Shown in pieces: positions 1-64,000 of a stretch of 64,000 nucleotides of DNA. Below the pieces are notes generated by a model that ran no database searches, had not been told where the DNA came from, and worked only from the letters and a program-made list of their open reading frames with translations. Every line of letters starts with the position of its first letter. Position 1 is the first letter of the stretch. The stretch is from Nocardioides mesophilus (GTDB taxonomy: Bacteria; Actinomycetota; Actinomycetes; Propionibacteriales; Nocardioidaceae). A program made the position numbers and the translations under genes. The stretch covers positions 2,818,501-2,882,500 of the forward strand of contig NZ_CP060713.1 in NCBI RefSeq assembly GCF_014395785.1, in the 5' to 3' direction.

Positions 1-27
1 GACCGCCGAAAACAGGGAGTCGAAGCG

Positions 28-3647
<3,620 letters not shown>

Positions 3648-3651
<4 letters not shown>

Positions 3652-4364
3652 TCCGTGCGCACGTGGGCAAGTGGGGCAAGAAGGCCAGGCTCTCGGCCGC
3701 TGCCGTGGTCACCGCGGCGACGCTGGCCGGCTGTGGGATGCACCCGGGTGCGGCCGCCGTGGTCAACGGCTCCGAGGTGAGCGAGGGTCGCGTGGACGAC
3801 GCCGCGGTGGCGCTCTGCTCGGCCAACATCACCGGCGCCGCGGCCCAGGGCCAGCAGGTTCCGGTGCTGCCGCTGCGCGGCGCCCGCCAGGCGGCCCTGC
3901 AGCTGATCGTCGAGAGCAAGCTCGCGGAGCAGTTCGCCGCCGAGAAGGGCATCACGGTCGACCAGAGCCAGGTCTCGCAGTTCGTGGAGCAGAACCAGCA
4001 GGGGATCGCGGCGCTGCCCGAGGCCCAGCGGCAGGACTTCCGCGACCTGCTCACCGGCTACCGCACCGCGCAGCTGATCTTCATCGCGGCCGGCAAGGAG
4101 TCCCTGGCGAGCCAGGGCAACCCGCGGGCCAGCGACGACCAGGCCGAGGCCGAGGGGCGCAAGGTGTTCAGCGCCTGGGCCAAGGACGCCGACGTCGAGG
4201 TGGACCCGCGCTTCGGCGACTACACCGACGGTTCGCTGGTCCCGGCCAGCGGCTCGCTGTCGATCCCGGTCTCCGCCTCGGCCAAGGCTGGTGCGGCCGC
4301 GGAGCCGAGCGATGCCTGGAAGGCCGGTCTGCCGGTCTCGCAGCGGTGCAGCTCACCCTCCTGA
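3648..4364 (+). CDS. SurA N-terminal-like lipoprotein
   Basis: Predicted lipid-anchored extracytoplasmic protein of 238 residues. It starts with a basic stretch (VGKWGKKAR), a hydrophobic h-region and a lipobox TLAGC (Cys29), the signature for signal peptidase II. The mature part has the helical SurA-type chaperone pattern (ALQLIVESKLAEQFAAEKG followed by long amphipathic helices), but no parvulin PPIase domain follows, so it may be a foldase-like or purely structural lipoprotein. The GTG start overlaps the mfd stop (GTGA), and its 3' end overlaps mazG by 19 bases, so the three genes look like one transcription unit. Its role next to mfd is unknown to me. Confidence 0.85.
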
Positions 4365-5311
4365 TCACCAGCCCCCGGGTCGCTCCGGGGCTGATGTCGT
4401 GGTCGGCGTGGCAGGCGGTCGCGGCCGCCGACCGGGTCCTCGCCGCGGACGCCGCGCTGCCGCTCGCCCGGGCGGTGGCCGCCGCCGGTCACCGGGTCGA
4501 CGTGCTCGCCGACGCCACCGGACCCGGGCTGCTCGTCGCGGCCCGCACCGCGTCCGTGGTCTGGCTGGCTTCGGACGCCGAGGCGGACCGGCTGCCCGGC
4601 GAGCTCGCGACCGCGATCGTGAACCCCCCGGCGGCTGCTGATCCGGACGACGGGGCCTCCGAGGTCGAGGTCGAGGTGCTGCACGCGTCGTACGACGTGC
4701 CCGGCGCCCGGCTGCTGGACCTGGTCACGGTGATGGACCAGCTGCGGCTGCACTGCCCCTGGGACCGCGAGCAGACCCACCGGTCGCTGGCGTCGTACCT
4801 CGTGGAGGAAACCTACGAGACGCTGGAGGCGATCGAGAGCGGCGACCCCGTGCACCTGCGCGAGGAGCTCGGCGACCTGCTGCTGCAGGTGGTCTTCCAC
4901 GCCCGGGTGGCGGCCGAGGCGGACCCGCTCGAGGGCGGCTTCGACATCGACGCGGTCGCCGGTGGCATCGTCGACAAGCTCGTGCACCGGCACCCCCACG
5001 TCTTCGCCGGCCTCGACGTCGCGGACGTCGCGGAGGTGGAGGCGAACTGGGAGACGCTCAAGCACGCGGAGAAGGGTCGCGACTCCGTCCTCGAGGGCGT
5101 ACCGCTGGCGCTGCCGGCGCTCGCGCTCGCGGACAAGGTGGTCGGCCGGGCCGGCCGCGTCGGGGTCACCCCGGCCCTCGGCGGGTCGTTGGGGGAGCGG
5201 CTGCTGGCGCTGGTCGTCGAGGCCCGGGCCGCCGGGGCGGACCCGGAGCAGGAGCTGCGCGACGCGGTACGCCGTCTCGCGGACGCCGTCCGGGCGGCCG
5301 AGACGCGCTGA
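4346..5311 (+). CDS. mazG: Nucleoside triphosphate pyrophosphohydrolase MazG
   Basis: All-alpha NTP pyrophosphatase that hydrolyses (d)NTPs, including aberrant ones, to monophosphates. The 321-residue protein carries one MazG domain at about 124-230: LRLHCPWDREQTH, then E154-E155-x2-E158 and E174-x2-D177, the EExxE/ExxD magnesium-binding set. The first ~110 residues resemble a decayed tetrapyrrole-methylase-like domain (LTLLITSPRVAPGL, then WQAVAAADRVL), as in YabN-type fusions but truncated. The GTG start lies inside the 3' end of the lipoprotein gene, which suggests coupled translation. A hairpin follows the stop. Confidence 0.93.
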   Translation: MQLTLLITSPRVAPGLMSWSAWQAVAAADRVLAADAALPLARAVAAAGHRVDVLADATGPGLLVAARTASVVWLASDAEADRLPGELATAIVNPPAAADPDDGASEVEVEVLHASYDVPGARLLDLVTVMDQLRLHCPWDREQTHRSLASYLVEETYETLEAIESGDPVHLREELGDLLLQVVFHARVAAEADPLEGGFDIDAVAGGIVDKLVHRHPHVFAGLDVADVAEVEANWETLKHAEKGRDSVLEGVPLALPALALADKVVGRAGRVGVTPALGGSLGERLLALVVEARAAGADPEQELRDAVRRLADAVRAAETR

Positions 5312-5337
5312 GGCCCAGACGGGTGTCCCGGTTGCCT

Positions 5338-5360
5338 GCCGCGCCCCATGCAGGCGCGGC
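5338..5360 (+). terminator. Hairpin after mazG
   Basis: A perfect 8-bp stem (GCCGCGCC / GGCGCGGC) with a 7-base loop begins 27 bases after the mazG stop. There is no U-tract, as is common for actinobacterial terminators. Confidence 0.5.
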
Positions 5361-5491
5361 TACCGGATCCGTCGGATTGTGGACTCTGGATCCCCCGACC
5401 ACCCCGGTCCGACGAGGGCAGAAGGCGTCATGACGACCCTGTCGGCCGAGCGCTAGCGTCGGGTTTTCCGACCAGGGAAGGCGGGACCAAC

Positions 5492-5803
5492 ATGGTGTTG
5501 AGGCGATTCTCCGCAACTATGCTCTGCGCGGCCTTGCTCGTCGCCGGCTCGGCTGCTCAAGCGGTCGCCGGGGAGGTGAAGGGGCCGCCGGGCATCCCCG
5601 ACAACACCAACGAGACCGGGGCGCTGGATCACGCCAACTCGGCCTGCGCCGCCAGCGGGCTGAACGACCTGGACTCCACCGACCCCGTCGGTCAGCTCAC
5701 GTCCCAGGTCCAGACTGCAGCGGACTCGTGGAAGTACTACGGCTTGCCGAAGGGGGCCCCGGGCACGCTCGGTCTGTGTCGAGGCGGTACGGGCGAGAGG
5801 TAG
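5492..5803 (+). CDS. Small secreted protein, unknown function
   Basis: I do not recognise the family. The 103-residue product has a clear Sec signal peptide (MVLRRFSATMLCAALLVAG, then AQAVAG as a likely signal peptidase I site near residue 27). The mature part is about 75 residues, polar, with two Cys (in SACAAS and LGLCRG) that could form a disulfide. AGGGAAGG lies about 10 bases before the ATG and a TAGCGT -10-like box lies at 5453-5458. It is monocistronic in a region between mazG and eno that looks accessory. Confidence 0.7.
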   Translation: MVLRRFSATMLCAALLVAGSAAQAVAGEVKGPPGIPDNTNETGALDHANSACAASGLNDLDSTDPVGQLTSQVQTAADSWKYYGLPKGAPGTLGLCRGGTGER

Positions 5804-5861
5804 GCGGCCGCCGCCCCTTGCCGAGCCGGTTGCGGTCGGACACGGGGGCGGCGACACCCAG

Positions 5862-6515
5862 TCAGACGAGCGCCTCGCCGCCATCGGCGGCCAGCGCCGC
5901 GGCCACCTGCGCCTCGTGCCGGCGCAGCAGCGCCGGGTCGGTCGGCGGCAGCAGGTCGTCCCAGAACGCGAGCATGGCTCCGCGGCCCTGCATCATGCCC
6001 AGCGGCCGGGCGTAGAAGTGCAGGTGGAAGTGGGCCGACCCGTCGCCCCAGCGGCCCATGTGGGTGCGGGCCACCCCGTCGAGCCCCTGGATGGCGCCGG
6101 AGAGCCGCTGGATCATCGGACCGAGCGCGGCGAGCGTCTGCCCGTCCAGCTCGTGCAGCAGCAGATGGTCGTTAGGGGCGAGGCCGGCCCAGAACGGCAG
6201 CCCGGTCGACGGCGGCGCCGCGACGTGCCAGTGCTCGTCCTTCCAGAGCCACCGGCCCCAGTCCGTGGGCCGGCAGTGACCGCACTCGGCCGGGTCCAGC
6301 TCACCGTGCCGCGGGCGCTCGGGGACCAGCATCGGTTCGACCGGCGCGCTGACCAGGCGGCCGTCGGACACCTCGAAGCCGAAGAACGGCGAGCCGGTCA
6401 GCTCCTCCGCCGACAGCCGCTCGCCGACCGGTACGCCGGCGTGCCACGGGGACGTGGCCGGCTCGGTCTCGTAGCCGTCGGAGCCGCTGCTGGTGTCGGT
6501 GTCGTCGGTGCTCAT
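5862..6515 (-). CDS. HIT-like superfamily protein
   Basis: Cytosolic 217-residue protein with a HIT-type active-site string HFHLHFYARP (residues 162-171), which matches the His-x-His-x-His pattern of nucleotide hydrolases/transferases. A CGHC cluster at 78-81 may bind zinc, as in GalT/HIT relatives. Substrate unknown. The ATG is preceded on its strand by CAGACT and 7 bases, so it may be leaderless. The gene points away from the palindromic repeat array that starts 49 bases upstream of its start codon. Confidence 0.7.
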   Translation of the reverse strand: MSTDDTDTSSGSDGYETEPATSPWHAGVPVGERLSAEELTGSPFFGFEVSDGRLVSAPVEPMLVPERPRHGELDPAECGHCRPTDWGRWLWKDEHWHVAAPPSTGLPFWAGLAPNDHLLLHELDGQTLAALGPMIQRLSGAIQGLDGVARTHMGRWGDGSAHFHLHFYARPLGMMQGRGAMLAFWDDLLPPTDPALLRRHEAQVAAALAADGGEALV

Positions 6516-6563
6516 CCGGCGCAGTCTGCCACCCGGCGGACCCGCGGTGTCGGGTCAGCGGCA

Positions 6564-7035
6564 GCAACGAGCGCGCACGGTGACTGCTAGTTGCTGGTAA
6601 ACGGGGATGTGGTGCGCAACGAGGGAGCACGGTGACCGCTGGTTGCCAGTAAACGGGGGGGCGGGGCGCAACGAGGGTGCACGGGGAGCGCTGGTCGCGG
6701 TCGGCGAGGGAGCCGGGGGCGTGGGCAGCAACGAGCGCGCACGGTGTCCGCTGGTTGCTGGCGAACGGGGGTGCGGGGAGCAACGAGCGCGCACGGTGAC
6801 CGCTGGTTGCGGTGCGCGAGGGAGGCGGGGGCGTCGGCAGCAACGAGCGCGCACGGTGACCGCTGGTTGCCAGTAAACGGGGGTGTGGGGCGCAACGAGG
6901 GCGCACGGTGACCGCTGGTTGCTGGTCCGCGAGGGAGGCGGGGGAGTCGGCAGCAACGAGGGCGCACGGTGACCGCTGGTTGCTGGTAGACGGGGGTGCG
7001 GGGCGCAACGAGCGCGCACGGTGACCGCTGGTTGC
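6564..7035. repeat. Array of nine 31-bp palindromic repeats
   Basis: Nine 31-bp copies start at 6564, 6616, 6668, 6728, 6780, 6840, 6892, 6953 and 7005. Each begins GCAACGAG and ends CGCTGGTTGC (copies 1 and 3 are worn). Each is an imperfect palindrome: GCAAC-n-AGCG-nn-CAC-n-GTG-nn-CGCT-n-GTTGC, 12 of 15 positions pairing. The copies are separated by two spacer types: 21 bases (after copies 1, 2, 4, 6, 8; core ACGGGGG) and 29-30 bases (after copies 3, 5, 7; core GCGAGGGAGGCGGGGG). From 6668 this makes a higher-order repeat of 112, 112 and 113 bp. The array fills the 544-bp gap between the HIT-like gene and the methyltransferase gene; I see no gene in it. Confidence 0.93.
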
Positions 7036-7059
7036 CGCCACCCCTCCACCGCCGGCAGG

Positions 7060-9296
<2,237 letters not shown>

Positions 9297-9310
9297 GGCC
9301 GGCCCGCACC

Positions 9311-9931
9311 ATGCCCACACCGTCCGCAGGTCGCCCGGGAGGCTCGCAGCGCTCCGCGGGACCGCGCTCCCGTGCGGCCTCCCGCGGCACCGGGCGCCCC
9401 TCGGCGAGCGCGGGCAGCCGTCCGGCCTCGCGACCCGGCAACCGGGGTCGCGGGCCGGCGGCGCCCCCGGCCCGACCGGTCCGGCCCCGGTTCACCGGCC
9501 GCGCCGCGATCCTGGTGCTGGTGGTGGCGGTGCTGACCGTCTCCTACGCCTCGAGCCTGCGTGCCTACCTCGAGCAGCGCGACCACGTCGCGTCGCTGAA
9601 CGCCGACATCGCCGCGTCCGAGGCGCAGATCCAGTCCCTGGAGCGGGAGAAGGCACGCTGGGACGACCCGGCCTACGTCCGGACCCAGGCGCGCTCGCGG
9701 TTCGGCTGGGTGCTGCCCGGCGAGATCGGCTTCCAGGTCATCGGCGAGGACGGCAAGCCGCTGGACCACGACGACTCCCTCGACGAGGCGGTGGTGCCGG
9801 CCGGCGAGGAGGCGCGGCCGCTGTGGTGGCAGACCGCGTGGCGCAGCGTCGAGGCGGCCGGCAAGCCCGAGGACGCGGCCGACCAGCCCGACCCGGCGCT
9901 GCGGATCCGCGCCCCGCGTCCCGCCCGCTGA
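9311..9931 (+). CDS. FtsB/DivIC-family septum formation initiator
   Basis: Bitopic divisome protein, probably partnering FtsL/FtsQ. The 206 residues comprise a basic Pro/Ser/Arg-rich cytoplasmic tail (1-60), one transmembrane helix (about 63-83, AAILVLVVAVLTVSYASSL), an extracellular coiled coil (LNADIAASEAQIQSLEREKARW) and the conserved globular end DPAYVRTQARSRFGWVLPGE. It lies 14 bases after eno, an order common in actinobacteria. Length and the long N-terminal tail are typical of the actinobacterial form. Confidence 0.9.
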   Translation: MPTPSAGRPGGSQRSAGPRSRAASRGTGRPSASAGSRPASRPGNRGRGPAAPPARPVRPRFTGRAAILVLVVAVLTVSYASSLRAYLEQRDHVASLNADIAASEAQIQSLEREKARWDDPAYVRTQARSRFGWVLPGEIGFQVIGEDGKPLDHDDSLDEAVVPAGEEARPLWWQTAWRSVEAAGKPEDAADQPDPALRIRAPRPAR

Positions 9932-9979
9932 CCCCGGGCCCGTTGTGACACGGGGCGCCGCGCCTGGGACGATACGGCG

Positions 9980-10483
9980 GTGATCGACCCCCACGACGAG
10001 GCCGTCATCGGCGCCCAGCTCGGCCGACCGCCGCGCTCCATCCACGGCATCGGGCACCGCTGCCCCTGCGGGAACCCCGACGTGGTCGCCACCGAGCCCC
10101 GGCTCGAGGACGGTACGCCGTTCCCCACCACCTTCTACCTCACCTGCCCGCGGGCCGCGTCGATGATCGGCACGCTGGAGGCGTCGGGCCTGATGAAGGA
10201 GATGTCGGACCGGCTGGAGACCGACGCGGAGCTGGCGGCGGCCTACCGCGCGGCCCACGAGCGCTACCTGGCCTACCGCGAGAGCATCGGCCGGGTGCCC
10301 GAGATCGCCGGCGTCTCCGCCGGAGGGATGCCGCAGCGGGTCAAGTGCCTGCACGTGCTCGCCGGCCAGTCGCTGGCCCAGGGGCGCGGCGTGAACCCGC
10401 TCGGCGACGAGGTGCTGGACGCGCTCGGGGAGTTCTGGGCCGCTGGGCCGTGCGTGCGCGTCGAGGACGGGGCGCCGTCATGA
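9980..10483 (+). CDS. DUF501 family protein
   Basis: Conserved actinobacterial protein of 167 residues with no assigned function. It shows the family features GHRCPCGNPDV (three Cys with the downstream LTCPR), PTTFYLTCPR, and QRVKCLHVLAGQSLAQGRGVNPLGDE near the C-terminus; the Cys residues suggest metal binding. The start is GTG, and its stop overlaps the ppx ATG (ATGA). DUF501 genes habitually sit between ftsB-like and ppx genes, as here. Confidence 0.9.
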   Translation: MIDPHDEAVIGAQLGRPPRSIHGIGHRCPCGNPDVVATEPRLEDGTPFPTTFYLTCPRAASMIGTLEASGLMKEMSDRLETDAELAAAYRAAHERYLAYRESIGRVPEIAGVSAGGMPQRVKCLHVLAGQSLAQGRGVNPLGDEVLDALGEFWAAGPCVRVEDGAPS

Positions 10484-11415
10484 GGCGGGTGGCTGCCATC
10501 GACTGCGGCACGAACACGATCAAGCTGCTGGTCGCCGACCTCGACCGGGAGACCGGCACGGAGCACGAGCTGGTCCGCGAGATGCGGATGGTGCGTCTCG
10601 GGCAGGACGTCGACCGCACCGGACGGCTGGCCGACGCGGCGCTGGCCCGGGTGTTCGCCGCGATCGAGGAGTACGGCGCCGTGCTGGACGCCCACCACGT
10701 CGACGTGCTCCGCTTCTGCGCCACCTCGGCCGCCCGGGACGCCGCGAACGCCGAGGTGTTCGTCGCCGGCGTCCGCGAACGGCTCGGGGTGCAGCCGGAG
10801 GTGGTCACCGGCGCCGAGGAGGCGCAGCTGTCCTACGACGGCGCCACCCGGTCCTTCGGCGACCGGGAGCTGCCCGGTCCGGTCGCCGTGGTCGACATCG
10901 GCGGCGGCTCGACCGAGCTGATCCTCGGCGACCCGGTGACCGGCCACGTCGCGGCGGCGCGCTCCCTGGACGTGGGCTCGGTGCGGATGACCGAGCGGCT
11001 GATGCCCTCCGACCCGCCGACCGCGGCCGAGCTGGCGGCCGCCCGGGGGGCCGTCGACGACGCGCTCGACACGCTGCCCGGTCACGGGGTGCACCTCGAC
11101 TCGACCGCCAGCCTCGTCGGGGTGGGCGGCACCATCACCACCGTGGCCGCGGCGGTCCTGGACCTGCCGCACTACGACCGGACGGCGATCCACCACGCCG
11201 ACCTGCCGGTGGCCGCGGTGCACGAGGTGACCGAGCGGCTGCTGGCGATGAGCGTGGAGCAGCGCCGTGGGCTGCCGTTCCTGCACCCGGGCCGTGCCGA
11301 CGTGATCGGCGCCGGTGCGCTGATCCTGGACCGGGTGCTCTCGCGGGTGCCGGTGCAGCGGCTGCTGGTCTCGGAGGCCGACATCCTGGACGGGATCGCC
11401 TGGTCGGTGGCCTGA
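10480..11415 (+). CDS. ppx: Ppx/GppA phosphatase family protein
   Basis: Exopolyphosphatase/guanosine pentaphosphatase family, ASKHA fold; acts on polyphosphate or pppGpp in the cytosol. The 311 residues are the short actinobacterial form, lacking the C-terminal HD-like domain of E. coli Ppx. Phosphate-1 motif is AIDCGTNTIKLLVADL, phosphate-2 is VVDIGGGSTELILG, and VGVGGTITTVAA is the adenosine-side glycine motif. The ATG overlaps the DUF501 stop. I cannot decide between Ppx and GppA activity. Confidence 0.92.
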   Translation: MRRVAAIDCGTNTIKLLVADLDRETGTEHELVREMRMVRLGQDVDRTGRLADAALARVFAAIEEYGAVLDAHHVDVLRFCATSAARDAANAEVFVAGVRERLGVQPEVVTGAEEAQLSYDGATRSFGDRELPGPVAVVDIGGGSTELILGDPVTGHVAAARSLDVGSVRMTERLMPSDPPTAAELAAARGAVDDALDTLPGHGVHLDSTASLVGVGGTITTVAAAVLDLPHYDRTAIHHADLPVAAVHEVTERLLAMSVEQRRGLPFLHPGRADVIGAGALILDRVLSRVPVQRLLVSEADILDGIAWSVA

Positions 11416-11487
11416 CCGGAACCGGCACGAACCGGCACGATCGCACCGGGGCGCGGACGGCCCGCCGTACTGCCGGGGCCGTGACGG

Positions 11488-11512
11488 GGTTGACGACGGA
11501 TCGAGTGGGTAC
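11488..11512 (+). promoter_or_regulatory. SigF/SigB-type promoter of yihY-ytxH
   Basis: GGTT (11488-11491), 15 bases, GGGTAC (11507-11512), then 9 bases to the ATG. This matches the general-stress sigma consensus of actinobacteria (roughly GTTT/GGTT-N15-GGGTAT). Confidence 0.5.
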
Positions 11513-11521
11513 CCCCCGGGC

Positions 11522-12604
11522 ATGTCGACATCACGCCACGCGGACGCCACGCCCGCGCCAGACGACGAGCGCAAGCCCGACTCACCGACCGAGCTGAAGA
11601 AGACCTCCTGGAAGTACGTCGGACGCAAGTCCTTCCGTGAGTTCCTCGACGACCAGTGCACCGACCTGGCGGCGGCGCTCACCTACTACGCCGTGCTCTC
11701 GATCTTCCCGGCGATGCTGGCCCTGGTCTCGCTGCTCGGGCTGGTCGGGCAGGCCGAGGAGTCGGTGAAGACCGCGCTCAACGTGCTGGACCCGCTGGTG
11801 TCGGACCAGACGCTGAACGCCGTCAAGCCGCTGCTCGAGAACCTGGCCAAGTCCGACACCGCCGGTCTCACCGCGGTCATCGGTCTCGTCGGCGCGATCT
11901 GGTCGGCCTCCGGCTACGTCGGCGCCTTCGGGCGGGCCATGAACCGGATCTACGAGATCCGCGAGGGCCGACCGGTGTGGAAGCTGCGGCCGCTGATGCT
12001 GCTGATCACCGTCGTGGCGCTGATCCTGTGCGCGGCCGTGCTGCTGATGCTGGTCGTCTCCGGCCCGGTGGCGCAGTCGATCGGCGACGTCGTCGGTCTC
12101 GGTGGCACCGCGCTGACGGTGTGGAGCATCGTCAAGTGGCCGGTGCTCGCCATCGTGATGGTGCTCGTCGTCGCCCTGCTCTACTACGCCACCCCCAACG
12201 TCAAGCAGCCGAAGTTCCGCTGGGTCTCGGTGGGCGCGATCATCGCGCTCCTGGCCTGGGTGGTCGTCTCGTTGCTGTTCGCGCTCTACGTCGCGAACTT
12301 CTCCAGCTACAACAAGACCTACGGCTCCCTCGGCGCCGTGATCGTCACGCTGCTCTGGCTCTGGCTGACCAACCTGGCGCTGCTGTTCGGTGCCGAGGTC
12401 GACTCCGAGCTCGAGCGCGGCCGTGAGCTCCAGGCGGGCCTGCCCGCCGAGGAGGAGCTCCAGCTCCCGGCGCGTGACACCCGCAACATCGAGAAGGCCG
12501 AGAAGAAGGATGCCGAGGACGTCGAGCGCGGCCGTGAGCTGCGCCTGGCCTCCGCCGGCAACCACACCACCGAGAACGACAACGAGAAAGGCTCCAACCG
12601 ATGA
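11522..12604 (+). CDS. YihY/BrkB family inner membrane protein
   Basis: Polytopic membrane protein of 360 residues, function unsettled in the family. A cytoplasmic N-terminus precedes the conserved DLAAALTYYAVLSIFPAMLALVSL segment and about six transmembrane helices (near 48-75, 115-135, 160-185, 205-225, 240-262, 275-295), including the typical GLVGAIWSASGYVGAFGRAMNRIYE. The last 70 residues are charged and soluble. It ends in an ATGA overlap with the YtxH-like gene. The stress-type promoter upstream suggests sigma-F/B control. Confidence 0.92.
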   Translation: MSTSRHADATPAPDDERKPDSPTELKKTSWKYVGRKSFREFLDDQCTDLAAALTYYAVLSIFPAMLALVSLLGLVGQAEESVKTALNVLDPLVSDQTLNAVKPLLENLAKSDTAGLTAVIGLVGAIWSASGYVGAFGRAMNRIYEIREGRPVWKLRPLMLLITVVALILCAAVLLMLVVSGPVAQSIGDVVGLGGTALTVWSIVKWPVLAIVMVLVVALLYYATPNVKQPKFRWVSVGAIIALLAWVVVSLLFALYVANFSSYNKTYGSLGAVIVTLLWLWLTNLALLFGAEVDSELERGRELQAGLPAEEELQLPARDTRNIEKAEKKDAEDVERGRELRLASAGNHTTENDNEKGSNR

Positions 12605-12915
12605 AGAAGTTGACCCTCCTGACCGCAGCCGCCGTGGGCTACGTGTTCGGCAGCCGCGCCGGACATGAGCGCTACGAGCAGATCAAGTCCGCCGCGAGCA
12701 AGGTCGCCCAGGACCCGCGGGTCCGCACCAAGGCTCGTGAGGCCGGGGACATGGTCAAGGAGCAGGCCCCGGTGGTGAAGGACAAGGTCGCCGGAGCCGC
12801 CACCAGCGCCAAGCAGACCGTCATGGACAAGGCCGGCCACGGAGACAGCAGCTCCTCGGCGGGCCCCGTCACCGGGGTCGACCCGCAGACCAGCACGCCG
12901 TACCCGTCCGCCTGA
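12601..12915 (+). CDS. YtxH-like small protein
   Basis: A 104-residue protein with one short hydrophobic N-terminal segment (LTLLTAAAVGYVFGSRAG) containing the glycine/FGSRAG motif of YtxH-like proteins, then an amphipathic Lys/Ala-rich helix and a Ser-rich tail. YtxH proteins of Bacillus are sigma-B general stress proteins; the SigF/B-like promoter upstream of the operon agrees with that. Start codon overlaps the stop of yihY. Confidence 0.7.
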   Translation: MKKLTLLTAAAVGYVFGSRAGHERYEQIKSAASKVAQDPRVRTKAREAGDMVKEQAPVVKDKVAGAATSAKQTVMDKAGHGDSSSSAGPVTGVDPQTSTPYPSA

Positions 12916-12957
12916 CCCGTCCGCGGGGCCAGCGGGCCGACCCGGCAGGATGACCCC

Positions 12958-13809
12958 ATGCCTGCCCCGGACCTGCCGCACCCGCTGACCGGGAAGCTGT
13001 TCCCCAGCCCGGTGCCGCCGGGGACCGGGTGGCCCGACGACCCGGCCACTCCCGAGACACCGGTGGCGCGGACGCCCGCCGCCGTACGCCGCCTCGCCGC
13101 CGCCGCCGACCTCGACCAGGTCGCGGCGGCGGTGTCGGTGTGCCGTGCCTGTCCCCGCCTGGTCCGCTGGCGCGAGGACGTCGCGGAGACCAAGCGGGCC
13201 TCGTTCGCGGGCGAGCCCTACTGGGGGCGCCCGATCGCCGGCTGGGGTGACCCGGAGCCCGGGGTGCTCATCGTCGGACTGGCACCGGCCGCGAACGGCG
13301 GCAACCGGACCGGCCGGATCTTCACCGGCGACCGTTCCGGCGACTGGCTGTTCGCCTCGCTGCACCGCGTCGGGCTGGCCAGCCAGGCCACCTCGGTGCA
13401 CGCCGGCGACGGACAGCGGCTGATCGGCACCCGGATGGTCGCCACCGTCCGCTGCGCACCCCCCGACAACAAGCCGACCCCGGCCGAGCGCGACACCTGC
13501 GCACCGTGGCTGCTGCGGGAGGTCCGGCTGCTCGAGGAGCACCTGCGGGTGGTGGTCTGCCTGGGCTCCTTCGGCTGGGACGCGGCGCTGCGCACGTTCA
13601 GGACACTCGGATACGACGTGCCTCGGCCGCGCCCCCGGTTCGGGCACGCGGCGGAGGCCGTCCTGGTGTCGCCGGCGGGCCGGGAGCTGACCCTGCTGGG
13701 CAGCTACCACCCCTCGCAGCAGAACACCTTCACCGGCAAGCTGACCGAGTCGATGACGGACGCGGTCCTGGGACGCGCCGCCCGGCTCGCGGGCGAGGTG
13801 GAAGGATGA
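12958..13809 (+). CDS. Family 5 uracil-DNA glycosylase (UdgB type)
   Basis: Base-excision repair glycosylase removing uracil (and often hypoxanthine) from DNA. The 283-residue protein has four Cys (C62, C65, C166, C181) spaced to hold a [4Fe-4S] cluster, motif A GLAPAANGGNRTGR (107-120) and motif B SYHPSQQNTF. Motif A lacks the catalytic Asp of family 4, which is why I place it in family 5. Likely leaderless: CAGGAT and 6 bases precede the ATG. It is translationally coupled to the ACT gene (ATGA). Confidence 0.92.
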   Translation: MPAPDLPHPLTGKLFPSPVPPGTGWPDDPATPETPVARTPAAVRRLAAAADLDQVAAAVSVCRACPRLVRWREDVAETKRASFAGEPYWGRPIAGWGDPEPGVLIVGLAPAANGGNRTGRIFTGDRSGDWLFASLHRVGLASQATSVHAGDGQRLIGTRMVATVRCAPPDNKPTPAERDTCAPWLLREVRLLEEHLRVVVCLGSFGWDAALRTFRTLGYDVPRPRPRFGHAAEAVLVSPAGRELTLLGSYHPSQQNTFTGKLTESMTDAVLGRAARLAGEVEG

Positions 13810-14336
13810 CGCCGGTGAGCTCCCTGCACGCCATCACCGTCCTCGGGCACGACCGGCCGGGCATCATCGCCGAGACCACCCGCGTGCTCGCCGGCCTCGG
13901 GCTCAACCTCGAGGACTCCACGATGACGCTGCTGCGCGGCCACTTCGCGATGATGCTGCTCTGCCGCGGGGACCGGCCGGCCGCCGAGATCGAGGAGTCG
14001 CTGGCGAGCCTGACCGCCGACGGCACGCTGGACGTCGCGGTGCGCGAGGTCGCGGACGAGCCGGAGCCGGCCGCCGTCGGCCCGTCGTACGTCCTGACCG
14101 TCCACGGCGGCGACCGGCCCGGGATCGTGTCGGCCGCGGTCGCCGAGGTCGCCCGCGCCGGCGGCAACATCACCGACCTGACCACCCGGCTCGCCGGCGA
14201 GCTGTACCTGCTGGTGGCCGAGGTGGACCTGCCGGAGACGGCCGACGTGCAGGCGCTGCGCGGCGCGCTGCAGGAGGCCGCCTCCTCGCTAGGGGTCGGC
14301 GTCTCGCTGCGCGAGGTGGAGAGCGACGAGCTGTGA
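13806..14336 (+). CDS. Double ACT-domain protein (GcvR-like)
   Basis: A 176-residue protein of two ACT domains (about 8-80 and 93-170), each starting with the HDRPGI / GDRPGI turn that often binds amino acids. This is the architecture of GcvR, the regulator of the glycine cleavage system, which lacks a DNA-binding domain and acts through protein contact. No catalytic domain is present. It overlaps both neighbours (ATGA with the glycosylase, GTGA with def), so it is the middle gene of an operon whose members have no obvious shared pathway. Confidence 0.8.
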   Translation: MTPVSSLHAITVLGHDRPGIIAETTRVLAGLGLNLEDSTMTLLRGHFAMMLLCRGDRPAAEIEESLASLTADGTLDVAVREVADEPEPAAVGPSYVLTVHGGDRPGIVSAAVAEVARAGGNITDLTTRLAGELYLLVAEVDLPETADVQALRGALQEAASSLGVGVSLREVESDEL

Positions 14337-14911
14337 GCGACAGCGCGGACCGGCTCGTCGACGACGTCGTGGGCCGGTGGCACGAGGACGACCTCGGGGT
14401 CCGCGGGCGGGTCCTCGACGTCGTGCGGGCGCCGGCGGCGGTGCTGGCCGCACGCGGCGCCGACGTCGACCCGACCGACCCGCTGGTGGTAAGGCTGGCC
14501 GCCGACCTGGTCGCGACGATGCGGGTCTCGCCCGGCTGCGTCGGCCTGGCCGCCCCCCAGGTCGGGGTGGGGCTGCGGGTGTTCTGCGTGGACGTCTCCG
14601 AGCACCCCAAGACGCGTGCGCACCACGGCACCTTCGTGCTCTGCAACGCTGAGGTGGTCGACGCGTCCCGCAACGAGAGGGCCCGCGAGGGGTGCATGAG
14701 CGTCCCGGACCTCACCGGCGACGTGAAGCGGGCCTCGCGGGTGCTGGTCCGCGGCCGGCTCCCGGGCAGCGGGGAGCACGTCGAGGTGGCGGCCGAGGCC
14801 TTCGAGGCGCGGGCGCTGCAGCACGAGGTCGACCACTGCGACGGGCTGCTCTTCCTCGACCGGGTGGCGGGTGCGCACGCGATCCACCCGCGCAAGACCT
14901 ATCTTGGGTGA
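14333..14911 (+). CDS. def: Peptide deformylase
   Basis: Metalloenzyme that removes the N-formyl group from new proteins. The 192 residues contain all three signatures: motif 1 GCVGLAAPQ (68-76, with GC in place of the usual start), motif 2 EGCMS (119-123, metal ligand Cys121) and motif 3 QHEVDHCDG (metal ligands His164 and His168, catalytic Glu165). Start GTG overlaps the ACT gene stop. The gene ends 10 bases before a tRNA gene, so the two may be co-transcribed. Confidence 0.95.
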   Translation: MSDSADRLVDDVVGRWHEDDLGVRGRVLDVVRAPAAVLAARGADVDPTDPLVVRLAADLVATMRVSPGCVGLAAPQVGVGLRVFCVDVSEHPKTRAHHGTFVLCNAEVVDASRNERAREGCMSVPDLTGDVKRASRVLVRGRLPGSGEHVEVAAEAFEARALQHEVDHCDGLLFLDRVAGAHAIHPRKTYLG

Positions 14912-14921
14912 CCGAGCCCGG

Positions 14922-14997
14922 GCCCCCGTATCCCAATGGCAGAGGAAGAGGTCTTAAAAACCTTTCAGTGTCGGTTCGAGTCCGACCGGGGGTACCA
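14922..14997 (+). tRNA. tRNA with anticodon UAA, short variable loop
   Basis: A 76-base cloverleaf with encoded CCA. Acceptor arms are GCCCCCG and CGGGGGT (the first pair is G-U) with discriminator A. The D arm is short (UCC/GGA plus a C-A mismatch) with GG in the loop. The anticodon stem GAGGT/ACCTT closes loop CTTAAAA, giving anticodon UAA at 14954-14956, which reads the leucine codon UUA. The T arm GTCGG-TTCGAGT-CCGAC is perfect. The variable loop is only five bases (TCAGT), so this is a class I body, whereas leucine tRNAs normally have a long variable arm. Amino acid identity is therefore uncertain. Confidence 0.85.
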
Positions 14998-15049
14998 CCG
15001 GTTGGCGCAGCCGTGACCGAAAACCGGTGAACCATGCAAGGATCTAGCC

Positions 15050-17197
15050 GTGCGGAGCGCTGGCGGGGATGCGGGACGTGGCTGGCGCGAAGCCACCCGG
15101 GTCCTGGACGGCGTCATGATCGGTGCCCTCGCCGTGGACGGCGGCGGCACCCTCACCTACTGCAACGCTGCGGCGGTCGCGCTGCTCGGACGGCAGCGTG
15201 AGGAGTTGCTCGGGCGAGACATCCGTGACCTGCTCTTCGAGGAGCCCGAGCACGGGGCGGTCGAGGAGGTGCTGCGTCACCTCGGCACCGGTCAGGCCTG
15301 GGCGGGAGAGCTGCCCATGGTCCGGGCCGGTGGGCTGGTGGAGCCGCTGGCCACCAGCTGGTCGCCCCTGACCGACGGTGAGGGGGTGGTCGGAGCGCTG
15401 CTGATCGCCGAGGAGGCGGCCGGCAGCGGGGCGCATGCCCGACGCCTGGCCGCGCGGCTGCGCCGGCTGGCCGCGGTCACCACCGAGCTGCTGGTCGCCG
15501 AGACCGTCGAGGCGGTCTCGGCGATCGTCACCGGCCAGCTGGCCGACACCGCCGGCGCGACGGTGAGCTCCCTGTCCACCCTGGTCGACGACGAGACGCT
15601 GGCGCTGATCGCGATGCGCGGTGGCCGGCACGGCGCGGCGTCCCGCTGGGCGACGTACCCGCTGGCAGCCAGCACCCCGGCCGGGGACACGATCCGCTCC
15701 GGTCGGATGCTGGTCCTGCGCAGCTCCGCGGAGATCGCCGAGCGCTACCCGACGGTGGAGTCCGCGGCCGACGGGGAGCGGTCCATGGTGTGCCTGCCGC
15801 TGCAGACCACCGGCGGACCGCTGGGCGTGGTGACGCTGTCGTTCCCGGGGCGGCGGGCGCTCGACGCCGCCGAGCTGGAGTTCCTGGGCATCCTCGCGGA
15901 CGTGTGCGCGCAGACCCTGGACCGGATCCGGGCGGTGGCCGCGGCGGCCGACCGGGAGTCGAAGCTGCAGTTCCTCGCCGACGCCAGCGAGCAGCTGTCC
16001 AGCAGCCTGGACTACCGGGCCACGCTGCGCCGGGTCGCCGACCTGGCGGTCCCGTGGTTCGCCGACTGGTGTGCCATCCAGCTGCTCCAGGACGGCGAGC
16101 TGCGCACCCTGTCCATCGCGCACGAGGACTCGAGCCTCGTGCAGCTCGTGGAGGACCTGCAGACCAAGTACCCACCGCCCCGTGACGGCTCGCGGGGCGC
16201 CTACAAGGTGCTGGCGACCGGTGAGAGCGAGCTGGTGCCCGAGGTCACCGACGAGCTGCTCGCGGTCGCGGCCGTCGACGAGGAGCACCTGCGGTTGCTG
16301 CGCACCCTCAACTTCCGCAGCGGCCTCGCGGTCCCGCTCAAGGTGCAGGACCGGGTGCTCGGTGTGATCACCTGGGTGGCCGGCGACCGCGGTCGCCGGT
16401 TCGGCCGCGCCGACCAGGCCTTCGGCGAGGACCTGGCCCGTCGGGCCGCGATCGCCATCGACAACTCCCAGCTGCACAGCGAGCTGCGCGACGTCGCCCT
16501 CAAGCTCCAGCACGCCGTCCTCCCTGCCGGGCTGCCGAAGCTCGACGACGTGGAGCTGGCGGTCTGCTACCAACCGGCCGGCCGCACCGACGCCGGCGGC
16601 GACTTCTACGACGTGCTCCCGCTGGACGAGGGCCGCCTCGCGGTGTTCGTCGGCGACGTGATGGGCCGCGGCGTCCAGGCGGCCTCGGCGATGGCGCAGA
16701 TGCGCTCGGCGGTGCGGACGCTGGTGGCGCTCGACCCGGAGCCGGCCACCGTGATGACCGGACTCGACGTGGTCTTCGACAAGCTCGACATGGATCAGCT
16801 GGTCACGGTCGTCTACGCGGTCGTGGATCCAGCACGGCAGCAGGTCCGGGTCATCAACGCCGGCCACCCCGCCCCGCTCGTCCTCGGCGCGGACGGCTCG
16901 AGCGCCGAGGTGACCACCTCGGGGACGCTGCTGCTCGGGGTGGGTGGCGGACGGCGCGAGGTGGTCACCGCCCCGCTCCGCGACGAGGACACGTTGCTGC
17001 TCTTCACCGACGGCCTCGTCGAGCGTCGCGGCGAGGACCTGGAGCAGGGAAGCGTCCGGCTGCGCCGGGCCGCCGTCGAGCTGCTGCCGCCCCGCGCACT
17101 CGACGAGGGGCTGCCGATGCTGGTCGAGGCGGTCCGCGACCCCGACCGTGACGACGACGTCGCCGCGCTGGCGGTCCGGCCGCACCGTCGGGGATAG
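15050..17197 (+). CDS. PAS-GAF-PP2C (SpoIIE-type) serine phosphatase
   Basis: Cytosolic signalling phosphatase, probably acting on an anti-anti-sigma factor in a partner-switching stress pathway. The 715 residues comprise a PAS domain (about 18-115, TYCNAAAVALLGRQREELLG), two GAF-like sensor domains (about 130-295 and 310-475) and a C-terminal SpoIIE/PP2C domain (500-712) with AGGDFYDVLPL, VFVGDVMGRGVQAA, VINAGHPAPLVL and LLFTDGLVERR, the manganese-binding Asp motifs intact. Start GTG with AAGGA 7 bases upstream. No anti-sigma or STAS gene lies nearby, so its partner is elsewhere. Confidence 0.92.
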   Translation: MRSAGGDAGRGWREATRVLDGVMIGALAVDGGGTLTYCNAAAVALLGRQREELLGRDIRDLLFEEPEHGAVEEVLRHLGTGQAWAGELPMVRAGGLVEPLATSWSPLTDGEGVVGALLIAEEAAGSGAHARRLAARLRRLAAVTTELLVAETVEAVSAIVTGQLADTAGATVSSLSTLVDDETLALIAMRGGRHGAASRWATYPLAASTPAGDTIRSGRMLVLRSSAEIAERYPTVESAADGERSMVCLPLQTTGGPLGVVTLSFPGRRALDAAELEFLGILADVCAQTLDRIRAVAAAADRESKLQFLADASEQLSSSLDYRATLRRVADLAVPWFADWCAIQLLQDGELRTLSIAHEDSSLVQLVEDLQTKYPPPRDGSRGAYKVLATGESELVPEVTDELLAVAAVDEEHLRLLRTLNFRSGLAVPLKVQDRVLGVITWVAGDRGRRFGRADQAFGEDLARRAAIAIDNSQLHSELRDVALKLQHAVLPAGLPKLDDVELAVCYQPAGRTDAGGDFYDVLPLDEGRLAVFVGDVMGRGVQAASAMAQMRSAVRTLVALDPEPATVMTGLDVVFDKLDMDQLVTVVYAVVDPARQQVRVINAGHPAPLVLGADGSSAEVTTSGTLLLGVGGGRREVVTAPLRDEDTLLLFTDGLVERRGEDLEQGSVRLRRAAVELLPPRALDEGLPMLVEAVRDPDRDDDVAALAVRPHRRG

Positions 17198-17339
17198 CCC
17201 GGTTGCGGCTGGTCTTCCGCCCCCGCACCCGCCGGCGTACGCCGCTGCGTCCGGCTACCCGCGTGACGAACGGCCCTCCCCGCCCCGCCAGGCCGCGGAC
17301 AGGCTCGTACGGGGGGAGGAACGGACCCGGAGGTGCCGG

Positions 17340-17864
17340 ATGCGGGTATTGGTGGCCTATGCGAGTGAGTACGGCTCGACGCGCGGCATCGCCGAGCGGA
17401 TCGCCGAGGTGCTGAGCGAGCACGGCCAGCTGGTCGACGTCTGGTCGGTCGAGGAGGTCTACGACCTCAGCGAGTGGCAGTGCGTGGTCGTGGGCAGCGC
17501 GGTGCACAACACCGCCTGGCTGGACCAGGCGCAGCGGTTCGTCGCCCGGCACCAGAGCGAGCTGCGCCGACGCCAGGTCTGGGCGTTCAGCGTCGGCATG
17601 CCGGCGGCCCTGCGCTGGCCGCTGCGCGACCTCGCCTCGGCCAAGGAGCAGGCGAAGATCGGGGAGGAGCTGCGGCGCCGCGTGCTGGTGCGCGACCACC
17701 GGCTCTTCTCGGGGGTCTTCGACCGCGACCGCGAGCAGTCCCGGCTGGGACGGCTGCTGTTCGCCGTGGTCTCCGGCCGCTACGGCGACCTGCGGGACTG
17801 GGAGGCGATCGACGGCTGGGCCCAGGAGATCGCCCAGGAGCTGTCGCACCAGCCGGTCGGGTGA
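17340..17864 (+). CDS. Flavodoxin-domain protein (HemG-like)
   Basis: Predicted FMN-binding flavodoxin-fold protein of 174 residues. The FMN phosphate loop is YASEYGSTRGIAERIAE at the N-terminus, followed by VVVGSAVHNTAWL and WAFSVGMP, as in flavodoxin-like protoporphyrinogen oxidase HemG and relatives. Without heme genes nearby I would not assign that reaction. GGAGG lies 6 bases before the ATG. Confidence 0.8.
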   Translation: MRVLVAYASEYGSTRGIAERIAEVLSEHGQLVDVWSVEEVYDLSEWQCVVVGSAVHNTAWLDQAQRFVARHQSELRRRQVWAFSVGMPAALRWPLRDLASAKEQAKIGEELRRRVLVRDHRLFSGVFDRDREQSRLGRLLFAVVSGRYGDLRDWEAIDGWAQEIAQELSHQPVG

Positions 17865-17876
17865 TCGAAGCGTCAC

Positions 17877-17901
17877 GTTTGCGTCCCCCGGCGGCGGGCA
17901 C
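17877..17901 (+). promoter_or_regulatory. SigF/SigB-like promoter of holin-DUF3618 pair
   Basis: GTTT (17877-17880), 15 bases, GGGCAC (17896-17901), then 9 bases to the ATG. Geometry is identical to the site before yihY, though the -10 has C for T. Confidence 0.35.
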
Positions 17902-17910
17902 CTGTCAGGC

Positions 17911-18336
17911 ATGAGCACGTCATACACGCCCGGAACGCATCGGGACACGCCCGTCGAGGAGCCCACCCTGGGCGCCCTCGTCCACGACCTGAGCGAGCAG
18001 ACCTCGGCGCTGGTCCGCAGCGAGGTGGAGCTGGCCAAGGCCGAGCTCGCCGCCAAGGGGAAGAGCGCCGGGATGGGGGCGGGGCTGTTCGGCGCCGCCG
18101 GGCTGCTCGGCTTCTTCGCCGCCGCCGTGCTGATCACCACCGCGATCCTGGCGCTCGACCTGGCGCTTCCGGCCTGGCTCGCCGCGCTGATCGTCGGCGT
18201 GGTGCTCCTCGCCGCCGCCGGGATCGCGGCGCTGCTGGGCAAGAAGAAGGTCGCCGACGCCGGTTCGCCGGTGCCGGAGCGCGCCGCCCACGGCGTCAAG
18301 CAGGACGTCGCCACCCTCAAGGGGGGTCAGGCATGA
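17911..18336 (+). CDS. Phage-holin-like (Phage_holin_3_6) membrane protein
   Basis: A 141-residue membrane protein of the actinobacterial holin-superfamily/DUF1469 type: an amphipathic N-terminal helix (LVHDLSEQTSALVRSEVELAKAE), then two transmembrane helices (about 56-80 and 86-110) and a basic tail. Despite the name these chromosomal proteins are not lysis holins. It is coupled by an ATGA overlap to a DUF3618 gene, a pairing common in actinobacteria. A SigF/B-like site precedes it. Confidence 0.85.
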   Translation: MSTSYTPGTHRDTPVEEPTLGALVHDLSEQTSALVRSEVELAKAELAAKGKSAGMGAGLFGAAGLLGFFAAAVLITTAILALDLALPAWLAALIVGVVLLAAAGIAALLGKKKVADAGSPVPERAAHGVKQDVATLKGGQA

Positions 18337-18626
18337 GCAGCGACCTGAACGGCAGCCGGGCCAGCGTCGACACCGGGCCGCCCACCTCCAGCGACCCCAC
18401 GATCGCCGCCAAGGAGCGCGAGGTCGAGCGGCAGCGCGAGCAGCTCGCCGAGACCGTCGACGCGCTGCACGCCAAGCTCGACGTCAAGGCCCAGGCGCGT
18501 GCGCGCGTCGACGCCGCACGGGCCCGCGCCACCACGCCCTCGGGCCGGCCGCGGCCCGAGGTGCTCGCCGGTGCGGCCGTGGCGGTGCTCGGCGTGGTGG
18601 TTCTGGTCTGGTGGCGCCGCCGCTGA
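18333..18626 (+). CDS. DUF3618 family membrane protein
   Basis: A 97-residue protein: coiled-coil segment REVERQREQLAETVDALHAKLDVKAQAR (typical DUF3618 start), then a single C-terminal transmembrane helix (VLAGAAVAVLGVVVLVWW) and RRR. Tail-anchored topology is likely. Function unknown; the partner is the overlapping holin-like gene upstream. Confidence 0.85.
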   Translation: MSSDLNGSRASVDTGPPTSSDPTIAAKEREVERQREQLAETVDALHAKLDVKAQARARVDAARARATTPSGRPRPEVLAGAAVAVLGVVVLVWWRRR

Positions 18627-18733
18627 CCCGGCCGCTTGACCGCTGCTGAGAACCGGCCCGAACCGCCCGGAACAACGGCACGCCCGCGTCCGTTGAACAG
18701 GGCAGCGGATCACTAGGATGGGTCCGCGGCCCC

Positions 18734-18756
18734 AGGCTCCCCAGATCGGGGAGCCT
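18734..18756 (+). promoter_or_regulatory. Leader hairpin upstream of the BI-1 gene
   Basis: A perfect 9-bp stem (AGGCTCCCC / GGGGAGCCT) with a 5-base loop lies between a TAGGAT -10 candidate (about 18714-18719, with TTGAAC 15 bases before it) and the strong GGAGG ribosome site. It may stabilise the mRNA or control translation. Confidence 0.5.
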
Positions 18757-18779
18757 CCGGCCTCCAAGGAGGAGACCAC

Positions 18780-19661
18780 ATGCGCAGCAGCAACCCCGTG
18801 TTCTCGCGCGCGGACGGCTTCAACGGCCGTGGCAGCGCGAGCGGCATGAGCTACCCCACCCAGGGGTCCCCGCAGTACGCCCCGCCCGCTCCCCAGTACG
18901 GCGGCCAGCAGTACGGCGGCCCGACCGGCGGTGCGCCGACCGGCTACGCGCCCGCCTCCACCGAGCGGATGACGATCGACTCGGTCGTCCAGAAGACCGG
19001 GCTCACCCTCGGTGTCGTCGTGGTCGTGGCCGTCGCGACCTGGTTCCTGACCGGGCCGATCACCGACCCGCAGGCCCTGACCACCCTCTACACCCTGTCG
19101 ATGGTCGGCGCCCTCGGCGGCTTCGCGCTGTCGATGGTGAACTCCTTCAAGCGGGTCGTCTCCCCGGGCCTGGTGCTCGCCTACGCGGCGCTCGAGGGCA
19201 TCTTCGTCGGCGCGTTCAGCAAGGCGATGGAGGCCCAGTTCGGCTCCGGTGACGGCACCGGCCTCGTGATGGGCGCCGTGGCCGGAACCTTCGCGGCGGT
19301 CGCCGGCACGCTGGCGGCGTACAAGTTCTTCGACATCAAGGTCGGCCAGAAGTTCCGCACCTGGGTCGTCGCGGCGATGTTCGGCTTCGTCGCCGTCTCG
19401 CTGCTCGACTTCGTGCTCGGCTTCTTCAGCGCCGACATCGGCGTCAACGGGTTCGGCGGGATGGGCCTGGTGATGAGCCTGGTCGGCCTGGGTCTCGGCG
19501 TGCTGATGCTGATCCTCGACTTCGACTTCGTCGAGCGGGGTGTCGCGGCCGGTCTGCCGGAGCGCGAGTCGTGGCGTGCGGCGTTCGGCCTGACCGTCAC
19601 CATCATCTGGATCTACATCGAGCTGCTCCGGATCCTGGCGATCCTGCGCGGCAACGACTGA
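18780..19661 (+). CDS. Bax inhibitor-1/YccA family membrane protein
   Basis: A 293-residue polytopic membrane protein. The first 65 residues are Gly/Gln/Tyr/Pro-rich and disordered (QYGGQQYGGPTGG); seven hydrophobic helices follow from about 75 to 290, ending in the conserved IWIYIELLRILAILRGND. Relatives act as calcium leak channels or FtsH modulators, but the bacterial role is not settled. The ATG follows AAGGAGG. A long terminator hairpin separates it from the convergent GDSL gene. Confidence 0.93.
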   Translation: MRSSNPVFSRADGFNGRGSASGMSYPTQGSPQYAPPAPQYGGQQYGGPTGGAPTGYAPASTERMTIDSVVQKTGLTLGVVVVVAVATWFLTGPITDPQALTTLYTLSMVGALGGFALSMVNSFKRVVSPGLVLAYAALEGIFVGAFSKAMEAQFGSGDGTGLVMGAVAGTFAAVAGTLAAYKFFDIKVGQKFRTWVVAAMFGFVAVSLLDFVLGFFSADIGVNGFGGMGLVMSLVGLGLGVLMLILDFDFVERGVAAGLPERESWRAAFGLTVTIIWIYIELLRILAILRGND

Positions 19662-19671
19662 CCTGCACCGT

Positions 19672-19714
19672 CGACCGGCGCCCCCTACCCGTTGCGGGTG
19701 GGGGGCGCCGGTCG
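19672..19714. terminator. Bidirectional terminator, 19-bp stem
   Basis: Arms 19672-19690 and 19696-19714 pair over 19 positions (one U-G) around the loop GTTGC, between two convergent genes. Confidence 0.85.
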
Positions 19715-19732
19715 TTCGACGGGTGGTGCGGC

Positions 19733-20803
19733 TCAGGCCGGCTCGGCGGCCCTGTCGGGGCTCTCGGCGGCGTCGGCACCGTCGGGCTGGGACTCGACCT
19801 CGGTGGTCGGGGTCTCGGCGTCGGCCTCGGGCTGGCGGCGCCGGCGCCGGATCTGCACCCAGCGGCCGCGCGCGCCGCGCCGGGCGCCGGCCACCTCGGT
19901 GCCGTCGATCTCGGTGCCCGGGACCTTGCTCGCCTCGACCGCGGCCTGCGCCACCGGCAGCACCGTCTCGCCGCGGAACGCCTCGGGGACCAGCTCTTCG
20001 AACGGGATCACCCCGACGGCGGCGAGCACCGAGGGCAGCAGCACCGAGGCGAGGCTGGAGTAGCCGGCCGCGGAGGGGTGGAACCGGTCCGGGCCGAAGA
20101 ACAGCGTCGGCGTCGCCTCGAACTCCGGTCCGAGGACCGACCCGAGCGACACCGTCCGGCCCCCGGCCTCGACCACGGCGATCGTCTGGGCGGCCGCGAG
20201 CCGGCGCGACCAGTGCCGGGCGATCTGCTTCAGCGGCGGTGCGATCGGCTCGATGGTCCCGAGGTCCGGGCAGGTGCCCACGACGACCTCCACGTCGGCC
20301 TCGCGCAGCCGGCGTACGCCGTCGGCGAGCAGCCGCACGGACTCCGAGGGCCGCCGGGTGTGGGTGACGTCGTTGGCGCCGACCAGGATCACCGCGACGT
20401 CCGGCTGCACCGGCAGCGCCGCGTCGATCTGCCGGGCCAGGTCACGGGTCTGCGCTCCCACGAACGCGAACGAGCGCAGGAAGACCCGGCGCTCCGCGCC
20501 CTCGGCGAGCCCCGAGGCGAGGTGGGCGCCGGGGGTCTCCTGGACGCTCTCCACGCCGTAGCCGGCGGCCGAGGAGTCGCCGAGCAGCACCATCTTCAGG
20601 GCGGGCCCGGGTCGACCGTGGCCGTACCAGCCGGTCGCGTCCGGCGGCGTGCCGTCCGCGTTGCCGATCATGCGGCGCGCCATCAGCGCCTCGGTCCGCA
20701 GCACGCCGTACAGGGAGGCGCCGGCCAGCGACAGGCCGCCGCCGCCGTACGCGGCAGCCGCCGCCAGCTTCCGTGCCGCCGCTGCCTTGCCCACGCCCCC
20801 CAT
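19733..20803 (-). CDS. SGNH/GDSL hydrolase family protein
   Basis: Lipase/esterase-like protein of 356 residues. Block I is VLLGDSSAAGYG (catalytic Ser about 77), block III VGANDV (about 141-146), and block V DRFHPSAAGY with the Asp-His pair. The Ala-rich N-terminal segment (LAAAAAYGGGGLSLAGASL) is probably a membrane anchor or signal; the last 50 residues are basic then acidic and disordered. I chose the ATG at 20803; a GTG at 20827 would leave 3 bases to the divergent cbs gene. Confidence 0.85.
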   Translation of the reverse strand: MGGVGKAAAARKLAAAAAYGGGGLSLAGASLYGVLRTEALMARRMIGNADGTPPDATGWYGHGRPGPALKMVLLGDSSAAGYGVESVQETPGAHLASGLAEGAERRVFLRSFAFVGAQTRDLARQIDAALPVQPDVAVILVGANDVTHTRRPSESVRLLADGVRRLREADVEVVVGTCPDLGTIEPIAPPLKQIARHWSRRLAAAQTIAVVEAGGRTVSLGSVLGPEFEATPTLFFGPDRFHPSAAGYSSLASVLLPSVLAAVGVIPFEELVPEAFRGETVLPVAQAAVEASKVPGTEIDGTEVAGARRGARGRWVQIRRRRRQPEADAETPTTEVESQPDGADAAESPDRAAEPA

Positions 20804-20818
20804 CGTAGAGGTGAGCCC

Positions 20819-20824
20819 TAGACT
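20819..20824 (+). promoter_or_regulatory. Leaderless -10 box of cbs
   Basis: TAGACT, 6 bases before the GTG start; no ribosome-binding site is present, which fits a leaderless mRNA. Confidence 0.5.
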
Positions 20825-20830
20825 CACGGC

Positions 20831-22219
20831 GTGCGCTACGTGAACTCACTCCTGGACCTGGTCGGCAACACCCCGCTGGTGCGGCTGCACCACGTCGTCC
20901 CTCCGGGCGACGACGCCCCGCTGGTGCTCGCGAAGGTGGAGTACCTCAACCCGGGCGGATCGGTGAAGGACCGGATCGCGCTGCGAATGGTCGAGGCCGC
21001 CGAGGCCTCCGGCGAGCTCAAGTCGGGCGGGACCATCGTGGAGCCGACCTCGGGCAACACCGGCGTGGGGCTGGCGATCGTCGCGCAGGCCAAGGGCTAC
21101 AAGTGCGTCTTCGTGTGCCCGGACAAGGTCAGCGAGGACAAGCGCAACGTGCTCAAGGCGTACGGCGCCGAGGTGGTCGTCTGCCCGACCGCGGTGGCGC
21201 CGGAGCACCCCGGCTCCTACTACAACGTCTCCGACCGGCTGGTGCGCGAGATCGAGGGCGCCTGGAAGCCCAACCAGTACGCCAACGTCAACAACCCGCT
21301 CTCCCACTACGAGAGCACCGGCCCGGAGATCTGGGAGCAGACCGAGGGCCGGATCACGCACTTCGTGTGCGGCATGGGCACCGGCGGCACGATCAGCGGC
21401 ACCGGGAAGTACCTCAAGGAGCAGAACCCCGACGTGCAGGTGATCGGCGCCGACCCGGCCGGCTCGGTCTACTCCGGCGGCACCGGCCGGCCCTACCTCG
21501 TCGAGGGCGTCGGCGAGGACTTCTGGCCGACGACGTACGACCCCGAGATCGCCGACCGGGTCATCGAGGTCTCCGACGCGGACTCCTTCGCGATGACCCG
21601 CCGGCTGGCCCGCGAGGAGGCGCTGCTGGTCGGCGGCTCCTGCGGCATGGCCACCGTCGCCGCGGCCCAGGTGGCCGCGGAGCTGGCCGGCACCCCGGAG
21701 GGCAAGGACGCGGTGATCGTGGTGCTGCTGCCCGACTCCGGCCGCGGCTACCTGACCAAGATCTTCAACGACGAGTGGCTCGCCCAGTACGGTTTCCTGC
21801 CGGCCGCCGGCGGCCAGACCGTCGGCGAGGTGCTGCGCGGCAAGAGCGGCCAGCTCCCCGACCTGGTGCACACGCACCCCACCGAGACCATCGCGGAGGC
21901 CGTGCACATCCTCCAGGAGTACGGCGTCTCGCAGATGCCCGTGGTGCGGGCGGAGCCGCCGATCGTCGCCGCGGAGGTCGCCGGCTCGGTCTCGGAGCGC
22001 AAGCTGCTCGACGCGCTGTTCGCCGGGCACGCCAAGCTCGCCGACCAGGTGGAGGCGCACATGGACGCGCCGCTGCCGAGCATCGGGGCGGGGGAGCCGG
22101 TCTCCGACGCGGTGGCCGCGCTCGAGGGCGCCGACGCGCTGCTGGTGCAGGAGGACGGCAAGCCGGTCGGCGTCGTCACCCGGCAGGACCTGCTGGCCTA
22201 CCTCGCCAGCGGGAGCTGA
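20831..22219 (+). CDS. cbs: Cystathionine beta-synthase
   Basis: PLP enzyme condensing homocysteine and serine (or acting as an O-acetylserine sulfhydrylase) in reverse transsulfuration. The 462 residues contain the fold type II PLP domain: NPGGSVKDR with PLP lysine K46, TSGNTGVGLA and GTGGTISGTGKYL. A C-terminal pair of CBS domains (about 335-460) follows, the regulatory Bateman module. The presence of the Bateman module argues for Cbs over plain cysteine synthase. A metB gene lies 14 kb downstream. Confidence 0.95.
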   Translation: MRYVNSLLDLVGNTPLVRLHHVVPPGDDAPLVLAKVEYLNPGGSVKDRIALRMVEAAEASGELKSGGTIVEPTSGNTGVGLAIVAQAKGYKCVFVCPDKVSEDKRNVLKAYGAEVVVCPTAVAPEHPGSYYNVSDRLVREIEGAWKPNQYANVNNPLSHYESTGPEIWEQTEGRITHFVCGMGTGGTISGTGKYLKEQNPDVQVIGADPAGSVYSGGTGRPYLVEGVGEDFWPTTYDPEIADRVIEVSDADSFAMTRRLAREEALLVGGSCGMATVAAAQVAAELAGTPEGKDAVIVVLLPDSGRGYLTKIFNDEWLAQYGFLPAAGGQTVGEVLRGKSGQLPDLVHTHPTETIAEAVHILQEYGVSQMPVVRAEPPIVAAEVAGSVSERKLLDALFAGHAKLADQVEAHMDAPLPSIGAGEPVSDAVAALEGADALLVQEDGKPVGVVTRQDLLAYLASGS

Positions 22220-22231
22220 GGGGGAGCCGTC

Positions 22232-22654
22232 GTGGGCTGGATCGGACCGGCGTCCAAGAATGGCGCCAAGATGGCCGCGAAGTACGGCCCCTTCGTCCTC
22301 CAGGCCTGGAAGGTCGCCGGGCCGAAGGTCAAGGAGTACTCCGCGGCCAAGAGCGACGAGCTCGCCCAGCGGGCCAAGGCGTTCCAGGACGCGGAGTCCC
22401 GGGTCGACGGCTCGGTGCTGCGGGTGCCGCACCAGGGCCGGCCGGTGTTCGTGGTCCTGACCGGGGAGGAGCCGGTCGCCTCCTACCCGGTGGTCGAGGA
22501 GCCGCTGGACGCGCTGATCGACCGGGTGGACCTCTCCCGGCGCGTCACGCCGCAGCAGCGACGGGAGCGGCAGCTGCGCAGCCGCGCCGCCGCGGTCCGC
22601 CGGCGGGCGGCGGCCCGGGGCCGCGACGTGACCCGCCGCCGCCCGCCGTACTGA
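22232..22654 (+). CDS. Conserved hypothetical basic protein
   Basis: I do not recognise a named family. The 140-residue product has an N-terminal amphipathic segment (NGAKMAAKYGPFVLQAWKVAG), a compact middle (LRVPHQGRPVFVVLTGEEPVASYPV) and a strongly basic tail (QQRRERQLRSRAAAVRRRAA), which could bind nucleic acid or membrane. GGGGGAG precedes the GTG start by 6 bases. It follows cbs by 12 bases, so it is likely co-transcribed. Its stop lies inside a hairpin shared with the convergent gene. Confidence 0.65.
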   Translation: MGWIGPASKNGAKMAAKYGPFVLQAWKVAGPKVKEYSAAKSDELAQRAKAFQDAESRVDGSVLRVPHQGRPVFVVLTGEEPVASYPVVEEPLDALIDRVDLSRRVTPQQRRERQLRSRAAAVRRRAAARGRDVTRRRPPY

Positions 22655-22674
22655 GCCGGCACCCGCAGGCTCAG
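22651..22674. terminator. Hairpin containing both convergent stops
   Basis: CTGAGCC (22651-22657) pairs perfectly with GGCTCAG (22668-22674). The TGA of the + gene and the TGA of the - gene each lie in one arm. Confidence 0.45.
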
Positions 22675-23561
22675 CGCAGCCGCCGCGCCAGGGTCGGGTC
22701 CGGGACCGCGGCCACGCCGGGGTGCAGGATGCCGGCCAGCGCCTCCACCCCGTCCACCAGCCGCGGACCCGGCCGGGCGAACGACGCGTTCGCGTCGACC
22801 GCCCACACCGGCACCTCAGCGGGCAGAGCGCCGGAGGCGACCAGCTGCTCGGTGAGCCCGACCGACTGCTCGAGGCCGAAGCCGCACGGCGCGGCCACGA
22901 CCACCTCGGGCCTGGCGGCGCGCACGTCGGCCCAGCTGGTCCGGAAGGACTTTTCCCCGGCCGTCCCGAGGACGTTCGTGCCGCCGGCCAGCACGGCCAT
23001 CTCCGGGACCCAGTGGCCGGGCGCGAACGGCGGGTCGGTCCACTCCAGGACCAGCACCCGCGGCCGCGGCCGGCCGGCGACCCGGCGTATGACCTGATCG
23101 ACGCGGGCCCGCAGCGCGCTCACCAGGTCCGCGGCGGCGGACTCCCGTCCGGTGGCGGCGCCCAGGACGCCCACGGAGTCCAGCACCTGCTCGAAGGTGT
23201 GCGGGTCGATGGTGAGCACCTCGGCGGTGCAGCCGAGGTGGGACAGCGCGTCGTCGACGACCGAGACGTCGACGGCGCAGACCGCGCACAGGTCCTGGGT
23301 GACCACCAGGTCGGCGTCCAGGCCGGCCAGCGCGCCCTCGTCGAGGTGGTAGAGGTCCTCGCCGTTGCGCATCGCCTCCGCCACGAAGTCGTCGATGGCC
23401 CCGGGCGCCAGCCCCTCGGGCATCGCGCTGGTCGAGACGATGGTGCGGCTGCGCGCCTCGGCGGGGTGGTCGCACTCGAAGGTGACCCCGACGACGTCGT
23501 CGCCGGCGCCGAGGGCGAAGAGGATCTCCGTGGTCGAGGGGAGCAGGGACACGATGCGCAC
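22671..23561 (-). CDS. Cobalamin-binding (BtuF-like) protein without signal peptide
   Basis: A 296-residue helical-backbone metal/B12-binding protein of the BtuF class. It starts directly with the mature-type sequence RIVSLLPSTTEILFALGAGDDVVGVT and has no signal peptide, so it should be cytosolic, as in the known signal-less branch of the family. TQDLCAVCAVD and APCGFGLEQS are further family features. The start is GTG. No ABC permease or ATPase neighbours it, so a transport role is not supported; it may be a B12 chaperone or storage protein. Confidence 0.8.
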   Translation of the reverse strand: MRIVSLLPSTTEILFALGAGDDVVGVTFECDHPAEARSRTIVSTSAMPEGLAPGAIDDFVAEAMRNGEDLYHLDEGALAGLDADLVVTQDLCAVCAVDVSVVDDALSHLGCTAEVLTIDPHTFEQVLDSVGVLGAATGRESAAADLVSALRARVDQVIRRVAGRPRPRVLVLEWTDPPFAPGHWVPEMAVLAGGTNVLGTAGEKSFRTSWADVRAARPEVVVAAPCGFGLEQSVGLTEQLVASGALPAEVPVWAVDANASFARPGPRLVDGVEALAGILHPGVAAVPDPTLARRLR

Positions 23562-23612
23562 GCACCGATCCTCGCAAACGCCGGCCGTCACCGGGCCGCC
23601 GGCCGGTGCGGC

Positions 23613-23618
23613 TAGGGT
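23613..23618 (+). promoter_or_regulatory. Leaderless -10 box of tauE-like gene
   Basis: TAGGGT, 6 bases before the GTG start, without a ribosome site. Confidence 0.5.
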
Positions 23619-23624
23619 CCTCGC

Positions 23625-24401
23625 GTGGACGACCTCTCGGCGTGGACCCTGCTGCTGCTCGGCCTCGCCGGCCTCTTCGCAGGGTTCGTCGACGCGGTCG
23701 TCGGGGGCGGCGGGCTGGTCCAGCTGCCCGCGCTGGTGCTGGGGCTGCCGGGCGCGTCGCCGGTGCAGATCCTGGCCACCAACAAGCTCTCCTCGGTCTG
23801 CGGCACCTCGGTCAGCTCGGTGACCTACTACCGCCGGATCAGGCCGGACCCGAAGACCTTCGGGCCGTTGATGATCTTCGCCTTCCTCGGCTCGCTGTGC
23901 GGAGCGGTGGTCGCCTCGCACATCCCCAAGAGCGCCTTCGAGCCGATCGTGCTGGTCGCCCTGGTCGTGGTGGGCGCCTACGTGCTGTTCAAGCCCGACG
24001 TGGGCGAGCTCACCGAGCTCCGGTTCGCCGGGCACCACCACACGCTGGCGGCGGTGCTGGCCGGCCTGGTGATCGGCTTCTACGACGGCGCGTTGGGCCC
24101 GGGGACCGGGTCGTTCTTCGTGTTCACGCTGGTCGGTCTGCTCGGCTACAACTTCCTCGAGGCCTCGGCCAAGGCCCGGATGGCCAACTGGGCCACGAAC
24201 GTCGCCGCCCTGTGCGTGTTCATCCCGCAGGGCGCGGTGATGTGGAAGGTGGGTCTGCTGATGGGGGCTGCCAACCTGGTCGGCGGCTACGTCGGGGCCC
24301 GCACCGCCGTGGCGCGGGGCTCCCGCTTCGTGCGGGTGTTCTTCGTGCTGGTGGTGAGCGCGTTCATCATCTCGCTCGGGTGGAACGTGCTCAGCGGATG
24401 A
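23625..24401 (+). CDS. TauE/SafE (DUF81) family anion exporter
   Basis: A 258-residue inner-membrane protein with about eight transmembrane helices and the two inverted family signatures: GFVDAVVGGGGLVQLPAL with ATNKL in the N-half, and GFYDGALGPGTGSFFVF with AKARMANWATN in the C-half. Family members export sulfite, sulfoacetate or related anions. Sequence cannot fix the substrate. It overlaps the YigZ gene by ATGA. Confidence 0.92.
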   Translation: MDDLSAWTLLLLGLAGLFAGFVDAVVGGGGLVQLPALVLGLPGASPVQILATNKLSSVCGTSVSSVTYYRRIRPDPKTFGPLMIFAFLGSLCGAVVASHIPKSAFEPIVLVALVVVGAYVLFKPDVGELTELRFAGHHHTLAAVLAGLVIGFYDGALGPGTGSFFVFTLVGLLGYNFLEASAKARMANWATNVAALCVFIPQGAVMWKVGLLMGAANLVGGYVGARTAVARGSRFVRVFFVLVVSAFIISLGWNVLSG

Positions 24402-25024
24402 GCACGTCGTACCTCACCGTCGCCAGGAGCGCCTCGGCAGAGCTCGAGGTCAAGCGCTCCCGGTTCCTCGGCCACGTCGAGCGGGTCGGCTCCGAGGTCG
24501 AGGCGCGGGCCGTCGTGGACCGGATCCGCAAGCAGCACTGGGATGCGCGCCACCACTGCTCCGCGTTCGTGCTCGGCCACGACGGTGCGGTGCAGCGCTC
24601 CCACGACGACGGGGAGCCGTCGGGGACGGCCGGGGCGCCGATGCTCGAGGTGCTCCGCGGCCGCGAGGTCAGCGACGTGGTCGCGGTGGTCACCCGGTGG
24701 TTCGGCGGCGTGCTGCTCGGCGCCGGCGGGCTGGTCCGCGCCTACGGCGACGCGACCCGGGCGGCGCTGGACGAAGCCGGCGTACGGCGGCGGCTGCTGA
24801 TGTCGCGGTACGACCTGCGGGCCGGTCACGCCGACGCGGCACGCTGGGAGGCGGAGCTGCGCTCGCGCGACGTCGTCGTGACCGGGGTGGACTACGGCGA
24901 GCAGGCCACCCTGCACCTCGCCGTCCCGGCCGGCTCGGCGGCCGGCTTCCCCGCGCTGGTGGCCGCGCTGACCGCCGGCGCCGGTGTCCCGGAGCCCGCC
25001 GGCGAGTCCTGGGTGGACGGGTAG
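24398..25024 (+). CDS. YigZ/IMPACT family protein
   Basis: A 208-residue protein of the UPF0029/IMPACT family. The N-terminal domain shows KRSRFLGHVERV, HHCSAFVLG, SDDGEPSGTAG-like (HDDGEPSGTAGAPML) and VVTRWFGGVLLGAGGLVRAYG, the conserved RNase-PH-like fold motifs; the C-terminal part is the DUF1949 ferredoxin-like domain. It is thought to interact with translation, but the biochemical function is unproven. Coupled to the exporter by an ATGA overlap. Confidence 0.92.
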   Translation: MSTSYLTVARSASAELEVKRSRFLGHVERVGSEVEARAVVDRIRKQHWDARHHCSAFVLGHDGAVQRSHDDGEPSGTAGAPMLEVLRGREVSDVVAVVTRWFGGVLLGAGGLVRAYGDATRAALDEAGVRRRLLMSRYDLRAGHADAARWEAELRSRDVVVTGVDYGEQATLHLAVPAGSAAGFPALVAALTAGAGVPEPAGESWVDG

Positions 25025-25027
25025 GTT
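25022..25027 (+). promoter_or_regulatory. Leaderless -10 box overlapping the yigZ stop
   Basis: TAGGTT begins with the TAG stop of the upstream gene and ends 6 bases before the next ATG. Confidence 0.45.
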
Positions 25028-25033
25028 GGCCGC

Positions 25034-25360
25034 ATGAGCGTGCCGGTCGACCTCGACGAGCTGGGCCAGCAGCTGGAGGCGTTCGGCTTCGCCTACCTGC
25101 TGACGGTCGGCGACGGGCTGCGGGCGCACGCCGTCGCGGTGCGTCCGGCCCTGGCCGACGGGCAGCTCGTCGTCGAGGGGCTCGGCCGCCGTACCCTCGC
25201 CAACCTCCAGGCCCGGCCCGACGTCTCGCTGGTGTGGCCGCCGGTGGAGGAGGGCGGCTACTCGCTGATCCTCGACGGCCGCGCCGCGTCCTTCCACGAG
25301 GAGTCGCGGGGTGTCCGGGTGGCGCCCGAGCACGCCGTGCTGCACCGGCCGGCGGGCTAG
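25034..25360 (+). CDS. Pyridoxamine 5'-phosphate oxidase-like protein
   Basis: Small (108 residues) split-barrel flavin/F420-binding-fold protein. The string AYLLTVGDGLRAHAVAVRPAL, then RRTLANLQARPDVSLVWPP, is typical of short PNPOx-like proteins. Catalytic activity is not implied. Its TAG stop shares CTAG with the stop of the convergent GH2 gene, so the two coding ends overlap by 4 bases. Confidence 0.75.
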   Translation: MSVPVDLDELGQQLEAFGFAYLLTVGDGLRAHAVAVRPALADGQLVVEGLGRRTLANLQARPDVSLVWPPVEEGGYSLILDGRAASFHEESRGVRVAPEHAVLHRPAG

Positions 25361-27222
25361 CCGGTCCCGCTCGACTGCCCCGCCAGCGCGACCTCGGCGA
25401 GCACCTCGCGGACCAGCCCGGCCGGCAGCTTGAGCACCTCGCGGTCGTAGGTGAGCAGGCCGTTCACCTCCTCCTCGACGTCGCTGAGCTGGGTGTAGAC
25501 GGCCGCTGCGAGGCCGTTGCCCACCGCCGGCACGATCTCGTCGCGGTGCAGCCGGGTGAAGGCTCCGGCCAGCTCCTCGGGGGAGTGCACGTGCCGGTAG
25601 CCGAAGTGGTGCCCGCTCCAGGTGTGCCCCGGCACCGCGAGGTCGGCACCGCCGTACTCCGAGAGCACCAGCGGCCGCCGGTCCCCGGTCCGGCGTGGCG
25701 GCACCCGGAACCGGCGGCCGTACAGGTGCAGGCTCCACAGGTCGCCGCCGCCCTGGTCGTGCCAGCCGCTGGCGTGGTCGACGCTGCGGGTCGGGTCGAG
25801 CGCCGCGAGCTCGGTGGCGATCGCGGCGGCGTCGAACTGGCCCCAGCCCTCGTTGAACGGGACCCAGACCGCCAGGGCGGCCACGTTGCGCAGGTGCTCG
25901 ACGGTGGCCGTCATCTCGGCGCGGAACTCCGCCCGCCCGCGCGGGTCGGCTCGTCCGAGCCAGGCCTGCTCGCGGGGACGGTCGTCGCGCAGCCGGATCA
26001 GCCGGCCCTGCCGCGTCCCCGGCCACGTGACCGCGGCCGTGCGGTAGTTCTCGCCGCCGTTGACGAGGTCCTGCCACACCAGCATGCCGAGCCGGTCGCA
26101 GTGGTGGTACCACCGCAGCGGCTCGATCTTGACGTGCTTGCGCAGGGTGTTGAAGCCGAGCCGCTTCATCGTCTCGATGTCGTGGACCATCGCCGCGTCG
26201 GAGGGAGCCGTCATCAGCCCGTCAGGCCAGTAGCCCTGGTCGAGCACCCCGAGATGGAGGTACGGCCGGCCGTTGAGCAGCAACCGCGGGACGCCGGCCT
26301 CGTCCGGTCCGACGCCGAACGAGCGCATCCCGACGTAGCTGCGCACCCGGTCCTCGCCCAGCACCACCTCGACGTCGTGGAGGAACGGGTCCTCGGGGGA
26401 CCAGGGTCGTAACGCGGTCAGCGGGATCCGCGTCGGGCGGCCGGGGACGACCGGGGCAGCGCCGACCTGGTCGCCGTCGGCCAGGATCCGGACCTCGGCG
26501 CTGGTGGAGCCGGCCGATCCCGCCGAGCCGGCCGATCCGGCCGATCCGGCCGATCCGGCCGATCCGGCCGAGACCACGGTGACCTCGACAGCGCCCTCGT
26601 CGAGCAGCGGCGTCAGCACGAGCCGCTCGACGTGCTCGGGCGGGACCGCCTCCAGCCAGACCGTCTGCCAGATGCCCGACTGGGCGGTGTACCAGATGCC
26701 GCCGCTGACCAGCCTTTGCTTCCCGCTGCTGGGGCCGCGGTTGTTGCCGACGTCGCTGACCCGGAGCAGCAGCGTCGCGGAGTCCCGGCCGGCGAAGGCG
26801 TCGGTCAGGTCGCACGTGAACGGCAGGTAGCCGCCGGAGTGCGCGCCGACCTCGACGTCGTCGAGCCAGACGGTGCAGGTCTGGTCCACGGCGCCGAAGT
26901 GCAGCAGCAGCCGGCCCGGGTCACGGCGGAAGCCCGGTGGCAGGGTCAGCGTGCGGTGGTACCAGAGCAGCTCGCCGGGCTGCAGCTGTCGGCCGACCCC
27001 GGAGAGCGGCGCCTCCGGGGAGAACGGCACCAGGATCCGGCGCTCGAACCGTTCGGGCCGGTCGGTGTCGGCGTCGGTGAAGGCGCAGTCCCACCAGCCG
27101 TTGAGGTTCAGGTAGGAGTCGCGGACCAGCTGTGGCCGGGGATGCTCGGGCAGCACCTGCTCGGGGTCGAGCTCGCGGCCCCAGCGGGTCGTCAGCGGGG
27201 ACGGTCCTGGCTGTTCCGGCAC
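25357..27222 (-). CDS. Glycoside hydrolase family 2 protein
   Basis: Beta-galactosidase/beta-glucuronidase-type enzyme of 621 residues with no signal peptide, so intracellular. Sugar-binding jelly-roll (about 30-195), Ig-like domain (about 200-295) and TIM barrel (300-600). The acid/base Glu is in PFNEGWGQF (about 457) and the nucleophile in VLSEYGGAD (about 521). The Ig-like domain contains a run of Ser-Ala-Gly triplets from 9-bp tandem repeats at 26511-26571. Codon 271 (26412-26410) is TTA, the only TTA leucine codon I noticed in the window. GTG start is 7 bases after TAGGGT (leaderless). Confidence 0.88.
   Translation of the reverse strand: MPEQPGPSPLTTRWGRELDPEQVLPEHPRPQLVRDSYLNLNGWWDCAFTDADTDRPERFERRILVPFSPEAPLSGVGRQLQPGELLWYHRTLTLPPGFRRDPGRLLLHFGAVDQTCTVWLDDVEVGAHSGGYLPFTCDLTDAFAGRDSATLLLRVSDVGNNRGPSSGKQRLVSGGIWYTAQSGIWQTVWLEAVPPEHVERLVLTPLLDEGAVEVTVVSAGSAGSAGSAGSAGSAGSAGSTSAEVRILADGDQVGAAPVVPGRPTRIPLTALRPWSPEDPFLHDVEVVLGEDRVRSYVGMRSFGVGPDEAGVPRLLLNGRPYLHLGVLDQGYWPDGLMTAPSDAAMVHDIETMKRLGFNTLRKHVKIEPLRWYHHCDRLGMLVWQDLVNGGENYRTAAVTWPGTRQGRLIRLRDDRPREQAWLGRADPRGRAEFRAEMTATVEHLRNVAALAVWVPFNEGWGQFDAAAIATELAALDPTRSVDHASGWHDQGGGDLWSLHLYGRRFRVPPRRTGDRRPLVLSEYGGADLAVPGHTWSGHHFGYRHVHSPEELAGAFTRLHRDEIVPAVGNGLAAAVYTQLSDVEEEVNGLLTYDREVLKLPAGLVREVLAEVALAGQSSGTG
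26511..26571. repeat. 9-bp tandem repeat inside the GH2 gene
   Basis: Units of GGCCGATCC, perfect from about 26529 and worn before it, encode Ser-Ala-Gly repeats on the minus strand. The copy number can change without shifting frame. Confidence 0.8.
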
Positions 27223-27229
27223 GTCCCCG

Positions 27230-27270
27230 ACCCTAGGGCGTCGAGCGGCCGCGCGACGGTGCCCTAGGGT
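27230..27270. promoter_or_regulatory. Divergent leaderless promoters, GH2 and GNAT genes
   Basis: Two CCCTAGGG octamers face apart. TAGGGT on the minus strand (27235-27230) is 7 bases before the GH2 GTG; TAGGGT on the plus strand (27265-27270) is 7 bases before the GNAT GTG. Confidence 0.55.
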
Positions 27271-27277
27271 CGGCGTC

Positions 27278-27835
27278 GTGCAGATCCGCGAAGCGACCGA
27301 CACCGACTGGGACGAGATCTGGCCGATCTTCGAGGCGGTCGTGAAGGCCCAGGAGACCTACGCCTTCGACCCCGACATGCCCGAGCAGGTGGCCCGCTCG
27401 ATCTGGATGGAGCAGCCGCCGGGCCGGACCACCGTGGCGGTCGAGGACGCGCCGGCGGCTGCCGGCCGGCACGGTCGCGTGCTCGGCAGCGCCAAGATGG
27501 GACCGAACCGGTCCGGTCCGGGCGCGCACATCGGCACCGCCAGCTTCATGGTCGAACCGGCCGCCCGCGGGCTCGGGGTGGGCCGGGCTCTGGCCGAGGA
27601 CATGATCGAGTGGCAGCGGGGCCGCGGCTTCCACGGGATTCAGTTCAACGCCGTCGTGGAGACCAACGACGCGGCTGTCCGGCTGTGGCGCGCCCTGGGC
27701 TTCCGGGTCATCGGCACCGTGCCGGAGGCGTTCCGGCATCCGGTGCACGGCCTGGTCGGCCTGCACGTGATGTACCTGCCACTCGCCGGCGGCGCCACCG
27801 GCGAGTCGATGTCACCGGTGACGCCTGGGAACTGA
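27278..27835 (+). CDS. GNAT family N-acetyltransferase
   Basis: Acetyl-CoA-dependent acyltransferase of 185 residues. It begins MQIREATDTDWDEIWPIF, and motif A is FMVEPAARGLGVGRALAEDMI with the pyrophosphate-binding R-G-x-G-x-G/A loop; NAVVETNDAAVRLWRALGFRVIGTVPEAF is motif B. The end resembles L-amino acid or phosphinothricin acetyltransferase relatives, but the substrate is unknown. Confidence 0.9.
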   Translation: MQIREATDTDWDEIWPIFEAVVKAQETYAFDPDMPEQVARSIWMEQPPGRTTVAVEDAPAAAGRHGRVLGSAKMGPNRSGPGAHIGTASFMVEPAARGLGVGRALAEDMIEWQRGRGFHGIQFNAVVETNDAAVRLWRALGFRVIGTVPEAFRHPVHGLVGLHVMYLPLAGGATGESMSPVTPGN

Positions 27836-27840
27836 CGGCC

Positions 27841-28125
27841 TCAGCCGTAGACGCGCTGGATGACGGGGAACGCATCCTCGAGCGTCGTGATCGGGACGGT
27901 CTCGAAGTCCATCCACGGGGCGTACCGGAGCGTGACCTCGTAGGTCTTCGCGGAGTCGGCGTCGGTCTCGGTGATGAGGTAGCCGCCGCGCCCGTCGAGC
28001 CGCTCGTAGTGGCTGACCACGCCCTCGCTGGTTCCCACCTCGAGGAACCGCTTGGTGAGGTCGCGCAGGTCGTCCTCCCTGAGCCCCTCGCGATAGCGGT
28101 AGGTGGTCATGTACAAGCTCTTCAT
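27841..28125 (-). CDS. DUF3303-like small protein
   Basis: A 94-residue cytosolic protein (MKSLYMTTYRYREGLREDD, later GGYLITETDADSAKTYEVTLRY) resembling DUF3303, a dimeric alpha/beta-barrel-type fold of unknown role. I chose the ATG at 28125 because AGGTG lies 5 bases before it; an upstream in-frame start at 28152 lacks a ribosome site. It ends 5 bases from the convergent GNAT gene. Confidence 0.7.
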   Translation of the reverse strand: MKSLYMTTYRYREGLREDDLRDLTKRFLEVGTSEGVVSHYERLDGRGGYLITETDADSAKTYEVTLRYAPWMDFETVPITTLEDAFPVIQRVYG

Positions 28126-28191
28126 CTGTTCACCTCCCTTCTCTCTCCGCAACGCTAGGAAGCGCGTTCGGAGGCGCGGGAGAGGCGGAGG

Positions 28192-28509
28192 TCACACCGG
28201 CTTCTTCTTCCGGCGGCGGAAGAAGGGCAGCAGCTTCTTCTTCGCCGCCGCCGGATCAGGCGTGGGGGCGTCTTCCTTGACGGCGCGCCCCTTCTTCTTG
28301 GCCGACTTGCCCAGCTCCTCGCCGGGATGGGTGACGGCGCGCGGCAGCACCAGTGCGACCGACTTTCCGAACAGCCGACCGGAGAGCACCAGCAGCGGGA
28401 TCCCCAGCGGCAGCAGGATCAGGGTCGCGGACAGCACGATGCCGAGCAGTGCGACCACGCATGCCAGGATCCAGACCAGCGCTCCGAGCAGAGCCTTCGC
28501 GATTCTCAT
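28192..28509 (-). CDS. Small membrane protein with basic tail
   Basis: A 105-residue protein of no family I can name. Two closely spaced hydrophobic segments (about 5-27 and 30-45, LLGALVWILACVVALLGIVL then LILLPLGIPLLVL) precede a cytoplasmic tail rich in Lys/Arg (AAKKKLLPFFRRRKKKPV). GGAGGTGA lies 5 bases before the ATG at 28509, which rules out the longer reading frame. Confidence 0.65.
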   Translation of the reverse strand: MRIAKALLGALVWILACVVALLGIVLSATLILLPLGIPLLVLSGRLFGKSVALVLPRAVTHPGEELGKSAKKKGRAVKEDAPTPDPAAAKKKLLPFFRRRKKKPV

Positions 28510-28599
28510 CGAGCTCACCTCCCCAGGCACCCTTGAGGGTTCCCCGAAACGAGCCGGGTCACGCGGTCCGCGACCGGTCGGCACCGTGGGGCGGCGCTC

Positions 28600-28672
28600 C
28601 GACATGCACTCGCCCGGTCAGATGCCCGTTTCGGGGCAGAGGTGCGGGTCGTCCGGGCGCGAGTGCATGTCG
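28600..28672. repeat. Nested palindrome (REP-like element)
   Basis: Arms CGACATGCACTCG (28600-28612) and 28660-28672 are perfectly complementary over 13 bp; they continue as CCCGG/CCGGG after a 2-base bulge. An inner hairpin TGCCC/GGGCA (28623-28638) lies in the loop. It sits in the 317-bp gap 28510-28826, in which I see no gene. Confidence 0.75.
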
Positions 28673-28826
28673 CACGGCAGGTGACGGCGTGGTCGTTCCG
28701 ACCAGGACCCGGCTAGGGAGCACCGCCTGCGGCCGCTGCCGCCAGAGCCGCCTGGGGCGGTCCGGCTGCGGTCGCCGAGGCCCCGCTCGGGCTGCTCGAA
28801 TCGCCTTTCGGCGCGACGTCGGCGGG

Positions 28827-29369
28827 CTACTGGCCGATCCGGCCGTCGATCCGCTCCCGCAGCAGGTCGGCATGGCCGTTGTGCCGCGCGTACTCCTCGA
28901 CCATGTGCACGAGCAGCTCGCGCAGCGAGATGGGTCCCTCGCGGGTCATGCCGAGCACATCGAGGTCAGGGGCCTCGGCCACGAACTTCTCGGCGAAGGC
29001 GACCTCAGACCGCCACGTGTCCCAGGCCTCGGCGACCAGCGCCGGGTCGGCGACCGCGCCGTCGAAGTCTCCGTCCGGGTCATCCTCGGAGCAGTAGTGC
29101 GGCGGCGAGTCCAGGTGCGCGAACCGGACCCGGAACCACCGTCGCTCGACCTCGGCCATGTGGCGCACCAGGCCGAGCAGCGACATCGTCGACGGCTCGA
29201 CCGCGCGTCGGGCCAGCTGCTCGGCGTCCAGGTCGGCGCACTTCAGCTCGAGGGTGAGCCGCTGGCAACGCAGGAACTCCACGAGGGTTGCTCGTTCGTC
29301 TCCCAGACTGGGTCCGTTCTCGCGGGGGTCGTGCTCGGCGTCGAGGAACATGTCAGCGCGTCCGTTCAT
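28827..29369 (-). CDS. DinB/DUF664 family protein
   Basis: A 180-residue four-helix-bundle protein of the DinB superfamily (bacillithiol/mycothiol-transferase-like fold). Metal-binding His positions appear in GLVRHMAEVERRWFR and in LLVHMVEEYARHNGHADLLRERIDG; this closing string is typical of actinobacterial DUF664 proteins. Possible mycothiol-dependent activity is inference. Start ATG 29369, with no strong ribosome site. Confidence 0.85.
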   Translation of the reverse strand: MNGRADMFLDAEHDPRENGPSLGDERATLVEFLRCQRLTLELKCADLDAEQLARRAVEPSTMSLLGLVRHMAEVERRWFRVRFAHLDSPPHYCSEDDPDGDFDGAVADPALVAEAWDTWRSEVAFAEKFVAEAPDLDVLGMTREGPISLRELLVHMVEEYARHNGHADLLRERIDGRIGQ

Positions 29370-29539
29370 GACGCCATCTTGTTGCAGACCGGCGCAGACC
29401 TCCAGCCACGACGGGTCGCTCCAGCCCAGGAGGGGAAGGTTGCCGCCGTTGCGGAGGCTGCGCCCGTAGGTCGGCAGCCGCTTGTCGAGGATGCGGGGCT
29501 TCCTACACTCGGCGCCCCGGCGCCCGGACAAGACGTCGC

Positions 29540-29545
29540 TAGCGT
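29540..29545 (+). promoter_or_regulatory. Leaderless -10 box of VOC gene
   Basis: TAGCGT, 6 bases before the ATG. Confidence 0.45.
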
Positions 29546-29551
29546 GAGGGC

Positions 29552-29887
29552 ATGGTGTCCTTCATCAAGTCGGTGACCTTCGACTGTCGAGAGCCCCTGC
29601 GCGTCGCGGCCTTCTGGGCAGAGGCTCTCGGGTCCAACGTCGACGAGGACAGCACGCCCAACCGTGCTTGGGTTGAAGCGGCAGGCTGGGGAGGACCGAG
29701 TCTCTGGTTCATCCGGGTTCCGGAGGGGAAGGTTGCGAAGAACCGTCAGCACTTCGACCTGCGGCCCACCTCGAATGCCGCGGAGGAGGTCCGACGACTG
29801 GTCGCGCTGGGCGCGCGCGTGATCCAGGAGGGTGGGGGCCTCGTCGTGATGGCGGACCCCGAGGGCAACGAGTTCTGTGTCGAGTAG
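29552..29887 (+). CDS. VOC-superfamily (glyoxalase-like) protein
   Basis: A 111-residue single-repeat vicinal oxygen chelate protein: SVTFDCREPLRVAAFWAEALG at the start, QHFDLRPTS in the middle and MADPEGNEFCVE at the end, which are the usual metal-side strands. Such short proteins dimerise and include resistance and isomerase enzymes; function unknown here. Confidence 0.85.
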   Translation: MVSFIKSVTFDCREPLRVAAFWAEALGSNVDEDSTPNRAWVEAAGWGGPSLWFIRVPEGKVAKNRQHFDLRPTSNAAEEVRRLVALGARVIQEGGGLVVMADPEGNEFCVE

Positions 29888-30040
29888 GCACGCTCTTCCC
29901 AACGGTGGCTGAAAGGGCAGCGCCCATGGAGATGTGGTCCTCGACGCTGCGGCCTGGGCGGTGGCGGCACTCACGATCGCGCGGTACGTCGACTGTGAGT
30001 GGCCTTCCCCAGATCAACGGTGGACGACCAGACTGTGCTC

Positions 30041-31030
30041 ATGCTGGTGCTGAGTCGCACGGAAACCGAGTCCCTGCTGGACCTCGATGCGTTGCGGCAC
30101 GCGCTTCGAGCGGCGATGACGGACGTGAGTGCTGGCCGGGTCTCCATGCCGCCACGGATCGCGGCGATGGTGCCCGACCGAGGCCTGCTGGCGGTGATGC
30201 CAGCGCACCTGCAGGGCAGTGGGAGCCTGGCCGCGAAGCTGGTCAGCCTGTTCCCGGGCAATGCCGGGACCCGTCTGCCCACCCACCAAGCAGTGGTGGT
30301 CGTGTTCGACGCCGATACCGGCGAGCCGTTGGCCTTGCTCGACGGGATCTCGATCACCACGCTTCGAACGGCGGCCGGTTCAGCACTCTCGGCTGAGCTG
30401 CTGGCGCGGGAAGACGCAGCCACGTTGGCCATCTTGGGGACGGGCGTTCAGGCAAGAGCCCACGCCGAGGCCATGGTCCGGGTGCGTCCCATCCAGCGCA
30501 TCCGCGTGGCTGGGCGGAACCAGGATCGGGTCGGCGCCTTGTGCGCGGCGTTGCAGGACTCTCTCGGAATCCCCGCGCTGGCGGCCGACAGCTACGCCGA
30601 CGCCTGCGCCGACGCGGACGTGATCTGTGCGGCGACCCATTCACCAGATCCGGTGGTGCGCCGCGACTACCTGAGGCCGGGGGTCCACGTCACGTCGGTC
30701 GGGTACAACACGGAGGGTCGCGAGGTGGACTCGGCGACCGTCATCGAGGCGTTGCTCGTGGTCGAGTCCAGCGACGCGGTGCTCGCGTCGCCGCCGTCCG
30801 GAAGCAATGACCTCAGGACACCGATCGAGGAAGGGTTGATGGGGCCCGAGCACATCCACGCCGAGATCGGTGAACTGCTCCTGGGGACCAGACCTGGCCG
30901 GACGTCACCGGACCAGATCACGCTGTACAAGTCCGTCGGGATCGCCGCCCAGGACGTTGCGGCGGCGCACCTCGTCCTGACCGCTGCGGTGGAGCGTGGT
31001 CTCGGTCTCCAGGTCGACCTCTCCGCCTGA
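30041..31030 (+). CDS. Ornithine cyclodeaminase/mu-crystallin family protein
   Basis: NAD(P)-binding protein of 329 residues. AAKLVSLFPGN and the Rossmann motif LAILGTGVQARAHAEAMV (nucleotide binding), VDADVICAATHS-type (CADADVICAATHSPDPVV) and ITLYKSVGIAAQDVAAA are diagnostic. Family reactions include ornithine cyclodeamination, ketimine reduction and alanine dehydrogenation; which applies cannot be read from sequence. I chose the ATG at 30041; a GTG at 29999 is in frame. Confidence 0.87.
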   Translation: MLVLSRTETESLLDLDALRHALRAAMTDVSAGRVSMPPRIAAMVPDRGLLAVMPAHLQGSGSLAAKLVSLFPGNAGTRLPTHQAVVVVFDADTGEPLALLDGISITTLRTAAGSALSAELLAREDAATLAILGTGVQARAHAEAMVRVRPIQRIRVAGRNQDRVGALCAALQDSLGIPALAADSYADACADADVICAATHSPDPVVRRDYLRPGVHVTSVGYNTEGREVDSATVIEALLVVESSDAVLASPPSGSNDLRTPIEEGLMGPEHIHAEIGELLLGTRPGRTSPDQITLYKSVGIAAQDVAAAHLVLTAAVERGLGLQVDLSA

Positions 31031-31067
31031 CTCGGGCCTCGACCATCTGCGACACCTCGACGGTCCT

Positions 31068-31103
31068 CGCCTGACCCACCGTGCCGGCACGGTGGGTCAG
31101 GCG
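31068..31103. terminator. 36-bp perfect palindrome between convergent genes
   Basis: An 18-bp arm, centre at 31085/31086 with no loop, that runs into the last codons and stop of the HNH gene. Likely a bidirectional terminator; it may also mark one end of the HNH unit. Confidence 0.7.
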
Positions 31104-33046
31104 GCGGTTTCGGCGCGGGTGGCGAGGAGGGTGTGGGCGATGGTGGTGGGGACTCGGTAGGTGCCGGTGGGGTCGGTGACCCAGTGATGTCCGTGCACCG
31201 AGCGCCACAGGTACACGCCGGGTTGGAGCTGGGTGAGGTGCCAGCGGCCGTGGGTCTTGAGGCGGTGGTGGTGTCGGACCATCGGGGCGGCGTTGTGCAG
31301 CCCGGTCTGGCCGGGTGGGGCGCCGGACCTGGTCGGGGTGGAGCTGGTCGGGGTGGGAAGCATTGTGCCGGGGGGTGGCTGGTCCGGTGGGCCGGTCCAT
31401 CGGTAGGGGACGGGGTGGTCGATGTCCTTGTCGCGGCCGGTGTGCACTGCCCAGGGGAAGACGTCGCGGGGGTTGATCGCGTGCAGGGCTTCTCGTTGGT
31501 TGGGGGTGAAGTGGTAGCCGTTCACGGGTTGCACGGTGTCGGGGTCGAGCACCGGTTGGATGGTGACCCGGTGGTGGCCCAGCCACTGTCGGGCCTGTTC
31601 GAGGGTGAGCGGGCCGATGCCCTCGGCGTGGACCGCCTGGGGGCCCAGGCCGGGGCGGAACTGGGCGAGGTAGGTCTCCAGGCTCATGTGCAGGTGCAGC
31701 ACGGCCTTGGGGAGCAGCTTGTCGAAGTCGGCCTGGCGCAGCCCACCGAGCCGGGCCCACAGTGCGTCGGGGTCCCGGGGCAGGTCCGGGTCGGCGTGGT
31801 CGGGGACCTGCAGGTACGACGGCGCGGCCGGCTGGTCCGCCGCAGCGGGCTCGTCCGCGATGTGGTCGGCGGGATCGTCGGGGTCGACGGCAGCCTCCGC
31901 ATCGTCGCTGCCGCCGCTCTGCTCGGGGGCGGGATCAGCGGGCGCACCGTGGTCGCCGGACGCATCCGGATCGGTGTCGCTGCCGCCGGTCCGCTCGGTG
32001 TCAGCACGCGCGCCACTGGATGCACCAGAGGCGGCGGACACGGCTGGATCAGCGGACGCGGCGGGGTCAGCAGGATCGGCGGACGCGGCGGACGCGGCGG
32101 ACGCGGCGGGCGCGGCGGACGCGGCGGGCGCGGCGGACGCGGCGGGCTCGGCGGGGTCGGCGGGCACACCGGGGTCGGCGGGGTCGTCGGGCGCAGCGGG
32201 GTCGTCGGGGTGGGCGGGGAGCTGGCTGGTGAGCAGGGCCAGCGCGTGCGCGGGGTGGGCGAGGATGCCCAGCGCCGCGGCCCGGCGCACCGCCACCGAC
32301 CGGGCGTCCCCGCGCCGGCGGAGCACCTCGGCCAGCTGGTCGAGGACCGCGACCAGGTAGATCACCTCCCCGGCGTTGGCCTTGGCGATCAGCGTCTTCA
32401 GGCCGTGCTCGTTGGACTGCCCGGCCACGACGTACTGCTCCGCGGCCGCCGCCAACCGGCAGTCCTCGGCCCGCCGCGGGTCCGCGGCGATCACCATCCG
32501 CTCCACCAGCTCCACATACGCCGCCCAGGACAGCGTGTCGATCCAGGAGTGGGTCTGGCCGTCGACGAACCGGGCGCCCTCCAGCGCCACCGGCGGCTCA
32601 CCGGCCTCGGAGCGCCCGACCAGCCGGGCGGTCTCCAACGCCTTCCACACCGGCACCTCGCCGCGCACCGCCCGGCCCCACAGCAGCGGATGCCGGTGCC
32701 GCAGGTTCGCCACCTTGCGCAGGTAGGCCTGCCCCGCGGCCGGGCTCATCTCCTGCAACGCCGCGAACTCCGCCGCCGCGAACTCGGTGATCATCGGGGT
32801 GCCGTCCGCACCCGAGGCCACCACCCGCTCGGTCCCCGGCAACACCCGCCCACCCCTACCACCCGCGGCGTCGGGGTCCTCGGGGCGGTCGGAGGCGGCA
32901 TGCTCGACCGGGGCATGCAGGTCCAGCCAGTGCGCGGCCAACCGCAGCCGCCGCGCCTCGACCAGCCGCTGGGCCCGGTGCTCGGCGGAGATCGCCTCGC
33001 ACGCCTGGCTGGCGTCGAGCTCCTCGATCTCCATCGTGTCGAACAT
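31097..33046 (-). CDS. DUF222-HNH endonuclease (13E12 repeat family)
   Basis: A 649-residue protein of the family found as multicopy REP13E12 genes in mycobacteria. DUF222 occupies about 10-270 (QACEAISAEHRAQRLVEARRLRLAAHWLDLH, written here in parts: QACEAISAEH then EARRLRLAAHW). The HNH nuclease is about 535-610, with RDKDIDHPVPYRW, then N-x-A-x-M-x-RHHHRLKTHGRW, the metal-binding His set. Between them, about 275-420, lies an Ala/Asp/Pro/Ser-rich spacer built from short repeats, unusually long. AGGA is 8 bases before the ATG. The family is thought to be mobile, though no transposase is present. Confidence 0.9.
   Translation of the reverse strand: MFDTMEIEELDASQACEAISAEHRAQRLVEARRLRLAAHWLDLHAPVEHAASDRPEDPDAAGGRGGRVLPGTERVVASGADGTPMITEFAAAEFAALQEMSPAAGQAYLRKVANLRHRHPLLWGRAVRGEVPVWKALETARLVGRSEAGEPPVALEGARFVDGQTHSWIDTLSWAAYVELVERMVIAADPRRAEDCRLAAAAEQYVVAGQSNEHGLKTLIAKANAGEVIYLVAVLDQLAEVLRRRGDARSVAVRRAAALGILAHPAHALALLTSQLPAHPDDPAAPDDPADPGVPADPAEPAASAAPAASAAPAASAASAASADPADPAASADPAVSAASGASSGARADTERTGGSDTDPDASGDHGAPADPAPEQSGGSDDAEAAVDPDDPADHIADEPAAADQPAAPSYLQVPDHADPDLPRDPDALWARLGGLRQADFDKLLPKAVLHLHMSLETYLAQFRPGLGPQAVHAEGIGPLTLEQARQWLGHHRVTIQPVLDPDTVQPVNGYHFTPNQREALHAINPRDVFPWAVHTGRDKDIDHPVPYRWTGPPDQPPPGTMLPTPTSSTPTRSGAPPGQTGLHNAAPMVRHHHRLKTHGRWHLTQLQPGVYLWRSVHGHHWVTDPTGTYRVPTTIAHTLLATRAETAA
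32070..32160. repeat. 9-bp-type tandem repeats in the HNH gene
   Basis: Repeated GCGGACGCG / GCGGGCGCG units encode Ala-Ser-Ala and Ala-Pro-Ala runs on the minus strand. Frame is kept. Confidence 0.75.
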
Positions 33047-33091
33047 GTGTTCGATCCTAGGAGAGACCGCCGACAGTATCGAGGGGCATCT

Positions 33092-33345
33092 GCAGGTCTG
33101 GGGACAACCCAAGGATGTCCCGCCATGGCGGGGTAACAGCGGAGGCCGGGCCCGGGGAGACCCGAGGAGAGTCCCACGAGGGGGCGACAACGGGCGCCGG
33201 GCCCGGGGAGACCCGAGGAGAGTCCCACGAGGGGGCGACAACGGCGCCGGGTCAGGGTGACCCGAGGAAAGTCCCGCTAGCGGAGTGACGACGGGCCGGC
33301 TCGGGGACAACGAGGAACGTCCCGCGCGCGAACTACTCCTCGTTG
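33092..33345. repeat. Five ~50-bp tandem repeats upstream of the HNH gene
   Basis: Units begin near 33092 (worn), 33145, 33196, 33246 and 33295 (worn), with periods of 51, 50 and 49. The shared core is GGGGAGACCCGAGGAGAGTC (two central copies nearly identical). The last unit ends in an inverted repeat CAACGAGGA/TCCTCGTTG (33308-33316 and 33337-33345). The 492-bp gap 33047-33538 holds this array and a heptamer repeat; I see no gene in it. Confidence 0.85.
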
Positions 33346-33481
33346 GAGCCGGTCGCCGACCCCGGCGCTGAAAGCTTCGCGACCGAGGTCGGGCATCCTC
33401 CCTGCACTGCTGATCCGATCAGGAATCGAGAAGCGCCAGAGGTTCCGTCCGGCCTAGCCTCGTTCGCAGAAGGCCGGCACC

Positions 33482-33523
33482 GAGTCGAGAGTCGAGAGTC
33501 GAGAGCCGAGAGCCGAGAGTCGA
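33482..33523 (+). repeat. Six tandem heptamers before the DUF1801 gene
   Basis: Units GAGTCGA, GAGTCGA, GAGTCGA, GAGCCGA, GAGCCGA and GAGTCGA end 15 bases before the ATG, next to the purine-rich ribosome-site region. Confidence 0.85.
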
Positions 33524-33538
33524 GAGGCAGGGGTCACG

Positions 33539-33988
33539 ATGCCCACGAAGAACCTGAAGAGCGAGTCCGACGGCTTCACCGCGGAAGAGCGCGCCGCGAT
33601 GAAGGAGCGTGCCGCCGAGCTGCGCGCCGAAGGCAGGCAGGGAGCAAAGAAGGCGGACGGGCTGCAGGCGGTCCTCGACCGCATCGCGGAGATGGCGCCG
33701 GAGGACCGGGCGCTCGCCGAGCGTGTGCACATGACGGTGACGGCCAACGCCCCGGAGCTGTCGCCCAAGACCTGGTACGGCATGCCCGCCTACGCGAACG
33801 CGGACGGCAAGGTCGTCGTCTTCTTCCAGGACTCGGGCAAGTTCAACTACCGCTACTCAACGCTGGGCTTCCAGGACGCGGCCCACCTCGACGACGGCGA
33901 CCTCTGGCCGGTGTCGTACGCGCTCCAGCGGTGGAGCCCCGCGGTCGAGAAGAAGGTCGTCGAGCTGGTGAAGGCCGCCATCTCCTGA
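33539..33988 (+). CDS. DUF1801 family protein
   Basis: A 149-residue protein with a Lys/Glu/Ala-rich N-terminal helix (FTAEERAAMKERAAELRAE) and a C-terminal DUF1801 (YdhG-like) domain: TWYGMPAYANADGKVVVFFQDSGKF... and DLWPVSYALQRWSP. Related to iron-chaperone-like and frataxin-like folds, but the role is unproven. A heptamer repeat in its leader could alter expression by copy number. Confidence 0.82.
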   Translation: MPTKNLKSESDGFTAEERAAMKERAAELRAEGRQGAKKADGLQAVLDRIAEMAPEDRALAERVHMTVTANAPELSPKTWYGMPAYANADGKVVVFFQDSGKFNYRYSTLGFQDAAHLDDGDLWPVSYALQRWSPAVEKKVVELVKAAIS

Positions 33989-34085
33989 CCAGGGGCTCCG
34001 GGTCAGGAGGGCTGGGCGACGGCCGAACACACCGGCAGCGCCGGGCCGACGAGCGGGTCTCCGGTGAAGTTCGGCGTCGGTGGGG

Positions 34086-34784
34086 TCAACGGGCGGCGTC
34101 GAGGATGACTCGAGCCAGGAGGCCGGGCTGGACGAGTTGCGGCCAGTGACCGCCCGGCAGATCGACGTACTCGACGTCACGGATCATCGTGAGCTCCTTG
34201 ACGTCGTCGACACCATCGTTCACCCAGCCCTGCAGCTGCTCGGAGGTGTACTCGGGACACACGGCGGTGACCGGAACCTGGTAACGCCGTGGATCGCGGA
34301 GCTGCTGCGGCTCGGTGACGACGCCTTCCGGCACGGGGATGGCCTCGGCGTAGAGACGGGCCAGTGCCGGCTCGTCGAGGTCGGCGATGCTCGCCTCCTC
34401 GCCGAGCTCGGCCCAGTCCGGCATCAGCACCTCGCCGTTCGCTGCCGGCAGACCATCGAGAAGCGGACTGCCGTCGGGGGTCGGGAATCCGCCGACATAG
34501 ACCGCACGAGCGATGCGGTCGGGTCGTGCGTCGACCGCGGCGTGACCGATGCCGCATCCTGCCGAGTGCGCGACGAGCAGAACCGGTCCGTCAGCGGCAT
34601 CGATCGCGGGGACGACGGCGTCGACATGGTATCGAAACGTGATGCCCGAGCGCGGTGCATCCCTGCTCTCCATGCCCGGCAACGTCAGCGGATGAGCGCG
34701 GTGCCCGGTCTGCTCCAGTGCCGGGACGACGCCGGCCCAGCACGAGCCATCGAGCCACAATCCGGGGATCAAGATGATGTCCAT
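34086..34784 (-). CDS. Alpha/beta hydrolase
   Basis: A 232-residue esterase-like hydrolase. Oxyanion/N-terminal strand MDIILIPGLWLDGSCW, nucleophile elbow VAHSAGCG (Ser74) and C-terminal His in LPGGHWPQLVQP. Similar to small salicylate-esterase-like alpha/beta hydrolases. Start 34784 chosen because GGAAGG precedes it by 5 bases. It lies in a run of small minus-strand genes (hydrolase, VOC, YCII, msrA) that are not tightly overlapped. Confidence 0.85.
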   Translation of the reverse strand: MDIILIPGLWLDGSCWAGVVPALEQTGHRAHPLTLPGMESRDAPRSGITFRYHVDAVVPAIDAADGPVLLVAHSAGCGIGHAAVDARPDRIARAVYVGGFPTPDGSPLLDGLPAANGEVLMPDWAELGEEASIADLDEPALARLYAEAIPVPEGVVTEPQQLRDPRRYQVPVTAVCPEYTSEQLQGWVNDGVDDVKELTMIRDVEYVDLPGGHWPQLVQPGLLARVILDAAR

Positions 34785-34840
34785 AGGACCTTCCGTGCTC
34801 GAGGGCGCTGCATGAGGCCGGGACCGCCGTCCGTCTCGAC

Positions 34841-35191
34841 TCACCGAGGCACGTCCCGGCACACGTCCACGATGAGATTCCCGGGTCCGCGAAGGTACGC
34901 CGACTCGGTGCCCCAGTCGGTCCTCACCGGACCCATCAGCAGCTCTGCTCCGGCAGCCACCGCACGCTCGACCGTCGTGGCGACGTCGTCGACGTAGTCG
35001 TGCAGGATCACGCCCGAGGTCCTACCCCAGTCGACCATGGCGTCCCGGGACAGCATGACGCGCAGGTCGCCGGCCAGGAGCTCGCCGAAGCCGGGTTCGT
35101 CCGCGGTCACCGCCCAGCCGTAGGCCGCACTGAGCAGGGCTACCGCCGCGCTGACGTCGTCCACCTGCACGTCGATCGCAGTGACCGCCAC
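34841..35191 (-). CDS. VOC-superfamily (glyoxalase-like) protein
   Basis: A 116-residue single-domain VOC protein: AIDVQVDDVSAAVALLSAAYGW, a central ILHDYVDDVATTVERAVAAGAEL and the end YLRGPGNLIVDVCRDVPR. GTG start at 35191 follows AAGGGGG by 4 bases; a longer frame to 35269 lacks a ribosome site. Function unknown. Confidence 0.75.
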   Translation of the reverse strand: MAVTAIDVQVDDVSAAVALLSAAYGWAVTADEPGFGELLAGDLRVMLSRDAMVDWGRTSGVILHDYVDDVATTVERAVAAGAELLMGPVRTDWGTESAYLRGPGNLIVDVCRDVPR

Positions 35192-35315
35192 GAGGCCCCC
35201 TTCGACCAGCTGTGATGTCGCCGCATCGAAGCACGGGACGTCCGCGCCGGGCAAGGCCCCGACGGTCAAGCTGCGTGAGAGCGGAACGGAGCCCGATCGA
35301 CGACTCGCGAGCCCG

Positions 35316-35672
35316 TCAGCGGGTCTGAGGCTGCGACCCGAAGCGGCGAACCTCCTGCGGCCAGCCGCACGCCTCGGCCAGCCTGCCCGCCCACATCCTG
35401 GCGGCTTCCTCGTCGGCCACGTCCACGACGGTGAAACCGCCCAGGAACTCCTTGGTCTCGACGAACGGCCCGTCGGTGAACAGCAACGTGCCGCTGGTCG
35501 CGTCGGCGCTGAAGACCGGGCCGCCCTCCTCCAGGCCGCCGGCGAACACGTAGACGCCGGCGGCCTTCATCTCGTCCACGACCGCCATGGCCAGCGGCCC
35601 GCGCTCGCGGAACCACTCCTCGCTGTGGTCGCCCACCCACTGCTGGTTGAAGTAGATCAGGTACTCGGTCAT
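35316..35672 (-). CDS. YCII-related domain protein
   Basis: A 118-residue protein of the YciI/YCII family: MTEYLIYFNQQWVGDHSEEW at the start, GVYVFAGGLEEGG in the middle and TDGPFVETKEFLGGFTVVDV, the DGP-F-ETKE-LGGF string typical of the anti-sigma-like DGPF group. Such proteins often neighbour sigma-70 ECF genes, but none is visible here. Confidence 0.85.
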   Translation of the reverse strand: MTEYLIYFNQQWVGDHSEEWFRERGPLAMAVVDEMKAAGVYVFAGGLEEGGPVFSADATSGTLLFTDGPFVETKEFLGGFTVVDVADEEAARMWAGRLAEACGWPQEVRRFGSQPQTR

Positions 35673-35780
35673 TGTCTGCTCCTCGTCTCCGCCGCGGACC
35701 CCGTGTCCGCCCCTACTTCTACTCCACGAACGGCGGCCGCGGGATCCGACAAGCGGGCAGCAGAACTTCCGACCCGGTGA

Positions 35781-36434
35781 TCAGACCCCGGCCGGGAACG
35801 GCACGCCCGTCGCGCTGTGGCAGCGGTAGCCGTTGGGGTTCTTCGCGAGGTACTGCTGGTGGTGGTCCTCGGCGTAGTAGTACGTCGGGGCCGGCTTGAT
35901 CTCGGTGGTGATCGGACCGTAGCCACGCTCGCGGATCAGCGGCTCGTAGGCCGTCTTCAGGCGCTCCGCGGTCTCGGCCTGCTCCGGGCTCAGCGTGTAG
36001 ATGGCCGAGCGGTACTGCGTGCCGACGTCGTTGCCCTGGCGCATCCCCTGGGTGGGGTCGTGGAACTCGAAGAACGCCTTCACCAGGTCGGCGTAGGAGA
36101 CCTTCGACGGGTCGAAGACGACCCGGACGGCCTCGGTGTGGCCGGTCTGGCCCGAGCACACCTGCTCGTACGACGGGTGCGGGGTCGTGCCGCCGGCGTA
36201 CCCGACCGAGGTCGACCAGACGCCCGGCATCCGCCAGTAGATCTCCTCGGCGCCCCAGAAGCAGCCGAGTCCGAAGACGGCCACCTCGTAGCCCTCGGGA
36301 ATCTCCGCCTCGGGGGTGACGACCGGGGCGTCGAGCACGGCGTGGCGCTCGGCGATCGTGAACCACTGCTCGGTCCGGCCCTTGAGCGCCTGGTCCGGCG
36401 TCGGCAGCTGGGTCTTGTGACGGTTGAACAGCAC
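35781..36434 (-). CDS. msrA: Peptide methionine sulfoxide reductase MsrA
   Basis: Thiol enzyme reducing methionine-S-sulfoxide in proteins and free methionine. [10 protein letters not shown] carries the catalytic Cys (residue 58 here), and [32 protein letters not shown] and [23 protein letters not shown] (each recognisable in part) are the family core. The 217-residue length with a ~45-residue N-terminal extension ([15 protein letters not shown]) is the actinobacterial form. I chose GTG 36434 because AGGAG lies 5 bases upstream; GTG 36440 would touch that site. Confidence 0.95.
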
Positions 36435-36561
36435 GGGCACTCCTCGTATCGGCTCTGTATCGCTCCGGGGATGGTTCGACCGCTACAACGCGGCGGATGG
36501 CCCGAACCTTCCCGGAGCCCCGCACGGCACCCGCAGGGACGCACCCGGGTCGGGGAGTGGC

Positions 36562-36567
36562 TAGGCT
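36562..36567 (+). promoter_or_regulatory. Leaderless -10 box of metB
   Basis: TAGGCT, 7 bases before the ATG. Confidence 0.5.
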
Positions 36568-36574
36568 CGCGGGC

Positions 36575-37732
36575 ATGAGCGAGCAGTCCCAGAAGGCAGG
36601 ATTCGAGACCCGCGCCATCCATGCGGGCTACGACCCGGACCCGATGACCGGCGCGGTGATCCCGCCCATCTACGCCACCAGCACCTACAAGCAGGACGGC
36701 GTCGGCGGGATGCGGGGAGGCTACGAGTACTCCCGCTCCGCGAACCCGACCCGCACCGCGCTCGAGGGCAACCTCGCCGCGCTCGAGGAGGGGGAGCGGG
36801 CGTTCGCGTTCGCGAGCGGGCTGGCCGCCGAGCACACCCTGCTTCAGGCCCTGTGCCGGCCCGGCGACCACGTCGTCATCCCCAACGACGCGTACGGCGG
36901 CACCTACCGGCTGTTCGCGAAGGTCGAAGAGCCGTGGGGTCTCGCGTACACCCCGGCGCCCGTGTCCGACGTGGACGCGATCCGGGCCGCGATCCGCCCC
37001 GGCGAGACCAAGGTGGTCTGGCTGGAGACCCCGACCAACCCGATGCTGACCATCGGCGACATCGAGGCGGTCGCGTCGGTCGCCCACGACGCCGGCGCGC
37101 TGCTCGTCGTCGACAACACCTTCGCCTCGCCGTACCTCCAGCAGCCGCTCACCCTCGGCGCGGACGTCGTCGTGCACTCGACGACGAAGTACTGCGGCGG
37201 GCACTCCGACGTCGTCGGCGGCGCGCTGGTCGTCAAGGACCTCGAGGTCGCCGAGAAGGTGGCCTTCCACCAGAACTCCATCGGCGCGGTCGCCGGCCCG
37301 TTCGACGCCTGGCTCACCCTGCGGGGCCTGAAGACCCTCGGGGTGCGGATGGACCGGCACTGCGACAACGCGGAGAAGGTCGTGGAGTTCCTGTCCGGCC
37401 ACGGCGCGGTCGCCGAGGTGATCTACCCCGGCCTGGAGAGCCACCCCGGCCACGCCGTCGCGGGCCGGCAGATGAAGCGGTACGGCGGCATCGTCTCGTT
37501 CCGCGTCAACGGCGGCGAGGCCGAGGCGCTCGCGGTGTGCGAGCGGGCCGAGGTGTTCACGCTCGGGGAGTCGCTGGGCGGCGTCGAGTCGCTCATCGAG
37601 CACCCCGGACGGATGACGCACGCCTCGGTGGCCGGCACCGACCTCGAGGTGCCCGCGGACCTGATCCGGCTCTCGGTGGGCATCGAGACCTCCGACGACC
37701 TGCTCGCCGACCTCGACCAGGCGCTGCGGTGA
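36575..37732 (+). CDS. metB: Cystathionine gamma-synthase/lyase family enzyme
   Basis: Fold type I PLP enzyme of the trans-sulfuration family, 385 residues. PLP lysine K205 is in HSTTKYCGGHSD; YEYSRSANPTRTALEGNLAALE, ETPTNP and SLGGVESLIEHP are family signatures. Gamma-synthase and gamma-lyase are hard to separate by motif; with cbs in the same region a lyase role in reverse transsulfuration is also possible. Next to msrA (divergent) and MutL-like (22 bases downstream). Confidence 0.9.
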   Translation: MSEQSQKAGFETRAIHAGYDPDPMTGAVIPPIYATSTYKQDGVGGMRGGYEYSRSANPTRTALEGNLAALEEGERAFAFASGLAAEHTLLQALCRPGDHVVIPNDAYGGTYRLFAKVEEPWGLAYTPAPVSDVDAIRAAIRPGETKVVWLETPTNPMLTIGDIEAVASVAHDAGALLVVDNTFASPYLQQPLTLGADVVVHSTTKYCGGHSDVVGGALVVKDLEVAEKVAFHQNSIGAVAGPFDAWLTLRGLKTLGVRMDRHCDNAEKVVEFLSGHGAVAEVIYPGLESHPGHAVAGRQMKRYGGIVSFRVNGGEAEALAVCERAEVFTLGESLGGVESLIEHPGRMTHASVAGTDLEVPADLIRLSVGIETSDDLLADLDQALR

Positions 37733-37754
37733 CGCCGCCGCACCCGACGCGGAG

Positions 37755-39140
37755 ATGAGCGAGCTCGTCGCCTGCGTGGACTTCGGGTCGACGTTCACCA
37801 AGGCGGCCCTGGTCGACGTCTCGGTGGGCCGGCTGCTGGCCACCGCCGACCACCGCACCACCATCGACACCGACGTCCTCGACGGCTGGGAGGCCTGCCG
37901 GTCCACGCTGGTGGCCGCCGACCCGCGGGCCGCTGACGCGCCGGTGCTGGCCTGCTCCTCGGCCGGCGGCGGGCTGCGGATCGCCGTCGTCGGCAACGAG
38001 GAGCTGGTCACCGCCGAGGCCGGTCGCCGGGTCGCGCTCTCCAGCGGCGGCCGGGTCGTGCACGTCACCCACGGCGGCCTGGCCCGCGCGGACCTGCCGG
38101 CCTTGCGCGAGAGCCGCCCCGACGTGGTCCTGCTGGTCGGCGGGACCGACGGTGGCAACGCCGAGGTGCTGCTGGCCGCCGCCACCACCCTGGCCCGGGC
38201 CCGCTGGCGCCGGCCGGTCGTGGTCGCCGGCAACGTCGAGGTGCAGGACGTGGTCGCCGGGCTGCTGGAGGGCGCCGGCACGCCGTACGTCGTCGCGGAC
38301 AACGTCGTGCCGAAGATCGGGGTGCTCGCCCCGGAGTCGGCACGCGCCGCGATCCGGGAGATGTTCCTGCGGCACGTGATCGGCGGCAAGCACCTCTCGA
38401 AGCGCGCCGACTTCACCGCGATGGTGCGCGGCGCGACGCCCGACGTGGTCCTCACCGCCGTCGAGCTGCTGGCCCGCGGCCTGCCGTCGGGAACCGAGGC
38501 GGAGCGGCGCCCCGGGGCCGGCGACGTGGTCGTCGTCGACGTCGGCGGCGCCACCACCGACGTGCACTCGGTCGTCGAGCTCGACCCCGAGGAGGCGGGC
38601 CTCTCCCGGGAGGTGGTCGCCGAGGTGCCGGTGACCCGCACCGTCGAGGGCGACCTCGGCATGCGCTGGAGCGCGGTGACCACCGTCACCGAGGGGATCG
38701 CCGCCGGCTGGGTCGGGGAGGAGCTCGAGGCGGCCGCCGCGCACCGGCAGCACGACCCCGCGTTCGTGCCCACCGACGACGACGAGCGCCGGGTGGACCG
38801 GGACCTCGCCGCGGTCGCGGTCGGGATCGCGCTGCGTCGCCACGCCGGCCGCTCCCAGGTGGTCTTCGGCCCGGGCGGCCGGGTGGTGGAGCGCACCGGC
38901 AAGGACTTGCGCGAGGTGGACGTGCTGGTCGGCTCCGGCGGGGTGCTGCGCCACGACACCGGGGGACCCGACGGTGGGGCGGCCACGGTGCTGCTGCGAC
39001 ACCTGCGCGACGGCGCCGACTGGCAGCTGCCGGAGCATCCGCGCGCCGTGATCGACCAGCACTACGTGCTGGCGCCGGCCGGACTGCTCGCGGCCGAGCA
39101 CCCCGAGGCGGCGTACCGGCTGGTGCGCACCCTGCTCTGA
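37755..39140 (+). CDS. Glutamate mutase MutL-like activator (orphan)
   Basis: A 461-residue ASKHA ATPase of the GlmL/MutL class, which reactivates adenosylcobalamin-dependent aminomutases. Phosphate-1 motif is VDFGSTFTKAALVD, phosphate-2 VVDVGGATTDVHSVV, and LVGSGGVLRH near the C-terminus is the adenosine motif. GNVEVQDVVAGLLEG and VVADNVVPKIGVL are typical of the family. No mutase subunit gene (MutS/MutE, OraS/OraE) lies in the window, so its partner must be elsewhere or the protein has another job. It is likely co-transcribed with metB. Confidence 0.85.
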   Translation: MSELVACVDFGSTFTKAALVDVSVGRLLATADHRTTIDTDVLDGWEACRSTLVAADPRAADAPVLACSSAGGGLRIAVVGNEELVTAEAGRRVALSSGGRVVHVTHGGLARADLPALRESRPDVVLLVGGTDGGNAEVLLAAATTLARARWRRPVVVAGNVEVQDVVAGLLEGAGTPYVVADNVVPKIGVLAPESARAAIREMFLRHVIGGKHLSKRADFTAMVRGATPDVVLTAVELLARGLPSGTEAERRPGAGDVVVVDVGGATTDVHSVVELDPEEAGLSREVVAEVPVTRTVEGDLGMRWSAVTTVTEGIAAGWVGEELEAAAAHRQHDPAFVPTDDDERRVDRDLAAVAVGIALRRHAGRSQVVFGPGGRVVERTGKDLREVDVLVGSGGVLRHDTGGPDGGAATVLLRHLRDGADWQLPEHPRAVIDQHYVLAPAGLLAAEHPEAAYRLVRTLL

Positions 39141-39207
39141 GGCAGCCGCCCAGCGGTGGCTTCTCGCCCTGGTGACGGCTGAGCCGGATCGGGAGCATGC
39201 TGGAGGG

Positions 39208-39606
39208 ATGACCGACCGCGACGACTTCCTGTCCTGGGTCGCCACCGTGCTGTACGAGGCGGAGCTGGCTCTGCACAACGGTGACGCGGAACCGCGCCGG
39301 GCGATCTGGTCCCGCAACGAGCCCGTGATCATCCTCGGGGCGTGGCGCAACGCCGCGGGTCAGCACGAGGTCCGGGAGGCCTTCGATGCCCTGGAGCAGA
39401 CCTTCTCGGACTGCACCTCCTACGCGTTCGAGCTCCACCTGTGCGACGTGGTGGGCGACATGGCCTGCACGGCCGGCTTCGAGCACATCTCGACCTCGGT
39501 GGACGGTGAGCCGCGCAGCTTCACGCTGCGTGCCACACAGGTGTACCGGCGCGAGGGCGGCGAGTGGAAGGTGGCGCTCCGGCATGCCGACACGGTGACG
39601 CCGTGA
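39208..39606 (+). CDS. NTF2-like/SnoaL-like domain protein
   Basis: A 132-residue cone-shaped NTF2-fold protein: N-terminal helices WVATVLYEAELALHNGDAEPRR, HEVREAFDALEQTF and a closing strand TQVYRREGGEWKVALRHADTV. Such proteins act as ketosteroid-isomerase-like enzymes or ligand binders; the substrate is unknown. GGAGG overlaps the start, so the ribosome site is poor. Confidence 0.75.
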   Translation: MTDRDDFLSWVATVLYEAELALHNGDAEPRRAIWSRNEPVIILGAWRNAAGQHEVREAFDALEQTFSDCTSYAFELHLCDVVGDMACTAGFEHISTSVDGEPRSFTLRATQVYRREGGEWKVALRHADTVTP

Positions 39607-39652
39607 CCGGTCCCGCCGCGGACGGCGGCGCGCTGGCGTAGGTGACGTCGCC

Positions 39653-39658
39653 TAGCCT
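39653..39658 (+). promoter_or_regulatory. Leaderless -10 box of AI-2E gene
   Basis: TAGCCT, 7 bases before the ATG. Confidence 0.45.
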
Positions 39659-39665
39659 TGCGTCC

Positions 39666-40949
39666 ATGACTGAGGGTGACCGCACCACCGGCCGGATGAC
39701 CGCCCGGTTGAGCCAGCTGCGAGCGACGCAGCGGGCCCGCTCCGACGACCGGTTCGCGGAGCGCTTCGCCCAGCAGTGGTCGCAGATCCGGGCGGAGCGG
39801 GCTCCCGAGCCGCCGACGATCGACGCCGGCCCGACCAACTGGAGCCGGGCCCAGGTGCCGTGGGCTTTCGACCTCGCGGCCGCCTGGTCGTGGCGGCTGC
39901 TGGTGATCGCGGCCGCGGGTTACGTCGTGCTGTGGATCTTCGACCGGTTCTCGGTGATCTTCCTGCCGCTCGCGATCGCGCTGCTGCTCGCCGCGCTGGC
40001 CGCGCCCGTCGTCGAGTCCGCCGCCAAGGTGCGCATCCACCGCAAGCTGGCCGCGGCGGTCGTGGTGCTGGGCGGCCTGGGCACCGTGGTGCTGCTGCTG
40101 ACGTTCGTCGGCACCCAGGTCTCGGCCGGTGTCTCGGACCTGTCCGGCCAGGTCGTGGACGGCCTCGAGGAGATCCGGCGCTGGCTGCGCGACGGCCCGC
40201 TCAACGCCAGCGACTCCCAGATCAACGACTACATCCAGCAGGCGCAGCAGGCGGTCTCCAGCTCCAGCGAGCAGGCGGTCAAGCGGGCGACCGAGGTCGG
40301 CACCACCATCGGCCACATCGTCGCCGGCATCTTCATCGTGCTGTTCGCGACCTACTTCTTCCTCGCCGACGGCGACCGCATCTGGGCCTGGTTCGTCCGA
40401 CTGTTCCCGCGGGCCGCCCGCAAGCGCACCGACGAGTCCGGCCGCGTGGCCTGGCGCTCGCTGACCCAGTTCGTCCGGGTCACCGTGATCATCGCCTTCG
40501 TCGACGCGCTCGGCGTGTTCATCGCCGCGCTGGTCCTGCAGGTGCCGTTCGCGATCGCGATCGGCGTGCTGGTCTTCCTGGGCGCGTTCATCCCGATGGT
40601 CGGCGCCACCCTGTCCGGCTCCGTCGCGGTGCTGGTCGCCCTGGTGGCCCAGGGCCCCTTCATCGCGCTGCTCATGCTCGGCGCCGTGATCGCCGTGCAG
40701 CAGCTCGAGGCGCACGTCCTCCAGCCGTTCCTGACCGGGCGGTTCGTCTCGCTGCACCCGCTCGGCGTGATCGTGGCGATCGGCATGGGCGTGCTGGTCG
40801 CCGGCATCGCCGGTGCCCTGCTCGCGGTGCCGCTGGTCGCCGCGCTCAACGCGGTCGCGCAGTACCTCGCCGGCTACACCGAGGTGGGGGAGTCCGCCGA
40901 GGAGGCGGCCGTCGACGACCCGGGCACGCCGGAGCCGTCCGAGGCCTGA
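39666..40949 (+). CDS. AI-2E family transporter
   Basis: A 427-residue PerM/AI-2E-family membrane protein (DUF20). A ~75-residue basic cytoplasmic N-terminus precedes about eight transmembrane helices; a long amphipathic extracytoplasmic or lateral segment (about 150-215) with LSGQVVDGLEEIRRWLRDGPL lies between helices 3 and 4. ATYFFLADGDRIWAWFVRLFP and PMVGATLSGSVAVLVALV are the family signatures. Members export small molecules or work as Na+/H+ antiporters. Its last 76 bases overlap the convergent MFS gene. Confidence 0.9.
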   Translation: MTEGDRTTGRMTARLSQLRATQRARSDDRFAERFAQQWSQIRAERAPEPPTIDAGPTNWSRAQVPWAFDLAAAWSWRLLVIAAAGYVVLWIFDRFSVIFLPLAIALLLAALAAPVVESAAKVRIHRKLAAAVVVLGGLGTVVLLLTFVGTQVSAGVSDLSGQVVDGLEEIRRWLRDGPLNASDSQINDYIQQAQQAVSSSSEQAVKRATEVGTTIGHIVAGIFIVLFATYFFLADGDRIWAWFVRLFPRAARKRTDESGRVAWRSLTQFVRVTVIIAFVDALGVFIAALVLQVPFAIAIGVLVFLGAFIPMVGATLSGSVAVLVALVAQGPFIALLMLGAVIAVQQLEAHVLQPFLTGRFVSLHPLGVIVAIGMGVLVAGIAGALLAVPLVAALNAVAQYLAGYTEVGESAEEAAVDDPGTPEPSEA

Positions 40950-42502
40950 GCCTCGGGGCCGCCCTCGGCGGCACCCGCCGCGGTGCGCTCGCCGAGCGGC
41001 ACCTCCTTGATGAACATCGCCACGACGAACGCGACGAGGACCAGCGGTACGGCGGTCAGGAAAACGTCGTGCAGCGCGGCGCTGAACGCCCCGGTCACCA
41101 GCTCACGCAGCTGGTCTGGCAGCTGCTGGATGGCCTGCACGTCCTGGCTCACGCTGTCGAGGTTGCCGGGCGGCTTCGAACCGGCCGGCAGGTCGGCGGT
41201 GGCCTGCGTCAGGTGGTAGGTGAGCCGGCTGGCCAGGATCGCCCCGAACAACGCCGTACCGAACGAGCCGCCCACCTGGCGGAAGAACGTCACCGAGCTG
41301 GTCGCGACGCCCATGTCCTTGCGGTCCACCGAGTTCTGCACGATGACCACGAGCACCTGGAGGGTGAAGCCCAGGCCGAGGCCGAGGATGTACATCGAGA
41401 GGCCCGCGAACCAGTACGGCGTGCTCGCGTCCAGCCGGGACAGCATCACCAGCGCGACCGCGACGATCAGCGCCCCCGCCATCGGGAACGGCTTGTAGCG
41501 ACCCGTGCGGCTCATCAGGATGCCGGAGCCGATCGAGGTGGTGAAGATGCCCGCCACCATCGGCAGCATGGCCAGCCCGGACTTCGTCGGGCTCATCCCG
41601 TCGACCACCTGCAGGTAGACCGGCAGGAAGATCATCGAGCCGAACATCGCGATGCCGACGAGGAACCCGAAGACGTTCGCGATCGAGAAGATCGAGTTGC
41701 GGAACAGCCGCATCGGGATGATCGGCTCGGTGGCACGCAGCTCGACGAGGACGAAGAGTGCCGCCAGCACGAAGCCGCCGACCAGCAGCGCGAGGCCGGT
41801 GCCCGAGGTCCAGCCCAGGTCCGGCCCGGCCCACGCGGTGTAGAGCAGGAAGCAGGTCACCGAGGCGACCACCACGGCGGCGCCGAGGTAGTCGATCGAG
41901 TGCTCGCGCCGCACGTGCGGGATCTTCAGCGCCGCGGTGGTGACCACCAGCGCGACCAGGCCGAGCGGCAGGTTGATGTAGAAGATCCACTCCCAGCCGG
42001 GGCCGTCGGCGAACCAGCCGCCGAGCACCGGGCCGAGCACCGAGGAGGTGCCGAAGACCGCGGCGAAGTAGCCCTGGTAGCGGCCGCGCTCCCGCGGCGG
42101 CACGATGTCGCCGATGGTCGCCAGCGCCAGCGACATCAGGCCGCCACCGCCGAGGCCCTGGACGGCGCGGAACACGATCAGCTGGTCGATGTTCTGCGAC
42201 AGCCCGGAGAGCAGCGAGCCGACCATGAAGGTGACGATCGCGATCTGGAACAGCAGCCGCCGGCCGTAGAGGTCGGAGATCTTGCCCCACAGCGGCGTCG
42301 ACGAGGTGGCGGTGAGCAGGTACGCCGTCACCACCCACGACAGCTTGTCGAGGCCGCCGAGCTCGGAGGTGATCCGGGGCAGCGCGGTGCTGACGATGCT
42401 CTGGTCGAGCGCGGCCAGGAACATGCCGACCATCAGGCCGCCCATGACCACGAGGATCTGCTTGTGGGACAGGTAGCCCTGGTCGTCGGCGGTGGTGGTC
42501 AT
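40874..42502 (-). CDS. DHA2 family MFS drug efflux protein (EmrB/QacA type)
   Basis: A 542-residue major facilitator with about 14 transmembrane helices. DQSIVSTALPRITSELGG (motif D1), WGKISDLYGRRLLFQ (motif A), and GPVLGGWFAD (motif C) are visible, then a long loop before the last helix (TYHLTQATADLPAGSKPPG) and a 45-residue disordered tail. Likely exports toxic compounds by proton antiport. It overlaps the marR-type gene by 4 bases, so the two form an operon, and its 3' end overlaps the AI-2E gene antisense. Confidence 0.93.
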   Translation of the reverse strand: MTTTADDQGYLSHKQILVVMGGLMVGMFLAALDQSIVSTALPRITSELGGLDKLSWVVTAYLLTATSSTPLWGKISDLYGRRLLFQIAIVTFMVGSLLSGLSQNIDQLIVFRAVQGLGGGGLMSLALATIGDIVPPRERGRYQGYFAAVFGTSSVLGPVLGGWFADGPGWEWIFYINLPLGLVALVVTTAALKIPHVRREHSIDYLGAAVVVASVTCFLLYTAWAGPDLGWTSGTGLALLVGGFVLAALFVLVELRATEPIIPMRLFRNSIFSIANVFGFLVGIAMFGSMIFLPVYLQVVDGMSPTKSGLAMLPMVAGIFTTSIGSGILMSRTGRYKPFPMAGALIVAVALVMLSRLDASTPYWFAGLSMYILGLGLGFTLQVLVVIVQNSVDRKDMGVATSSVTFFRQVGGSFGTALFGAILASRLTYHLTQATADLPAGSKPPGNLDSVSQDVQAIQQLPDQLRELVTGAFSAALHDVFLTAVPLVLVAFVVAMFIKEVPLGERTAAGAAEGGPEAQASDGSGVPGSSTAASSADSPTSV

Positions 42503-42963
42503 GGGAGCTCCTGGATGTCGGAAGCGAGTCGGTAGAGGAGGCGGCGCAGCGTCTCGCGGTCGGTGTCGTCCCAGGCCGCGATCGCCTCGCCGAGGAGGGC
42601 CCGTCGCCGGGCGGAGCCGGCTTCGACGCGGGAGAGGCCCAGGGCGCTGATCGCGACCCGGCTGGCCCGGCCGTCGTCGGGGTCGGTGGCCCGCTCGAGC
42701 ATCCCGCGGTCCTCCAGGGACCGCACGTGCCGGCTGACCGTGGACGCGTCGAGGTGCAGGTGCTCGGCGAGCGTGGAGACCCGCAGGGGGCCCCGGTGCT
42801 GCAACGCCTTGAGCAGCGGGATCGAGGTGAACTCGAGATCCTCGCCGGGCAGTCGCTGGCGCAGCCGCTGGCCCACCCGGACCAGCGCCAGCATCACGGC
42901 GTCCTCGACGGTGGCCGGCTCGGGCGTGGACCCGGCGACCGCCTCCGACGCTGTAGGTTGCAT
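42499..42963 (-). CDS. MarR family transcriptional regulator
   Basis: A 154-residue winged-helix regulator: LPLLKALQHRGPLRVSTLAEHLHLDASTVSRHVRSLEDRG-type recognition helix (STVSRHVRSLEDRGMLER) and wing (DPDDGRASRVAIS). Probably represses its own operon and releases in response to a ligand exported by the MFS pump. Start ATG 42963; an inverted repeat overlaps the start. Confidence 0.92.
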   Translation of the reverse strand: MQPTASEAVAGSTPEPATVEDAVMLALVRVGQRLRQRLPGEDLEFTSIPLLKALQHRGPLRVSTLAEHLHLDASTVSRHVRSLEDRGMLERATDPDDGRASRVAISALGLSRVEAGSARRRALLGEAIAAWDDTDRETLRRLLYRLASDIQELP

Positions 42964-42977
42964 GGCACAAGCATGCA
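42959..42977. promoter_or_regulatory. Candidate MarR operator
   Basis: TGCATG-N7-CATGCA spans the marR start codon on the minus strand, a plausible autoregulatory site. Confidence 0.4.
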
Positions 42978-43034
42978 TCCACGCGGGTCGCCACACAAAC
43001 CGCGGTCCGTCGCTGCTCCGGACCGGCCAGGTCC

Positions 43035-43040
43035 TAGGGT
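43035..43040 (+). promoter_or_regulatory. Leaderless -10 box of ilvA
   Basis: TAGGGT, 7 bases before the ATG. Confidence 0.5.
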
Positions 43041-43047
43041 GAGCGCC

Positions 43048-44259
43048 ATGACCGACCCGCTGCCGACGCTGGCCGACATCGAGACCGCGCGCGAGGCGCT
43101 CGAGGGCGTGGCGATCTGCACGCCGATGGAGGAGTCCCGGTGGCTCTCCGGGATCGCCCGCGGCCCGGTGCTGCTCAAGGCGGAGAACCTGCAGCGGACC
43201 GGCTCGTTCAAGATCCGCGGCGCCTACCTGCGGATGTCCCGGCTCTCCGCCGAGGAGCGGGCGAACGGCGTGGTCGCGGCGAGCGCCGGCAACCACGCCC
43301 AGGGCGTGGCGCTCGCCGCTCAGCTGCTCGGCATCCACTCGACGGTCTTCATGCCCGAGGGGGCGCCGATCCCCAAGGAGAAGGCGACCCGCGGCTACGG
43401 CGCCGAGGTGGTCTTCCACGGCCACAGCGTCGACGAGGCGCTGGTGCGCGCCAAGGCGTTCGCGGCCGAGACCGGGGCGGTGCTGATCCACCCCTTCGAC
43501 CACGCCGACATCGTGACCGGTCAGGGCACCTGCGGCCTGGAGATCCTCGACCAGTGCCCGGAGGCCCGGACCGTGCTGGTGCCCACCGGTGGCGGCGGCT
43601 TCCTGGCCGGGATCGCCACCGCGATCAAGCAGCGGCAGCCCGACGTCCGGGTGGTCGGCGTGCAGGCGGAGGGCGCGGCGGCGTACCCGGGCTCGCTGGC
43701 CCAGGGGCACCCGGTGCCGCTGGCGGCGATGTCCACGATGGCGGACGGGATCGCGGTGGGCTGTCCCGGGGAGGTGCCGTTCCGCGCGATCCAGCAGTAC
43801 GTCGACGAGATCCTCACCGTCAGCGAGGAGTCGCTGTCACGGGCGCTGCTGATGCTCCTCGAGCGCGCCAAGCTGGTCGTGGAGCCGGCGGGCGCCGCCG
43901 CGGTGGCGGCGATGCTGGACGACCCGGAGCGGTTCGAGACGCCCGCCGTGGCGGTGCTGTCCGGCGGCAACGTCGACCCGCTGCTGCTGATGCGGGTGAT
44001 GCGGCACGGCATGGCCGCGGCCGGCCGGTACCTCTCGTTCAAGGTCCGGATCCCCGACCTGCCCGGCGGCCTCGCCCGGTTGCTCGGCGAGCTCGCGGAG
44101 GCGGAGGCCAACGTGCTCGACGTCGTGCACGAGCGGACCTCGACGCACCTGCACCTCGATGAGGTGGAGGTGGCGCTGCAGGTCGAGACCCGCGGGCCCG
44201 AGCACGCCGACCGGGTGCTCAACCGGCTGCGGGCCAGCGGCTACTACCTGTCGCGGTAG
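43048..44259 (+). CDS. ilvA: Threonine ammonia-lyase
   Basis: PLP-dependent deaminase of threonine to 2-oxobutyrate, the first step to isoleucine. The 403 residues have the PLP lysine in TGSFKIRGA (K55), ASAGNHAQGVA, the phosphate loop TGGGGFLAG and one C-terminal ACT-like domain (about 325-403, LSFKVRIPDLPGGLARLLGEL). This single-ACT, short form is shared by biosynthetic and catabolic (TdcB-like) enzymes of actinobacteria, so the physiological direction is open. Confidence 0.95.
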   Translation: MTDPLPTLADIETAREALEGVAICTPMEESRWLSGIARGPVLLKAENLQRTGSFKIRGAYLRMSRLSAEERANGVVAASAGNHAQGVALAAQLLGIHSTVFMPEGAPIPKEKATRGYGAEVVFHGHSVDEALVRAKAFAAETGAVLIHPFDHADIVTGQGTCGLEILDQCPEARTVLVPTGGGGFLAGIATAIKQRQPDVRVVGVQAEGAAAYPGSLAQGHPVPLAAMSTMADGIAVGCPGEVPFRAIQQYVDEILTVSEESLSRALLMLLERAKLVVEPAGAAAVAAMLDDPERFETPAVAVLSGGNVDPLLLMRVMRHGMAAAGRYLSFKVRIPDLPGGLARLLGELAEAEANVLDVVHERTSTHLHLDEVEVALQVETRGPEHADRVLNRLRASGYYLSR

Positions 44260-44308
44260 CCGCGGCACGCAGCCGGCGGGGGAGCTGTGGAGCGGTGGGG
44301 TCCGGTCG

Positions 44309-44809
44309 TCAGCCGACGAACGGGACCGCGTCGACGATCTCGACCTTGAGCTCCTTGCCGTTCGGCGCGTGGTAGGCGATCGTGTCGCCGACCTTGGAGC
44401 CGATGATGGCGGCGCCGAGCGGCGACTGCGGGGAGTAGACCTCGAGGTCGTCGGGCGTCTCGATCTCGCGGGCGCCGAGCAGGAACACCTCGGTGTCGGA
44501 GTCGCCGACGAACCGGGTGGTGACCCGCATGCCCGGCTCGACGACACCGTCGTCGGCCGGGGTCTCGCCGACCTCGGCGCGGCGCAGCATGTCCTCGAGC
44601 TGGCGGATCCGGGCCTCGGTCTTGCCCTGCTCCTCGCGGGCGGCGTGGTAGCCGCCGTTCTCCTTGAGGTCGCCCTCGTCCCGGGCGGCGGCGATCCGCT
44701 CGATGATCTCCTGGCGCACGGGACCACGCAGGTGCTCGAGCTCGGCCTGGAGCTTGTCGAAAGCGTCCTGGGTCAGCCAGACCACGTGGGGTTCGCTGGA
44801 CTGCGTCAC
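44309..44809 (-). CDS. greA: Transcription elongation factor GreA
   Basis: Cleavage-stimulating factor that rescues backtracked RNA polymerase. 166 residues: an N-terminal coiled coil (LTQDAFDKLQAELEHL ... ERIAAARDEGDLKENGGYHAAREEQ, with the acidic DEGDL tip residues) and a C-terminal FKBP-like domain (SPLGAAIIGSKVGDTIAYHAPNG). I chose GTG 44809, with AGGAG 10 bases upstream; an ATG at 44830 is in frame but has no ribosome site. Confidence 0.96.
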   Translation of the reverse strand: MTQSSEPHVVWLTQDAFDKLQAELEHLRGPVRQEIIERIAAARDEGDLKENGGYHAAREEQGKTEARIRQLEDMLRRAEVGETPADDGVVEPGMRVTTRFVGDSDTEVFLLGAREIETPDDLEVYSPQSPLGAAIIGSKVGDTIAYHAPNGKELKVEIVDAVPFVG

Positions 44810-44964
44810 GGTGAGGGTGCTCCTGTGCATATCGGGGGTCCGGGCGGTGGGACGTGCGTCACTGGGCGCCTGCCACCCGGAGTGGTTCAGGCAAGTAGAT
44901 GAGTCTACCAAGCCGACCCCGCCGTACCCCAATCTCCGGCAACATCGCGCCACCCAGGGGTGGC

Positions 44965-45384
44965 TCAGCGGCGGAGCGTCTGTCCCGGAGCCGTGCAGCC
45001 GATCGTGTCCACCGAGGTGGCGAGCCGCTCGGTGCGCACGGTGGCGTCGAGCGTGGCGGTGGCCGGTTGCTCGGGGCCGACCGGCACGTTGAGCTCGCCC
45101 ACGATGGTGTGGTCGGAGGCGTAGGCACGCAGCAGGCAGCTGGCCTCCACGTCGGTGGAGCGGCGTACGACGGTGAACCGGGCGTCGACCGCGTGCTGCC
45201 CCCGGGTCTCGAACGAGACCATGTCCGACTGCACCAGCGGCCGCCCGTGCGCGAGCATCACCCAGACCAGCCAGACCACCCCGACGACGGCGAGCACCGC
45301 GACGGCGGCGATCACGGCCACGCGGCTGCGACGGCGTGCCGGTGTCGCGGTGCCGTAGCGCTCGGCCAGGTCGGGGGTGCTCAC
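44965..45384 (-). CDS. DUF4307 family membrane protein
   Basis: A 139-residue protein with one N-terminal transmembrane helix (about 22-44, [23 protein letters not shown]) and an extracytoplasmic beta-rich domain with two Cys (SCLLRAY, IGCTAPG). DUF4307 genes commonly lie divergent from mca in actinobacteria, as here. Function unknown. The GTG start is 6 bases from TAGGAT on its strand. Confidence 0.87.
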
Positions 45385-45390
45385 ACCTCC

Positions 45391-45400
45391 ATCCTAGGAT
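45391..45400. promoter_or_regulatory. Palindromic bidirectional -10 box, DUF4307/mca
   Basis: ATCCTAGGAT reads TAGGAT on both strands: 7 bases before the mca ATG on plus and 6 bases before the DUF4307 GTG on minus. Confidence 0.6.
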
Positions 45401-45407
45401 TGAGGTC

Positions 45408-46286
45408 ATGCTCCGGCTCATGCACGTCCACGCCCACCCCGACGACGAGTCGAGCAAGGGCGCGGCGACCACCGCGAAGTACGTCGAGGAGGGGGTCGAC
45501 GTACACGTCGTCACCTGCACCGGGGGCGAGCGGGGATCGATCCTGAACCCCAAGATGGACCGACCGGACGTGCTGGCCAACATCAGCGAGGTCCGGCGCC
45601 AGGAGATGGAGCGGGCTCGCGAGATCCTCGGCGTGCGCCAGGACTGGCTCGGCTTCGTGGACTCCGGGTGGCCCGAGGGCGACCCCAAGCCGCCGCTGCC
45701 GGAGGGCTGCTTCGCGCTGGTCCCCGTCGAGGAGGCGGCCGAGCCGCTGGTGCGGCTGATCCGGGAGTTCCGCCCGCACGTGATGACGACGTACGACGAG
45801 AACGGTGGCTACCCGCACCCGGACCACGTCATGTGCCACCAGGTGAGCATGCATGCGTTCCAGGCGGCCGGCGACCCGGAGCGGTACCCGGACGCGGGGG
45901 AGCCCTGGCAGCCGCTGAAGCTGTACTACCACCACGGCTTCCACCGCGAGCGGACCCAGGCGCTGCACGACGAGATGGTCCGACGGGGGCTGGAGTCGCC
46001 CTACGCGGAGCGGCTCGCGGAGTGGAAGCCCGACCCCGAGCACGACGCCCGGATCACCACGCGGGTGCCGTGCGCCGACTGGTTCCCGGTCCGCGACCGG
46101 GCGCTGCTCGCGCACGCCACCCAGATCGACCCCGACGGGGCTTGGTTCGCCTGCCCGCTGGAGGTGCACCAGAAGGCGTGGCCCACCGAGGACTACGAGC
46201 TGGTGCACACCCACGTGCCGGCCCCGACGCCCGAGGACGATCTGTTCGCGGGGGTTCGCGAGGCAGTTGAGAGGATGGGGTCATGA
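45408..46286 (+). CDS. mca: Mycothiol conjugate amidase Mca
   Basis: Zinc amidase that cleaves mycothiol S-conjugates to a mercapturic acid and GlcN-Ins, detoxifying electrophiles. The 292 residues carry AHPDDE (9-14) and [12 protein letters not shown] (HPDH 137-140), the zinc-binding set of the LmbE/MshB family. The length, [20 protein letters not shown] and the C-terminal [20 protein letters not shown] favour Mca over MshB. It overlaps the small membrane protein gene by ATGA. Confidence 0.95.
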
Positions 46287-46558
46287 GCATGCTCCCCGCA
46301 CTGGACCTGGTGTCGCAGACGACCGCGGTCTGGCTGGTCGCCGCGGCCCAGAAGATGCCCGAGCCCGAGGACGTGAAGGCGGGCTGGCTGGGGTTCGCGG
46401 TGTTCCTGGCCCTCGCGGCGGCGGTGGCGTTCCTGGGCTTCAGCCTGAGCAAGCACCTGCGCAAGGTGAACTTCGAGGAGCAGGCCGACGGGCCCGCCGT
46501 AGATCCGGACGCGACGGTCACCGACGTCGAACCTCAGAGCCGGCCGCCGGTCTCCTGA
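46283..46558 (+). CDS. Small membrane protein downstream of mca
   Basis: A 91-residue protein with one strong transmembrane helix (about 34-54, [21 protein letters not shown]) then [13 protein letters not shown] and an acidic tail. Genes of this type regularly follow mca in actinobacteria, overlapping as here, so a link to mycothiol metabolism is likely but unproven. Confidence 0.75.
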
Positions 46559-46570
46559 GCAGCTCTCAGG
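46554..46570. terminator. Small hairpin over two convergent stops
   Basis: CCTGAG/CTCAGG with a 5-base loop; each arm contains the TGA of one convergent gene. Confidence 0.35.
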
Positions 46571-47198
46571 CCGTGCGGACCAGGCGGACCAGCGCGTCGT
46601 AGGCGGTGCGCTCCGGCTCGCCCCCGTGCCCGTCCGCTGCGGGGACGGTGCGCGCCACCCGCTCGGCCCGCTCGACGTCGAAGCGCTCTCCGTCCAGCGC
46701 CGCGAGGACGTCCTCCGCGGTGTAGAGCACGTCGGGGTCCTGCGGTCCGCCCGTGCCTTCGGTGAGGTTCGTGGAGTCGTGGGCGACCACGAAGAGCGTC
46801 CCGCCGGGCACCAGCGCGGTGAAGGCATGGCGTACGGCGGTGTGCAGCTGGTCGGCCGGGATCTGCAGGTATGCCATCAGCGCGAGGTCGTAGCCCACCG
46901 GCCCGGGGGTCCACTCCAGGACGTCGGAGTGGACCCAGTCGACGTGCAGGTCGGCTCCGGCCGGATGGACGGCGAGGGCGCGGCGGCCCTTCTCCAGGCC
47001 GATCAGGGAGAAGTCGACCGCGGTGACCTCCCAGCCCTGCTCGGCCAGCCAGATGGCGTTGCGCCCCTCGCCGGCCGCCAGGTCGACCGCCCGGCCGGGC
47101 CGGAGCCCGGCCAGCTCGGAGGCGACGAACTGGTTGGGTCCGGCGGACCAGACCATCTCGGTGCCGGCGTAGCGCTCGTCCCAGTCGCGCGCGTCCAT
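46566..47198 (-). CDS. Class I SAM-dependent methyltransferase (TehB/thiopurine-like)
   Basis: A 210-residue methyltransferase. It begins DARDWDERYAGTEMVWSAGPN, the W-x-x-R-Y start of tellurite/thiol methyltransferase-like proteins, followed by motif I AVDLAAGEGRNAIWLAEQGW and VTAVDFSLIGL. AAGGAGG lies 6 bases before the ATG. It is the last gene of the trx-DUF302-CsoR operon (17 bases after the repressor), so a thiol, metalloid or sulfide substrate is plausible. Confidence 0.87.
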   Translation of the reverse strand: MDARDWDERYAGTEMVWSAGPNQFVASELAGLRPGRAVDLAAGEGRNAIWLAEQGWEVTAVDFSLIGLEKGRRALAVHPAGADLHVDWVHSDVLEWTPGPVGYDLALMAYLQIPADQLHTAVRHAFTALVPGGTLFVVAHDSTNLTEGTGGPQDPDVLYTAEDVLAALDGERFDVERAERVARTVPAADGHGGEPERTAYDALVRLVRTA

Positions 47199-47215
47199 CG
47201 ACGTACCTCCTTGGC

Positions 47216-47488
<273 letters not shown>

Positions 47489-47884
47489 TCAGGACGGGGG
47501 GAGGGCGTCGAGCGCGGCGGTGAGGCGGGAGCCGGCGTCGTCGGCGACGGCGCCGAGCCCGGGGTTGCCGGTGAGGGTGACCATCGTCTGCGGGTCCACG
47601 GCCTCGACGAGGGACTCCCCGTCGCCGAGCGAGCGGACGACGACGTTGCAGGGCAGCAGCGCGGCGACCGAGGGGTCCACCTGCAGGGCCTGGTGCGCCA
47701 GCGGCGGCCGGCAGGCCCCGAGGATCACCTGCGCGGGGACGTCGACGTCGAGCTTGGCCTTGAGCGTGGCCGCGATGTCGATCTCGGTGAGGATCCCGAA
47801 GCCCTGGTCGGCCAGGGCGGCGCGAACCAGGGCGACGGTCTCCGCGTAGGGCAGCGGGACCCTCCGGTCCAGCGTGTAGCGCAT
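47489..47884 (-). CDS. DUF302 family protein
   Basis: A 131-residue cytosolic DUF302 protein: YAETVALVRAALADQGFGILTEIDIAATLKAKL at the start, PAQVILGACRPPLAHQALQVDPSVAALLPCNVVV in the middle (two Cys). The role is unknown; the family is often beside thiol or metal-stress genes. Its ATG shares one base with the trx stop (TGATG). Confidence 0.88.
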   Translation of the reverse strand: MRYTLDRRVPLPYAETVALVRAALADQGFGILTEIDIAATLKAKLDVDVPAQVILGACRPPLAHQALQVDPSVAALLPCNVVVRSLGDGESLVEAVDPQTMVTLTGNPGLGAVADDAGSRLTAALDALPPS

Positions 47885-48258
47885 CAGCCCTCAGCCTGCT
47901 TCTGCTGCTGGGCGACCTGGCTGTGCACCTCGTCCATGTCGAGGCTGCGGACCGCGTCGATGACCTGGTCGAGGGCCTGCGGCGGCAGCGCGCCCGGCTG
48001 GGAGAAGACGAGGACGCCCTCGCGGAAGGCCATCAGCGTCGGGATGGAGGTGATGTTCGCGGCGCGGGCGAGCGCCTGCTCGGCCTCGGTGTCCACCTTG
48101 CCGAACACGATGTCGGGGTTGACGTCAGCGGCCTTCTCGAAGGTGGGCGCGAACTGACGGCACGGGCCGCACCACGAGGCCCAGAAGTCCACGAGGACGA
48201 TGTCGTTCTCGGAGACGGTCTGCTCGAAGCTGGAGGCGGTCAGAGCGGTCGTAGCCAT
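47884..48258 (-). CDS. Thioredoxin
   Basis: A 124-residue thioredoxin with the WCGPC active site (29-33), cis-Pro in SIPTLMAF and the usual VDFWASWCGPC strand. A short charged C-terminal extension (HSQVAQQQKQAEG) is extra. As the first gene of the operon with DUF302 and the CsoR-family repressor, it is probably a dedicated, stress-induced thioredoxin and not the housekeeping one. Confidence 0.93.
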   Translation of the reverse strand: MATTALTASSFEQTVSENDIVLVDFWASWCGPCRQFAPTFEKAADVNPDIVFGKVDTEAEQALARAANITSIPTLMAFREGVLVFSQPGALPPQALDQVIDAVRSLDMDEVHSQVAQQQKQAEG

Positions 48259-48290
48259 GGAGGAGGTCCTTCCGGTGGTGGGTCGAGGGT

Positions 48291-48306
48291 ATACCTAGCG
48301 GGGTAT
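48291..48306. promoter_or_regulatory. Candidate CsoR/CstR operator before trx
   Basis: ATACC-N6-GGTAT (within GGGTATACCTAGCGGGGTAT), resembling the TACCC/GGGTA operators of the family, overlaps a TAGGTA -10 and lies 33 bases upstream of the trx start. TTGTAC 16 bases before the -10 may be the -35. Confidence 0.5.
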
Positions 48307-48457
48307 CCACTGGGTACAAGGATCCCGCTCTCCGCGGTATTCCCGGTGCACCCCGGCCGACACCTCCGCATGCCCGCCGGGGGCGTGGGGTACGTCGGTC
48401 GCGCCGTGGCGTCCACCGTTCCCGGAGGCGCCGACGAAACCGAGAGGAGGCGCAGCG

Positions 48458-48796
48458 ATGGCTGAGGACCTGGTGCCCGACGAGCTGTGGGAGGAGTTCC
48501 ACCGGGTGGTGAACATGACCTCGCGGGAGCTCGCCGACTGGCTCCGCGTGCGCAGCGCCGAGGAGGAGGCCGAGGTGTTGCCCGATCAGGCCGGCACCCC
48601 GACCGGGCAGCAGGTGCTGCACATCCTCGGCAAGCGCCGCACCGACCTGACCCCGGACGACGTCCGGGTCATGGAGAAGGTCGTCCGCAGGGTCCACGAC
48701 CAGCGCCGCGACGACCTCGAGCCGACCGCCGGCGACGACGCGTGGCGGCACAAGCTGATGAGCATCGGCCACGACCCGTTGAAGCCGGCCGGCTGA
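48458..48796 (+). CDS. DUF3140 family protein
   Basis: A 112-residue hydrophilic, helical protein (DELWEEFHRVVNMTSRELADWL ... QQVLHILGKRRTDLTPDDVRVMEKVVRRVHDQ), typical DUF3140, sometimes described as DNA-binding. Function unknown. GAGGAGG lies about 8 bases before the ATG. It ends 5 bases before the MBL gene. Confidence 0.82.
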   Translation: MAEDLVPDELWEEFHRVVNMTSRELADWLRVRSAEEEAEVLPDQAGTPTGQQVLHILGKRRTDLTPDDVRVMEKVVRRVHDQRRDDLEPTAGDDAWRHKLMSIGHDPLKPAG

Positions 48797-48801
48797 CGTC
48801 G

Positions 48802-49601
48802 ATGAGCAGCCTCACCTTCGTCGGGACGGCCACCACGCTGCTCCGGCTCGGCCCGTTCACGGTGCTCACCGACCCGAACTTCCTGCACCGCGGCCAGCGT
48901 GCCTACCTGGGCAAGGGGCTGTGGTCGCGGCGGCTGACCGAGCCGGCGATCCAGCCGGACGCGCTGCCCGAGCTGGACGCCGTGGTGCTCTCGCACCTGC
49001 ACGGGGACCACTTCGACCGGGTCGCGAAAGCCGGCCTGGCCCGCTCGCAGCCGGTGCTGACCACCCCGGCTGCCGCCCGACGGCTCGACCGGTGGGGCTT
49101 CGCGACGGTCGGCCTGCGCACCTGGGAGTCCCGCACGCTGACCCGCGGCGAACAGACGCTGACCGTCACCGCGCTGCCTGCCGTCCACGCCCGCGGCGTG
49201 ATGGGTGCCCTGCTGCCCCGGTGATGGGCTCGATGCTGGAGCTGCGGAACGGCGCCGACATGACCGGCCGGGTCTACGTCAGCGGCGACACCCTGACCGG
49301 CGACCACGTCGACGAGATCAGCGAACGCTTCCCCGACATCGACGCCGCGGTGGTGCACCTGGGCGGCACCCGGGTGCTGTTCCACACGGTCACGATGGAC
49401 GCCGAGCAGGGCGTGGACTTCCTGCGCCGGGCGCGGCCCACCGAGGCGGTGCCGGTGCACTACGACGACTACGGCGTCTTCCGCTCCCCGCTCGCCGACT
49501 TCGAGCGGCTCGCCGGCCGGTCCGGGTTGCCGACCGAGGTCCGGTCGGTGCGGCGCGGGGAGACGCTCACCCTGTTCCAGAACGCCGGTCGTCCCGCGTG
49601 A
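48802..49601 (+). pseudogene. MBL-fold metallo-hydrolase, frameshifted
   Basis: A metallo-beta-lactamase-fold hydrolase of about 266 residues broken by a -1 frameshift. The first part (48802-49224) has LSHLHGDHFDRVAK, the zinc HxHxDH motif, and stops at TGA 49222 after MGALLPR. The second part continues in another frame from about 49218 (PVMGSMLELRNG) through VYVSGDTLTGDHVDEI, VHLGGT and VPVHYDDYGVF to the stop at 49601. The total span of 800 bases is one short of a multiple of three, and the break lies at a CCCC run (49216-49219). A lost C, a sequencing error or programmed slippage are all possible. Confidence 0.85.
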
Positions 49602-51214
49602 GCGCGGGTGGCGCAGCCGACGGTGGCGCCGCCGCCGGCCGGATCCGGGAGACCGCCCGGCGGGTCTTCGGGCACAGCAGCCTGCTGCCCGGACAGGGCG
49701 AGGCGATGCGGGCGCTGCTGGGCGGCCACGACGTCCTGCTGGTCTCCCCGACCGGCTCGGGGAAGTCGCTGACCTACCAGGTCGCAGGCGTGCTGCTGGA
49801 GGGCTGCACCGTCGTCGTCTCGCCGCTGCTGGCGCTGCAGCACGACCAGATCCTCGGCCTGGAGGACGGCGGAGCGCGGACCCGTGCGGTGCGGATCAGC
49901 TCGGAGGAGTCGCCCGCGGAGCACGAGGACGCGCTCGAGCGGGTGCGCGCCGGCGAGGTGGAGTTCCTGTTCCTGTCCCCGGAGCAGCTGGCCAACGACG
50001 ACGTACGCTCCGCCGTCGCAGCGCTCCGGCCCAGCCTGGTCGCCGTCGACGAGGCGCACTGCGTCTCCGCCTGGGGGCACGACTTCCGGCCCGACTACTT
50101 CCGGCTCGGCGAGCTCATCGAGGAGCTGGGCTCGCCGCGGGTGGTGGCGATGACCGCGACCGCGGCGCCGCCGGTGCGCGAGGACATCGTGGAGCGGCTG
50201 CACCTGCGCGAGCACCGGCTCGTCGTGACCGGCTTCGAGCGGGAGAACATCGCGCTCTCGGTGCAGCGCTCCGCCACCGTCGAGCAGCAGCGGCGGGCGG
50301 CGCTGGAGGCCGTCGCGGCGACCGAGGGGTCAGGCATCGTCTACTGCCGGACCCGGAAGGCGACCGAGGAGTACGCCGCCGCCATCGAGGAGCAGGGGAG
50401 GTCGGTCGCGATCTACCACGCCGGCCTACCCCGCAAGGCCCGCGCCCAGGCGCACGAGCGGTTCATGGACGGGGAGGTCGAGGTGATGGTCGCGACCTCG
50501 GCGTTCGGGATGGGCATCGACAAGCCAGACATCCGGTTCGTGGTCCACGCCCAGGTGCCGGAGTCCCCGGACACCTACTACCAGGAGGTCGGCCGCGCCG
50601 GCCGGGACGGCGAGCCTGCCGCCGCGACGCTGATGTACCGGCCCGAGGACCTCTCCCTGGGCCGGTTCTTCACCGGCGGCGTCCCGAAGCGGGACGACGT
50701 GGCCGCGGTGGTGGCAGCGGTACGGCGGCTCGGTGACGACGACCGCTTGCGGATCCAGGAGCGGACCGGCCTCGGGCCCCGGAAGGTCGGCCGGATCCTC
50801 AACCTGCTGGACCTCGAGGAGCACGTGCCGTCCGCAGCGCGGCCCTCCGACCTGGTGGATGCCGTGCTGGAGCGCGCGGAGGGACACCGCAAGCTGCAGC
50901 ACTCGCGCGTGGAGATGATGCGCGGCTACGCCGAGACGACCCGCTGCCGCTCCGACTTCCTGCTCGCCTACTTCGGTGAGGAGCAGGCCGAGCCGTGCGG
51001 CGACTGCGACAACTGCGTGGCCGGCACCGCGACGAGCGGCGACTGGCGGCATCCCGACCTCCCGCTGCAAGGGCGGGTGCGCCACGACGAGTTCGGCGAG
51101 GGCACGGTCACCGACGTGGAGGAGGACCGGGTCACGGTGCTGTTCGAGGACGTCGGCTACCGCACGCTGTCGTTGGCGCTGGTCCGCGAGCACGAGCTGC
51201 TCGAGACCCTCTGA
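49598..51214 (+). CDS. recQ: RecQ family ATP-dependent DNA helicase
   Basis: SF2 3'-5' helicase of 538 residues for recombination repair. Walker A PTGSGKS (51-57), DEAH (151-154) with the RecQ aromatic loop VSAWGHDFRPDY, motif V-VI ATSAFGMGIDKPDIRFVVH and YYQEVGRAGRDGEP. A zinc-binding region with CRSDFLLAYFGEEQAEPCGDCDNC follows. No HRDC domain is seen; the end (GRVRHDEFGEGTVTDVEEDRVTVLFEDVGYRTL) is an SH3-like extension. Start GTG overlaps the MBL stop. Confidence 0.95.
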   Translation: MSAGGAADGGAAAGRIRETARRVFGHSSLLPGQGEAMRALLGGHDVLLVSPTGSGKSLTYQVAGVLLEGCTVVVSPLLALQHDQILGLEDGGARTRAVRISSEESPAEHEDALERVRAGEVEFLFLSPEQLANDDVRSAVAALRPSLVAVDEAHCVSAWGHDFRPDYFRLGELIEELGSPRVVAMTATAAPPVREDIVERLHLREHRLVVTGFERENIALSVQRSATVEQQRRAALEAVAATEGSGIVYCRTRKATEEYAAAIEEQGRSVAIYHAGLPRKARAQAHERFMDGEVEVMVATSAFGMGIDKPDIRFVVHAQVPESPDTYYQEVGRAGRDGEPAAATLMYRPEDLSLGRFFTGGVPKRDDVAAVVAAVRRLGDDDRLRIQERTGLGPRKVGRILNLLDLEEHVPSAARPSDLVDAVLERAEGHRKLQHSRVEMMRGYAETTRCRSDFLLAYFGEEQAEPCGDCDNCVAGTATSGDWRHPDLPLQGRVRHDEFGEGTVTDVEEDRVTVLFEDVGYRTLSLALVREHELLETL

Positions 51215-51231
51215 GAGCCGCCCGGACGCGC

Positions 51232-52110
51232 TCAGGTGGTCCCGCCACCCGGGCCGAGGAACTTCCGCAGCTCCCGGAGCACCTGGTCCGGCTTCTCGTC
51301 GTGCGGGTTGTGGCCCGCGTCGTCGACGATCACCAGCCGCGCTCCCGGGATGCGGTCGGCGAGCTCCTGCTGGCACTCCGGAGGGAAGACGAAGTCCTGG
51401 CGCCCGGCCATCACGAGCGTGGGCACGCTGATCTCGGCGAGCCGGTCCAACACCGACCAACCGGCGAGCAGCTCCTGGCCGGCGAAGATCAGCGCCTCCG
51501 GGCGCACCCGCGACCGCCAGCCGCCCTCGGCGAGCACCCGCGCCAGGAACCGGACGCCGGAGCCGTGCACGTAGGCGTCACTGATCCGCCAGAAGATCGG
51601 GAGGTACTCCCGCGGGGTGAACTCGCCGTGGAACCAGCGGCGGACCAGCTCCACCTTGGCCGGCCCGAACCCCCGTCCCGCAACCACCCGCGGGGCGTTC
51701 TCCCGGGCCCATCGGCTGTCGGCGCCGGTGTCGAGCAGCACCAGCCGGGAGACCCGCTCGGGGTAGCGCAGGGCGTGCTCGAGCGCCACGTGGCCGCCGA
51801 ACGAGTGCCCGAGCACGGCCCACCTCTCGAAGCCGAGGTGGTTGCGCAGGGCGTCGGCATCCGCGGTGAGGTTGTCCCACGTCATCGAGGACACGGGAAC
51901 ACCGACCGAACGTCCGTTGCACCGGTGGTCGTAGAAGACCAGGGTGTGGCGGTCGGCGCAGCGCCGGAACGCCGCCATCGTCCACAGGTCCCCGCTCGGA
52001 CCGCCGTGCATGACCACCAGCGGCTCGCCGTGTCCCACCGCGTCGACGTAGAGGGACACGTCGCGGAGCCTGATCTTCCTCGGCCATTCCTTGCCCGATC
52101 GTCCCCTCAT
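51232..52110 (-). CDS. Alpha/beta hydrolase (prolyl aminopeptidase-like)
   Basis: A 292-residue hydrolase: oxyanion loop [12 protein letters not shown] (33-44), [11 protein letters not shown], nucleophile elbow [14 protein letters not shown] (Ser103) and catalytic His in [13 protein letters not shown]. The HGGPG-like loop suggests the proline iminopeptidase branch, but substrate remains open. Start 52110 chosen since GGAGGGG lies about 7 bases upstream; 52152 is in frame. Confidence 0.87.
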
Positions 52111-52348
52111 CCTGCACCCCTCCCGACCCGCCTCCTCGTGCCTGCGCATCACCAGACCACCGGAATGCGCCAGCCCGGCTCAGGGGCGAAGGACCCGAAG
52201 CCAGGAGCGCTGGACGATCGCAGAGAGCACGGTCACCGAGGTAGGACGACCATCCCGACCGGATTTGTCGGTTAAAACCCGCTTAGCCCTCATTGCGAGG
52301 ACAGTGGCACTCGAGTCGCGGGCTCTCCGCGCCGTCGAGGAGACCCCC

Positions 52349-53158
52349 ATGAAACCCAAAGCACTGTCGGTCGCGTGTGTCGCGACCATCGGCTTCCTGC
52401 TCGCGACCAACCCGGTGGTTGCCAATGCCGCTCGGACGATCACCGGCGCGGACATCAAGGACGGCACCGTCACCAGTGCCGACGTGAAGGACCACTCCCT
52501 GCGCGCCAAGGACTTCAGGAGAAGTCAGCTCCCCACCGGACCCCGGGGTGCGACCGGCGCGACCGGCCTGACCGGCGCCGTGGGTCCCGCCGGTTCCGAC
52601 GGGATCGACGGGATCGACGGGGCGACCGGGCCCAAGGGTGCCGACGGGGCGACCGGGCCTAAGGGTGCCGACGGGGCGACCGGGCCTAAGGGTGCCGACG
52701 GGGCGACCGGGCCTGCGGGTCCCGACGGGGCGACCGGGCCCGCGGGTGCCGACGGGGCGACCGGGCCTGCAGGCCCGACCGGAGCCGTGGTGGGCATCGA
52801 CGACTTCGGCGGAGGTTTCCCCTATCCCTCCGGTTCCCAGTTCAGCTGGATCGGCAGACCCGTTGACATCGATCTGACGGCGGCACAGAAGCTGGTCGGT
52901 GCGGTGGGGACCAAGTTCGCCTCCAACGTGGACGCCTCGATCGGTCTCTGCTTCGGCGATCGGTTCACTCCGATCAACCAGTTCGCGTCGCAACAGGTGC
53001 CCCCCGGCTACTCCGAGCAGTTCTACTTCCTGTCGGGGGTGAGCCAGCCGATGAGCGCCGGTCTCCACTCGGTGGGGGTGTGCGTGAACACCCCGGTCAT
53101 CTACGACTACCTGTCCAGCAGCCGCACCACCGGCTACTTCCAGGCCGTTCCCCAGTAG
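52349..53158 (+). CDS. Secreted collagen-like repeat protein
   Basis: A 269-residue protein with a signal peptide ([19 protein letters not shown] ... VANA, cleavage about residue 27), a short region [19 protein letters not shown] seen in many actinobacterial surface proteins, about 28 Gly-X-Y triplets (GATGPKGAD units, encoded by near-identical 27-bp repeats from about 52617 to 52770) and a C-terminal beta-rich domain. Likely a trimer on the cell surface or in spent medium. GAGGAG lies 6 bases before the ATG. Confidence 0.87.
52617..52770 (+). repeat. 27-bp tandem repeats encoding Gly-X-Y triplets
   Basis: Units such as GACGGGGCGACCGGGCC followed by TAAGGGTGCC recur about five times with few changes; repeat number variation keeps frame. 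Confidence 0.85.
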
Positions 53159-53254
53159 GAGGCGTCGGCGACGCCCGCCGGACGCCCGCTCGGGACGCCA
53201 CCGTGCCTGCGTCACACTGGCTGCACCACTGCCTGCCGTGACGGGAGAAGCTCG

Positions 53255-55273
53255 ATGGCGAACCGGTTGGCCGGCGCGACGTCGCCGTACCTCTTGCAGC
53301 ACCAGGACAACCCGGTGGACTGGTGGGAGTGGTCCGAGGCGGCCTTCGCCGAGGCGCGCTCCTCGGACCGGCCGGTGCTGCTCAGCGTCGGGTACGCCGC
53401 CTGCCACTGGTGCCACGTGATGGCTCACGAGTCCTTCGAGGACGAGACGACCGCGGCGTTCATGAACAGCCACTTCGTGAACATCAAGGTCGACCGTGAG
53501 GAACGCCCCGACGTCGACGCGGTCTACATGCAGGCGACCACGGCGATGACCGGGCACGGCGGCTGGCCGATGACGGTGGTGCTCACCCCTGCCGGGGAGC
53601 CGTTCTTCGCCGGCACGTACTTCCCGGACCAGCCGCGGCACGGGCAGCCGGCGTTCCGGCAGGTGCTGGAGTCGCTGGCCGCGGCCTGGCGGGAACGGCG
53701 CGACGAGGTCGGCACCGTCGCCCGCGACGTGGCCGAGCACCTGCGCGGCCAGGCGATGCCCGCGGGCGAGGCGCCGATCGACGAGGAGGTGCTCGCCGGC
53801 GCGGTGCGGGCCCTGGCCGGCGACTACGACGCCCAGCACGCCGGCTTCGGGATCGCGCCGAAGTTCCCGCCCTCGATGGTGCTGGAGTTCCTGCTGCGCC
53901 ACGCGGCCCGCACCGGCTCCGCTCAGGCCGCCAACCTGGCTTCGGCGACGCTGACGGCGATGGCCCGCGGCGGCATCTACGACCAGCTCGGCGGCGGGTT
54001 CGCCCGCTACTCCGTCGACCGGGGCTGGGTGGTGCCGCACTTCGAGAAGATGCTCTACGACAACGCCCAGCTGCTCGGCGTCTACGCCCGCTGGTGGCGG
54101 CAGGGCGGCGACCCACTCGCCGAGCGCGTCGCCCGCGAGACCGCCGACTTCCTGATCGCCGAGCTCGGCACCGCCCAGGGCGGCTTCGCGTCCGCCCTGG
54201 ACGCCGACAGCGAGGGGGTCGAGGGCAAGTTCTACGCGTGGAGCCCCGCCGAGCTGGTCGAGGTGCTCGGCGAGGACGACGGCGCCTGGGCGGCCGACCT
54301 GCTCACGGTCACCGAGGCCGGCACCTTCGAGCACGGTACGTCGACGCTCCAGCTGCTGCGCGACCCCGACGACCCGGGCCGCTGGGAGAGCATCCGGGCA
54401 CGGCTGCTGCGGGCCCGCGCCGACCGGGTCCGCCCGGCCCGCGACGACAAGGTGGTGGCCGCCTGGAACGGGCTGGCGATCAGCTCGCTGGCGCAGGCCG
54501 GGGCGCTGCTCGACGAGCCGCGCTACGTCGACGCCGCGGTGGCCGCCGGACGGCTGCTGGTCGACCTGCACCTCGACGGGCCCGCGCTGCTGCGGGTCTC
54601 CCGCGACGGCGTCGCCGGCCGGCACACCGGCGTCCTCGAGGACTACGCCTGCGTGGCCGACGGCTTCCTGGCGCTGTCCTCCGTGACCGGGGACGGCGAG
54701 TGGGCCACCCGGGCCGGGTCGCTGCTCGACCAGGCGCTGACCCGGTTCGCCGCCGACGACGGCGGGTTCTACGACACCGCAGTGGACGCCGAGGCCCTGG
54801 TGGCGCGACCGCGCGACCCCAGCGACAACGCCAGCCCGTCGGGGCAGTCCGCGCTGGTGCACGCGCTGCTGGGCTGGGCGGCGCTCACCGGCTCCGGCCG
54901 GCACCGCGACGCGGCGGAGGCGGCGCTGCGGCAGGTGCGGGTGCTGGCCGAGCGGGTGCCCCGGTTCGCCGGCTGGTCCTTGGCCGCCGCGGAGGCGGCG
55001 CTCGCCGGCCCGGTGGAGGTCGCGGTGGTCGGTGACGCCGACGACCCGGCCCGTGCCGAGCTGGAGCGGACGGCCCGGCGGACGACGAGCCCCGGGGCGG
55101 TCGTCGCGGTCGGGGCACCGGGCTCCCCGGGCGGCCCGGCGGCCGCCGTACCGCTGCTCGCGGACCGTCCGCTGGTGGACGGCCACGCGGCGGCGTACGT
55201 CTGCCGCGGGATGGTCTGCGACCGCCCGGTCACCACCGTCGAGGAGCTGGCCGGGCTGCTGGCCGCGCGCTGA
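53255..55273 (+). CDS. Thioredoxin-domain YyaL/DUF255 protein
   Basis: A 672-residue protein of the spermatogenesis-associated SSP411/YyaL family: N-terminal thioredoxin-like domain (1-165) with the redox motif CHWCHVM (Cys50, Cys53) after NPVDWWEW, then an (alpha/alpha)6 barrel similar to N-acylglucosamine 2-epimerase ([33 protein letters not shown]). Enzymatic activity is not established. GGGAG lies about 9 bases before the ATG. A 17-bp hairpin follows. Confidence 0.95.
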
Positions 55274-55301
55274 CCCGGTGGGCACCGGCCTCCGGACATG
55301 A

Positions 55302-55341
55302 CGACGGGGAAGGGGCGGTCGGAACCGCGCCTTCCCCGTCG
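55302..55341. terminator. Terminator after yyaL-like gene
   Basis: Arms 55302-55318 and 55325-55341 pair at 16 of 17 positions around TCGGAA. Confidence 0.8.
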
Positions 55342-55488
55342 GTCGGCAACATCTGTTACGTCACGGGCCTTCCGGCTCGTGGTGTGATCGTGCGGGGGAC
55401 TGCATGTGCAACACCTCCGTCTCGATCGAGGGGACCGATGCCTCGAAAATACGCCCGAATCGACCGGACGTAAAGGGGTCCGGCCCGA

Positions 55489-56190
55489 TCAGCGCAACGA
55501 GTACGTCGCGATCGAGACGCCCACGTAGTGCGAGATGAACGCGGCGATCGTCAGCGTGTGGAAGACCTCGTGAAAGCCGAACCAGCGGGGGAACGGGTCC
55601 GGCTTCTGGAACCCGTAGACGACGCCGCCGAGGGTGTAGAGGGCGCCGCCGACCACCATCAGGACGAGCACCGCGGTGCCGGTGTCGTCGACGAAGTCGG
55701 GGAAGAAGAACACCGCGGCCCAGCCGAGCGCGATGTAGATCGGCGTGTAGAGCCAGCGCGGCGCGTCCGCCCAGAAGATCCGGAACAGCACCCCGAGGAT
55801 CGCGCCGGTCCACACCACGCTGAGCAGGATCACCGCGTTGCGGCCCTCCAGCAGCAGAAGCGAGAACGGCGTGTAGGTGCCGGCGATCAGCAGGAAGATG
55901 TTGGCGTGGTCGAACCGGCGCAGGAACGCCCAGGTGCGGGGCCCCCAGGTGCCGCGGTGGTAGATCGCGGAGACCGTGAAGAGCACGAGCGCCGTGGCGG
56001 CGAACACCGCCGAGCCGATCCGGGTCTCGGCGGTCGGGGAGAGTGCGACGAGCACGACGCCGGCGGCCAGCGCGAGGGGCGCCGTCACCGCGTGCAGCCA
56101 GCCGCGCAGCCGGGGCTTGACGTCCTCGAGCGCCTCGCGGACGTGCTCACCCAGGCGGGCCGTGGGGGAGGCGGGGGAGTGGTCGTCCAT
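55489..56190 (-). CDS. Hemolysin III/TrhA (PAQR) family membrane protein
   Basis: A 233-residue protein with seven transmembrane helices of the PAQR superfamily: SAIYHRGTWG, FDHANIFLLIAGTYTPF and FHEVFHTLTIAAFISHYV give the conserved Ser/His/Asp/His zinc site. TrhA proteins affect membrane homeostasis; hemolysis is not implied. On its strand TAGGTT is 7 bases before the ATG, so it is probably leaderless. Confidence 0.93.
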   Translation of the reverse strand: MDDHSPASPTARLGEHVREALEDVKPRLRGWLHAVTAPLALAAGVVLVALSPTAETRIGSAVFAATALVLFTVSAIYHRGTWGPRTWAFLRRFDHANIFLLIAGTYTPFSLLLLEGRNAVILLSVVWTGAILGVLFRIFWADAPRWLYTPIYIALGWAAVFFFPDFVDDTGTAVLVLMVVGGALYTLGGVVYGFQKPDPFPRWFGFHEVFHTLTIAAFISHYVGVSIATYSLR

Positions 56191-56197
56191 GCCTGCG

Positions 56198-56203
56198 AAC
56201 CTA
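56198..56203 (-). promoter_or_regulatory. Leaderless -10 box of trhA-like gene
   Basis: TAGGTT on the minus strand, 7 bases before the ATG. Confidence 0.45.
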
Positions 56204-56294
56204 CCGGCAGCCGGCCGCCCTGCTCGCCCTGCGCCGTGTCGGCTGCGGCACACCGGGGCGCCGCAAGTGAGCGCCGCCGGGGGTCCGGCGCGGG

Positions 56295-56300
56295 TAAGGT
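56295..56300 (+). promoter_or_regulatory. Leaderless -10 box of cis-prenyltransferase gene
   Basis: TAAGGT, 8 bases before the GTG start. Confidence 0.4.
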
Positions 56301-56308
56301 GGTGGATC

Positions 56309-57085
56309 GTGGCGGGTTGGAAGCAGGCGGTACGGCGGGTGCTCTACCCGGCCTACGAGCGACGGCTGGTCCGCCACCTGCCGCCCGACAAGGTCCCCAA
56401 GCACGTCGGCGTGATGCTCGACGGCAACCGCCGCTGGGCCCGCGCCGTCGGCCGCGACACCGCCCACGGCTACCGCGCCGGCGCGGCGAACATCTCCCCG
56501 CTGCTCGACTGGTGCGAGGAGGTCGGCGTCGAGGTGGTCACGCTGTGGCTGCTCTCCACCGACAACCTGAACCGGCCCGCCGACCAGCTCGGCGGCCTGC
56601 TCGGGATCATCGAGGAGGCGGTGCAGGACCTCGCGGACCAGCAGCGCTGGCGGCTCAACCCGGTGGGCGCGCTCGACCTCCTCCCCGCGGACACCGCCCG
56701 GCGGCTCAAGGAGGCGGCCGACGAGACCCGCGAGGTCGACGGGCTGATCGTGAACATCGCGGTCGGGTACGGCGGCCGCCGCGAGATCGCGGACGCCGTA
56801 CGCTCCCTGCTCCAGGAGCACGCCTCGCGCGGCACCTCGATCGAGGAGCTCGCCGAGATCCTCGACGTCGAGCACATCGCCCAGCACCTCTACACCCGCG
56901 GCCAGCCCGACCCCGACCTGGTGATCCGGACCTCCGGGGAGCAGCGGCTCGGCGGCTTCCTGCTGTGGCAGAGCGCGCAGAGCGAGTTCTACTTCTGCGA
57001 GGCCTACTGGCCGGACTTCCGGCGGGTCGACTTCCTGCGGGCACTGCGCGCCTACGCCGAGCGCGACCGCCGCTACGGCTCCTGA
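56309..57085 (+). CDS. Cis-prenyl diphosphate synthase (UppS family)
   Basis: A 258-residue isoprenyl transferase. HVGVMLDGNRRWAR carries the catalytic Asp38 and the P-loop; LSTDNLNRPADQL, VNIAVGYGGRREIADAVR and RTSGEQRLGGFLLWQSAQSE (the conserved RxSGExRxSxF region) follow. Actinobacteria have two such enzymes, a short-chain Z,E-FPP synthase and a long-chain decaprenyl/undecaprenyl synthase; which this is cannot be settled here. A hairpin lies just after the stop. Confidence 0.93.
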   Translation: MAGWKQAVRRVLYPAYERRLVRHLPPDKVPKHVGVMLDGNRRWARAVGRDTAHGYRAGAANISPLLDWCEEVGVEVVTLWLLSTDNLNRPADQLGGLLGIIEEAVQDLADQQRWRLNPVGALDLLPADTARRLKEAADETREVDGLIVNIAVGYGGRREIADAVRSLLQEHASRGTSIEELAEILDVEHIAQHLYTRGQPDPDLVIRTSGEQRLGGFLLWQSAQSEFYFCEAYWPDFRRVDFLRALRAYAERDRRYGS

Positions 57086-57088
57086 CCT

Positions 57089-57110
57089 CGCACCGGGCCC
57101 TCCCGGTGCG
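57089..57110 (+). terminator. Hairpin after cis-prenyltransferase
   Basis: CGCACCGGG/CCCGGTGCG, 9 bp with loop CCCT, starting 3 bases after the stop. Confidence 0.7.
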
Positions 57111-57259
57111 GCTCCGAGGCTTTACCCGCCCGCCACCTCGCGTTCGGGCGTGTCGTTGGCCACACGCCCCGGTGCAGGCTTACCTTCGCAGGGACGGCAG
57201 GTGGGGAAGCCAGCCGTTCGGGAGGCCCAGTCGTGAAGCATCACGATCCAGCAGCACAC

Positions 57260-57321
57260 GGAGGTCTGCACTCAGACCTCCGGGCCCGGTCCCGGTCCAC
57301 CGGAGAGATCTGAGGACCGGG
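57260..57321 (+). promoter_or_regulatory. Structured 5' leader of phoH
   Basis: Two stems lie in the leader: GGAGGTCTG/CAGACCTCC (57260-57281, loop CACT) and CCCGGTCC/GGACCGGG (57291-57321). TTGGCC-N18-TTACCT (about 57155-57184) is the likely promoter, giving a leader of about 170 bases. No known riboswitch class recognised. Confidence 0.5.
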
Positions 57322-57358
57322 GCGCGAGTGCGCGTGCCGGGCCTGAAGGGGACGAACT

Positions 57359-58756
57359 GTGGCTGCATCGAAGAGCACTGCGTCATCTCCCGCCCGCGCC
57401 GGGACGTCCGCGTCTGCGCGGACGCGCACCGGGGTGGAGGAGCAGCCCGACACCGGCGCGGCCGACGGTCCCCGGACCTACGTGCTGGACACCAGCGTCC
57501 TGCTGGCCGACCCCGGCGCCCTGCACCGCTTCGAGGAGCACGAGGTCGTGCTGCCGGTGGTGGTGATCACCGAGCTGGAGGGCAAGCGGCACCACCCCGA
57601 GCTCGGCTACTTCGCCCGGGCCGCGCTGCGGGCGCTCGACGAGCTCCGGGTCCGCAACGGCCGGCTCGACGAGCCGGTCCCGGTCGGTGACAGCGGCGGC
57701 ACGATCCGCGTGGAGCTCAACCACACCGACCCGGCCTCGCTGCCCTCCGGCTTCCGGCTCGGCGACAACGACTCCCGGATCCTCGCCGTCGCCTGCAACC
57801 TCTCCTCCGAGGGCCACGACGTCACGCTGGTCTCCAAGGACCTGCCGATGCGGATCAAGGCGTCGGCGGTCGGGCTGGACGCCCAGGAGTACCGCGCCGA
57901 GCTCGCCGCCGAGTCCGGGTGGACCGGGATGGCCGAGGTCGACGTCACCGCGGCCGAGCTCGACGAGCTCTACGACGACGGGGTGCTGGAGCTCGAGGAG
58001 GCCCGCGACCTGCCCTGCCACACCGGGCTGGTGCTGCTCTCCGAGCGCGGCAGCGCGCTGGGCCGGATCAAGGCCGACAAGCGGGTGCACCTGGTCCGCG
58101 GTGACCGGGAGGCGTTCGGCATCCACGGGCGCTCGGCGGAGCAGCGGATCGCCCTGGAGATGCTGCTCGACCCCGAGGTCGGCATCGTCTCGCTCGGGGG
58201 CCGCGCCGGCACCGGCAAGTCCGCGATGGCCCTGTGCGCGGGGCTGGAGGCGGTGATGGAGCGCCGGCAGCACAAGAAGGTGGTGGTGTTCCGGCCGCTG
58301 TTCGCCGTCGGCGGCCAGGAGCTCGGCTACCTCCCGGGCAACGAGTCCGAGAAGATGTCGCCGTGGGGCCAGGCGGTCTTCGACACCCTGGGGGCGCTCA
58401 CCACCAGCGACGTCATCGACGAGGTGCTCGACCGCGGCATGCTGGAGGTGCTCCCGCTCACCCACATCCGCGGCCGGTCGCTGCACGACGCATTCGTGAT
58501 CGTCGACGAGGCCCAGTCGCTCGAGCGCAACGTGCTGCTCACCGTGCTCTCCCGGATCGGGGCGAACTCCAAGGTCGTGCTCACCCACGACGTCGCCCAG
58601 CGCGACAACCTCAGGGTCGGCCGGCACGACGGCATCGTCGCGGTCGTGGAGAAGCTCAAGGGGCACCCGTTGTTCGCCCACGTCACGCTGACCCGCTCCG
58701 AGCGGTCGCCGATCGCGGCGCTCGTGACGGAGATGCTGGAGAGCGTCACGCTCTGA
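57359..58756 (+). CDS. PIN-PhoH (PhoH2-like) ribonuclease-helicase
   Basis: A 465-residue fusion. The PIN/VapC-like nuclease domain (38-190) has D44, E72/E74, D136/D138 and D161, the acidic metal set ([35 protein letters not shown]). The PhoH ATPase domain (245-460) has Walker [10 protein letters not shown] (281-289), [10 protein letters not shown] and [12 protein letters not shown]-PhoH proteins unwind and cleave RNA. Start GTG is preceded by AAGGGGA with 7 bases. Confidence 0.93.
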
Positions 58757-58768
58757 CCCGCGGCACCG

Positions 58769-58804
58769 GGGGCCCGCCGGCGGTCGACGCTGCCGGCGGG
58801 CCCC
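58769..58804. terminator. Terminator after phoH
   Basis: Arms GGGGCCCGCCGGC and its complement (58769-58781, 58792-58804), 13 bp perfect, loop 10. Confidence 0.8.
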
Positions 58805-59115
58805 GTCGTGCCGGCGTACCGCCTGGCAAAGGGCCCGGGCGGCCACCGGTCTAGCGTGGGTGTGCTCACACCGGCCACCAGCGTCGGTCTAGACCGATTC
58901 AGGCGACATGTCCGGATGTAGCCGGGCGGTGAACACCGGCGAAATCCTCGATCCGGCATCGGGATCGTCCACTCCCGGTGACGTGGGACACCCCGCAGGG
59001 GGATCGGCGGTATACCCCGATTTGCATGACCCAAACGGATCAGGCACGGTGTTCAGAGTGTCCCGGCTCCGGCTGGGGCCTTTCCTTGTCGCCGATCGTG
59101 TCTGTGAGACCCCCT
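58805..59115 (+). promoter_or_regulatory. Gene-free leader region of the transglycosylase gene
   Basis: No gene is visible in 58757-59115. It holds the phoH terminator, a TAGCGT -10 candidate (58851-58856), a 14-bp perfect palindrome TCGGTCTAGACCGA (58884-58897) that could be an operator, a CGATCC/GGATCG hairpin near 58950, and TATACC at about 59011. A cell-wall hydrolase with a long leader often carries a c-di-AMP riboswitch in actinobacteria, but I did not find its GGGGACCC / GGGGTGAA boxes. Confidence 0.35.
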
Positions 59116-59787
59116 GTGCCCCGACGTGACGCCTACGTCCCGACGCACCGAGGACCGGCTCCCGAGCCTGCCCTGAAGAAGGGCATCCGGACCTCCTTCA
59201 TCTTCTCCGGTGTCGCCGTCGCCGCCACCGGCATGGCCGTGTCCTCCGGGATCCTGGCCCAGCAGGACGCCGCCGGCAGCTCCGCCGCCTCGCTGAGCGC
59301 AGCGGCCGCCGACCCCGTCGCGATCGCCGAGAAGCTGCAGGCCGGCCAGGCCGACGTCACCGACCTTCCCGGACGCGAGCGCAGCGTGTCGCGCTCGGAC
59401 CGCCGCGACGCCGAGCCCGACGCCAAGGACCTCGCGCTCGACCAGGAGTCCGGCGGCCAGGCCACCCGCACCGAGGACCTCAGCTCCGCGGACCCTCGTG
59501 ACATCGCCCGCCGGCTGCTGCCGAAGTACGGCTTCTCCGACTCGCAGTTCAGCTGCCTCGACTCGCTGTACATGAGCGAGAGCGGCTGGAACCCGCACGC
59601 CGACAACCCGAGCTCCACCGCCTACGGCATCCCGCAGGCGCTGACCGGCGGCACCCACGACAACCTGCCCGCGGACTACATGACGAACCCGGCCTCCCAG
59701 ATCGAGTGGGGCCTGGACTACATCCGCAGCAGCTACGGCACCCCCTGCTCCGCGTGGAGCTTCAAGCAGGGCCACGGCTGGTACTGA
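59116..59787 (+). CDS. Secreted lytic transglycosylase-like protein
   Basis: A 223-residue protein. An N-terminal signal anchor (about 22-44, IRTSFIFSGVAVAATGMAVS) precedes a disordered acidic/basic linker (about 60-135) and a C-terminal SLT-like domain (about 140-223): SQFSCLDSLYMSESGWNPHADN with the catalytic Glu, STAYGIPQALTGG, and QIEWGLDYIRSSYGTPCSAW. Acts on peptidoglycan. GTG start 59116 is tentative; GTG 59104 is in frame. Confidence 0.87.
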   Translation: MPRRDAYVPTHRGPAPEPALKKGIRTSFIFSGVAVAATGMAVSSGILAQQDAAGSSAASLSAAAADPVAIAEKLQAGQADVTDLPGRERSVSRSDRRDAEPDAKDLALDQESGGQATRTEDLSSADPRDIARRLLPKYGFSDSQFSCLDSLYMSESGWNPHADNPSSTAYGIPQALTGGTHDNLPADYMTNPASQIEWGLDYIRSSYGTPCSAWSFKQGHGWY

Positions 59788-59804
59788 GCCCGCGGGCTCC
59801 CGCG

Positions 59805-61190
59805 TCAGGGGTGGGTCATCGACGCCACGTCGAGCGCCTCGTCGAGCTGCTGCTCGGTGAGGTCGCCCTTCTCCACGAAGCCCATCTCGACGACCACCTC
59901 GCGGATCGTCTTCTCCTGGGCCAGCGCGGTCTTGGCGACCTTGGCAGCGTTCTCGTAGCCGATGTAGCGGTTCAGCGGCGTCACCACCGACGGTGAGGAC
60001 TCCGCGTAGTTCCGCATCCGGTCCACGTTGGCGGTGACCCCGGCGATGCACCGGTCGGCGAGCAGCACCGACGAGGTGGAGAGCAGCCGGATCGACTCCA
60101 GCAGGTTGCGGGCCATCACCGGCATCATCACGTTGAGCTCGAAGCTGCCGGAGGCGCCGGCCACGGTGACCGCGCTGTCGTTGCCGATCACCTGCGCGCA
60201 CACCATCAGCGTGGCCTCGGGGAGGACCGGGTTCACCTTGCCGGGCATGATGCTCGAGCCCGGCTGCAGGTCGGGCAGGTTGATCTCGGCCAGGCCCGTG
60301 CGCGGTCCCGACGACATCCAGCGCAGGTCGTTGCACAGCTTGGTGATGCTGACCGCCACGGTGCGCAGCTGCCCGGACAGCTCGACGAGCGCGTCCCGGG
60401 CGCCCTGCGCCTCGAAGTGGTTGCGGGCCTCGGTGAACGGCAGCCCGGTGGCCGACGCCAGCTCCGCGATCACGGCCGCCGCGAAGCCGGGCGGCGTGTT
60501 GATGCCGGTGCCCACCGCCGTACCGCCGAGCGGCAGCTCCGCGACCCGCGGCAGCGCGCTCTGGAGGCGTTCGATGCCGAGGCGTACGGCGGCGGCGTAG
60601 CCACCCATCTCCTGGCCGAGCATCACCGGGGTGGCGTCCATCAGGTGGGTGCGGCCGGACTTGACGACGTCCGCGAACTCCTCGGCCTTCGACTCCAGCA
60701 CGCCGGCGAGGTGCTCGAGCGCGGGCAGCAGGGTGTCGCTGGTGGCGCTGGTCGCGGCCACGTGGATCGAGGTCGGGAAGGTGTCGTTGCTGGACTGGCT
60801 GGCGTTGACGTGGTCGTTGGGGTGAACCTCGACGCCGGCGCGCCCGGCGAGGGTGGCGAGCACCTCGTTCATGTTCATGTTCGACGACGTACCGGAGCCG
60901 GTCTGGAACACGTCGACCGGGAAGTGCTCGAGGTGCCGCCCGTCGACGATCTCGGCCGCCGCGGCGCGGATCGCGTCGGCCTTGTCGGCGCTGATCACGC
61001 CGAGCTCCGCGTTCACCTTGGCGGCGGCGGCCTTGACCTGAGCCATCGCCTTCACGTGCTCGGCCTCGAGGGTCGAGCCGCTGATCGGGAAGTTCTCCAC
61101 GGCGCGCTGGGTCTGGGCACGCCACAGCGCCTGCGCCGGGACGCGGACCTCGCCCATGCTGTCGTGCTCGATGCGGTAGTCGTCAGCCAT
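59805..61190 (-). CDS. fumC: Class II fumarate hydratase
   Basis: Iron-independent fumarase of the TCA cycle; 461 residues, tetrameric. [29 protein letters not shown], and the signature [11 protein letters not shown] are intact. On its strand TAGCGT lies 7 bases before the ATG (leaderless). An iron-sulfur fumarase gene lies 0.9 kb upstream in the same orientation. Confidence 0.97.
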
Positions 61191-61197
61191 GGGCTGG

Positions 61198-61203
61198 ACG
61201 CTA
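61198..61203 (-). promoter_or_regulatory. Leaderless -10 box of fumC
   Basis: TAGCGT on the minus strand, 7 bases before the ATG. Confidence 0.45.
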
Positions 61204-61270
61204 CCGCAGCCGCTCCGGCGGCTCTCGGGCGATCGCCGGGCACTCGTCGCTCAGCCCGGTCAGCCTCCGG

Positions 61271-61969
61271 TCAGCGCCGGGAGAGGTAGAGGAAGTACTG
61301 CGTCGTGCGGGTGCCGGCCTCCTGGCGGCCGCCGTGCTGCAGCACCACGTCGTGCACGATCGGCGTGACGTTGCCGAACACGGTCGCCATCGCCTCGGCG
61401 AGCGCGGGGGCCTCGTCGGCCGACCAGATCACCAAGGCGCCGCCGGGGCGCAGCGCCCGCTCCACCTCGGCCAGGAACGTCTGCTCGTAGAGGGCCGCGT
61501 TCTCCTCGTGCACGAGGTAGCCCGGGCCGTTGTCGACGTCGAGGAGCACCAGGTCGTACGCCGCCTCGGCGGCCTCGCGGATCGCCATCCGGATGTCGGC
61601 GACGACGACCGCGAGCCGCTCCTCGGCGAAGAAGGCCGGTCCGTGCGGGATCGTGCCGTCGCGCATCCAGCGCACCAGCGCGTCCTCGATCTCCACCACC
61701 ACGACGCGTTCGACGCGCGAGTCGGCCAGCACCTCGTGCAGCGTGAACCCGAGGCCGAGGCCGCCGACCACGACCGCCCGCGGATCCGCCACCTTGGCCA
61801 GCGCCGCCGCGGCGAGCTGCCGCTCGGTGGCGGTCTCGAGGGTGTCCATGACGAAGACGCCGTTGACGCGCAGCTCGAGCACCCGCGGGCCGTGCCCCGG
61901 CTCCTGCCGCTCGCGCAGCACCAGCTCGCCGCGGGGCGACTCGGCGCGGGCGACCTCGACGTACTCCAT
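61271..61969 (-). CDS. Spermidine synthase-like methyltransferase-fold protein
   Basis: A 232-residue protein of the spermidine synthase/SAM-binding superfamily: GVFVMDTLETATERQLAAAAL, AVVVGGLGLGFTLHEVL (motif I), VVVVEIEDALVRW and YDLVLLDVDNGPGYLVHEEN. The GGGLG-type loop is changed to GGLGLG and the polyamine-binding residues are not evident, so a true spermidine synthase activity is doubtful. GGAGGGGG precedes the ATG by 6-7 bases. Confidence 0.82.
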   Translation of the reverse strand: MEYVEVARAESPRGELVLRERQEPGHGPRVLELRVNGVFVMDTLETATERQLAAAALAKVADPRAVVVGGLGLGFTLHEVLADSRVERVVVVEIEDALVRWMRDGTIPHGPAFFAEERLAVVVADIRMAIREAAEAAYDLVLLDVDNGPGYLVHEENAALYEQTFLAEVERALRPGGALVIWSADEAPALAEAMATVFGNVTPIVHDVVLQHGGRQEAGTRTTQYFLYLSRR

Positions 61970-62077
61970 CGCGCGACCCCCTCCTGCTCCTCCGACGTCA
62001 TACACCTCGTGGCCTATGGCCCACGGAGCGTATGACGTCCCGCGGGGCGCCGCACGCAGCGGGGCGGCAGCGGCGGG

Positions 62078-63793
62078 TCAGGCCTTCTCGGCGGACCGGA
62101 CCCGGAGGCCCGACAGCGGGATCGTGGTCTGCCCGGCCGGCTCGGCGAAGAAGTCGTTGCCCTTGTCGTCCACGACGATGAACGCCGGGAAGTCCTCGAC
62201 CTCGATCTTCCAGACGGCCTCCATGCCGAGCTCGGGGTACTCCAGCACCTCGACCGACTTGATGCAGTCCTGCGCCAGCCGCGCCGCGGGGCCGCCGATC
62301 GAGCCGAGGTAGAACCCGCCGTGCGCCTTGCAGGCGTTGGTGACCTGCACCGACCGGTTCCCCTTGGCCAGCATCAGCAGCGAACCGCCGGCGGCCTGGA
62401 ACTGCTCCACGTAGGAGTCCATCCGGCCGGCTGTGGTGGGCCCGAACGAGCCGGAGGCGTAGCCCTCGGGGGTCTTGGCCGGGCCGGCGTAGTAGACCGC
62501 ATGGTCTTTGAGGTACTGCGGCATCTCCTCGCCGGCGTCGAGCCGCTCCTTGATCTTGGCGTGCGCGAGGTCGCGCGCCACCACCAACGGGCCGGTCAGC
62601 GACAGCCGCGTCTTCACCGGGTGCCCGGACAGCTGGGCGAGCACCTCCTGGATCGGGCGGTTGAGGTCGACCTGGACGACCTCGGCCTCGAGCCCGTCCG
62701 CGGCGCCGCCGGACACGGTCAGCCGCTCGTGCGTGACCTCGGGCAGGAACCGGGCCGGGTCGCGGTCGAGCTCCTCGAGGAAGACGCCCTCGGCGGTGAT
62801 CTTGGCCAGCGCCTGCCGGTCCGCGGAGCAGGAGACCGCGATCGCCACCGGGCAGGAGCCGCCGTGCCGCGGCAGCCGGACCACCCGGACGTCGTGGCAG
62901 AAGTACTTGCCGCCGAACTGCGCACCGATCCCGAACGACTGGGTCAGCGTGAAGACCTCCTCCTCGAGGGCGAGGTCGCGGAACCCGTGGGCGCTCATCG
63001 ACCCGGAGGTCGGCAGGTCGTCGAGGTAGTGCGCGGAGGCGTACTTCGCGGTCTTCAGCGCGAACTCCGCCGAGGTGCCGCCGATGACCACCGCGAGGTG
63101 GTACGGCGGGCAGGCGGCGGTGCCGAGCGAGCGGATCTTCTCGTCGAGGAACTCGACCATCCGTGCCGGGTTCAGGATCGCCTTCGTCTCCTGGTAGAGG
63201 AAGGACTTGTTGGCCGAGCCGCCGCCCTTGGCCATGAAGAGGAACTTGTACGCCGGCTCGCCGTCCGCCGGCGTGCTGTAGAGCTCGATCTGGGCCGGCA
63301 GGTTGGTGCCGGTGTTCTGCTCCTCCCACATCGTCAGCGGGGCGAGCTGGGAGTAGCGCAGGTTGAGCCGCGTGTAGGCGTCGTACACCCCGCGGCTGAT
63401 CCACTCCGCGTCGTCGGCGCCGGTGAGCACCCGCTCGGACTTCTTGCCCATGACGATCGCCGTGCCGGTGTCCTGGCACATCGGCAGCACCCCACCGGCA
63501 GAGATGTTCGCGTTCTTGAGCAGGTCGAGGGCGACGAACCGGTCGTTGCCGCTGGACTCCGGGTCGTCGATGATCCGACGCAGCTGCGCGAGGTGGGCCG
63601 GACGCAGGTAGTGCGCGATGTCGTGCATCGCCTCGGTGGTGAGCGCCCGCAGCGTCTCCGGCTCGACCCGCAGGAAGCGCTGCCCGCCCGCCTCGAAGGT
63701 GCTGACCCCGTCGCTGGTCAGCAACCGGTACGGCGTCTGGTCCGCACCGGTCGGAAGGAGGTCCGAGTACGCGAAGTCGGGGTTCTCGCTCAT
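62078..63793 (-). CDS. Class I (iron-sulfur) fumarate hydratase
   Basis: A 571-residue oxygen-sensitive fumarase of the FumA/FumB type. The three [4Fe-4S] ligands are Cys106 ([10 protein letters not shown]), Cys228 ([10 protein letters not shown]) and Cys314 ([10 protein letters not shown]); [15 protein letters not shown] and [19 protein letters not shown] are C-terminal domain landmarks. Similar enzymes act on mesaconate or tartrate, but length and motifs favour fumarate. Possible leaderless -10 TACGCT, 8 bases before the ATG. Confidence 0.95.
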
Positions 63794-63818
63794 GGCCCCG
63801 CAGCGTAATCCACGCGTT

Positions 63819-63824
63819 TAGGAT
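63819..63824 (+). promoter_or_regulatory. Leaderless -10 box of DUF1707 gene
   Basis: TAGGAT, 6 bases before the ATG. Confidence 0.5.
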
Positions 63825-63830
63825 GGCGAC

Positions 63831-64000
63831 ATGGACGGACAGGCGGGGGACCCGGGTCGCGCCGCGGCAGCCTCGGGGGTCCAGCGGCAGGACGCCAGCG
63901 CGCTGCGGATCTCCGACCATGACCGGCACCAGGTGGCCGAGGTGCTGCGACAGGCCGCGGGGGAGGGGCGCATCGACCTCGACGAGCTCGACGACCGGCT
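63831..64000 (+). CDS. DUF1707 (SHOCT-like) protein, truncated by window end
   Basis: Only the first 56 residues are in the window. After a ~24-residue disordered start comes LRISDHDRHQVAEVLRQAAGEG then RIDLDELDDRL, which is the DUF1707 domain found at the N-terminus of many actinobacterial membrane proteins. The downstream domain cannot be seen. Confidence 0.8.
   Translation, partial: MDGQAGDPGRAAAASGVQRQDASALRISDHDRHQVAEVLRQAAGEGRIDLDELDDR

Follow-up and report, generated by a model that had tools for sequence, protein, structure and literature searches.

The palindrome array and its flanking genes

The window, a 64,000-nucleotide stretch of the Nocardioides mesophilus genome, covers 2.8185-2.8825 Mb of a 4.49-Mb contig and carries nine 31-bp imperfect palindromes at 6564..7035, at the positions already given in the initial annotation. 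The array is intergenic, as had been proposed. It starts 25 bp past the stop codon of a methyltransferase gene, and 49 bp beyond it starts a gene without a Pfam match at 1e-5, which we take to be HIT-like.

5862..6515, minus strand: downstream gene (ORF list)
6564..6594, plus strand: palindrome copy 1, pitch to copy 2 of 52 bp
6616..6646, plus strand: palindrome copy 2, pitch to copy 3 of 52 bp
6668..6698, plus strand: palindrome copy 3, the most degraded, 9/15 pairs
6728..6758, plus strand: palindrome copy 4, doublet partner of copy 5
6780..6810, plus strand: palindrome copy 5, doublet partner of copy 4
6840..6870, plus strand: palindrome copy 6, doublet partner of copy 7
6892..6922, plus strand: palindrome copy 7, doublet partner of copy 6
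6953..6983, plus strand: palindrome copy 8, doublet partner of copy 9
7005..7035, plus strand: palindrome copy 9, doublet partner of copy 8
6616..7035, plus strand: 112-bp higher-order repeat, a local amplification of a doublet with its locus-specific linker; repeat finder TRF, period 112, 3.7 copies
7060..7893, minus strand: methyltransferase gene, upstream of the array (ORF list; PF08241, E=1e-18)

Dyad symmetry proved to be a conserved feature of the repeat, with 9 to 12 of 15 positions pairing per copy. Most copies keep the mismatch at 6/26, as had been noted, and also the 11/21 and 12/20 mismatches. TRF confirms the 112-bp period (score 656, 88% match), which corresponds to a doublet plus linker and bears out the suggested amplification of a two-repeat unit. 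The spacers depart at one point, on the left, from the supposedly strict alternation of 21 and 29-30 bp (21, 21, 29, 21, 29, 21, 30, 21). Minus-strand ORFs of 164-246 aa run across the array; they were judged to be chance frames because the periods of 112 and 52 are no multiples of 3, in keeping with the earlier view that no coding frame explains the array. Rfam covariance models gave no match to a known RNA family at E<=1 in 6400-7200, and no intrinsic terminator (a hairpin followed by a T-run) was found at the array.

In two congeners, G001 and G002, the orthologs of the HIT-like gene adjoin eno, with neither the methyltransferase gene nor the array. G001 carries an AbiEi-nuclease gene (see below) with its doublet between mazG and the HIT-like gene (L143 / L225), on the opposite side of the gene that flanks the window array. 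Two other tandem repeats were seen in the window, at 33145-33323 (51-bp unit, about 3 copies) and at 52615-52768 (27-bp unit, 5.7 copies).

A dispersed family of paired palindromes

The genome-wide search that had been proposed did reveal dispersal to other loci. In the regions of this genome that were read, 50 copies were counted at 10 loci (1.057, 1.081, 1.237, 1.4697, 1.4712, 1.497, 1.574, 1.587, 1.710, and 2.825 Mb); a diverged doublet lies at an eleventh locus (1.939 Mb), and the doublet at 3.239 Mb is weak (E=0.015). The repeat is not a chance pattern, as searches allowing up to 3 mismatches gave 33 + 46 matches in the genome, the reversed control giving 0 + 0. Of the 11 loci, ten fall at 1.06-1.94 Mb, that is, in 20% of the chromosome; only the window array, along with the weak doublet at 3.239 Mb, lies elsewhere; GC skew of 20-kb samples, checked for a replication-linked role of this clustering, gave no clear origin or terminus.

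The unit of the family is a doublet of two 31-bp palindromes in direct orientation at a pitch of 51-52 bp, a fixed-pitch arrangement that the initial annotation had missed and whose architecture is common to other genera. Within arrays, 27 of 40 steps between neighbouring copies measure 49-52 bp, and the other 13, at 59-103 bp, are locus-specific linkers. Comparison of 22 doublets from the 10 loci gave identities between loci of 84-87% for palindromes, 46% for spacers, and 35-37% for flanks, vs 33% for shuffled spacers, which indicates some common descent of the doublet including its spacer, with the palindromes much better kept. The best spacer match between loci is 17/20 identical (1.057 vs 1.470 Mb); no whole doublets are identical between loci, while single 31-mers are. 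The array resembles CRISPR arrays in its palindromic repeats of about 30 bp and spacers of 20-30 bp, but we rejected this identity from the anatomy, as the repeats are degenerate, the spacers are related to each other within and between loci, and the copies form several dispersed short clusters.

Doublets occupy short gaps behind genes and never lie between divergent genes in the 39 classified loci. The 11 loci of this genome, classed manually using ORFs, codon bias, and Pfam and all judged intergenic, comprise 9 between same-strand genes and 2 between convergent genes; the nearest stop codon is 20-222 bp away, and the neighbouring genes are of unrelated function. Among 33 loci in other genomes, where genes were called by a crude codon-position G+C rule, 18 are convergent, 10 tandem, and none divergent, the 5 that overlapped a called ORF being left unclassified. 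Against a null of 60-600-bp gaps in three genomes, and with loci treated as independent, p is 2.5e-5 to 6.7e-5 for the lack of divergent pairs and 5.6e-6 to 6.9e-5 for the convergent excess in other genomes.

Besides the palindromes, a 32-bp tandem repeat flanks doublets at five loci of this genome:

L046 4464-4970 (1.573 Mb): 32-bp tandem repeat region
L047 4659-5169 (1.587 Mb): 32-bp tandem repeat region
L048 4326-4697 (1.709 Mb): 32-bp tandem repeat region
L098 4468-4932 (1.938 Mb): 32-bp tandem repeat region
L099 3713-4244 (3.239 Mb): 32-bp tandem repeat region

Its orientation is opposite on the two sides of the doublet (GAGTCGGCGCATCTGCAG left, CTGCAGATGCGCCGACTC right), with a single left copy in L046 and a start-to-start gap across the doublet of 192-194 bp in 3/5 loci, and appears to be another palindromic element, of composite structure. 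The one orthologous gap compared for movement or excision, that of the 1.057-Mb locus in G001, holds an unrelated long inverted repeat, GACCGAGGGGTC...GACCCCTCGGTC (L188 about 5890-6010).

Doublet geometry in other genomes

Judged by sequence, the family hardly extends beyond this genome, but its geometry recurs with other cores in the host family. DNA and pattern searches recovered the sequence family in none of six congeners, and among 341 family genomes the pattern matched only this genome, G061, and G023, the last probably by chance. The doublet covariance model, which imposes the pitch, matched 3 of 245 genomes, this one included. In G061, three palindromes with a different core stand at a 51-bp pitch, 8 bp past a stop codon.

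A pattern built from the G001 palindrome, with no pitch imposed, matched 22 of 335 genomes vs 1 for the reversed control. We took as single-site seeds the listed places of this pattern for which sequence was retrieved (those of G241 being listed in part) together with the G061 array. A significant partner within 130 bp, defined as above the local 99.9% null with >=17/26 identities, accompanied 33 of the 46 seeds, at distances of 50-53 bp in 24 cases, 100-104 bp in five, and 55, 64, 64, and 128 bp in the remaining four. These seeds come from 14 genomes in four genera, this genus being one of them, whereas several of the 13 seeds without a partner look, by eye, like chance coding matches. Orientation within doublets is mixed in these genomes, and the cores vary, GCANNTGC being kept in many and absent in some (G054, G061).

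Other searches were less informative. An unbiased palindrome-pair scan of G001 and G002 at two thresholds, one too strict and one too noisy, gave no pitch peak. Of 341 genomes, 10 besides this one contained matches to a CAAC/GTTG doublet pattern made for the whole family, vs 1 for the reversed control, and these matches looked, from the letters alone, like coding or chance sequence. The exact doublet-end pattern matched 10 stretches across the contig collection, and the seven that were read looked by eye like tandem repeats, coding sequence, or unrelated hairpins; as the pitch was imposed, we drew nothing from them.

Two further arrays were noticed. The congener G002, which lacks the doublet family, has 22-bp arrays whose core resembles GACCCGGGTC and whose two halves are opposite in orientation; they lie behind one gene and also around a homolog of the AbiEi-nuclease (L170 16060-16310; L185 13230-13430, 14432-14530). 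In Bifidobacterium cebidarum, a pitch-imposing pattern located three palindromes behind a gene, with ATGCAAC/GTTGCAT-like arms (L091 2600-2800); given the imposed pitch, we again concluded nothing from these.

A bracketed AbiEi-nuclease gene as candidate partner

At 1.470-1.471 Mb of this genome, a gene for a 333-aa protein with an AbiEi fold and a Vsr-like nuclease part lies between two doublet arrays. This gene, 1.35 Mb away from the window array, is likely the partner that the initial annotation missed. The AbiEi-nuclease gene of G054 likewise lies between two doublets, that of G241 between a doublet and a palindrome, and a doublet stands upstream in all four such genes at doublet loci. Bracketing was scored as the best 22-mer match between the 300 bp before and the 300 bp after a gene. 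At >=20/22, it was found for 8 of 11 homologs vs 2 of 210 control genes of similar size from three genomes (p=5.8e-11), and for 5 of the 7 homologs obtained without reference to doublets (three from Arthrobacter, two from Tsukamurella, one from Nonomuraea, and that of G002; p=1.1e-7), the gene ends of three unannotated records having been set by eye, with two falling <=15 bp from the ORF and the Nonomuraea start uncertain. The homologs below the threshold are those of G001, G002 (17/22 despite visible arrays), and Nonomuraea, and all 7 genes neighbouring the homologs in these records also fell short of it.

On visual inspection, each organism has bracketing sequences unrelated to those of the others. 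Of the five plasmid-record cases that reached the threshold, four show a clear hairpin on at least one side, and Tsukamurella plasmid 9 shows none. Among plasmid records, three of these repeats are dispersed within their own organism, in 10 places on two replicons (Arthrobacter StoSoilB13), 8 places on one replicon (Arthrobacter ERGS1:01), and 20 places in eight records (Tsukamurella tyrosinosolvens), and were found in no other organism; these places may outnumber the copies by up to a factor of two, since a palindrome used as query can match on both strands. Beside the 1.057-Mb doublet, 57 nt are 89.5% identical to the 3' end of the nuclease gene of this genome, a match whose E-value was computed over few flanks. 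Such a remnant would be expected had the locus arisen from a copy that carried the gene. In viral contigs, 8 partial matches to the nuclease were seen. Titles and abstract openings in part of the open-access literature yielded no link between AbiEi or DUF559 proteins and dispersed palindromes.

The doublets share with REP, BIME, and REPIN sequences their extragenic palindromes at many loci (10 and a diverged eleventh here). PMC3116915 describes for REPINs a doublet unit with common spacings and less conserved spacers, tandem clusters of doublet plus flank, and repeats next to the gene of the partner enzyme, as here; the commonest spacings given there are 71 and 110, compared with the pitch of 51-52 bp in our case. 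Unlike those of REPs, the hosts are Actinomycetota, the doublets are direct in this genome and mixed in others, and the candidate partner is an AbiEi-fold/Vsr-like nuclease instead of RAYT, a Y1 HUH enzyme. The RAYT partner envisaged earlier fell away, as PF01797 is absent from this genome (control profile matches in 5/14) and was found in 3 of 335 family genomes, none of them a repeat carrier by sequence or pattern searches, which rules out RAYT-driven REPs for this genome. By most features compared, the doublets behave like REP/REPIN sequences, but we do not claim them as members since the defining RAYT is missing. The protein also differs from known relatives. PMC7319586 states that AbiEi binds paired inverted repeats at its own promoter, two 23-bp repeats 3 bp apart, and that the repeat pairs of Rv2827c are 13 bp apart. 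In contrast to these type IV antitoxins, the AbiEi part is fused here to a nuclease, the repeats are also dispersed away from the gene, and no AbiEii toxin was recognised in the two neighbours scanned at the 1.470-Mb locus (one CNNM, one without a Pfam match at 1e-5). Vsr-like homing endonucleases (I-Bth0305I) and DUF559/MTES_1575 proteins differ in that an AbiEi-like part and brackets of dispersed palindromes are present here and no intron or intein was seen.

We favour, with a probability of roughly 0.58, the reading that the window array belongs to a REP/REPIN-like family, as a cluster without the gene that was amplified in place, and that the doublets of this family would be spread by the AbiEi-nuclease fusion. 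The AbiEi part would most likely bind the paired palindromes, with the upstream doublet doubling as its operator, which fits the promoter binding known for AbiEi, while the Vsr-like PD-(D/E)XK part, with its invariant D/E residues, may nick or cut at doublets, the 51-52-bp pitch presumably having a role in these steps. Copies of doublets, with or without the gene, would then reach new 3'-end sites in much the way that RAYTs are believed to spread REPINs, and unequal exchange could amplify a doublet with its flank into arrays such as that of the window, in line with the REPIN clusters that include flanks.

It is unlikely, in our estimation, that the doublets are non-mobile operators or landing sites, regulatory or structural, for the AbiEi-nuclease in a defence or toxin-antitoxin-like role, or for another dimeric DNA-binding protein, with the pitch bringing two dimers to almost the same face of the DNA. 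The conserved symmetric positions with retained asymmetry and no covariation in this genome, the fixed pitch beside variable spacers, the doublet upstream of all four genes, and the paired sites of AbiEi (PMC7319586) would all suit such sites. However, they lie behind genes of unrelated function and never between divergent promoters, the linker pitches of 59-103 bp are not phased, and two-sided bracketing and the gene remnant look like an element.

Selection of the palindromes as 3'-end RNA hairpins, either bidirectional terminators or mRNA stabilisers, appears quite unlikely to us, though several observations from other genomes point that way. Among partners not selected by pattern, palindromy covaries across genomes (0.648 vs 0.560 permuted, 0/5000; one partner per genome, 0.639 vs 0.524, 1/5000), 18 of 28 classified loci lie between convergent genes, and one G328 copy is followed by six T. 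Doublets can fold as a single long hairpin, with folding z-scores of -11.1 in G054, -7.5 in G286, -5.6 in G328, and -3.5 in G029. As for the hairpins suggested initially, the one doublet folded from the 1.470-Mb locus of this genome is stable (z -4.4 and -5.2), but the one folded from the window has modest z-scores (-1.4 and -2.0), and covariation is missing within this genome (0.752 vs 0.760), by which simple RNA-hairpin selection was rejected here. Moreover, the array has no terminator-like site, and terminators require neither a fixed pitch nor one genome-wide sequence. A neutral origin, in which recombination spread the tandem and dispersed repeats and no dedicated protein took part, is the most doubtful account: the local amplification of doublet plus linker and an unrelated repeat family sharing some of the same gaps would agree with it, but the pitch is kept across genera despite diverged sequences, palindromes are far better kept than spacers, placement is non-random, and one gene family is bracketed.

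Returning to doublets spread by the AbiEi-nuclease fusion, the palindromes bracketing the nuclease gene suggest a selfish DNA element of a previously undescribed kind. We tentatively extend this, at something short of even odds, to a class of Actinomycetota mobile elements parallel to RAYT/REPIN, in which AbiEi-nuclease fusions would spread genome-specific paired palindromes to gene 3' ends, the palindrome sequence being particular to each lineage, the enzyme architecture kept, the doublet geometry kept in this host family, and gene-less copies forming the non-autonomous majority. To our knowledge, REP-type repeats have been tied to one enzyme, RAYT. If a Vsr-like nuclease with an antitoxin-type DNA-binding fold does sustain a parallel system in Actinomycetota, REP-like repeats would have arisen more than once, a set of hypothetical DUF559/AbiEi genes would gain a candidate role, and a link between toxin-antitoxin DNA binding and genome parasites would become testable.
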